This document shows positions 1-32,934 of a DNA stretch of 32,934 nucleotides, in pieces. Under the pieces are notes generated by a model, which searched no databases, was not told the DNA's origin, and saw nothing but the letters and a program-made list of their open reading frames with translations. The DNA comes from Candidatus Gastranaerophilales bacterium (GTDB taxonomy: Bacteria > Cyanobacteriota > Vampirovibrionia > Gastranaerophilales > Gastranaerophilaceae). The stretch covers positions 1 through 32,934 of the forward strand of contig CALUVP010000119.1 in assembly GCA_944324215.1 (NCBI GenBank), written 5' to 3'. Every line of letters starts with the position of its first letter. Positions within the stretch are counted from its first letter, which is position 1. The translations under genes were made by a program, and so were the position numbers.

Positions 1-2
1 GA

Positions 3-89
3 GTGCCTAAATTAATCCGTTTCCTGCTGGCGATTTTGTATCGGCGGGTATACTTCAATAATTATAGAGCTTACTCTCCCTATTTATAA
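3..89 (+). CDS. possible 3' end of a gene entering from the left edge (unknown product)
   Basis: One frame is open from the window edge to a TAA at 87-89. Its 28 residues are hydrophobic, then basic and aromatic (LIRFLLAILYRR followed by NNYRAYSPYL), which could be the tail of a membrane-associated protein. The codons include consecutive CGG and CTG, unlike the AT-rich genes that follow. A 28-codon open frame can occur by chance, so this is only a candidate and no function is assigned. Confidence 0.25.
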   Translation: MPKLIRFLLAILYRRVYFNNYRAYSPYL

Positions 90-252
90 AAATGTAGGAA
101 CAAAATAAACACCTATATAAAGTAATATTATTATGTCATATTTTTTTTAATAATTCAAGTTTAATATTTTTTTTTTATAAAAATAGCCAGCTTACCGATA
201 GACAGTATTAGACTTTTTATTAAAAATTGGTTAGATATGAAAGGGATTTATT

Positions 253-456
253 ATGGTGAGTAGTTTTACAAAAATTGAATTGCAAATACTCAATTTGATT
301 GCACGGGGTTTAATATTAGATGATATTGCATTAGAATTGAATATTTCAAAACATACGACAAAACTTCATATAGAATCGATTTATAAAAAATTGAACGTAA
401 CAAATCGAGTACAGGCGGTTGTAAAAGCCATAACACAAGAGATAATAAAAGTTTAA
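253..456 (+). CDS. stand-alone LuxR/GerE-type helix-turn-helix protein
   Basis: The 67-residue product is almost entirely one LuxR-family (GerE/NarL-type) DNA-binding domain. It shows the family pattern: ARGL at 17-20, IALELNIS at 25-32, then the recognition helix with KHTTKLHIESIYKKL and NRVQAV near the end. There is no receiver or ligand-binding domain, so it may be a constitutive regulator or controlled by a partner. AAGGGA at 241-246 is a good ribosome-binding site for this ATG. folP starts 30 bases after its stop, and a histidine-kinase-like gene follows folP. That invites the idea of a split signalling pair, but no phosphorylatable receiver is present. The domain call is firm; the targets are unknown. 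Confidence 0.85.
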   Translation: MVSSFTKIELQILNLIARGLILDDIALELNISKHTTKLHIESIYKKLNVTNRVQAVVKAITQEIIKV

Positions 457-486
457 AAACAAAACAAATCGTGTTAAACTCTTTAT

Positions 487-1611
487 ATGAAAAATTTTGG
501 ATTAAGAGAAGTTAGTAGTAATTTGATAGAGCAAGAGTTAATTTCAATAGGTTTTGATTCTTCGTATTTAAAAAAAGCTTCAGAGAAATTTCGATATAAA
601 AATATAAAGATATATAATTTAACTCCGGCACAAGCAAACATATTGAAACAGACAGCTTTGATTTTTGGAGCAGATTGTGCCGTAAATAGAGATGTTATAA
701 CAGGAAGGGTAGAAAAATCTGATGCTATACTTTGTGGAAGTTTTTCGCAATTGAGGAAAATTTCAACAAAATTAAAATCACAGCCATTTAAACTTGCAAT
801 ATTATCAAATCAAATAGAAAATTTTATAAAATCTAAAGAGCGTCAAACAAAGTTGGTAGGTATTTTAAATATAACTCCTGATTCATTTTCTGACGGAGGA
901 TTTTATCTGTCGCCTGATAGCGCTATAAAAAAATTTATAGAGTTACAGCAAGATGGTGCCGATATTATCGATATTGGGGCTGAAAGTACGCGCCCAGGAT
1001 CTGTTTCTGTAGATGATAAAGAACAAATTGAACGTTTAAAACCTATTTTTAATTTTATTCAAAAAGAAAAGATAAACCGCGTTAAAATAAGTGTTGATAC
1101 AAGGAGTTCAAAAGTTGCAGATTTTGTTCTCAATAACGGTGCAGATATAATAAATGATGTATCAGGTTTTGAATTTGACGTAAAACTTCCGCAAATTATA
1201 TCAAAATATAATGCAGGGGTTATTATTCAACACTCTAAGGGAAGGCCGAGTGATACTCCATATTATGAAAATATTATAGAAGAAGTTTATTGTTCTATGA
1301 AAAAAAAGATTGAATTGGCACTAGAGTACGGAATAAGTGATATAATAGTTGATCCCGGTATAGGTTTTGGAAAAAAAAGAGAAGATAATATTACAATTTT
1401 GGATAATATAGAAAATTTTTATGCATTAGATTTACCGGTGATGATAGGACTTTCCAGAAAACGCGTATTGGGTCTTCAAGAATATGATAATGATTTAAAA
1501 GATGTGTTTACCTTGGCTTATTCTTATCCATTGATAAAAAAAAGGGTTGATTATTTAAGAGTGCATAATGTAAGACTGCACAAAACTTTTTTAAATTCTA
1601 TACCCACGTAG
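487..1611 (+). CDS. folP: dihydropteroate synthase, long form with N-terminal extension
   Basis: FolP condenses 6-hydroxymethyl-dihydropterin diphosphate with p-aminobenzoate in folate synthesis. The TIM-barrel part begins near residue 122 and shows the family signatures: NITPDSFSDGG (128-138), GAESTRPG (164-171), SVDT (202-205), IND (222-224), DPGIGFGK (289-296), SRK (323-325) and the C-terminal RVH (358-360) that binds pterin phosphate. About 120 residues precede the barrel; such extensions occur in some clostridial and cyanobacterial homologues. The usual LMHMxG segment reads IIQHSKG here, keeping the histidine (H249) but not the methionines. No strong Shine-Dalgarno is visible before the ATG. 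It is probably co-transcribed with the HTH gene upstream. Folate also links to trmFO in this window, which uses methylene-tetrahydrofolate. Confidence 0.93.
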   Translation: MKNFGLREVSSNLIEQELISIGFDSSYLKKASEKFRYKNIKIYNLTPAQANILKQTALIFGADCAVNRDVITGRVEKSDAILCGSFSQLRKISTKLKSQPFKLAILSNQIENFIKSKERQTKLVGILNITPDSFSDGGFYLSPDSAIKKFIELQQDGADIIDIGAESTRPGSVSVDDKEQIERLKPIFNFIQKEKINRVKISVDTRSSKVADFVLNNGADIINDVSGFEFDVKLPQIISKYNAGVIIQHSKGRPSDTPYYENIIEEVYCSMKKKIELALEYGISDIIVDPGIGFGKKREDNITILDNIENFYALDLPVMIGLSRKRVLGLQEYDNDLKDVFTLAYSYPLIKKRVDYLRVHNVRLHKTFLNSIPT

Positions 1612-1637
1612 GCAATTTATATTCTAAACAAAATAAT

Positions 1638-1652
1638 GTATATTCTATATAC
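1638..1652. promoter_or_regulatory. short perfect dyad upstream of the kinase-like gene
   Basis: GTATAT-TCT-ATATAC is a perfect 6-bp inverted repeat with a 3-base centre, lying 22 bases before the kinase-like gene. TATATTCTA also occurs just upstream near 1618. It could be a regulator site, but short AT dyads arise easily by chance in this base composition. Confidence 0.25.
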
Positions 1653-1674
1653 AGCTTAGATGAGAATATAGATT

Positions 1675-2568
1675 ATGAGTATAAAAAAAGATTTAATTCA
1701 CATAATCTTAATGGTTATGTTATTGACAGTTCTTCATAATTCAAATAATCAATTTATTGTGATAATATGTATTTTATTGTTAACAGTGTTTTTTGTTCAA
1801 ACCAGAACCGAGTGGAATAGGTTAAGAAAGAAAGAAGTTGAAGATCAAAGAAAGTTCTTCATAGAGGTTCTGACGCACGATTTAAAAACTCCGATACTAG
1901 CTCAATTACGCTGTTTAGAATTGTTATATGACGAAAAGTTTGGAGAATTTAATAATGAAGATCAAAAGGAAATATTGTTTCAGATAAAGGAGTCTTGTCA
2001 CTACGTATTGGAGATGATTTCAAAAGTTTTACGTATATACAAGTTGGAAAAAGGTCAGGCTCCGATTTTGCATGAAAATATTAGTTTGGAAGATATTTTG
2101 TTACAAAGTTTTTCCACAGTAGATCCGTATGCAAAAGAAAAAGGTGTTGAATTTGTGTATTTGGCAACGGGTATAAATACAGAGTTAGAAGCGGAGAAAA
2201 GGGATATTAAAATGGTAATAGAAAATTTGCTTATGAATGCCATTTTGTACTCAAAGTATGGAGAAAAGATTTTTGTGAAATTTGAGAAGACATCACGTTA
2301 TCTGAAATTTGAAATAATCACTAAGGGAAATGTGTTAAGTGAAAGAGATTGTAAAAGGATGTTTAATATCTCTTGCGTAAATGTTCCAAATTATTCAATA
2401 ATAGGACAAGATATAAGTTTATATTTATGCAAAATTATAGCTGATTGTCACAGAGGAAAAGTTTATGCAGAATCAGACGGAGAAATGTATAATAAGTTTA
2501 CATTAGAGCTTCCGTTAGTTAAATCTAAAGAGCCAAATTTATTACAATCGTTGATAATGTCTTATTAA
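1675..2568 (+). CDS. membrane histidine-kinase-like protein with degenerate ATP-binding boxes
   Basis: Two hydrophobic segments (about 8-20 and 26-41) with almost no periplasmic loop are followed by a HisKA-type dimerisation helix carrying the H-box HDLKTP, with the predicted phosphorylated histidine at H68. An N-box-like ENLLMNA lies at 183-189, so N184 and N188 are kept. The later ATP-lid boxes are poor: the usual DxGxG is replaced around 215-230 (ITKGNVLSERDCKRMF), and the GLGL glycine box reads IIGQDISLYLCK around 242-253. It may be a slow kinase, a phosphatase, or a scaffold that has lost catalysis. No response regulator with a receiver domain is adjacent; the nearest DNA-binding protein is the lone LuxR-type HTH at 253-456. 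The short N terminus gives no clue to the signal sensed. Confidence 0.8.
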   Translation: MSIKKDLIHIILMVMLLTVLHNSNNQFIVIICILLLTVFFVQTRTEWNRLRKKEVEDQRKFFIEVLTHDLKTPILAQLRCLELLYDEKFGEFNNEDQKEILFQIKESCHYVLEMISKVLRIYKLEKGQAPILHENISLEDILLQSFSTVDPYAKEKGVEFVYLATGINTELEAEKRDIKMVIENLLMNAILYSKYGEKIFVKFEKTSRYLKFEIITKGNVLSERDCKRMFNISCVNVPNYSIIGQDISLYLCKIIADCHRGKVYAESDGEMYNKFTLELPLVKSKEPNLLQSLIMSY

Positions 2569-2639
2569 CAAATGTAAATAAAATACTTATAAATACTGGA
2601 AAAAGTTATAAAAAATGTTAATATATGAATTGAAGGGAT

Positions 2640-2661
2640 AAATTTTCTTGTAAAGAAATTT
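2640..2661. repeat. weak AT-rich inverted repeat in the 158-bp gap
   Basis: TTTCTT and AAGAAA face each other across GTA, with three more outer pairs after one mismatch. It could be a feeble terminator behind the kinase-like gene, but it lacks a GC stem and a long T-run. The rest of the gap (2569-2726) shows nothing I can name apart from the ribosome-binding site of the next gene. Confidence 0.2.
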
Positions 2662-2726
2662 TAAAAAAGAGGCAATTTTTTAGTTTTACAAGTTTTAGTC
2701 AGTTTATAGTTGATTTAGGTGGAAGT

Positions 2727-4568
2727 GTGAATAAAGAAAAAAGTACAGCAGATAAGATTACGAAACTTTCGGAAAAAGCCCCGGTAACATCACCAATTTT
2801 TCAAGAAAAATTGGTATCAAAGGTTAATTCTTTAACCTTAAATACTCGCGGTAATTCATTAAGTAATCCGCAAAATAAAAATTTTAATAATGAAAAAGGT
2901 TTAACACTAAGTTATAAAATGGTTGTAGAAGAGTTAGTAAAGCTTGCAGGTGTTCCAACTTTGTATGAATTATATACAAAAATTTCCTCATTAATAAATC
3001 AAAATATAGATTCAGCATTTCTCGCAGTAGGCTTGTATAAGGATAAGTCCAATTGTATAAATTTGAAATTACGTGATAAGTATGGAAATTTCTATACAAC
3101 AAAAATATTCCTTAAAGATATTGATAATCCAATTGTACGGGCTTTTAATCAAAAAGAAGTAATATTTAAAGATGATGTGAGTTTTTTAAAAATCGCATAT
3201 TTTAAAAATAATGCAGTAGCGATATTACCTATGCTTTCATCAAACGACAAGTGTATAGGTATAATGATAATAGAAGATAAATGTGCACGTCAAAATATAA
3301 CACTTTATAAGTTAATAGCAAATACAGCAGCTTTGTATACTGATAATATTGATTTGCAGGAGAAAAGTGAAGGATATGTAAATACAGATAACTTAACCTT
3401 ATTGTATAATCATCGCGGTTTTCAGGAGATTTTGTCAAATGAAATTTCTCGAGCAAAGACTAATAAACAAAAGTTATCCATTGTTATGATGGATGTGTGT
3501 AATATTACAAAAATAAATCGAGAATTGGGGCATGCAAAGGGTGATGAAGTTATAAAACTTGTTGCGGAAAAAGTTCGTCAAAATATGCGAGAAGGTGATA
3601 TCGCAGGTCGTTATGGTGGGGATGAAATTGCAATAATATTACCAAATACATCAATTTCTCAGGCAAAGTATGTAGCTGAATATTTGACATATTCATTATC
3701 TTGTTGCTTTATAGATGATGTAGGGCCGGTAAAGGTTTCAGTTGGAATTGCAACTTATCCTGATTGTTCTGAGGATAAAGAAAAATTACTTGTTTTGGCA
3801 GAACAAGCTATGTATATATCTCAAGCAAAAGGATATAAAGATGGTATGTCTGCAATTATTAGTTCTGCAGATTTCAATTTCTGGGACGATGTTGCATTGA
3901 AATCTTATGCAGAAGTTATAGGAAAACGCCATGCTCAGTTGGGTGTAAATTTTGAAGATGAATTGATTTCAAAATTTAACGCTGATCACGCTGTATCAGG
4001 TGCCAGAATATCTGAAATTGCGACATCTCTGGCTGGCGCAATTGATGCTAAGGATCCTTATACTAAAGGTCATTCTACATCTGTTTTAAAATTTTCAGAA
4101 GCTTTGGCAAGGGCAATTAATCTTCCTGAAGAGGAAGTTGAGCGTATAAAATTAGGCGCTCTTCTTCACGATGTAGGAAAGATTGGCATTCCTGAAACAG
4201 TATTGAAAAAAGAAGGTCCTTTATCCGATGAAGAATGGGCAATAATGAAGCAGCATCCGACAATAGGGGCTGAAAAAGTTCTAATGCCAAATCCGTCACT
4301 TAGAGATTTAATTCCAATAGTAAAATATCACCACGAAAGAATTGACGGAAAAGGTTATCCGGAAGGTCTTACAAATGGAGATATTCCGCTTGCAGCTAAA
4401 ATTGTTGCTATTGCAGACACTTACCACGCTCTTATAAGTGATAGACCGTATAGACGTGGTATGGATATAGAAAGAGCTGTTTCAATCCTCGAAGAAGGTG
4501 CAGGGACTCAATGGGATGGAGATTTGGTAAGAACATTTATCCAAATAGCACCGTCTTTAGGAGTTTAG
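2727..4568 (+). CDS. GAF-GGDEF-HD-GYP protein (cyclic-di-GMP synthesis and breakdown)
   Basis: The start is GTG with a clear AGGTGG ribosome-binding site at 2717-2722. Domains: a low-complexity leader (1-60), a probable GAF sensor (about 70-210), GGDEF (about 220-375) and HD-GYP (about 435-610). The cyclase signature RYGGDEI (295-301) is intact, and R288-E-G-D291 sits exactly five residues before it, which is the product-inhibition I-site. The usual DxDxFKxxND stretch is altered: D256 and N264 remain, but the second Asp is Cys and the ND pair is NR. The phosphodiesterase half has HDVGK (481-485), HHERID (535-540) and GKGYP (541-545), the true HD-GYP signature. Both activities look possible, with net output probably set by the GAF domain. 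No transmembrane segment is seen, so it should be cytosolic. Its substrate pool is shared with the cyclase at 13270-15096. Confidence 0.92.
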   Translation: MNKEKSTADKITKLSEKAPVTSPIFQEKLVSKVNSLTLNTRGNSLSNPQNKNFNNEKGLTLSYKMVVEELVKLAGVPTLYELYTKISSLINQNIDSAFLAVGLYKDKSNCINLKLRDKYGNFYTTKIFLKDIDNPIVRAFNQKEVIFKDDVSFLKIAYFKNNAVAILPMLSSNDKCIGIMIIEDKCARQNITLYKLIANTAALYTDNIDLQEKSEGYVNTDNLTLLYNHRGFQEILSNEISRAKTNKQKLSIVMMDVCNITKINRELGHAKGDEVIKLVAEKVRQNMREGDIAGRYGGDEIAIILPNTSISQAKYVAEYLTYSLSCCFIDDVGPVKVSVGIATYPDCSEDKEKLLVLAEQAMYISQAKGYKDGMSAIISSADFNFWDDVALKSYAEVIGKRHAQLGVNFEDELISKFNADHAVSGARISEIATSLAGAIDAKDPYTKGHSTSVLKFSEALARAINLPEEEVERIKLGALLHDVGKIGIPETVLKKEGPLSDEEWAIMKQHPTIGAEKVLMPNPSLRDLIPIVKYHHERIDGKGYPEGLTNGDIPLAAKIVAIADTYHALISDRPYRRGMDIERAVSILEEGAGTQWDGDLVRTFIQIAPSLGV

Positions 4569-4569
4569 A

Positions 4570-5046
4570 CTAAGCTTTCTTAGCATATTTTAAGAAGATT
4601 TGCTCTTTTGTTTGCATGAGCTCTTCTACAATAAGCCATTTGCCGCTAGGTTGTTTTTCGACAACCATATAAGTTTTAAGCTTGTAAGATTCTCCTGAAG
4701 GTTGTCTTAAAGATGTAATTTTATATTTGTCATCTGAAATTTTTATTGCGTTAATATCAGTGTAACTATTTGTGTAATGTCTTAATTTAGCTCCAGCCTG
4801 ACCGATTTTCATTTGAGTAATATAAGTTGACGTATTTGTCTCTACATTTTGAGTTGTTCCATCCGGTTTAATAACTTGTCTTATAATTCTTGCTTTTGGA
4901 GAGTACATTTCGGCTACAGTTGGGCTATAAGAATTTGCAGCTTTCACGTAACTGTTGAAAAACTGAATAGCATCATCTTTATTATCTGCGAAAACAGATA
5001 AGGAAACTCCTATAAATACTATAATTAATGATAATAGTTTCTTCAT
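4570..5046 (-). CDS. secreted NTF2-like (SnoaL-type) protein, unknown role
   Basis: A clear signal peptide opens the protein (MKK, a hydrophobic core, then SVFADN; cleavage likely near residue 20), so the mature 138 residues act outside the inner membrane. The remainder has the length and pattern of an NTF2-like alpha+beta cone: an amphipathic opening helix (DDAIQFFNSYVKAAN), a YSP segment, then alternating strands ending KWLIVEE. No catalytic residues can be assigned. AAGAGGT precedes the ATG. It lies 44 bases after lysC on the same strand and may be read through from it, and it converges with the cyclic-di-GMP gene with a single base between the stop codons. Fold assignment is by pattern only. 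Confidence 0.6.
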   Translation of the reverse strand: MKKLLSLIIVFIGVSLSVFADNKDDAIQFFNSYVKAANSYSPTVAEMYSPKARIIRQVIKPDGTTQNVETNTSTYITQMKIGQAGAKLRHYTNSYTDINAIKISDDKYKITSLRQPSGESYKLKTYMVVEKQPSGKWLIVEELMQTKEQIFLKYAKKA

Positions 5047-5090
5047 TTTTACCTCTTCTTGTGAAACGAAACTTACAGATATTTGTTCAA

Positions 5091-6359
5091 TTAATCTAAG
5101 TCAGGCAAGTCACCTTTAACTTCAGCGATTTCATCACAGTCCAAGTGGAATACTTTATGAAGTCCTTTGACAGCTTCTTTCGCTTGGTCTTCTGCAACAA
5201 TGCAACTTATTTTGATTTCACTTGTAGAAATCATCTTTATATTTATACCTAAATCGGCGAGAGTTTTAAACATCTTAGCGGCTATACCCGGTCTATCAAT
5301 CATGCCAGCACCAACAATAGAAATCTTTGCAATTTTGTCATCTACAAAAACGTTACTATATTCTAACTCTTTCTTTACTTTATCCATTACTTCGAGAGTT
5401 TTATCCAAATCTCCTTTATCAATAGTGAAAGCAATATCATTAGTGTTAAGGGCTTTTCTTGCATAAGATTGTATAATCATATCAACAGAAATATTTTCTT
5501 TAGCAAGTCCGTTAAATAAAACAGCAGCTGTTCCCGGATTATCTTTCACATCACATACAACAACTCTTAACTGTGATAAATCCGATGCAACACCGGTAAC
5601 AGGTCTGTGTAATTCCATCTCGTCAACTCCTACTATTAAAGTTCCTAAATTATCCAACTTAAAAGTACTTCTAACTCTTAAAGGTACGTTATATTGTTTC
5701 GCTGTTTCAACAGCTCTTGGGTGCAAAACATTAGCTCCTACTCTTGCAAGTTCAAGCATTTCTTCATAAGAAATTATATCCAGTCTTGAAGCGTGTGGAA
5801 CAATTCTTGGATCAGTTGTGTATACACCTTCTACATCTGTATAAATATCACATCTTTCAGCCCCGAGCGCTCCTGCTAAAGCTACAGCAGAAGTATCAGA
5901 ACCACCACGTCCAAGAGTTGTTATTTCCAAATCATCTGTAACACCTTGAAAACCAGCAACAACAACAACCTCACCTTTTTCAAGATGACTTTTAATTTTT
6001 TCAGTTTTAATGTTAATAATTCTAGCTTTAGAATGCACCTTTTCCGTCATAATACCGACTTGAATTGCATTCATACTGACAGCAGGGCAACCTTGTGCTT
6101 GCAATGCCATTGCTAATAATGCGATAGAAACTCCTTCTCCTGTTGAAAGAAGCATATCCATTTCCCTAGACGAAGGATTTTCTGAAATATCTTTAGCCAT
6201 TTTGACAAGATAATCCGTAGTGTGTCCCATAGCTGAAACAACAACTACAACATCGTGTCCCAAGTTGCGCTCTCTAATAACGGCCTTTGCTACATTTTTG
6301 ATTTTTTCAGTATCAGCAACGGATGTTCCTCCGAATTTCTGAACGATTAATTTTCTCAT
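5091..6359 (-). CDS. lysC: aspartokinase
   Basis: Aspartokinase phosphorylates aspartate, the first step to lysine, threonine, methionine and diaminopimelate. The N-terminal kinase domain has KFGGTS (8-13), the STGE-VS loop (72-78) and GRGGSDTS (150-157). The C-terminal region from about 265 holds paired ACT domains, the usual site of amino-acid feedback, with two ACT-type openings (VVVCDVKDNPGTAAVLF and ISIVGAGMIDRPGIAAKMF). Its 422 residues match the monofunctional single-chain form. One deviation is visible: the common GEQVS motif reads GEGVS. The promoter at 6386-6414 gives a leader of only about 20 bases, so control is likely allosteric rather than by riboswitch. Confidence 0.95.
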   Translation of the reverse strand: MRKLIVQKFGGTSVADTEKIKNVAKAVIRERNLGHDVVVVVSAMGHTTDYLVKMAKDISENPSSREMDMLLSTGEGVSIALLAMALQAQGCPAVSMNAIQVGIMTEKVHSKARIINIKTEKIKSHLEKGEVVVVAGFQGVTDDLEITTLGRGGSDTSAVALAGALGAERCDIYTDVEGVYTTDPRIVPHASRLDIISYEEMLELARVGANVLHPRAVETAKQYNVPLRVRSTFKLDNLGTLIVGVDEMELHRPVTGVASDLSQLRVVVCDVKDNPGTAAVLFNGLAKENISVDMIIQSYARKALNTNDIAFTIDKGDLDKTLEVMDKVKKELEYSNVFVDDKIAKISIVGAGMIDRPGIAAKMFKTLADLGINIKMISTSEIKISCIVAEDQAKEAVKGLHKVFHLDCDEIAEVKGDLPDLD

Positions 6360-6385
6360 TATCTCTACCTGCTATATTCTTTATT

Positions 6386-6414
6386 ATTATATATATAAAT
6401 AAAATGTTTGACAA
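6386..6414 (-). promoter_or_regulatory. sigma-70-type promoter of lysC
   Basis: Read on the minus strand: TTGTCA, 17 bases, TATAAT (the -10 box is plus-strand 6386-6391, the -35 box 6409-6414). Five of six and six of six consensus bases at ideal spacing. Its -35 box overlaps that of the divergent promoter for the 812-residue gene. Confidence 0.7.
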
Positions 6415-6437
6415 TAATACTATTTTTTTTATATTAT
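6408..6437 (+). promoter_or_regulatory. sigma-70-type promoter for the 812-residue coiled-coil gene
   Basis: A perfect TTGACA at 6408-6413 is followed by TATATT at 6430-6435 (16-base spacer) or TATTAT at 6432-6437 (18-base spacer). The leader would be about 90 bases, ending in AAAAGGAG before the ATG at 6532. The -35 box overlaps that of the lysC promoter on the other strand. Confidence 0.55.
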
Positions 6438-6531
6438 TAAGTTTTGTAAAAAATAGTATATAAGGTTAGCAAAAATAGTTTTTAGCCGTTTTATAGCAAC
6501 TACAATAAAAAAACGAAAAGGAGCATAATTT

Positions 6532-8970
6532 ATGAACATCAATTCTACAGAACTTATGTTAATGAACAAAAAATTTAAATTTGCCGATGAGCCAGGAAAG
6601 TCTTCGGCAGAAGTGACCGTCCAAGTACCAGACGCAACAACCCCTCAAACAGGAATGAATGCATTAATGTTTCAAGGTTTAAATAATGTTGTAAGTGATC
6701 CTCAATTATCAGGAGAGTTAAAGATTCTAAACGAGGTAGAACCTGAAAAAACTGAAGGTAAGGCAGCAAGTGATTATATAGCTCCTTATAAAAGTAATTT
6801 AGCTTTTCAAGGTAAAGCTTCAAAAGTAAAAAATGTTGCTATAGCTGCATTAATGGGATTAGCCTCTTTAGGAGCAGCATCTTCATTAACATCTTGTGAT
6901 GATAAGGAATATATAGGACTTCCAAGTTCAAATAGTAACAGTGTTGTTGTTAATGTTGATTTCAGCCAAATTATGGCATTGTTCCAACAAATGCAAGCAA
7001 TATGGCAACAAATGTTGGAACAACAACAGATAACTAATGAACAATTGCAACAGAATAATGAATTTATCAAGCAATTATTAGAAATGTATCAAGCGGGTAT
7101 GACAAACGCGAATGCTTTTTATGAACAAATGTACAGTTTTATAATGTCATCAACTGCAAACCAAGAAATTATCATTGATTTAATAACTCAAAATGGTATA
7201 AGCCAAGAAGAAGCTAATAAGTTAATACAAGATTTAATAAACGAAGTAAAGGCTGGCAATTTAACAAGTGCAGAGGCTATGGAAAAAATAATGGATTTAT
7301 TGGGTGATATTAAAGGGATATTAAGTCAAGTTCTTACATCTTTAGAAAAAGCAGAAGAAGATAGAGCTGAGTTAATATCAATCGCTAATGATATTAGAGA
7401 ATCAAGTCACATAACAAACGAACAACAAGAAATTCTTATTGCGCAAAATGACAGTTTGATTGCAAGTAATAAACAAGTTATTGCTAAATTAGAGACAATA
7501 AGTTCTCAAATAGAGCAAGCAAATATTGATAGTAATGCTAATTTTGAAACAGTTATTAATACCTTAAATATGTCAAAAACAGAGTTAATCAATGTTATGA
7601 AGAAATTAGGTTATGCTCAAATTGAAATAGAAAAAATGAATGCTGCTCAGATTATAAAAGCTATAAAAGACAACACTGCTATAACAGAAGAAAATAATGT
7701 AAGATTAGAAGAAATAAATAATGCAGTAAAAGATGGCAATATCTCCGCTCAAGAAGCTGCTGATAAGATAATAGGTTTGTTAGAGGAAATAAATGATAAT
7801 ATCTTGAATCTTACAGATAGTTTCAATAATTTTGTAAACAACTATGAAAGTGATAAATCTGAAGCTTATAATCTTTTATCACAAATACTTAAGAATGGAG
7901 AAATTCAAACTTCAGTACTTGATAAGATAGAAACATCAGTATCTAAAATGGAAACAAATATAGAAGGCATAAAAGTTAATACAGATGTATTGTTAGAAAT
8001 AGCTCAAGATGATACGAAATTTAATGAGTTAATTGAGGCAATAAAACAGATTTCTGCAGGTGGTAGCTCAAGTATAGATTATGAAAAATTTGAACAAATG
8101 TTTGATGCATTAGGAATCAAGATAACTGATGCTATAGATATGTCAAAATCAGAACTTATAGCAGCAATAAAAGATTTCCAAAATACATATATAGAAGTTG
8201 AGCAAAATCAAACTGAAGAACTCAAATCAATTCAAACACAGATAGAAGATCTTAAAGTATTCATATCTCAAGGTGGTGACAATGAAGGTGTTATAAATGC
8301 AATCAAAGATCTTACCGATGCAGTAAATAACGGAAATGCAGATATAACGAATGAATTAAAAGCTCTTCAGGAACAGTTGAATAAACTCCAAGCAACAATA
8401 GATGCAATCTATGAAGCAATCGGTTCTCAAGCATCTAAGGTAGATCAATATTTCCAAAAATGGGATGCTAAATTTGATGGTATATTAGGTTCTCTAGAGA
8501 ATATTGAATCTCAATTAACTACAATAATAGCAAACCAAAAGACTGCAGAAGTATATTTGAACAATACGCTAAAAGAGATTGAAGCATTGAAGGAAGAAAT
8601 CAAAAATCTTGAAATAGCTGGAGGTGGAAACATTGATTATGATAAGTTAGAGGAAATGTGGAAAGAACACGATGAAGCTAATTTTAATAAATATAGTCAG
8701 CTAATTAAGGATTTGGGAATAGATTCTTCTAAACTTAATTCAATAGAAGATTTGTTAAAATCAATTGATGCCAAAATGGAATATATAAAAGGAAATTCTG
8801 ACATATTAAACAAAATTCTTGATAAATTGAATAGTATTGATTGGTCAAATCCTGATTACAGTGCTAAATTAGATAGGATTATAGAAATTCTTGAAAACTT
8901 CAAATGCAATTGTGATTGTGGTGGAAACAATGAAGGTATCTTAGGCGATTTAGATGATGTTTTAGGATAA
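6532..8970 (+). CDS. large coiled-coil protein with internal lipobox-like site and two FQG motifs
   Basis: Not a family I recognise. The first 94 residues are polar and contain F47-Q-G and F92-Q-G. A basic-hydrophobic stretch follows (KASKVK, then about 20 Ala/Leu/Gly-rich residues) ending L119-T-S-C122-D-D, a good lipobox except that it lies 122 residues in. From about 138 to 785 the chain is almost continuous predicted coiled coil rich in Gln, Asn, Glu and Ile. Segments recur: AGNLTSAEAMEKIMDLL resembles DGNISAQEAADKIIGLL, and MSKTELINVMKKL resembles MSKSELIAAIKDF. The tail has C792-N-C-D-C796-GG, a possible metal or disulfide site. No start codon lies close to the lipobox, and AAAAGGAG fits the ATG at 6532. 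It is probably a surface or envelope fibre. The gene stands alone, with its own promoter and terminator. Confidence 0.8.
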   Translation: MNINSTELMLMNKKFKFADEPGKSSAEVTVQVPDATTPQTGMNALMFQGLNNVVSDPQLSGELKILNEVEPEKTEGKAASDYIAPYKSNLAFQGKASKVKNVAIAALMGLASLGAASSLTSCDDKEYIGLPSSNSNSVVVNVDFSQIMALFQQMQAIWQQMLEQQQITNEQLQQNNEFIKQLLEMYQAGMTNANAFYEQMYSFIMSSTANQEIIIDLITQNGISQEEANKLIQDLINEVKAGNLTSAEAMEKIMDLLGDIKGILSQVLTSLEKAEEDRAELISIANDIRESSHITNEQQEILIAQNDSLIASNKQVIAKLETISSQIEQANIDSNANFETVINTLNMSKTELINVMKKLGYAQIEIEKMNAAQIIKAIKDNTAITEENNVRLEEINNAVKDGNISAQEAADKIIGLLEEINDNILNLTDSFNNFVNNYESDKSEAYNLLSQILKNGEIQTSVLDKIETSVSKMETNIEGIKVNTDVLLEIAQDDTKFNELIEAIKQISAGGSSSIDYEKFEQMFDALGIKITDAIDMSKSELIAAIKDFQNTYIEVEQNQTEELKSIQTQIEDLKVFISQGGDNEGVINAIKDLTDAVNNGNADITNELKALQEQLNKLQATIDAIYEAIGSQASKVDQYFQKWDAKFDGILGSLENIESQLTTIIANQKTAEVYLNNTLKEIEALKEEIKNLEIAGGGNIDYDKLEEMWKEHDEANFNKYSQLIKDLGIDSSKLNSIEDLLKSIDAKMEYIKGNSDILNKILDKLNSIDWSNPDYSAKLDRIIEILENFKCNCDCGGNNEGILGDLDDVLG

Positions 8971-8991
8971 GATATTGACAATAACAAAGAG

Positions 8992-9020
8992 AAATGGACG
9001 GTTTTAAGCCGTCCATTTTT
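8992..9020 (+). terminator. rho-independent terminator after the 812-residue gene
   Basis: A 10-bp perfect stem (AAATGGACGG at 8992-9001 with CCGTCCATTT at 9009-9018) closes a 7-base loop (TTTTAAG) and runs into T-rich sequence (TTTTTATTT). It lies 22 bases after the stop codon and between convergent genes. On the other strand the trailing tract is weaker, so it mainly serves the plus-strand gene. Confidence 0.88.
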
Positions 9021-9045
9021 ATTTAATTAAACAACCATGGGTTTT

Positions 9046-11733
9046 CTATTCTTCTTTCCATTTTTCAACTTTAGCATTAGGATACTTAGCTTTGAAATCT
9101 GCAACGGCTTGATCTCTTTCCTGCATTGAATTAAATTCTTGAACTGCACCGCCGTCAAATCTTACGTAGTATTTTGCGGCTTGACCGTCCCTTACTTTGA
9201 TTCTATCGGCAGCATTTCCTGTAGGATTAACTATTTCATCTGCAGGTGTTGCTTTGTCTGCTTTTAAAGATTTTGACTCATCCCTAATACAATCTGCAAG
9301 GTTCACAGGAACTTTTACACCTGTACCCGGGATATTGTTACCTTCGTTGTCTTTCTTTAGAGCTGGTAGGTATGTTGACTCGTAAGCGCTTTTGTATGCA
9401 TCAAAATCGATACCTTCAATATTTTTCATATGGCTAAGACCTTTTTTAGAGATAGCAAGAAGTTTTTCCATATTTTCTTTACCATAATCTCCGTTATTGA
9501 TAGCCTGTGCAATTTTTATCATTCTGATTGCATCTGCAAGACCGTATCTTTCAACTAAGCAGTCATATTGTCCTGCAATTTTAGACCAAGAGGTAGTGCT
9601 GCCGTCAATAACCGGAATGCTTTGGTATTCTGCAGCAATGGCTTCTTTATCTTTGGTAGCGTAATTGTGATCTTCTTCAACAACAGGAGTTGTGTCATCA
9701 ACATCGTGAACATCTTCTTTTTTCAATGCTTTAAGAAGACCAATCAGTTCTTCTCTGTTCAGTACGCTTCCATTACCCGCGCCAAGAACTTCAGGTGTAC
9801 CATCTCCGTGGTTAAGTAGCTCTTTGTAACTTTCACAGTCCCAGTATTTATTTCCATCTTCGTCTTCTTTCACGAAAGTTGAAGCGAGCATCATTAATGC
9901 AGCTTTGTATTTAGGGTCAAGTGCATTTTGCTTAACTTCACTGTCAAGAACTTTTTCATATTCTTCAAGGGTTGTGCATTTAAACTGAGTTGAAGTTATA
10001 GGCTTTTCAGGATCATCTTTGAGACCTGCAATCAAGCCAAATGCTGCACCGATAGCTGAACTTTTTAAGCCTGTTTCCAAAATATGTCTGGAAGCTTTCC
10101 AGAATAGAGGTGCTATATTTTTCTGGTCTACTATAATTTGTACTCCTCCTTTAATAAAGTTGACTGTCACCTCTTTATTACCTTCGAATTGTGAAGCTAT
10201 TTGGTTTGCTACAGATTGTGATGCTTCAATATTAAGTTCAACATAATTGCTATTATCGATTGTTGTGTCTATAACTGCTCTTTTGTTTGTTGCAACACTT
10301 ACTGCACTGCTAAGTCCATTTACTAATGCTCCAACAGTTGCTCCTAAAATGGCTTTGCCCCAGTCTTTGCCTTCAACTTTGTAACCGCACATTTCTACCA
10401 GCATTTTAGTTTCTTCTGGTGTCAAATTCTTTAATTCCGTTGCTGCAGCTAGTGCGCTTGTAGTTTTTGTTTTCTCAGCAAGAGCTTTAAAATCATCGGA
10501 TTGTCTGTCTAACTTGTAGTTGCTTCCAACATGCTCACCGATTAATTGAGAAAGTGCTGTAATATCATACGTTCCGTCTCCTTTATCAACTATTAAGCCA
10601 CTATTTTTTAATGCTTCAAATAAGTTAGTTTTCTTTTTGAAGAATAAGCCAAATGTCATTTTAGATCCTATTGTTGACTTTTCATCGACAGCATCTATAA
10701 TATCTTTCTCACTGAGGCCTTTTTCTCTTATTTCCATTACTTTATTGTAAGTTGCTTGATTTTTTCTGGCAATTTTCATATCAGAATCCTCGCCAGAAAC
10801 CCATTCTTTAAAGCCGTTTTCGCCTCTAAGAGCTTTTTTAGTGTATTTGTTGTAATCGCCATTTGCTTCTAAAGTTGCTTTTGCGTCTTTTTTTACTTTC
10901 TTAGATTTTTGTGCATCAGAATCATATACAGCTTCTCTTACAGTTGTTCTAGCTTCCGGCATTATATATGTATTTTCAAATTTACTCATTTTGCTTTTGA
11001 AATGAGTCATTTTATATAACCAAGACCCTCTCTTTTTTAAAAGGTCACTATAGTAAGATCCTTTTTCTTTATACACAGACTTCATCTGCTCAAAAGCTAC
11101 TTCTTCGTTCATACCAACATCTAGAAGTGATTCATAAGCTTTTTTCATCTCATTAGATTCTTTTGTTATTTGATTATATTCTGCATTTTTTACTAGTGCA
11201 TTTAATACATTTTTTGCAAAATCATCCTTTTTAGTGATGAAAAGTTTTTCTTTCACTTTCTTTTCCAAATTTTTTACATCATCTTTAGAATTGTACCCGA
11301 TTTCATCTATTGCGTTCTTGATGTATACGACTTGGTTTTGTAAATCTTTATATTGTGGATCGTTAGCGTCTACTCCCAGTCTTTCGGTAAGTCTTTCTAA
11401 AAGTTCTTCTGGTGTTGTGCTATATTCTTCATTAAGTATATTTACAACATTTCTTTCCATTCTTTCAACAGATTCCTGAGAATAAGTTTTCTTTTGTTGA
11501 GGGTTTGTAGCAGTTTGAGTTTTAACTTCCTCTGCTCCTTTGATTTCTGAACCAAAAATAGCTGTGTAATCAGATTCGCTTACTTGACCGTTTTTTACAA
11601 TTGTTTGAGCCAAATCTTTGAAAATTTCGATTTCTTTATTTTCGATAAGACCATTACTATCATTATCAGCTGCTTGTGCTAATCGCTGTAATTTCCCGCT
11701 TAATTTAGAAATTTCAATGCTTTCGATTCCCAT
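9046..11733 (-). CDS. 895-residue protein with one N-terminal EF-hand, unknown function
   Basis: No family recognised. Residues 23-34 form a textbook EF-hand loop (D23, D25, N27, G28, I30, E34), so calcium binding at the N terminus is plausible; a helix precedes it and another follows. Residues 85-450 are charged and mostly helical. Two Gly/Ala-rich hydrophobic stretches lie at about 459-481 (ILGATVGALVNGLSSAVSVA) and 558-571 (KSSAIGAAFGLIAGLK), separated by a short beta-like segment. They look more like membrane-inserting or packing hairpins than ordinary anchors. The C terminus (about 850-895) is a compact domain starting YYVRFDGGAVQEF. No signal peptide is visible, so any export would need a specialised route. 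The start is supported by AAGGAG a few bases upstream. trmFO ends 83 bases upstream on the same strand. Confidence 0.75.
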   Translation of the reverse strand: MGIESIEISKLSGKLQRLAQAADNDSNGLIENKEIEIFKDLAQTIVKNGQVSESDYTAIFGSEIKGAEEVKTQTATNPQQKKTYSQESVERMERNVVNILNEEYSTTPEELLERLTERLGVDANDPQYKDLQNQVVYIKNAIDEIGYNSKDDVKNLEKKVKEKLFITKKDDFAKNVLNALVKNAEYNQITKESNEMKKAYESLLDVGMNEEVAFEQMKSVYKEKGSYYSDLLKKRGSWLYKMTHFKSKMSKFENTYIMPEARTTVREAVYDSDAQKSKKVKKDAKATLEANGDYNKYTKKALRGENGFKEWVSGEDSDMKIARKNQATYNKVMEIREKGLSEKDIIDAVDEKSTIGSKMTFGLFFKKKTNLFEALKNSGLIVDKGDGTYDITALSQLIGEHVGSNYKLDRQSDDFKALAEKTKTTSALAAATELKNLTPEETKMLVEMCGYKVEGKDWGKAILGATVGALVNGLSSAVSVATNKRAVIDTTIDNSNYVELNIEASQSVANQIASQFEGNKEVTVNFIKGGVQIIVDQKNIAPLFWKASRHILETGLKSSAIGAAFGLIAGLKDDPEKPITSTQFKCTTLEEYEKVLDSEVKQNALDPKYKAALMMLASTFVKEDEDGNKYWDCESYKELLNHGDGTPEVLGAGNGSVLNREELIGLLKALKKEDVHDVDDTTPVVEEDHNYATKDKEAIAAEYQSIPVIDGSTTSWSKIAGQYDCLVERYGLADAIRMIKIAQAINNGDYGKENMEKLLAISKKGLSHMKNIEGIDFDAYKSAYESTYLPALKKDNEGNNIPGTGVKVPVNLADCIRDESKSLKADKATPADEIVNPTGNAADRIKVRDGQAAKYYVRFDGGAVQEFNSMQERDQAVADFKAKYPNAKVEKWKEE

Positions 11734-11816
11734 AATTATACTCCTTATTCCTCATTTGTTTCTTTAAATATATAAAGTCTTTTTTATTACGGGAATTGCC
11801 AAATTTTTTTGTTTTC

Positions 11817-13169
11817 TTAATATTTCTTAATAAATTCTATTAGAGTTTCTATTGAGCGTTTAGAGAGTAGCTCTGTTTTAAGCTTTTTATTTTTTCTATC
11901 TTTTTTATCCAATTCAATAGGTGATACTATTGCCCAGTTAGAATTTGTTGGTTGAAGAGGAAGATATCTTACAGAATTATCTCTGGATGAAATATGTTTC
12001 AGGTGAGCAATATCTGTTATGTAAAAAGTTAATGCTCCAAGCATTGTTTCTCGTGGTAAAACTATAGGATCTTCTTTACTAATTCTTCTTGCCATATTTA
12101 TTCCTGCGAACATTCCTGTTGCGATTGATTCTGTGTAACCTTCTGTACCTGTTATTTGACCTGCAAAGAAGAGATTTTGTCTTTGTTTAGTTTCAAGAGT
12201 AGGGTTTAAAATTTGCGGGCTGTTTATAAAAGTGTTCCTATGCATTACACCGTATCTTACAATGTTAGCTTCTTCAAGTCCAGGGATAGAATGTATTAAT
12301 TCCTTTTGAGCACCCCACTTGAGATTGGTTTGAAAACCTACGAGGTTAAATAATGTTTTTGCTGAATTGTCCTGTCTAAGTTGAACTACTGCGTAATTTT
12401 CTACTCCATATCTCTTATCAATAAGTCCAACAGGCTTCATTGGTCCGAAACGGAGTGTATCAATTCCTCTTGAAGCAAGAACTTCTACCGGAAGACAAGA
12501 TTCAAAATATTTTGAATTTTTGTCTACATCGTGTTGTTCAATTCTAGGGGCATTAATCAATATATTATAGAAATTTTCATATTCTTCTTTGTTCAAAGGG
12601 CAGTTGATATAAGAAGCTTCACCTTTGTCATATCTCGAGCCCCAAAAAGCTTTGTCAAAATTAATGGAATCAATTTCTACAATAGGAGCAATAGCGTCAA
12701 AGAAATGTAGATGTTCGCTTTGGGTAAAATCTTTTATTGATTCCGCAAATTTGTCACTTGTAAGCGGACCGGATGCTATAATAACATTTCCATCGGGAAT
12801 TTCGGTTATTTCTTTACGGATTAATTCAATATTTGGTTCATTTTCGATTTTGTTTGTTACAGCTCTTGAAAAGTCTTCTCGAGCGATTGCTAATGCATTT
12901 CCTGCAGGGACTGAGTTTTCATAGGCAAATTTAATTAGTTCTCCGCCAAGGATTTCCATTTCTTTTTTTAATAGTCCGCTTGCATTTGTTATATCGGAGG
13001 AACCTAAACTATTGGAACACACAAATTCTGCACAATCAGAGGTAACATGTGCACCTGTAGTTTTATTAGGCCGCATTTCATAGAGTTTAACTTTTATTCC
13101 TCTTTTGGCAAGCTGGAGAGCAGCTTCTGAACCTGCAAGGCCTGCGCCTATTATTTTAACTTCTTGCAT
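11817..13169 (-). CDS. trmFO: tRNA (uracil-54,C5) methyltransferase, folate/FAD-dependent
   Basis: TrmFO makes ribothymidine at position 54 of tRNA using methylene-tetrahydrofolate and FAD, instead of the SAM-dependent TrmA. The FAD-binding GAGLAGSEAA motif lies at residues 8-17, followed by YEMRP. The two conserved cysteines of the family are present: C51 in CSNSLGS, and C225 in the CLPVEVLASRGIDTLRFGPMKP region (equivalent to C53 and C226 of the Bacillus subtilis enzyme). TGTEGYTES and a Gly-rich segment close the flavin site. Length is as expected (about 435-450 residues). AGGATG precedes the ATG. The 5' region contains a long-range inverted repeat (13197-13245). It is the only tRNA-modification gene here. 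Confidence 0.96.
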   Translation of the reverse strand: MQEVKIIGAGLAGSEAALQLAKRGIKVKLYEMRPNKTTGAHVTSDCAEFVCSNSLGSSDITNASGLLKKEMEILGGELIKFAYENSVPAGNALAIAREDFSRAVTNKIENEPNIELIRKEITEIPDGNVIIASGPLTSDKFAESIKDFTQSEHLHFFDAIAPIVEIDSINFDKAFWGSRYDKGEASYINCPLNKEEYENFYNILINAPRIEQHDVDKNSKYFESCLPVEVLASRGIDTLRFGPMKPVGLIDKRYGVENYAVVQLRQDNSAKTLFNLVGFQTNLKWGAQKELIHSIPGLEEANIVRYGVMHRNTFINSPQILNPTLETKQRQNLFFAGQITGTEGYTESIATGMFAGINMARRISKEDPIVLPRETMLGALTFYITDIAHLKHISSRDNSVRYLPLQPTNSNWAIVSPIELDKKDRKNKKLKTELLSKRSIETLIEFIKKY

Positions 13170-13196
13170 TTTCTTTCATCCTGTTGTGTACTTTGA

Positions 13197-13245
13197 GGCA
13201 GACTTGTAATATTATTTAGTACTTGTAGTTTTAAGAATGTCTGCC
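13197..13245. repeat. inverted repeat in the leader between the CHASE2 cyclase and trmFO
   Basis: GGCAGAC (13197-13203) and GTCTGCC (13239-13245) can form a 7-bp GC-rich stem around a 35-base loop that itself contains ACTTGTA twice (13202-13208 and 13221-13227). No T-run follows on either strand, so it is not a standard terminator. It may be an RNA structure in the trmFO leader or a protein-binding site. Confidence 0.4.
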
Positions 13246-13269
13246 GACCCGATGTCTACGTGTGTAGCA

Positions 13270-15096
13270 CTAATAGCGTCCAACTTGATTTCTACCGTGT
13301 TCCTTTGCGTAGTATAAACCTTTATCTGCCCATTCTATTAAATCTTGAGGAGTTTGAGCATTATCTGGGAATGTTGCAACGCCAAGGCTTATTGTTACAT
13401 TAACCTTATCAACCGGTGTTAAGTGAAATGGTGTATCTGAAATAGCTTTACATATTCTGTTTGCATTGAATAAGGCATCTTCTGCAGATGTATTTGGAAG
13501 AATAATTGTCATTTCTTCTCCCCCATATCTGCAAACGTAATCTGTAGCACGGGAATTGTTTTTTAAAATCTTTGCAACTTGTCTTAATACTGCATCTCCG
13601 GCTTGGTGTCCATAGGTATCATTGAATTTCTTAAAGAAATCAATATCTACGATTATTAATGAAAACGGTTGATTGTATCTTCTTGCAATATCCATTTGTT
13701 TTCTTAATGTATCTTGGAAATATCTGTGGTTATATAATTCTGTTAAACCGTCTATTGTTGCAAGTTTGTATTGATATTCAAAATCTCTTGCTTTAAGCAG
13801 ATATTTAGCTAGAAATGACAATGCAAAAGCTGCCATTATTGCAATTATTGGAAGTACAACAGGAATCCAGAGATTGTACAATTCCATTACATAGTATGAA
13901 ATGAAAAGATACGCAATGCCGAATAGGGTTGTAGATAAGAATGCGAAAAGTGTTGATGTAGAAAGCATTACAATTGCGCCTACAATTGCTACAACACTTG
14001 CCAGAATTAATATATTTATAATTATGCTTGTTTTTTCTATGAAATTATTGTCTAACATATTATTAAAAAATGTTGCGTGGACTTCAACACCAGGATAAAC
14101 TCCTTCTTGTACAGGAACACTTTTTGTATCGTGAAGGCTCATTGCAGTTGTTCCTATTATTATAATTTTGTCCTTAAAATCAAAATTAGTAATATTAGGT
14201 TTATCTTTGTTTTCCATATCTTTAATTACTTTATACAAGGGAATTATGGTATGTGTTCCACTCGGACCATACCAGTTTAGTATAGAGTCGCCTTCCTTGG
14301 TAAGAGGAATTTTTGTATCAAAGACTTTTAGATTAGAATTAGAATCTATTGTAAAATCGTTTTCATTTTTTTGAGCCAGGTAATCTGCACCGGCTTTAAA
14401 TGTTACGTAAGGATAATATTTATCTTTGTAAGTTATTATTGGGGCTATATTTCTTATAATTCCATCACTATTTCTCATTACATTTGTCATACCAATGTTA
14501 ACTTTTCCGTTAATTAAGTCTGATAAAATAGGACGACAATTTGAAAAATTGTATTTTGATTTCAAATTTACGTTCGAATTGTTTTGTATATTAAGAGAAA
14601 GCCTTTCAGGAAGGTCTATTGGAATTCTTACATCTGTTGGTTGGTTATCAAAGTTCATAGAAGTGTATACATTCGGGAATTTATTCATTGTATCTACTAA
14701 ATATTTATCAGCATTTTCAGTAGTTCTTATAGATTTAATAAACATTAAGTCGAAAATTATAGATTGAGGTTTCTTTTGCTCCAGATAATTTATCAAATCG
14801 GCATATACTTTTCTTGGAATAGGCCATTCACCGTATTTTTCCCAAAGAGTTTCTAAACTGGCGTCATCTATCGCCAGAACTACTATATCTTTGTTAGGTA
14901 AAGGTCTTTTATGTATTACCTGTAAGGATTGCCTGTAATCAAAAGTTCTGTTTTCAGCAACTTCAAAAAATGATACTATTACGTTTTTCAGAGTTTTGTT
15001 ATTTTGCAAAAGTACAAAACCTATGAGTAATGTTGCTAAAACAAGTAATAGGTAAGTTCCGTATATAAACCATTTTGTTTTAATTAAGTTTTTCAT
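13270..15096 (-). CDS. CHASE2-domain membrane diguanylate cyclase
   Basis: A first transmembrane helix (about 10-30) is followed by a large extracytoplasmic CHASE2 sensor (about 45-345; signatures DIVVLAIDDASLE, FDLMF and KIIIIGTTAMSLHD) and then three closely spaced transmembrane helices (about 357-377, 383-401, 409-430), the usual CHASE2 layout. The cytosolic C terminus is a GGDEF domain with VDIDFFKKFNDTYGHQAGD intact and the active-site GGEEM at 525-529. R516-A-T-D519 sits five residues upstream, an intact inhibitory I-site. It should make cyclic-di-GMP in response to an envelope signal. A GGGAGAGAGAG ribosome-binding site precedes the ATG. The gene follows a 53-residue ORF by 25 bases, and both lie behind a FliA-type promoter, which ties the enzyme to flagellar or motility control. 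Confidence 0.93.
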   Translation of the reverse strand: MKNLIKTKWFIYGTYLLLVLATLLIGFVLLQNNKTLKNVIVSFFEVAENRTFDYRQSLQVIHKRPLPNKDIVVLAIDDASLETLWEKYGEWPIPRKVYADLINYLEQKKPQSIIFDLMFIKSIRTTENADKYLVDTMNKFPNVYTSMNFDNQPTDVRIPIDLPERLSLNIQNNSNVNLKSKYNFSNCRPILSDLINGKVNIGMTNVMRNSDGIIRNIAPIITYKDKYYPYVTFKAGADYLAQKNENDFTIDSNSNLKVFDTKIPLTKEGDSILNWYGPSGTHTIIPLYKVIKDMENKDKPNITNFDFKDKIIIIGTTAMSLHDTKSVPVQEGVYPGVEVHATFFNNMLDNNFIEKTSIIINILILASVVAIVGAIVMLSTSTLFAFLSTTLFGIAYLFISYYVMELYNLWIPVVLPIIAIMAAFALSFLAKYLLKARDFEYQYKLATIDGLTELYNHRYFQDTLRKQMDIARRYNQPFSLIIVDIDFFKKFNDTYGHQAGDAVLRQVAKILKNNSRATDYVCRYGGEEMTIILPNTSAEDALFNANRICKAISDTPFHLTPVDKVNVTISLGVATFPDNAQTPQDLIEWADKGLYYAKEHGRNQVGRY

Positions 15097-15121
15097 TTTT
15101 CTCTCTCTCCCGAATAAAAAG

Positions 15122-15283
15122 TTACATTCTAGTATAATTAATTGACGCTTTCTTCACAAGGTACTTTTCTGTTGATAGATTTTTTTCTATCAAACTATTG
15201 TTTACCTTAAGAGCTTCTGTTGATTGAAGCAAATCGAGCGGATGGAGTAAGTATTTTAACAAGCATTCTTCATGTAAGTTCAT
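15122..15283 (-). CDS. 53-residue small protein, unknown
   Basis: An ATG at 15283 with AAAAGGAATGATT in front opens a 53-codon frame ending TAA at 15122. The product begins MNLHEECLLKYLLHPLDLL, is Leu/Lys/Ser-rich, and has no signal peptide or membrane segment; it looks like a pair of short amphipathic helices. It lies 50 bases after a FliA-type -10 box and 25 bases before the CHASE2 cyclase, so the two are likely co-transcribed. The frame also contains an 8-bp inverted repeat (15172-15179 with 15186-15193). It may be a leader peptide, a small regulator of the cyclase, or chance. Support comes from the ribosome-binding site and its position, not from homology. Confidence 0.5.
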   Translation of the reverse strand: MNLHEECLLKYLLHPLDLLQSTEALKVNNSLIEKNLSTEKYLVKKASINYTRM

Positions 15284-15339
15284 AATCATTCCTTTTTATT
15301 TATGTTTTCCAAAATTCTTATTGGGGTATTTTGTCTTAT

Positions 15340-15366
15340 TTATCGGTAAATCTTGACATTTCTTTA
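15340..15366 (-). promoter_or_regulatory. FliA (sigma-28)-type promoter for the 53-residue ORF and CHASE2 cyclase
   Basis: On the minus strand: TAAAGAAA, 11 bases, ACCGATAA, compared with the flagellar sigma-28 consensus TAAAGTTT-N11-GCCGATAA. The -10 element matches 7 of 8 bases and the -35 matches its first five, at the exact spacing. Transcription would begin near 15333, about 50 bases before the small ORF. Confidence 0.6.
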
Positions 15367-15414
15367 ATAATTATTAAAACGATACTACAAATGGAGTATT
15401 TTAGTTTAATTGCT

Positions 15415-15441
15415 TAAATTATTTCTGAAAATATCCGATAA
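15415..15441 (+). promoter_or_regulatory. FliA (sigma-28)-type promoter for fliE
   Basis: TAAATTAT (15415-15422), 11 bases, TCCGATAA (15434-15441). It matches the sigma-28 consensus at 6 of 8 and 7 of 8 positions with exact spacing. Transcription would start near 15448, just before the fliE ribosome-binding site, giving a leader of about 16 bases. It is back to back with the minus-strand copy 48 bases away. Confidence 0.65.
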
Positions 15442-15464
15442 CATCAGTAAAAGAGGTGAAAAAT

Positions 15465-15803
15465 ATGTTTAACGGTTTTTATCCAAGATATGAATTAGAA
15501 GCAAGAATTCAGCATACAAAGTTAGATAGTTGGGGAAGTATTCCTTCTGCTCGAATGAATAGGGTAGAAGAACCAGCAACAGCAGATTTCAAGAGTGTGA
15601 TGTCAGGTCTTGTGGAAAACCTTAATAATACAATGGAAGCTCCTGATAGTTTGCTCAAAGATGCCATGATGGGGTCTGAAAATGTTGATATACACGATGT
15701 TATGGTCGCAATGTCAAAAGCAGAAATCGCCGTTAACGTAGCAACTACTGCAACAGGTAAAGTCATACAAGCGTATGATAAAATAATGCAAATTCAAATT
15801 TAG
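15465..15803 (+). CDS. fliE: flagellar basal-body protein FliE
   Basis: FliE is the small export-gate and rod adaptor at the MS-ring/rod junction. The C-terminal half carries the family pattern (DIHDVMVAMSKAEIAVNVAT, then TGKVIQAYDKIMQIQI), matching the conserved VHDVMIAMQKA and LVEAYQEIMRMQ region of known FliE. The ATG at 15465 is chosen over the in-frame GTG at 15456, because AGAGGTG at 15453-15458 overlaps that GTG and is ideally spaced for the ATG. The product is 112 residues, close to the usual 100-110. It is the first gene behind the FliA-type promoter, and fliF follows after 51 bases. Placement of fliE directly before fliF is the common flagellar arrangement. Confidence 0.9.
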   Translation: MFNGFYPRYELEARIQHTKLDSWGSIPSARMNRVEEPATADFKSVMSGLVENLNNTMEAPDSLLKDAMMGSENVDIHDVMVAMSKAEIAVNVATTATGKVIQAYDKIMQIQI

Positions 15804-15805
15804 GC

Positions 15806-15834
15806 TTCTCATATCATATTGATATGTGTATAAT
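15806..15834 (+). promoter_or_regulatory. possible fliF promoter with palindrome in its spacer
   Basis: TTCTCA (15806-15811), 17 bases, TATAAT (15829-15834) resembles a sigma-70 promoter (4 of 6 and 6 of 6). Its spacer holds a perfect dyad, CATATCA-TAT-TGATATG (15810-15826), where a repressor could sit. Alternatively the dyad forms an RNA hairpin between fliE and fliF. Confidence 0.4.
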
Positions 15835-15854
15835 ATTATTGATAGGGCAGGAAT

Positions 15855-17519
15855 ATGGATTTTAAAAAATTATTGGAGAACAAAATTCTTTTAGCATCGA
15901 TAGTAGGCGGTGTTGTCTTGCTGTTGGTTGTTTTTATAATTTGTGGAACTATTGCTGCCTCAAAAAAGACTGATGATGCTGTTGATGTAAGTAAAGAACC
16001 TCTAAAAGAAGATGTAGATTTATTAACAACTGATAATTTAGGTAAAGCTTTAGAAATTCAGGCATTATTAGCAAGAAATAATATTGTAGCAGCTCGTGCA
16101 GTTGATGGTACAAAATCTGTTTTAAAGTTGAAAAAGGGTGATTGTACTCCTGGAATGAAGAAATGTACAACCGAACAGAGAGATAGAGCTATTATGGTTA
16201 TTGTTGAAAGTGGGCTTTATGATCAAAATGTAGGGTTGGAAATTTTTGACAAAGGTGATTTTACTTCGACTAAAGAGGATAAACGAATAAGGCTTGTTAG
16301 AGCAATGAACGGAGAATTGGCTCGTTTAATAAGAAGAATTGATGGTATCGAAAATGCTTCTGTGTTTATTTCTATACCTGAACAAACAATGTTTTCTTCC
16401 ATGCAAAAGCCTGTTACAGCAACTGTTCAATTACAAGTTGCAGTTGGGCAAACTCTTAATATGGGTACAATAAAGGCCGTTTCAAATCTACTTTTAGGAA
16501 GTGTTTCCGGTTTAAAGGCTGAAAATATTTCTATTACTGATACAAACGGCCACGTTTATAATAGTTTAATTGATGCTCAATCAGAAATGCTTGCAAGGCT
16601 GCAAGAAAATGACAAATATATGCAGGAGAAAGTTCAAGCTCAGTTGAATAGACTTATCGGACAAGGTAAGTATGTTGCGACCGTTAGTACTTTCTTGAAA
16701 CAAGCTCCTGTTGAAAAATTTACAATAGAATATGATCCGAATAAAAAAGCTTCTGTTACAGAACAGACATTTTCAGAAGGTTTGGGAGATCAAACTGTCG
16801 ATACTAATAAAAATACTAATGCTGTAAGCGTTTATTTACCTAACGGTTTACCTGCAGGAAGCTCTGATTCTTCTCAAAATAGAAGCTATTCAAGAACTGC
16901 AAGAGAAACACAGTATGGTGTAACAAAAGTTCAGACAAATGAATATATGTCACCTGGAACTTTAGAAGAAATTTCTATAGCAGTAACTTTGGAAAAGGAT
17001 GCGTTGCCTGTAGAGTTAACATTGGAAGAATTGAAGGAATTGGTTGCGCATGCAGCAAGTCCAAAAGCTGATCCGGAAAATGTAACAATTGCTTTTGCAG
17101 ATTCTCTTGATCCGTTTATGGCAGGTGATAAGAATGTTAAAGCTCCTATAAAGGCAGAACACGGAAATCCTTGGTGGTTAGCAATTGCACTTTTAGCTTT
17201 CGGTTTGTTCTTTGGACATAAAGCTCTTACTCAAAAAATTAACGCTGCTAAAGCTGCTCAGGAAGAGGAATTAAATCGACTAAGAGAAATGAATGAAGCT
17301 CAAGAAAAGCAAATAAAAGATTTAAGTATGAATGCTGCAGATTTAATCCAGAAACAATCTCAATTACAACAAGGTTTATTAGAACAACAAAACAGACCTG
17401 TTGCAATTCCAACTTCCGGTGCTGAAATTAGAGAAGCTTTAAGAGAATTAAAACGCGAATTTGATGGCGTTGACGATGCGGAAGCAGGTGAAAGGATTAG
17501 AAGTTGGATAGAAAATTAG
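15855..17519 (+). CDS. fliF: flagellar MS-ring protein FliF
   Basis: FliF forms the inner-membrane MS-ring on which the motor and export gate are built. Transmembrane helices lie at about 11-30 and 439-456, flanking the ring-building domains. The YscJ/FliF signature is clear at about 115-240 (GLEIFDKGDFTSTKEDKRIR, then GELARLIRRIDGIENASVFISIPEQ and VSGLKAENISITD). The C-terminal cytosolic tail ends ERIRSWIEN, matching the IRxW FliG-binding end of known FliF (E. coli ends IRQWMSNDHE). An unusual DCTPGMKKC stretch places C97 and C104 where homologues have a short loop. The cytosolic linker (about 460-515) is Gln/Glu-rich coiled coil. Length (554) is typical. Its end overlaps the next gene by 16 bases, but that gene is not fliG. 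Confidence 0.93.
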   Translation: MDFKKLLENKILLASIVGGVVLLLVVFIICGTIAASKKTDDAVDVSKEPLKEDVDLLTTDNLGKALEIQALLARNNIVAARAVDGTKSVLKLKKGDCTPGMKKCTTEQRDRAIMVIVESGLYDQNVGLEIFDKGDFTSTKEDKRIRLVRAMNGELARLIRRIDGIENASVFISIPEQTMFSSMQKPVTATVQLQVAVGQTLNMGTIKAVSNLLLGSVSGLKAENISITDTNGHVYNSLIDAQSEMLARLQENDKYMQEKVQAQLNRLIGQGKYVATVSTFLKQAPVEKFTIEYDPNKKASVTEQTFSEGLGDQTVDTNKNTNAVSVYLPNGLPAGSSDSSQNRSYSRTARETQYGVTKVQTNEYMSPGTLEEISIAVTLEKDALPVELTLEELKELVAHAASPKADPENVTIAFADSLDPFMAGDKNVKAPIKAEHGNPWWLAIALLAFGLFFGHKALTQKINAAKAAQEEELNRLREMNEAQEKQIKDLSMNAADLIQKQSQLQQGLLEQQNRPVAIPTSGAEIREALRELKREFDGVDDAEAGERIRSWIEN

Positions 17520-17821
17520 ATAAGGAAAGTCTTGACTTATTTCTTTATCTTGGTAGTGCTTTCTCAGAAATTGTTGATCCCCAAAAAGCAAATTTAATAT
17601 TACCTCGGATACGTGCGTTGCGTGAGGAGTTAAAATATAATTATGGGGTAGATTTGCCCCTTATTAAAGTAAGTGATGAAAAAAATATTCCCTGTAATGA
17701 AGTCGAATTTATAATAAGAAATAAGATCTCCAAATTTAAGGTAGAACTTAACGTTTCGGATGATATAAAAGTAGATTTTATTATATCAAAGTTAAGAGAT
17801 TTATTTCTTGAACAAATTTAG
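17504..17821 (+). CDS. stand-alone FlhA cytosolic-domain-like protein
   Basis: The 105 residues resemble only the first subdomain of the FlhA cytosolic region. LDLFLYLGSAFSEIVDP, LILPRIRALREELKYNYGVDLPLIKVSD and NEVEFIIRNKISKF follow the FlhA order LELEVGY-LIP-VD, LL-RIRSIRK-FA-E-G-PPV-IRDN and Y-I-MKG. The eight transmembrane helices and the remaining cytosolic subdomains of a real FlhA (about 690 residues) are absent. It starts inside the end of fliF (16-base overlap), so it is translationally coupled and probably stoichiometric with FliF. It could be a docking protein at the MS-ring or a remnant of a larger gene. Its stop overlaps the stop of aroA. The similarity is my own pattern reading; a profile search would settle it. 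Confidence 0.6.
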   Translation: MDRKLDKESLDLFLYLGSAFSEIVDPQKANLILPRIRALREELKYNYGVDLPLIKVSDEKNIPCNEVEFIIRNKISKFKVELNVSDDIKVDFIISKLRDLFLEQI

Positions 17822-19104
17822 TTTAAGATGCTAATTAAATTTTCAAACTCAGGGAATGAAATTTTTGTCCATTCAAATCCGTTAATTCCTATTTCGTTTT
17901 GGCAAATGAGTCCAGCTATGTAAAAACTCATGGCTAATCTGTGGTCATGATAGCATTCTAATTTTGCATTGCCCTTTAAAGATTTTTTACCGTGTACAAT
18001 AAACCCGTCAGGGGTTTCTTCAATATCAACGCCGATTTTTGAAAGTTCTTCAACTAAACATTTAATTCTATCGGATTCTTTGTTTCTTAAATCTTCTGCG
18101 TTTTTGACAACAGTATCTCCGTTAGCTTGTGAAGCTAAAACGGCGATTACAGGAAGCTCATCAATTAATCTTGGAATATCTGATCCTTCTATAATACAGC
18201 CCTTTAAAGAGTCATTGTACTCTACTCTTAAATCTGCGCAAAGTTCTCCAGAAACTTCTTTTTGATTAATTATGCTTACTCCCCCGCCCATACGGTCTAT
18301 TATATCTAAAATTCCCGAACGAGTTGGGTTAATTCCTACATTTTTGATGACAAAATCAGAATCTTTTACAATAAGTCCAGCCACAATAAAGAATGCTGCA
18401 GAAGAAATATCTCCAACGATATCAATATCTCTAGCTATTAGCTGAGAAGGTTTTACGGTAACTTTTGTTCCATCAACTTTTATGTTTGCCCCTAGATATT
18501 TAAAAAGTCTTTCTGTATGGTCTCTGGATACGTAAGGTTCTATGAATGTAGTTTCTCCTTCTGCATTCAATCCTGCAAGCAAAATGCAAGACTTAACCTG
18601 GGCGCTCGCAAGTTTTGAGGGGTGAGTTATTCCCTTCAGTGGTTGTCCCTTTATTGTCAAAGGTGCGTGTCCGTCAACAGAAGTTATATCAGCCCCCATA
18701 AGTTTTAGAGGTTCTATAACTCTCTTCATTGGACGTTTGGAAAGACTTTCATCTCCAATTAATGCGGAATTAAAATTTTGACCTGCTAAAATTCCTGATA
18801 CAAGTCGCATTGTAGTTCCTGAATTTCCGCAGTTGTATGTTGAAATATTAGGATCGGTTGGTTTAAGAGATCCATCTGATATTATTTTAAGAGTTTTATC
18901 ATCAAGGAAATGGATATTTACTCCTAATTGTTTAAATAAGTTCAAAGTAGAATGACAATCCGCTCCGCTAGAAAAATTTCTTACAACGCACTCCCCTTCT
19001 GCGATAGAAGAAAACATAACTGCTCTATGAGAGATTGATTTGTCCGACGGAATTGTAATTTCACCCTTTAGAGGTTTGTTTAACGCAGAAATTTTTTTTA
19101 GCAC
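17818..19104 (-). CDS. aroA: 3-phosphoshikimate 1-carboxyvinyltransferase (EPSP synthase)
   Basis: AroA joins phosphoenolpyruvate to shikimate 3-phosphate, the sixth step to chorismate. The catalytic K22 lies in SDKSISHRA; GNSGTTMR (93-100) and RPMKR (124-128) are the phosphoenolpyruvate loops; SAQVKS (167-172), RDHTER and DELP (315-318) complete the active site. The length of 428 is normal. Translation begins with GTG two bases after the kdsA stop, and the ribosome-binding site AGAGGT sits within the last codons of kdsA, so the pair is tightly coupled. Both enzymes use phosphoenolpyruvate. The stop overlaps that of the FlhA-like gene on the other strand. Confidence 0.95.
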   Translation of the reverse strand: MLKKISALNKPLKGEITIPSDKSISHRAVMFSSIAEGECVVRNFSSGADCHSTLNLFKQLGVNIHFLDDKTLKIISDGSLKPTDPNISTYNCGNSGTTMRLVSGILAGQNFNSALIGDESLSKRPMKRVIEPLKLMGADITSVDGHAPLTIKGQPLKGITHPSKLASAQVKSCILLAGLNAEGETTFIEPYVSRDHTERLFKYLGANIKVDGTKVTVKPSQLIARDIDIVGDISSAAFFIVAGLIVKDSDFVIKNVGINPTRSGILDIIDRMGGGVSIINQKEVSGELCADLRVEYNDSLKGCIIEGSDIPRLIDELPVIAVLASQANGDTVVKNAEDLRNKESDRIKCLVEELSKIGVDIEETPDGFIVHGKKSLKGNAKLECYHDHRLAMSFYIAGLICQNEIGINGFEWTKISFPEFENLISILN

Positions 19105-19106
19105 AC

Positions 19107-19919
19107 CTAACCTCTTATAACTTCAAAAATTTCTTTACACATTTTGAAAACCTTCTTAGCGTCGCTAAGAGCCAGCATATTAGGCCCGTCACAAAGAGCG
19201 CAGTCTGGGTTTGGATGAACTTCAAAGAATAATACATCAGCTCCGGCAGCCATAGCAGCGTTTGCTAAAGTTGGCACAAATCTTCTGTCTCCGCCTGTAG
19301 AATCTCCGTTAGAGCCTGGCATTTGAACGCTATGAGTAGCATCAAAAACGACCGGATATCCAAATTCTTTCATTACAGGAATGGCTCTAAAATCTACCAC
19401 AAGATTGTTGTATCCAAAAGATATTCCTCTATCTGTTAGCAAAATCCTCTTATTACCGCTATCTTCAACTTTTTTTACTAAAGATTTCATTTGTTGAGGA
19501 GCAAGAAACTGACCTTTTTTAATGTTAACGATTTTACCTGTTTTTGCAGCTGCAACGAGTAAATCTGTTTGGCGGCACAAAAATGCCGGAATTTGTAAAA
19601 TATCGGCCACTTCTGCTACAGGTGCAGCTTGTTCAGGAAGGTGGATATCTGTTACTATTGGTAAATCAAATTCTGATTTGATTTTAGAGAGCATTTCCAA
19701 GCCTTTTTCAAGCCCAGGTCCTCTATAAGAATTGATAGAAGAACGATTTGCCTTATCGAATGACGATTTAAAAACGTAATTTATATTTAATTCTTCACAA
19801 ACCTCTTTTAAACCCTCTGCAGTTTCTCTTAGAATGTCCATAGACTCTGCTGCACAAGGACCAGCCAAGATTGTTAATTTATCTTTTCCAATTTCAAAAT
19901 CTTTCAATTTTATACTCAT
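19107..19919 (-). CDS. kdsA: Kdo-8-phosphate synthase, metal-dependent type
   Basis: KdsA condenses arabinose 5-phosphate with phosphoenolpyruvate to make the backbone of Kdo, the inner-core sugar of lipopolysaccharide. LAGPCAAES near the N terminus places a cysteine (C22) at the metal position, as in the metal-dependent class of Aquifex aeolicus, rather than the asparagine of the E. coli metal-free class. Other signatures: [27 protein letters not shown] and FFEVHPNPD. The ATG at 19919 is chosen because TAGGAAT precedes it and it gives the usual length of about 270. A longer in-frame start upstream would overlap the activase gene by about 100 bases. It lies seven bases after that gene's stop. 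The matching phosphatase, kdsC, is at 26664. Confidence 0.95.
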
Positions 19920-19926
19920 AAAATTC

Positions 19927-20931
19927 CTATCCGATATCCCATCTTCCGCAAGTACCGCCCCAACGAGCGATAATATTACCTTTAATATCACCGATTTTTT
20001 CAACGTGTCCGACTGGCTCTGCACCTTCTAAAATTGTGATAACTTCGCAGTTGTTCGAACATCCTGTGCACTGGCAAGTTACTGATTGGAAATTCATATT
20101 TCCGACTTCCCAACCCTTGAATTTTGTTTCAGCTTCTGTATATTGATGGTTTTCCATCGCAAGAAGCGCTGCACCTATTGCACCCATTGTTTGGTGGTTT
20201 TCAGGAACAACAATCTTTGTATTTAGAGCTTCTTCAAAAGCTTTAACCATACCGGAATTTGTAGCAACACCACCTTGGAAAGATATTGTAGGTAATAATT
20301 CTTTTCCAAGAGCCAAGTTTGAAAGATAATTTCTAACAAGTGCCTGACAAAGTCCGTATAATAAATCTTCTACAGGATAACCAAGCTGTTGTTTGTGTAT
20401 CAAGTCAGATTCTGCAAAAACTCCGCATCTTCCTGCTATTCTTGCAGGATTTTCTGAACGAAGGGCCGTTTCACCGAATTTCTCTATAGGAACATTTAAT
20501 CTTTGAGCCTGATGGTCAAGGAAGCTTCCTGTTCCTGCTGCACATACAGTATTCATCGCAAAATCTGTTACAATACCATCCCGAAGGATAATTATTTTAC
20601 TGTCTTGACCGCCTATTTCAAGAATAGTTTGAACTCCAGGGATATTTGTACTTGCAGCTACTGCGTGAGCTGTAATTTCGTTTTTAACAACATCTGCTCC
20701 AACAAGAGCTCCAGCAAGATTTCTTCCTGAACCGGTTGTTCCTACACCCTTTACTGAATATTCGCATAGTGCTTGTGACACAATATGTTTTAAACCTTGT
20801 TGCACTGCATCAACTGGCTTACCTGCTGTTTTTAGCATGTAAGAATCTATATACTTCCCTTTTTCATCAACTAAAGCTAATTTTGTAGTAACTGAGCCTA
20901 CATCAATACCCAAATAAACATCTAAACTCAT
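19927..20931 (-). CDS. HgdC/BadF-type acyl-CoA dehydratase activase (ATP-driven iron-sulfur protein)
   Basis: This is an ASKHA-fold ATPase of the BadF/BadG/HgdC family, whose members use ATP hydrolysis to inject an electron into 2-hydroxyacyl-CoA dehydratases or aryl-CoA reductases. The nucleotide motifs are [10 protein letters not shown] (8-17) and IGGQDSK (106-112). The two cysteines that bridge a [4Fe-4S] cluster in the HgdC dimer are present as C130 (NTVCAAGTG) and C169 ([10 protein letters not shown]). The C terminus adds a cysteine-rich unit C286-x-C288-xx-C291-xxx-C295 and C328, possibly a second cluster. No dehydratase subunit is in the window. GAAGGT precedes the ATG. It leads an operon with kdsA and aroA, an unexpected partnership for a radical-generating activase. 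Confidence 0.88.
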
Positions 20932-20965
20932 CTTTTACCTTCTTCCCTCTGTGTTTGATACGCTT

Positions 20966-20974
20966 ATTATAACA
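20966..20974 (-). promoter_or_regulatory. extended -10 promoter for the activase-kdsA-aroA operon
   Basis: On the minus strand the sequence reads TGTTATAAT, a perfect extended -10 element (TGnTATAAT). No good -35 is visible, as is common with extended -10 promoters. It lies about 35 bases before the activase start codon. Confidence 0.55.
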
Positions 20975-21182
20975 CAAAAATAATAAGTAATTGAAATATT
21001 GAGAGATAAATTATTATAAATTTTTGTAAAAAATAAGCAATTTATGTTTATCTAAAAGAGGATGCGGAAAAATCCAAAATTTGACAAATTTTTGAGATTT
21101 TTCAAATCCGACCTTAAATACACCTTTTGATACGAAAATTGTTAACTATGATTTAGATTTTAGTAAGTTTAAGTCAAATTAA
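20975..21182. other. AT-rich gap with no recognisable gene
   Basis: Together with the flanking elements this is the longest gene-free stretch (20932-21242). No open frame with a ribosome-binding site was found on either strand. A TTGACA at 21081-21086 has no matching -10. The left repeat of the DUF559 unit begins at its right end. Confidence 0.5.
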
Positions 21183-21226
21183 TTCGTTTCCTCCCTTTTG
21201 AGGGAGGATTAAGGTGGGTGCTTTTT
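21183..21226 (-). repeat. left palindromic repeat flanking the DUF559 gene
   Basis: An 8-bp stem (21189-21196 with 21201-21208; TCCTCCCT and AGGGAGGA) closes a TTTG loop. Over 44 bases it matches 35 bases of the reverse complement of the downstream 46-bp repeat, so the two face each other across the gene. Two of the differences are compensatory within the stem. The shared tail is GGTGGGTGCTTT or GATGGGTGCTTT. Confidence 0.8.
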
Positions 21227-21242
21227 GTGATAAAATTCTGGC

Positions 21243-21587
21243 ATGAATAATTTTGTTTTAAGAGCAAGAGAATTACGCAAAAATCCAACCAAGCAAGAAC
21301 GTATATTATGGAGTATTCTGAGAAAAAATCAATTCTATGGATTCAAATTTTTAAGACAATATCCAATAGAACCATATATTGTGGATTTTATTTGCAGGGA
21401 AAAGAAAATAATAATAGAAATAGATGGCGGACAGCATAATCAACCTGATGATATTGAGTATGATTTAGAGCGGACAAATTTTTTGAACTCCAGAGGGTAT
21501 AAAGTTATTAGATTTTGGAACAATGACATCGATAATAATATTGATGGAGTTTATAAAATTTTACAGCGTGAGTTCGGTATAATTTGA
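21243..21587 (+). CDS. DUF559 (Vsr-like, PD-(D/E)xK) endonuclease-domain protein
   Basis: The 114-residue product is a complete DUF559 domain. It starts with the basic helix RARELRKNPTKQERILW, continues FKFLRQYPIEPYIVDFICREKK and IIIEIDGGQH, then YDLERTNFLNSRGYKVIRFWNND. D48 and the E59-x-D61 pair are the likely metal-binding residues of a Vsr/PD-(D/E)xK nuclease. The in vivo role of this family is not established. No strong Shine-Dalgarno is visible; TGATAAAAT just upstream could be a -10 element giving a very short or absent leader. Palindromic repeats in opposite orientation sit directly on both sides, which suggests a small mobile or domesticated repeat-spreading unit. It has no partner methylase or toxin-antitoxin mate. 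Confidence 0.88.
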   Translation: MNNFVLRARELRKNPTKQERILWSILRKNQFYGFKFLRQYPIEPYIVDFICREKKIIIEIDGGQHNQPDDIEYDLERTNFLNSRGYKVIRFWNNDIDNNIDGVYKILQREFGII

Positions 21588-21589
21588 TT

Positions 21590-21770
21590 AGCACATATCT
21601 TAACCTTCCCTCACAAGGGAAGGAATAATTAAGAAAGCACCCATCCTAACCTTCCCTCACAAGGGAAGGAACGATAAAGAAAGCACCCATCCTAACCTTC
21701 CCTCACAAGGGAAGGAACGATAAAGAAAGCACCCATCCTAGCCTTCCCCCACAAGGGAAGAAATGTTACT
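21590..21770 (+). repeat. 46-bp tandem palindromic repeats, four copies
   Basis: Hairpin cores CCTTCCCT-CACA-AGGGAAGG begin at 21604, 21650, 21696 and 21742, exactly 46 bases apart. Linkers carry GAACGATAAAGAAAGCACCCATCCTAA in copies 2-3; copy 1 differs at its left end (ATATCTTAA) and in the linker after it (AATAATTAA). Copy 4 is decayed (CCTTCCCC with AGGGAAGA). The array fills the space between the DUF559 gene and the 3' end of pcrA. Confidence 0.93.
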
Positions 21771-21775
21771 CCCAC

Positions 21776-21801
21776 CCAGGATTTACCCCCAGGATTTACC
21801 C
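21776..21801 (+). repeat. 13-bp tandem repeat next to the pcrA stop
   Basis: CCAGGATTTACCC occurs twice in direct succession (21776-21788 and 21789-21801), followed by CCACC. It joins the 46-bp array to the pcrA stop codon and may be a worn fragment of the same repeat family. Confidence 0.7.
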
Positions 21802-21805
21802 CCAC

Positions 21806-24346
21806 CTAGAATTTTTTTAATCTCGCATAAGCTGCGTCCATAGCTTTTTTCCCGAGTTTGCCAAAATCTATTGTGTACATTGTGCTATCTCCGATTTGGA
21901 TTACATCCGCAATGTGTCCGACTCCCAATTTGTCGTGGAAAACTCTTTCTCCGACATTGAAGAAATATTGAGTAGTTGCATTTTTTAACTCTTCTTCAGC
22001 TTCTTGCTGTTTGGCGAGTTCTGCTTCATGTCGCTTTTTCTCTTCCAGTTTGCGCTTCATTATATTATCTTCAAAAAATGCTTTAATTTTTTCTTCTTCT
22101 TTTTCCTTGTTAAGCGGGCTTTTTTTGATAATAACTTTGCTCGGAGTTCTTTGAACTACATTTGTAGTCTTTTTTGCTGCAGGAGCTACAAAATTTGCGC
22201 CAAAACCGTTAGAACTTGATTTTGTAGATGGTGCAACAAAGTTTGCACCAAATCCTGATACCGGTTTAACGTAACCATCTGAATTTGTTTGAGCTTTGGT
22301 TTTACCCCAACTATTTGCTTCAGTCTTTGATTTGACTGATTTTACTGCGCTTGAGAAAGTACTTTCTCTTCTTGAATATTCCGAGAACGTGGATTCTTCT
22401 TGTTCTATTAGTTTAGAAGGTATTTCTTCCAAGAATCTGCTTGGTGAATAATATTTGTATTCACCCCACATTTGTCGGCGTTTGGCTGTTGTCAAGTATA
22501 ATTTAGTTTCAGCTCTTGTAACTCCCACATACATCAAGCGTCTTTCTTCTTCCAACTCTGAAAGGCTGTTTGAGCACCTTGCTGATGGGAAAATCCCTTC
22601 GTCACAGCCGGCTAAAAATACTATCGGAAATTCCAAACCTTTTGAAGCGTGCAAAGTCATCAAGGTAACATTATTTGCAATTTCGTCCATTCCGTCAATA
22701 TCAGATACCAACGAAACTTGTGCAAGGAATTCGCCTAAAGTGTTTTCTAATTCTTCAGGTTCAAATTCGTTTGCTACGTTTACAAGTTCTTGCAGGTTTT
22801 CAATTCTGGTTTCGTCTTCGTCTGTTCCTGATGCTTGGAGTTCTCTTAAATAACCGCTTTTTTCTAAAATCAAGCTCAAAAATTCCGGAAGTGAATATCT
22901 TTCCTGTGCTTCTTTAAGCTTCATAATCAAAGTTGAAAAGTCTTTTAATTTTGTTGCAGTACCTGATTTGATTGCAGAAATTTCATCAACATTCAATATT
23001 GCTGAAAACAGGCTTATATCTTGAGTGTCAGCATATTCCTGTAGGTGTTTTAAAGTGGCTTCACCGATTGCTCTTTTAGGAACGTTTATTATTCTTCTTA
23101 AAGACTGAGAGTCGTCCTGATTATAAATTAACTTTAAATATGCAATTGCGTCCTTAATTTCTTTTCTGTCATAGAACTTTAGACCGCCATAAATTCTATA
23201 AGGAATACCAGAGGCAATTAAAGCTTCTTCTAAAGCTCTTGATTGTGCGTTTGTACGATATAGAACTGCAAATTGGTTGTAATTATCTGACGTATCCTTT
23301 ATGGATTTAACTATATAATTTGCTTCATCAGCTTCGTCTTGAGCTTCATAGAGTGAGATTTTTTCTCCGTCACCTTTTTGTGAATACAAGACTTTGTCCA
23401 CACGCTCTTCATTGTTTTCGATTATAGCGTTTGCCGCATTAAGTATATTCGCTGTAGACCTGTAATTTTGTTCCAATTTTACCAATTTTGCTTTTGGAAA
23501 ATCGTTTTGGAAATTCATAATAATTCTAAAGTCTGCACCTCTCCAACTGTATATAGATTGGTCAATATCACCTACAACACAAAGAGAACGGCTTTCAGGA
23601 ACCTCTGGCTGCAGATTTGTATAAAGCGCTTTAACAAGCTGATACTGAGCTTGGTTAGTATCTTGGTACTCGTCAACAAGTATGTGTTGGAATTTGTCAT
23701 AGTACTTTTTACGAACTTCAGGATTTTGCTCTAGAAGTTTTACGCAAAGCATCAGCATATCGTCAAAATCTATTGCATTGTTTGTATTAAGTGCATTTTC
23801 ATAATACTCATAAATTTTTGCTATGTTTTGTGATTTAAAATCTCTGGCAAAAGTTGCAAATGTGTAAGCGTCCTGCATTTTGTTTTTGGAATTTGAAATT
23901 ACAGCCTTAACAAGCTTTGGCTGATAAATTTTATCATCCATATTTAGTTTTTTTATTGCTTGCTTAATTATTGCAAGTGAGTCAGTTTCATCATAGATTG
24001 TGAAATTCTTATCCAATTTTTTTCCGGATTGGAATGAATAATTCTCGATGTCTTGTCTTAAAATACGTCCGCAAATGCTATGGAAAGTACCTACCCACAT
24101 ATATTTAACAATGTTTTCTCCAAGAATAGAAGAAAGTCTTTCTTTCATCTCTTTTGCAGCTTTGTTCGTAAAAGTTACTGCAAGAATTTTTCCAGCAATA
24201 GCACCATTTTGAATCATATATGCTATTCTTGAAGTCAAAACTTTGGTTTTTCCACTACCGGCTCCGGCCAGTATTAATAAAGCTCCTTCTGTAGTCTTTG
24301 CAGCTTCAAGCTGCTCTCTGTTAAGGTTTTCTAAAATATTTTCCAT
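21806..24346 (-). CDS. pcrA: UvrD/PcrA-type DNA helicase
   Basis: This is a superfamily-1A 3'-5' helicase for repair and replication-fork clearance. The Walker A motif AGAGSGKT is at 27-34, TFTNKAAKEM (58-67) is motif Ia, DEYQDTN (225-231) is motif II, GDIDQSIYSWRGA is motif III, QNYRS (293-297) is motif IV, TLMTLHASKGLEFP is motif V and EERRLMYVGVTRA is motif VI. Its 846 residues exceed the usual 720-750. The extra length lies between the motor and the C-terminal Tudor-like domain (about 794-846; GERVFHDKLGVGHI). It holds a duplicated GFGANFVAP (starting at 698 and 714) and a highly charged Lys/Glu helix (about 740-790). The Tudor-like part is the RNA polymerase-contact region in known PcrA. 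The 3' end abuts the 46-bp repeats. Confidence 0.95.
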   Translation of the reverse strand: MENILENLNREQLEAAKTTEGALLILAGAGSGKTKVLTSRIAYMIQNGAIAGKILAVTFTNKAAKEMKERLSSILGENIVKYMWVGTFHSICGRILRQDIENYSFQSGKKLDKNFTIYDETDSLAIIKQAIKKLNMDDKIYQPKLVKAVISNSKNKMQDAYTFATFARDFKSQNIAKIYEYYENALNTNNAIDFDDMLMLCVKLLEQNPEVRKKYYDKFQHILVDEYQDTNQAQYQLVKALYTNLQPEVPESRSLCVVGDIDQSIYSWRGADFRIIMNFQNDFPKAKLVKLEQNYRSTANILNAANAIIENNEERVDKVLYSQKGDGEKISLYEAQDEADEANYIVKSIKDTSDNYNQFAVLYRTNAQSRALEEALIASGIPYRIYGGLKFYDRKEIKDAIAYLKLIYNQDDSQSLRRIINVPKRAIGEATLKHLQEYADTQDISLFSAILNVDEISAIKSGTATKLKDFSTLIMKLKEAQERYSLPEFLSLILEKSGYLRELQASGTDEDETRIENLQELVNVANEFEPEELENTLGEFLAQVSLVSDIDGMDEIANNVTLMTLHASKGLEFPIVFLAGCDEGIFPSARCSNSLSELEEERRLMYVGVTRAETKLYLTTAKRRQMWGEYKYYSPSRFLEEIPSKLIEQEESTFSEYSRRESTFSSAVKSVKSKTEANSWGKTKAQTNSDGYVKPVSGFGANFVAPSTKSSSNGFGANFVAPAAKKTTNVVQRTPSKVIIKKSPLNKEKEEEKIKAFFEDNIMKRKLEEKKRHEAELAKQQEAEEELKNATTQYFFNVGERVFHDKLGVGHIADVIQIGDSTMYTIDFGKLGKKAMDAAYARLKKF

Positions 24347-24381
24347 TCCCCTATTCCCAAACTGTCATTTTTGTGATATTA

Positions 24382-24395
24382 TGTATCAGCATACA
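24382..24395. promoter_or_regulatory. dyad between divergent pcrA and SLOG genes
   Basis: TGTAT-CAGC-ATACA is a perfect 5-bp inverted repeat in the 91-bp divergent gap, flanked by TTTTGTG on the left and CACAAAA on the right. A minus-strand TTGTCA lies farther from pcrA. It could serve shared control, but evidence is thin. Confidence 0.25.
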
Positions 24396-24437
24396 CAAAA
24401 GATAAGTTAATGACAATAGATTTAAAAAGGTGGTACA

Positions 24438-25010
24438 ATGAACGATATTTTAAATTCTCTTGATGATGAAAAACAGCCTTCCATTATGGTTCCTATGGGT
24501 GATATGGATTCTGCAGAACAGTCTCCGGATACAGTCGATGAGTTGGCTATGGAGTTAGCGACAATAAAACAGCCGGCTAAGAGAATTGCGATTATTGGTT
24601 CTAGAAACCTTGCTATTACTCATCAACAGATGATTGAAACTCTTGCAACAGCTCTTGTAAGGCAAGGTAATACAATTATTACTTCAGGTGGCTCTTGTGG
24701 TACAAATGCCGCAGCTATTCGTGGGGCTATGAAGTCTAATCCTGATAAATTGAAAGTTATTCTACCTCAAACTATAGGACAACAACCTTCTGATGTCCAA
24801 GATCAGCTTATCGGAGTTCCTAATATTGTTGAACATGCAGATAGAGCTATGATGACTTTAGCGGATGCTTCAAGAGTTTGTAATAGAGAAATTATTGATG
24901 ATTGTAACCAGTTGATATGCTTTCTGTCTCATACCAGTAAAACTCTTCATACTGCTGTCGAGTACGCTGAAGAAAATCACAAAGTTGTTACAGTATTTTA
25001 TTTAGATTAG
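24438..25010 (+). CDS. SLOG/DprA-like Rossmann-fold protein
   Basis: After an acidic 45-residue leader the chain enters a Rossmann-type fold: KRIAIIGSRNLAITHQQMIETLATALV (about 49-75) and GNTIITSGGSCGTNAAAIRGAM (about 77-98), the pattern of the SLOG superfamily that includes DprA and LOG. The glycine-rich loop (82-93) should bind a nucleotide-like ligand. Later segments (KLKVILPQTI, ADASRVCNREIIDDCNQLICF and a final VEYAEENHKVVTVFYLD) fit the same fold. A full DprA is longer and has a winged-helix end that is absent here, so a competence role should not be assumed. AAAGGTGG precedes the ATG. It is divergent from pcrA and lies 85 bases before the helical-repeat gene. Confidence 0.75.
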   Translation: MNDILNSLDDEKQPSIMVPMGDMDSAEQSPDTVDELAMELATIKQPAKRIAIIGSRNLAITHQQMIETLATALVRQGNTIITSGGSCGTNAAAIRGAMKSNPDKLKVILPQTIGQQPSDVQDQLIGVPNIVEHADRAMMTLADASRVCNREIIDDCNQLICFLSHTSKTLHTAVEYAEENHKVVTVFYLD

Positions 25011-25032
25011 GATAAATAATAATTTTAATTAC

Positions 25033-25058
25033 ATTAATTGATTATATTAATTGATTAT
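25033..25058 (+). repeat. 13-bp tandem repeat
   Basis: ATTAATTGATTAT is present twice in direct succession between the SLOG gene and the helical-repeat gene. It is AT-rich and may be slippage; no function is implied. Confidence 0.6.
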
Positions 25059-25095
25059 TTATTTATTTCTCTTTTTATATTGAGGGTTTTAAGAT

Positions 25096-26265
25096 ATGGA
25101 TTTACTTAAAATGCTCACCGGGAAAAATCCTGATGAGTATGAAAAGGTCGCAAAATTACTTGTTGATAATTCAGATACGGAGCTTTTTGCTAAATTGGTT
25201 AAGCAAGATGAGTTTTTGTTTGATTTTGTTAAGAATAATGTCGCAAATCGAATTAAAAATGCTTGCAGTAAGGACAATTATTTAAATTTAATGAACTTTT
25301 TTGATTATTATTCTCCATCGTATGATTCTGTTATTGCAGAAACATTGTTTAAATTTGGCGGAGTAGAACTTTTGCCTGCAATGAAGGAAATTTTTGTAAA
25401 TGGAGATAGCGGTAAAAAAGCTTATGCAGTGAAGTATTTTTCGTATATTCAGAAAGAGCTGTTGGAAGAAATTTTACCCATGATTAGAACAACCGCAGAA
25501 AGCGATTTTGAACCGTTAAGTGTTAATTCGATTGAAGTTTTATCAAAGATAGATGATGATGAATTTAAAAATAAGGCTTACAGTTTGTTGAATTCTGAAG
25601 ACGAATTTGAACAATATAACGGAGTTAAGTATCTTGTAAGTCTAAAAGCTACAGAAGCTTTACCGCAAATTAATGAGATTATGAAGAAATCTTCTCTGTC
25701 AGAAAATATAGCTGCAGAAATTCCATACTTAGTTCCTCTAGAAGAATTGGTAACTACAGAAGATGGAATTTTGGTTCTTTGTAATATAGTTAATGCTATT
25801 CCGGAAATAATTCCTGCTTCTGTTGTTTTGGATTATAATTTGTTTGGAATTTTTGAGGACTTGTATTTAAATAATCTTAATAGTGCATCTGCTGTTCTGT
25901 TACGGCTTGCTCAAGAAAAATTTGCAGAGCTTGCGGGAAACGAAGAATATTTATTTGACTGCGATAAGAATACAAAAGAAGAAATTTATGCAATTAATCA
26001 ACTTTTGGTTGGAATTGATAGCTATAAATTGAAAAACCTTTTATATGATGAATTATTTGAGTCAAGCGATTTTGTACTCTTTGCGGTAGATTATGCAGAT
26101 GAAAGGGAAGAGCTTGAAGCTCTTTTAGATTGCAATAACCCAACTTTAATATTAAAAGTTCTATCAAAGCTCAAGGACAATGATGTATTAACTCAAGAAC
26201 ATAAAAACAAAGCTTTAAATATTATAGAGGAGGATGAATTAAGAAGCTTTATAGACGCTTTATAG
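25096..26265 (+). CDS. HEAT-like helical-repeat protein, unknown role
   Basis: The 389 residues are soluble, acidic and almost wholly helical, with a rhythm of paired helices of roughly 30-35 residues. Examples: SVIAETLFKFGGVELLPAMKEIF, KAYAVKYFSYIQKELLEEILPMI, SVNSIEVLSKIDDDEFKNKAYSLL and YNGVKYLVSLKATEALPQINEIM. This is the pattern of HEAT or armadillo-type scaffolds rather than an enzyme. No signal peptide, membrane segment or catalytic motif is visible. GAGGGT precedes the ATG with a long spacing. The gene follows the SLOG gene on the same strand, and its stop overlaps the stop of the STAS-like gene by a few bases. A protein-protein interaction role is the most that can be inferred. Confidence 0.65.
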   Translation: MDLLKMLTGKNPDEYEKVAKLLVDNSDTELFAKLVKQDEFLFDFVKNNVANRIKNACSKDNYLNLMNFFDYYSPSYDSVIAETLFKFGGVELLPAMKEIFVNGDSGKKAYAVKYFSYIQKELLEEILPMIRTTAESDFEPLSVNSIEVLSKIDDDEFKNKAYSLLNSEDEFEQYNGVKYLVSLKATEALPQINEIMKKSSLSENIAAEIPYLVPLEELVTTEDGILVLCNIVNAIPEIIPASVVLDYNLFGIFEDLYLNNLNSASAVLLRLAQEKFAELAGNEEYLFDCDKNTKEEIYAINQLLVGIDSYKLKNLLYDELFESSDFVLFAVDYADEREELEALLDCNNPTLILKVLSKLKDNDVLTQEHKNKALNIIEEDELRSFIDAL

Positions 26266-26544
26266 TCTATAGCTGCAGTTCCCGAGATCGTTGCCTTTGT
26301 TGAATTCTTTAATTAATTCAGAAGAAACAATCCAGTTAATTTTGCCGTCAGGATATTTAATAAAATGCTTGGTATTGCACATTGTGGTAACGTAGCAAGA
26401 ATCAATTATGTTTAAAAACGAAATATCTATATCCATTGACTTACAATGATATTTTTCTATATATCCTGATATAAATTCAACGGTTTTTTCTGCTGAAACT
26501 GTATCCGGGGTAAGTTTTTTGTTATCGGGTAATAGTTGAATCAT
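26260..26544 (-). CDS. small STAS-like protein (94 residues)
   Basis: An ATG at 26544 preceded by AAGGAAA at good spacing gives 94 residues. A TTG 33 bases upstream would extend the frame but lies upstream of the predicted transcript start. The core KSMDIDISFLNIIDSCYVTTMCN resembles the STAS/anti-anti-sigma pattern, in which a strand, LDxS and a (I/V)DSxGV turn precede a helix. The usual phosphorylated Ser corresponds to S or C in DSCYV. The rest is short alternating strands and helices with four cysteines. If STAS-like, it could act in partner switching. A FliA-type promoter candidate lies just upstream, which would place it with the flagellar genes. The fold call is tentative. Confidence 0.5.
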   Translation of the reverse strand: MIQLLPDNKKLTPDTVSAEKTVEFISGYIEKYHCKSMDIDISFLNIIDSCYVTTMCNTKHFIKYPDGKINWIVSSELIKEFNKGNDLGNCSYRL

Positions 26545-26567
26545 GTATATTTTCCTTGCTACTTTTT

Positions 26568-26594
26568 TAATCGGCAAATTTTTAAATTTTTTTA
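26568..26594 (-). promoter_or_regulatory. weaker FliA-type promoter candidate for the STAS-like gene
   Basis: On the minus strand: TAAAAAAA, 11 bases, GCCGATTA. The -10 matches 7 of 8 sigma-28 consensus bases at the exact spacing; the -35 keeps only TAAA, which is cheap in A-rich sequence. The start near 26561 gives a leader of about 16 bases to the ATG at 26544. Confidence 0.4.
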
Positions 26595-26613
26595 ATGATG
26601 TTTAATATAAATC

Positions 26614-26642
26614 CTGTAAATGAATGATTTTTGTTATATAAT
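26614..26642 (+). promoter_or_regulatory. probable promoter of kdsC
   Basis: A perfect TATAAT at 26637-26642 with a poor -35 (CTGTAA at 26614-26619, 17-base spacer). Transcription would start a few bases before the AAAGGAGAG ribosome-binding site of kdsC, leaving a very short leader. Confidence 0.45.
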
Positions 26643-26663
26643 CCTTCTAAAGGAGAGCGAATT

Positions 26664-27203
26664 ATGAAAAAAGAAAATGCGTTAGATGCGGCAAAGAAAA
26701 TAAAAATGTTGGTTTTTGATGTAGATGGAGTTATGACAGACGGTAGTATAACTTATGATGAAAATGGTGTGGAATACAAGACTTTTAATGCAAAAGATGG
26801 TCATGGTGTTATAAGGATGAGGAATTCCGGTTTTATAACTGCAATAATTACAGCAAGGAATAATGGTACTGTGCAGCATAGAGCCAAAAATCTTAATTTT
26901 ACTGAGTTGTATCAGGGAAGAAAGTATAAGCTTCCGGCATTAGAAGAGCTTATGGAAAAATATAATCTTTCGTATGAAGAAGTTTCTTATATGGGTGATG
27001 ATTTACCTGATATCTGCATTTTGGAAAAAGTTGGTCTTGCATGTTGTCCAGCAGATGCAGTAAAAGAAGTTCAGGAAATTTGCAATTTTAAATCTTCTTA
27101 CGGTGGTGGTAAAGGTGCTGTAAGAGAACTTTGTGACTTTATATTAGAAGCTCAAGGTATTAAAAAAGAATACATTATTGCAGAAGGTGCTTCTAAACAG
27201 TAA
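26664..27203 (+). CDS. kdsC: Kdo-8-phosphate phosphatase (HAD family)
   Basis: KdsC removes the phosphate from Kdo-8-phosphate, the step after KdsA. The HAD nucleophile motif VFDVDGVMTDG puts D19 and D21 at the catalytic positions, and the DGVxTDG form is the KdsC signature. Other motifs: ITARNN (62-67, motif II), GRKYKLPAL with the conserved lysine (85-93, motif III) and GDDLPDICIL (111-120, motif IV), followed by the AxCPxDA type stretch. The short capless length (179) is right for a tetrameric C0-type HAD. The ATG at 26664 is preferred because AAAGGAGAG precedes it; an upstream in-frame TTG lies before the ribosome-binding site. The gene is separated from kdsA by about 7 kb. Confidence 0.93.
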   Translation: MKKENALDAAKKIKMLVFDVDGVMTDGSITYDENGVEYKTFNAKDGHGVIRMRNSGFITAIITARNNGTVQHRAKNLNFTELYQGRKYKLPALEELMEKYNLSYEEVSYMGDDLPDICILEKVGLACCPADAVKEVQEICNFKSSYGGGKGAVRELCDFILEAQGIKKEYIIAEGASKQ

Positions 27204-27321
27204 AAGCGGTAAAGCTTATGCAAGAAATTGTATTATATTGAATAATAAGTAAGAAATATTTTTGAGACTGTATAGAATAGTTGTTATTGTAAATTTTTCT
27301 AACAATCGTATATACTTTGCC

Positions 27322-27366
27322 TTGTTCAAAAATCTGCTCAATCATATAATGGTGTAAATGGTACAC
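27322..27366 (+). promoter_or_regulatory. promoter with start-site dyad for the 650-residue gene
   Basis: TTGTTC (27322-27327), 17 bases, TATAAT (27345-27350). A perfect dyad GTGTA-AATGG-TACAC (27352-27366) covers the expected transcription start and could be a repressor site. Confidence 0.5.
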
Positions 27367-27391
27367 TCTAGTCGAAAATAAGGGCAGAATA

Positions 27392-29344
27392 TTGAAAATA
27401 TCTTCTATTAACAGTCAAAACGGATTACTAACTAACAAATATACTCAAAATTCAGAAAGAAGTTTTGTGTACTCAGAAAAAAAAGACGGTACTACGGATA
27501 ATATTTCTTCTGAGTCTAAAAATCCAGCATTTAAATCTCTAGGAATGTCTATGTTGGGTATGTCCAGTTCCATAATGCAGTGGATAGAAGCCAAAGGTTA
27601 TTTGGTTTCGTTTCTCATACAAGATGGGTTGGGGATGACAGCACCGCGAGTCTGGACAGGGTTCCATCGTGATAAAGAAATTACAGGGGAATATAATATA
27701 CAAGAAGGTTTCGAAGTTTTGGGTCGTGAAGGTATAACTGGACCTTATATAATAGCGGTTGCTCCGGCTGTATTAGCTCTTACTGGTAAATTTTGTAAGT
27801 CGACAAATACGAATACAAGGTTAATAAAGCGTCTGGGAGAAAATTTTAAATCAATGATAGCAAAACCTGAGTTTGATAAAGGTTTACTAAGTGACTCTAA
27901 AAAGTTGAAAGAAGAATTTTACAAGTATAATTTGACAAAAATATATAAAGATACAGTTCCTAATGACTCAAAATCTGAAGAAGCAATAAATAAAATTGTG
28001 AAAGAATTTGCTAAATATGATTCTAAAGATAAAAAATCTAGCAATGAGGCATTAGGTAATATAGTAGAAATAATAAATAACAAACTTGTAGAAAATTCAG
28101 ATGAATTGCTAAATGTAAATAAAGTTATTGTAGGGGAAGGAAATACAAAGAGTTCATTTTCGATAGCAGAGACAATGCGAGCTTTGAAGGACTTTGGATT
28201 TGATGCAATATCCAATAACCCTGAATATTCTTCTATTGATACTAGAGCTATAGAAAATATGAAGAACAATTTTGCAGCAAAACGTCTTTTGACAAATATA
28301 GCAAACGTAGTACTTACATTAGGCGGTCTTTCCGTTTTACCAAAGTTATATGCTCCATCAAAAGTTTCTCCTGGCGCAAACACTATGAAGCACTTAAAAG
28401 AAAATCAAGAAAAAAATAAAAATAATATAAGTGGTGATGCAACTCAGGAGAATAAAAATCCAAGTTTTAAAGGTCGTGGTGTAAATACTGATGGTTTCTT
28501 TGCTAAATTAGGAGAGTTTGCGACAAAGAAAATTCCAGAAAAATGGCAGGCTCTTTTGGAATACACCGGTTATAATTTCTCAAAAACAACTTTTGCACTT
28601 TTAGCAACTTTGGGTCTATTGTGGCCAAGAGGTAAACACGCTTGGGAAAGAGCATCTGTTGAACCAGATGGAAAGAAAGATATGACTGAGATTTATGAAA
28701 TACTTCTGAGAGATACAGTATCTTCTCTTTCAGTAGTTTTCGCTGTTCCAATGTTAACGAAAATGATGGTAAAGAGTTATGAAAATAAAGTAGGATTTAT
28801 TCTTACTAATAGAGCTTCTGATGGAAAAAATGCATTTAAGAAGTTTACAGATGTTGTAAATCCATATAGTGATTTGGAAGTTCTTTCTGTTGCAGATTTA
28901 GATTCAATTTATGGAAATATAGATTCTAAATCAAAATTAATGAATTTTTCTAAATTTGTAGATTCTAAAGGTGGAGATTTAGAGAAAATTCTTTCTAAAT
29001 CTGAAAATGCAAATATAATGTTTAACGATAAAACATTTACGCTTGATTCAATAAAGCATTTATCGAAAGAAGAAAAAAATAAGAAAATAATAGATTTGTT
29101 TAACAAATTAAAAGTAACAGATAATAATTCTAAAAATGAGATAATATCGAAATTAATGAAAGGGTCTGGCGATATTAAGAATAACAAAATTGCTAAAATG
29201 GCAAGGGGTTTAAATTCACTACCAGGTTTTATATCGACGGTATTTATTTCTCCTGTAATATTGGGTGTTTTAATACCAATGTTAACATACCATAATACAA
29301 GAAAAGCTAATGCGAAAAAGATGGCCGCAGCTTCAAAGAATTAG
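27392..29344 (+). CDS. 650-residue membrane-associated protein with duplicated NPxFK module, unknown
   Basis: No known family recognised. The start is TTG with AAGGGCAG in front. Two similar halves are visible. Each begins with an NPxFK motif (NPAFKSLG at 44-51, NPSFKGRG at 356-363), followed by an aromatic segment with GY, hydrophobic helices, a PR-W or PRGKHAW stretch (85-89 and 412-418), a charged helix and a final hydrophobic stretch (about 118-131 and 443-457). Between and after them are long Lys/Asn/Ser-rich linkers (140-345, 465-605). The last hydrophobic helix (about 611-632) is followed by a basic tail. There is no classical signal peptide. The FKG motif recalls the FQG motifs of the 812-residue protein. 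It has its own promoter, so it is probably transcribed alone; cysS follows. Confidence 0.75.
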   Translation: MKISSINSQNGLLTNKYTQNSERSFVYSEKKDGTTDNISSESKNPAFKSLGMSMLGMSSSIMQWIEAKGYLVSFLIQDGLGMTAPRVWTGFHRDKEITGEYNIQEGFEVLGREGITGPYIIAVAPAVLALTGKFCKSTNTNTRLIKRLGENFKSMIAKPEFDKGLLSDSKKLKEEFYKYNLTKIYKDTVPNDSKSEEAINKIVKEFAKYDSKDKKSSNEALGNIVEIINNKLVENSDELLNVNKVIVGEGNTKSSFSIAETMRALKDFGFDAISNNPEYSSIDTRAIENMKNNFAAKRLLTNIANVVLTLGGLSVLPKLYAPSKVSPGANTMKHLKENQEKNKNNISGDATQENKNPSFKGRGVNTDGFFAKLGEFATKKIPEKWQALLEYTGYNFSKTTFALLATLGLLWPRGKHAWERASVEPDGKKDMTEIYEILLRDTVSSLSVVFAVPMLTKMMVKSYENKVGFILTNRASDGKNAFKKFTDVVNPYSDLEVLSVADLDSIYGNIDSKSKLMNFSKFVDSKGGDLEKILSKSENANIMFNDKTFTLDSIKHLSKEEKNKKIIDLFNKLKVTDNNSKNEIISKLMKGSGDIKNNKIAKMARGLNSLPGFISTVFISPVILGVLIPMLTYHNTRKANAKKMAAASKN

Positions 29345-29350
29345 TATCAA

Positions 29351-29379
29351 TAGACAAGTATTTGTGTTTGTTGTAATAT
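29351..29379 (+). promoter_or_regulatory. probable promoter of cysS
   Basis: TAGACA (29351-29356), 17 bases, TAATAT (29374-29379): 5 of 6 and 4 of 6 consensus matches at ideal spacing, in the gap before cysS. It would also serve the overlapping SpoIID and murJ genes. Confidence 0.5.
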
Positions 29380-29420
29380 TAACCTTGTAAAAAAAGAGTA
29401 TTTTGGGGAGCAATTTTATC

Positions 29421-30797
29421 ATGAGATTACACAACTCTTACACAAATCAGGTTGAAGAATTTAAACCAATTCAAGAAAATAAAGTAAAAATGTATGTCTG
29501 CGGTCCAACTGTATATGATAATGCTCATTTGGGACATGCAAGATGCTATATTACTTGGGATGTTTTATATAGGTATCTTAAATTTAAGGGTTATGATGTT
29601 ACATATTGCAGAAATGTAACTGATGTAGATGATAAAATCCTCAAAAAAGCGGAGAAAGAAAATAAGACTCCAGAAGAAGTTTCAACATACTGGTATCACA
29701 AATTTAGTGACAGTATGAAGGCTTTAAATAATTTAAAACCTGATATAGAGCCATTTGCGACAAAAACTTTAGGAGAGATGATTTCTATAGTAAAAGAGCT
29801 TATTAATAAAGGATATGCTTACGAGGCAGATGGGGATGTTTATTTTAGGGTAAAAAAATTTCCTAAATACGGATATCTTTCAAAACAACCAATAGATCAG
29901 TTAGAAAGCGGTGCAAGAATAGAAATTGGTGAACATAAGGAAGATCCTTTGGATTTTGCTTTGTGGAAGAAGGACGAAAAGTTTGGCTATAATTCACCTT
30001 GGGGTGTAGGTCGTCCCGGGTGGCATATAGAGTGTTCTGCTATGAGTAGAAAATATTTGGGTAAGACTATAGATATTCATGCAGGTGGAGCAGATTTAAT
30101 ATTTCCGCACCACGAAAATGAAATTGCTCAATCAGAGTGTGCAAATGGGTGTAAGTTTGTAAACTATTGGTTACATAACGGTTTTGTTACTATAAATAAA
30201 GAAAAAATGTCAAAGTCTTTAGGAAATTTTCTTACAATAGATGATTTATTGAAGAATTATGATTCAAACACAATAAGATTTTTTATATTGACAAATCATT
30301 ATAGAATGCCTGTAGAATTTTCAGATGAAGCATTGCAGGCAGCATCTAACGGTGTAAAAAGAATGCTTAATGCAAAACAGGCTAAGGTAGATGATAATTT
30401 TGATATAACTCAGTTTGGCGAATATAAAGATTTTGTAGAAGCTATGGATGATGATTTGAATACTTCAAAGGCTTTAGCAGTTTTATTTGATTTAGCTAGT
30501 AAGGCAAATAAGGATGTTCCTTATGCTTATTCACTTTTGTATAAGCTTGGTTCGACATTGGGATTTACGTTTGAAAAAGCAAAATTGTCTGAAGAAGAAT
30601 TAAGGAATAAGTTGGAAGAAATTAGTGATAAGCTAGGTGAAAAATATTCGTCAATGGATGAGATTATAGAGAGAAGACGAGTAGCTAGAGCTGAAAAGAA
30701 TTGGGATTTAGCAGATAAAATTAGAATAGCATTGGATAACGCCGGAATTTTATTAAAGGATTCTAAGGAAGGTACGGTTTGGGAAGTAAAGGCGTAA
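29421..30797 (+). CDS. cysS: cysteinyl-tRNA synthetase
   Basis: CysRS charges tRNA-Cys. Class I signatures are complete: HLGH (36-39) and KMSKS (262-266). The zinc ligands of the E. coli enzyme correspond to C27, C205, H230 and E234, all present, in YVCGPTVYDNAHLGHA, GWHIECSAMS and FPHHENE. The C-terminal DALR and anticodon-binding helices follow, ending EGTVWEVKA. The ATG at 29421 gives 458 residues and is preferred because GGGGAG at 29405-29410 lies directly before it; the in-frame TTG at 29403 overlaps that ribosome-binding site. The last 19 bases overlap the SpoIID gene, so translation is probably coupled. Confidence 0.97.
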   Translation: MRLHNSYTNQVEEFKPIQENKVKMYVCGPTVYDNAHLGHARCYITWDVLYRYLKFKGYDVTYCRNVTDVDDKILKKAEKENKTPEEVSTYWYHKFSDSMKALNNLKPDIEPFATKTLGEMISIVKELINKGYAYEADGDVYFRVKKFPKYGYLSKQPIDQLESGARIEIGEHKEDPLDFALWKKDEKFGYNSPWGVGRPGWHIECSAMSRKYLGKTIDIHAGGADLIFPHHENEIAQSECANGCKFVNYWLHNGFVTINKEKMSKSLGNFLTIDDLLKNYDSNTIRFFILTNHYRMPVEFSDEALQAASNGVKRMLNAKQAKVDDNFDITQFGEYKDFVEAMDDDLNTSKALAVLFDLASKANKDVPYAYSLLYKLGSTLGFTFEKAKLSEEELRNKLEEISDKLGEKYSSMDEIIERRRVARAEKNWDLADKIRIALDNAGILLKDSKEGTVWEVKA

Positions 30798-32428
30798 ATA
30801 GAATAAGCGTAATTTCTGGAATAGTGCTGTGTCTGCTTTCTTTTACTGTTTTAAATCCTGTATTTGCAGAAAGTAATAGTGTTGTAAGAGTAGGGCTAAC
30901 CGATAATAAATTCCAAAATGTTTTGAAACAACAGGTAACAGTGTATGGAACAGCAGATTCTGAAATCTGTGATAGAGAAACAAAAAAGGTTATATTAGCA
31001 GTTCCAACGAATTCTGAAATTACTATAAAAAATGGTGTTACAGGATTAGAACTATCAACAGATGGTAAAATCGGAACGCTTAGGGATTTTGTTATAGTTT
31101 GTCCTCAAGGTTTTCTCGGCGTAAAAGATTTAACCAGAAAGGGTAAGCCGGCTTTGTATCATGGAGCCTTTGAAGTAGTGCAGCACCCTGATAGAAAAGG
31201 TTTTTATTTGGTTAATCTTGTAGAAACTCAAGAGTATTTAAAAGGTGTTGTTCCAAATGAAATGCCTGTAAGGTTTGGTTTAGAAGCTCTAAAAGCTCAA
31301 GCAGTTGCTGCTAGAAATTATGTTCTGACTCCTAGAACTCAGGCTTATAAAGAATTTAATGTAGTCGATAGTGTGGCAAGTCAGGTTTATTACGGAGTTA
31401 ATACAGAAGATGATTTGTCGACGCGTGCAGTTATGGAAACGGATGGTATAGTTGCTTTATATGATAATGAACCTATACTTGCACTATATAGTTCAACTGC
31501 CGGAGGGTATACGGAAAGTTATTCAAATGCTTTTTCAGATCCTACAACAAAAATGTTCCCATCTATGAATAAACCTTATTTGGAGGCAGTTCCTGATAAG
31601 GAAGAGTTTCAACCTTTAGATGAAGAAGATAAGGCAAAAGAATTTTATGAAACAAAAGTTCCTTCTTATGATATAGAATCTCCGTATTATAGATGGCAAA
31701 AGACTTGGGCAGTTGGTGAATTGGAAAGTATTTTAAAATCAACGCTTGTAGCTCAATCAAAAACAGGGTTTGTACATCCAGCATTTAATCAGGGTGATGT
31801 TTTAGGGCATATAAAAGATATAAAAGTAATGAAACGTGGAGCTTCAGGTAAGGCTATAGAAGTTGAATTAATGACAGATAAAGGGTGTTATAGAATTGCA
31901 AAGGAGCTTGTTATAAGAAGGGTTTTTCAGAAGGATGGAATATCGCTTCCAAGTGCCAATATAATTGTAGAAAAGAAGTTGGATAATTATGGAAATATAA
32001 CAGATGTTACCTTTTATGGCGGAGGTTTCGGGCATGGTGTCGGAATGAGCCAGTATGGAGCAGGTTATATGGCGACAAAATTGAACCAACCTTATTACAA
32101 TATATTAAGACATTATTATAGTGGAATAAATTTGGGAACTATGCCTGTAACAGTTTGTGGAGAAGAAGTCAAGCAGACTTTTTGGGCTCCAATCGGTAGA
32201 GCAAGTCTTGTCATTACAAATTCAAATGCTGCAAAGATTGCAGTAATGATAAATGGAAAAGTGCATGAATTTCCTGTAACCAAAACAATTTTTCAAAAAG
32301 ATTATAGAATAGATATTTCACGATATATTGAAGACGGAGAAAATACAGTTGTTTATTACCCACCAACTCTTGGGAGATCTGTAACTTTATATGTGGAATT
32401 GGTAGAAAAGTATGAAGAAAATAAATAA
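30779..32428 (+). CDS. secreted SpoIID/LytB-domain protein (peptidoglycan-active)
   Basis: SpoIID-family proteins are lytic transglycosylases that cleave denuded glycan strands. The start is TTG with AAGGAAGG five bases upstream, within the end of cysS. A signal peptide (hydrophobic about 9-28, ending PVFAES) exports it. The SpoIID core is clear: YLKGVVPNEMP (153-163, with the likely catalytic Glu 161), LKAQAVAARNY (171-181), LYSSTAGGYTE and FGHGVGMSQYGAGYM (417-431). A C-terminal beta-rich domain (about 470-545) is extra and may bind wall or outer membrane. Outside sporulators such proteins act in cell-wall remodelling, and the overlapping murJ downstream supports a wall role. Confidence 0.92.
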   Translation: MGSKGVNRISVISGIVLCLLSFTVLNPVFAESNSVVRVGLTDNKFQNVLKQQVTVYGTADSEICDRETKKVILAVPTNSEITIKNGVTGLELSTDGKIGTLRDFVIVCPQGFLGVKDLTRKGKPALYHGAFEVVQHPDRKGFYLVNLVETQEYLKGVVPNEMPVRFGLEALKAQAVAARNYVLTPRTQAYKEFNVVDSVASQVYYGVNTEDDLSTRAVMETDGIVALYDNEPILALYSSTAGGYTESYSNAFSDPTTKMFPSMNKPYLEAVPDKEEFQPLDEEDKAKEFYETKVPSYDIESPYYRWQKTWAVGELESILKSTLVAQSKTGFVHPAFNQGDVLGHIKDIKVMKRGASGKAIEVELMTDKGCYRIAKELVIRRVFQKDGISLPSANIIVEKKLDNYGNITDVTFYGGGFGHGVGMSQYGAGYMATKLNQPYYNILRHYYSGINLGTMPVTVCGEEVKQTFWAPIGRASLVITNSNAAKIAVMINGKVHEFPVTKTIFQKDYRIDISRYIEDGENTVVYYPPTLGRSVTLYVELVEKYEENK

Positions 32429-32934
32429 AGATGAAACTCAGAGTGTGCTTAAGGCCGCTTGGTTAATAGCTCTTGTAACGATTGTAAGTAAGTTTATGGG
32501 ATTTGTTCGAGATATGGTGGTTGCAAATTTCTATGGTGCAACTCTTGTATCAGATGCGTATTTTTATGCTCTTCAAATTCCGTCTTTGGCTATAATTATT
32601 TTAGGCGGAGTAGGTGGTCCTTTTCATAGTGCGGCTGTTGCAGTGTTTTCTAAATTAATTCCGGATTTCGATTCAAAACCAGATGAAGCGGTAAATAAAC
32701 TTTATAATACTTTTTTAACAGTATCATTCATCTTTTTTGCAGCTTGTGCCATTTTGGGCTTCTTTTTTGCTGATAAGGTAATGGGAATAATAATTTCAGC
32801 TGGAGCTCCTGAGTTAGTAGCTCTTGCGTCTCAACACTTCAAAATAATGTCTCCTATTATATTAATTGGAGGTATTATTGGTATTTATTATGGTTTACTT
32901 GTAACTCATAAACAATACATTCTGCCAAACCTTT
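32412..32934 (+). CDS. murJ: lipid II flippase MurJ (N-terminal part, cut by window end)
   Basis: MurJ moves lipid II across the inner membrane for peptidoglycan synthesis. The visible 174 residues contain the family opening: a first helix (LKAAWLIALVTIVSKFMGFVRD), the FYGATLVSDAYFYALQIPS stretch, GGPFHSAAVAVFS, and four or so transmembrane helices. The RD and DAY residues match MurJ/MviN. The ATG overlaps the last 17 bases of the SpoIID gene in another frame, so coupling is likely; the ribosome-binding site is weak (AGAAAAG). The gene is open to the end of the window. Confidence 0.93.
   Translation, partial: MKKINKDETQSVLKAAWLIALVTIVSKFMGFVRDMVVANFYGATLVSDAYFYALQIPSLAIIILGGVGGPFHSAAVAVFSKLIPDFDSKPDEAVNKLYNTFLTVSFIFFAACAILGFFFADKVMGIIISAGAPELVALASQHFKIMSPIILIGGIIGIYYGLLVTHKQYILPNL

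Follow-up and report, generated by a model that had tools for sequence, protein, structure and literature searches.

The window, by which we mean the whole analysed stretch of 32,934 nucleotides from a Candidatus Gastranaerophilales bacterium, probably harbours a small mobile element in one copy, in which a gene of the DUF559 family encodes the dedicated nuclease of the hairpin repeats at its sides. As judged by sequence, these repeats are BoxC/PIT "triplex motifs" (TM). This reading is carried by what sequence comparison brings to light, namely a unit with recognizable boundaries, the bracketing of DUF559 genes by TM across phyla, the covariation within the repeats, in-frame insertions with corresponding empty alleles, the co-occurrence of repeat and gene, and the predicted nuclease-type fold, and from these it appears that DUF559 acts on the TM and drives their movement. 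BoxC/PIT/TM repeats have been reported from more than 260 bacterial genomes and from E. coli K-12 with their spread unexplained, and the widespread nuclease family DUF559 has had no role assigned to it, so that a tie between the two gives each of them a likely function. No link of DUF559 or YcjD, its E. coli K-12 member, to BoxC, PIT or intrastrand triplexes was found in the open-access literature.

The DUF559 (PF04480) gene lies on the plus strand at 21243..21587 and encodes a protein of 114 aa that Pfam, AlphaFold and Foldseek assign to the PD-(D/E)XK nucleases of the Vsr/EDxHD-like type. To its left there is a single TM (21189..21219, plus strand) with the tail toward the gene, composed of a pyrimidine (Y) arm TCCTCCCT (21189-21196), a loop (21197-21200), a purine arm AGGGAGGA (21201-21208), a TTA linker, and the third-strand tail AGGTGGGT (21212-21219). 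To its right an array with a 46-bp unit extends from 21590 to 21764 (TRF: 3.8 copies, 92% matches, score 273) and holds four TM on the minus strand: copy 1, with a degenerate tail, immediately 3' of the stop codon (21590..21635), copy 2 (21639..21669), which reads CCTTCCCT-TGTG-AGGGAAGG-TTA-GGATGGGT, copy 3 (21685..21715), and a slightly diverged copy 4 (21732..21760). The left element is an inverted match to this array; the partner region is found at 21184-21224, the best arms are 41 nt long and 83% complementary, and the left-right flank score is 47 at this locus, as against a mean of 19, a 99th percentile of 29 and a maximum of 31 at random window positions. Repeat and Pfam analysis thus bear out the layout described in the first-pass annotation, a lone DUF559 gene with one element on the left and a four-copy 46-bp array in the opposite orientation on the right, and also the two compensatory stem changes claimed there are present (TCCTCCCT/AGGGAGGA on the left, CCTTCCCT/AGGGAAGG on the right). 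The host flanks are a BcrAD/BadFG family gene (19927..20931) and a UvrD/Rep helicase gene (21806..24346), both on the minus strand. From the homology boundaries of related units, the minimal mobile unit TM-DUF559-TM' would span 21184..21632 on the plus strand, and the array copies beyond it presumably arose as tandem duplicates of the right end.

In the 32.9-kb window, a scanner built on the triplex rule finds good motifs only at the DUF559 gene, and the 2.07-Mb source genome has three DUF559 genes, each with TM-type elements alongside (one of the genes is truncated at a contig end). Short G/C-rich motifs can occur by chance in G+C-rich genomes, but the window is A+T-rich with its TM at DUF559 only, reversed-pattern controls gave 0 in every genome, and the enrichment of flank repeats over controls is very large, which makes coincidence or a low-complexity artefact hardly credible. 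Also covered by the originally noted stretch, which ends at 21801, are two 13-bp repeats (21775-21800) that follow the array and have no relation to it. These two repeats contain most of a second short motif, ATTTACCCC / GGGGTAAAT, that occurs 94 times in 464,594 bp of loci versus once for a permuted 9-mer, at 21775-21804 of the window and in loci L001, L035, L176, L191, L209 and others.

The elements had been described as plain palindromes, and in this respect the description has to be revised, as the tail changes in step with the arm. The eight bases after the TTA linker track the arm, with AGGGAGGA going together with AGGTGGGT on the left and AGGGAAGG with GGATGGGT on the right, and when the window tails are laid antiparallel to the purine arm, G over G and A or T over A, 8/8 positions fit. 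The window elements thus comply with the rule that was tested, G*GC and A/T*AT in antiparallel orientation, which is that of a purine-motif intrastrand triplex. For the hairpins near DUF559 genes, the bases three positions downstream were taken with no match required (48 elements with G-rich tails), and the arm-tail match was 0.849 versus 0.671 +- 0.023 with tails shuffled (2000 shuffles, maximum 0.753). When the arms were anchored by the tail alone, stem pairing was 6.33/7 versus 5.48 +- 0.07. Covariation of the hairpin positions, which the first-pass annotation had proposed to look for, is thus found both in the stem and between tail and arm, each above its control value. Since arm and tail covary as they would if the tail were the third strand of a triplex, the window repeats belong with BoxC/PIT/TM, and the linker of such motifs either is three bases long or forms a further small hairpin. 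For the E. coli motif it has been shown that the TM strand forms a triplex in vitro; in the same work, an association with mobile elements was sought and not found, and no nuclease or other enzyme was named (PMC4666352).

The association with DUF559 is found far beyond the window. When genome contigs were scanned by protein sequence alone, 57 of 80 DUF559 loci had inward TM on both sides, versus none of 299 control ORFs from the same loci, and the TM background beyond 600 bp from the gene was 20 motifs in 267,644 bp. The clustering of repeat copies beside DUF559 genes, for which a search of related genomes had been suggested, is evident from these counts, and within the genus, 29/37 DUF559 loci have inward TM within 200 bp on both sides. 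By their record titles, the 80 loci come from Alpha-, Beta-, Gamma- and Deltaproteobacteria, SAR202, Dehalococcoidia, Dadabacteria, Gottesmanbacteria, Marinimicrobia and others. Six of the 80 carry the TM in reversed orientation and a few carry none. The reversed loci, with tails outward (L093, L096, L097, L104, L115, L123), mostly have a larger ORF of 370-473 aa and include in-frame insertions in an M14 peptidase and a GHMP kinase gene. In a comparison of flanks, inverted repeats above the 99th percentile of controls were found at 86/110 loci, direct repeats at 56/110, and either of them at 100/110. Since inverted and direct flank repeats are both common, a frequent layout is pair-gene-pair, each pair being two TM whose tails face outward; for E. 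coli, too, BoxC pairs in inverted arrangement have been described (PMC4666352). Left and right elements of one gene are more alike than those of different genes, with identical arms and tail in 27 of 62 pairs, and protein similarity correlates with element similarity (Mantel p about 0.001, uncorrected for shared ancestry).

TM loci have been reported to be genomically unstable (PMC4666352), and one may ask whether the TM are merely fragile, recombinogenic sites, with DUF559 as a passenger that is moved by homologous recombination between TM copies, which the direct repeats at 56 of the 110 loci would permit. Such a passive capture is unlikely, as other types of ORF are never bracketed among the 299 controls, whereas DUF559 genes have matched ends in a mostly fixed inward orientation across many phyla, and the element type follows the protein type.

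That the unit moves as a whole is well supported by comparisons of sequence. Among four loci whose DUF559 genes are related but whose sites are not (L001, L042, L061, L062), identity taken in 30-column alignment steps is 54-84%, mostly 70-84%, from hairpin to hairpin, falls to 20-40% outside, and breaks at the outer hairpin edges. As related copies are alike up to these edges and unrelated beyond them, TM-DUF559-TM' can be regarded as the mobile unit. Copies in frame split the genes of PrmA, HydF, MurD, a radical-SAM protein, ValS (in a Rickettsiales member), an M14 peptidase and a GHMP kinase. For PrmA, 38 genomes of the genus were compared, and the alignable empty alleles read straight through the insertion site; one species retains a hairpin-only remnant that encodes the peptide VYPLLEG, and another species has an in-frame insertion of a lone TM elsewhere in PrmA. 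The window site is also found without the unit: in the sister genome G018, the only genome with both window-site neighbours in the stretch that was read, the UvrD and BcrAD neighbours are retained with neither a DUF559 gene nor a TM between them, the intergenic DNA being too diverged to define the junction. Relatives thus do have unit-free sites, a point that had been raised as a check, in PrmA of sister species as well as at the window site. Neither a target-site duplication nor an exact base-level empty site was obtained, the sister species being too diverged. A Pfam scan of the split host proteins gave no intein domain, and intergenic copies such as that of the window need no splicing. In view of the in-frame copies in PrmA, HydF, MurD and ValS, one has to ask how a nuclease domain can be accommodated by essential proteins.

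As a rule, it is Y1 transposases that act on REP-like hairpin repeats (PMC8266576, PMC3733652), and conceivably a different enzyme, e.g. an IS200/IS605-like Y1 transposase, moves the unit in trans, with DUF559 as an accessory or as cargo. By Pfam scan and unit boundaries, there is no transposase gene in the unit; DUF559 is the sole gene within the boundaries and in the intragenic insertions, and the co-occurrence described below is with DUF559 itself (the count covered DUF559 genes only), so that movement in trans is an improbable explanation, even more so than passive capture. The other half of the original proposal, that the protein is spread with the hairpins, has held up, as homology stops at the outer hairpin edges, 57 of 80 loci are bracketed, the element follows the protein, and sites without the unit exist.

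On the level of whole genomes, more dispersed TM are found in the genus when DUF559 is present (p=4e-4, and p=0.02 when three per gene are subtracted; ancestry uncorrected), and the dispersed TM tend to be of the type that flanks the resident gene (rho 0.62, p=0.01, 16 genomes, again with ancestry uncorrected). A survey of 194 genomes of the phylum with two TM patterns, in which co-occurrence was tested within the phylum only and a strong DUF559 was defined by E<=1e-20, gave the same picture without correction for ancestry: TM were carried by 36/41 Gastranaerophilaceae with a strong DUF559 versus 10/46 of the others, and by 21/53 other Cyanobacteriota with a strong DUF559 versus 7/54 without. 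Wide dispersal with no relation to DUF559 genes had been named at the outset as one finding that would speak against the proposal; the repeats are dispersed genome-wide, but they are in excess where DUF559 is present. TM also occur in genomes with no detected DUF559, as in the genus genome G025 with about 30 copies, which are either orphan repeats or reflect an assembly gap, and in E. coli lacking ycjD, and as they persist there, TM may outlive a resident gene or do without one. In another genome (G006; contigs C5, C7, C10, C25, C54 and others), 73 matches to one TM pattern accompany a single DUF559 gene, and many of these TM are combined, at a distance of 54-59 bp, into inverted pairs that unite two different types of arm, like the BoxC A+B pairs of E. 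coli.

In E. coli K-12 the DUF559 gene is ycjD (L072:6408-6761). A canonical BoxC, CCCCTCACCCTAACCCTCTCCCCAGAGGGGCGAGGGG, lies some 170 bp from the 3' end of the gene, in an orientation other than the expected one, and, read by eye, a hairpin with a decayed tail spans the ycjD stop codon. Of 5426 E. coli genomes, 5375 have BoxC-like places (median 16) and 3365 have ycjD. Strains that lack ycjD hold eefRABCD at the fabI-sapF site (cf. PMC12817139), so that the search for a clean empty site of ycjD led to a replacement, not to a simple insertion. As ycjD sits where other lineages hold eefRABCD, a DUF559 unit may have joined in this exchange. BoxC pairs are themselves polymorphic, the phnP-yjdP pair being partly or fully absent in some E. 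coli strains. We take ycjD, from its sequence context, to be a partly decayed unit and thus a tractable but imperfect model, and with YcjD the putative enzyme behind a triplex-forming repeat becomes directly testable in laboratory E. coli.

The assignment of the window ORF (21243-21587) to PF04480 is clear (E=4e-39, 133 bits versus a gathering cut-off of 20.6), and the Pfam scan of the gene gives DUF559 and MTES_1575 only, with no Y1 HUH transposase domain. The AlphaFold model has a pLDDT of 90, and the nearest solved structures by Foldseek are a Neisseria DUF559 protein (3hrl), I-Bth0305I (3r3p, E=1e-5) and Vsr (1cw0, E=1.7e-3). Invariant residues in 22 sequences include E19, D48, E59, D61, H65 and D74. 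The predicted structure fits a metal-dependent enzyme that nicks or cuts DNA, its activity and specificity being inferred. Foldseek also matches mitochondrial ribosome proteins of Toxoplasma and Tetrahymena, and these matches suggest that a nuclease-like fold has been recruited in those ribosomes. Phage relatives of DUF559 were found in 6 phage records only, two of them annotated as homing endonucleases, and a link to phages is weak.

With its Vsr-like fold, DUF559 might also be an ordinary host repair or restriction nuclease, the hairpins then being terminators or expression signals, and for VsrA, a DUF559 protein of Caulobacter, a connection with DNA damage and with a cytosine methylase has indeed been described (PMC12907096). 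However, the TM occur in inverted pairs on both sides, are dispersed without the gene, show triplex covariation, and enter coding genes in frame together with the DUF559 gene, and earlier work is reported to have found no promoter or terminator activity of TM (PMC4666352), so that this explanation is very unlikely. A plain pair of terminator hairpins, an ordinary REP/RAYT system and chance were likewise considered and rejected.

It is thus a mobile element with its own nuclease that best accounts for the window locus, and that DUF559 acts on the hairpins, as initially suggested, is likely on the sequence evidence. DUF559 would recognize the folded TM, most likely on single-stranded DNA exposed at replication or repair, and would nick or cut at the TM or at the target; host repair would then copy the unit, or gene-less ends, to a new place. 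Dispersed gene-less TM would be the non-autonomous offspring, as REPs and REPINs are of RAYTs. The wider view, for which we see even chances, is that of a new class of transposable elements, in which a Vsr-like DUF559 nuclease recognizes intrastrand-triplex DNA and spreads its own gene along with gene-less TM across many phyla, including E. coli BoxC with YcjD, some lineages having adapted to an in-frame life in conserved host proteins. If cleavage were shown, the class of mobile element would be new, and should DUF559 prove to cut folded triplexes, a structure-specific nuclease of practical use would become available.

Several known systems share features with this unit. I-Bth0305I (3r3p), as a free-standing/EDxHD homing endonuclease, and Vsr have the fold predicted for DUF559, but unlike with homing endonucleases of the I-Bth0305I type, no intron or intein is apparent around the DUF559 gene, as far as the Pfam scan of the split proteins shows, and the unit occupies many unrelated sites and has repeat ends with dispersed copies. 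With BoxC/PIT/TM the repeats have in common a pyrimidine and a purine arm, a short linker (TTA, CCG etc.) and a purine third strand as well as the inverted pairs and dispersed copies; they differ in being the ends of a DUF559 unit, in arms that vary widely, and in a linker that may be a second hairpin. Rickettsia palindromic elements (RPE) are palindromic repeats that lie in frame in protein genes, as some of the TM do, and differ from TM in sequence and in the triplex design; RPE are not known to carry a nuclease gene. The RPE of R. conorii end in CGTC (PMC3733652). The REP/REPIN-RAYT system is the one to which the locus had been likened from the beginning, and as an analogy this likeness stands: in both, a single nuclease gene is situated amid inverted hairpin repeats with inverted pairs and dispersed non-autonomous copies. 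It does not extend to the enzyme, as DUF559 is a Vsr-like PD-(D/E)XK protein, whereas RAYT is a Y1 HUH transposase, nor to the repeat, as the TM tail is a triplex third strand where REP has a GTAG tag, and the DUF559 unit can moreover sit in frame inside genes. The DUF559 unit may be a second realization of the REP/RAYT design, unrelated to the first.
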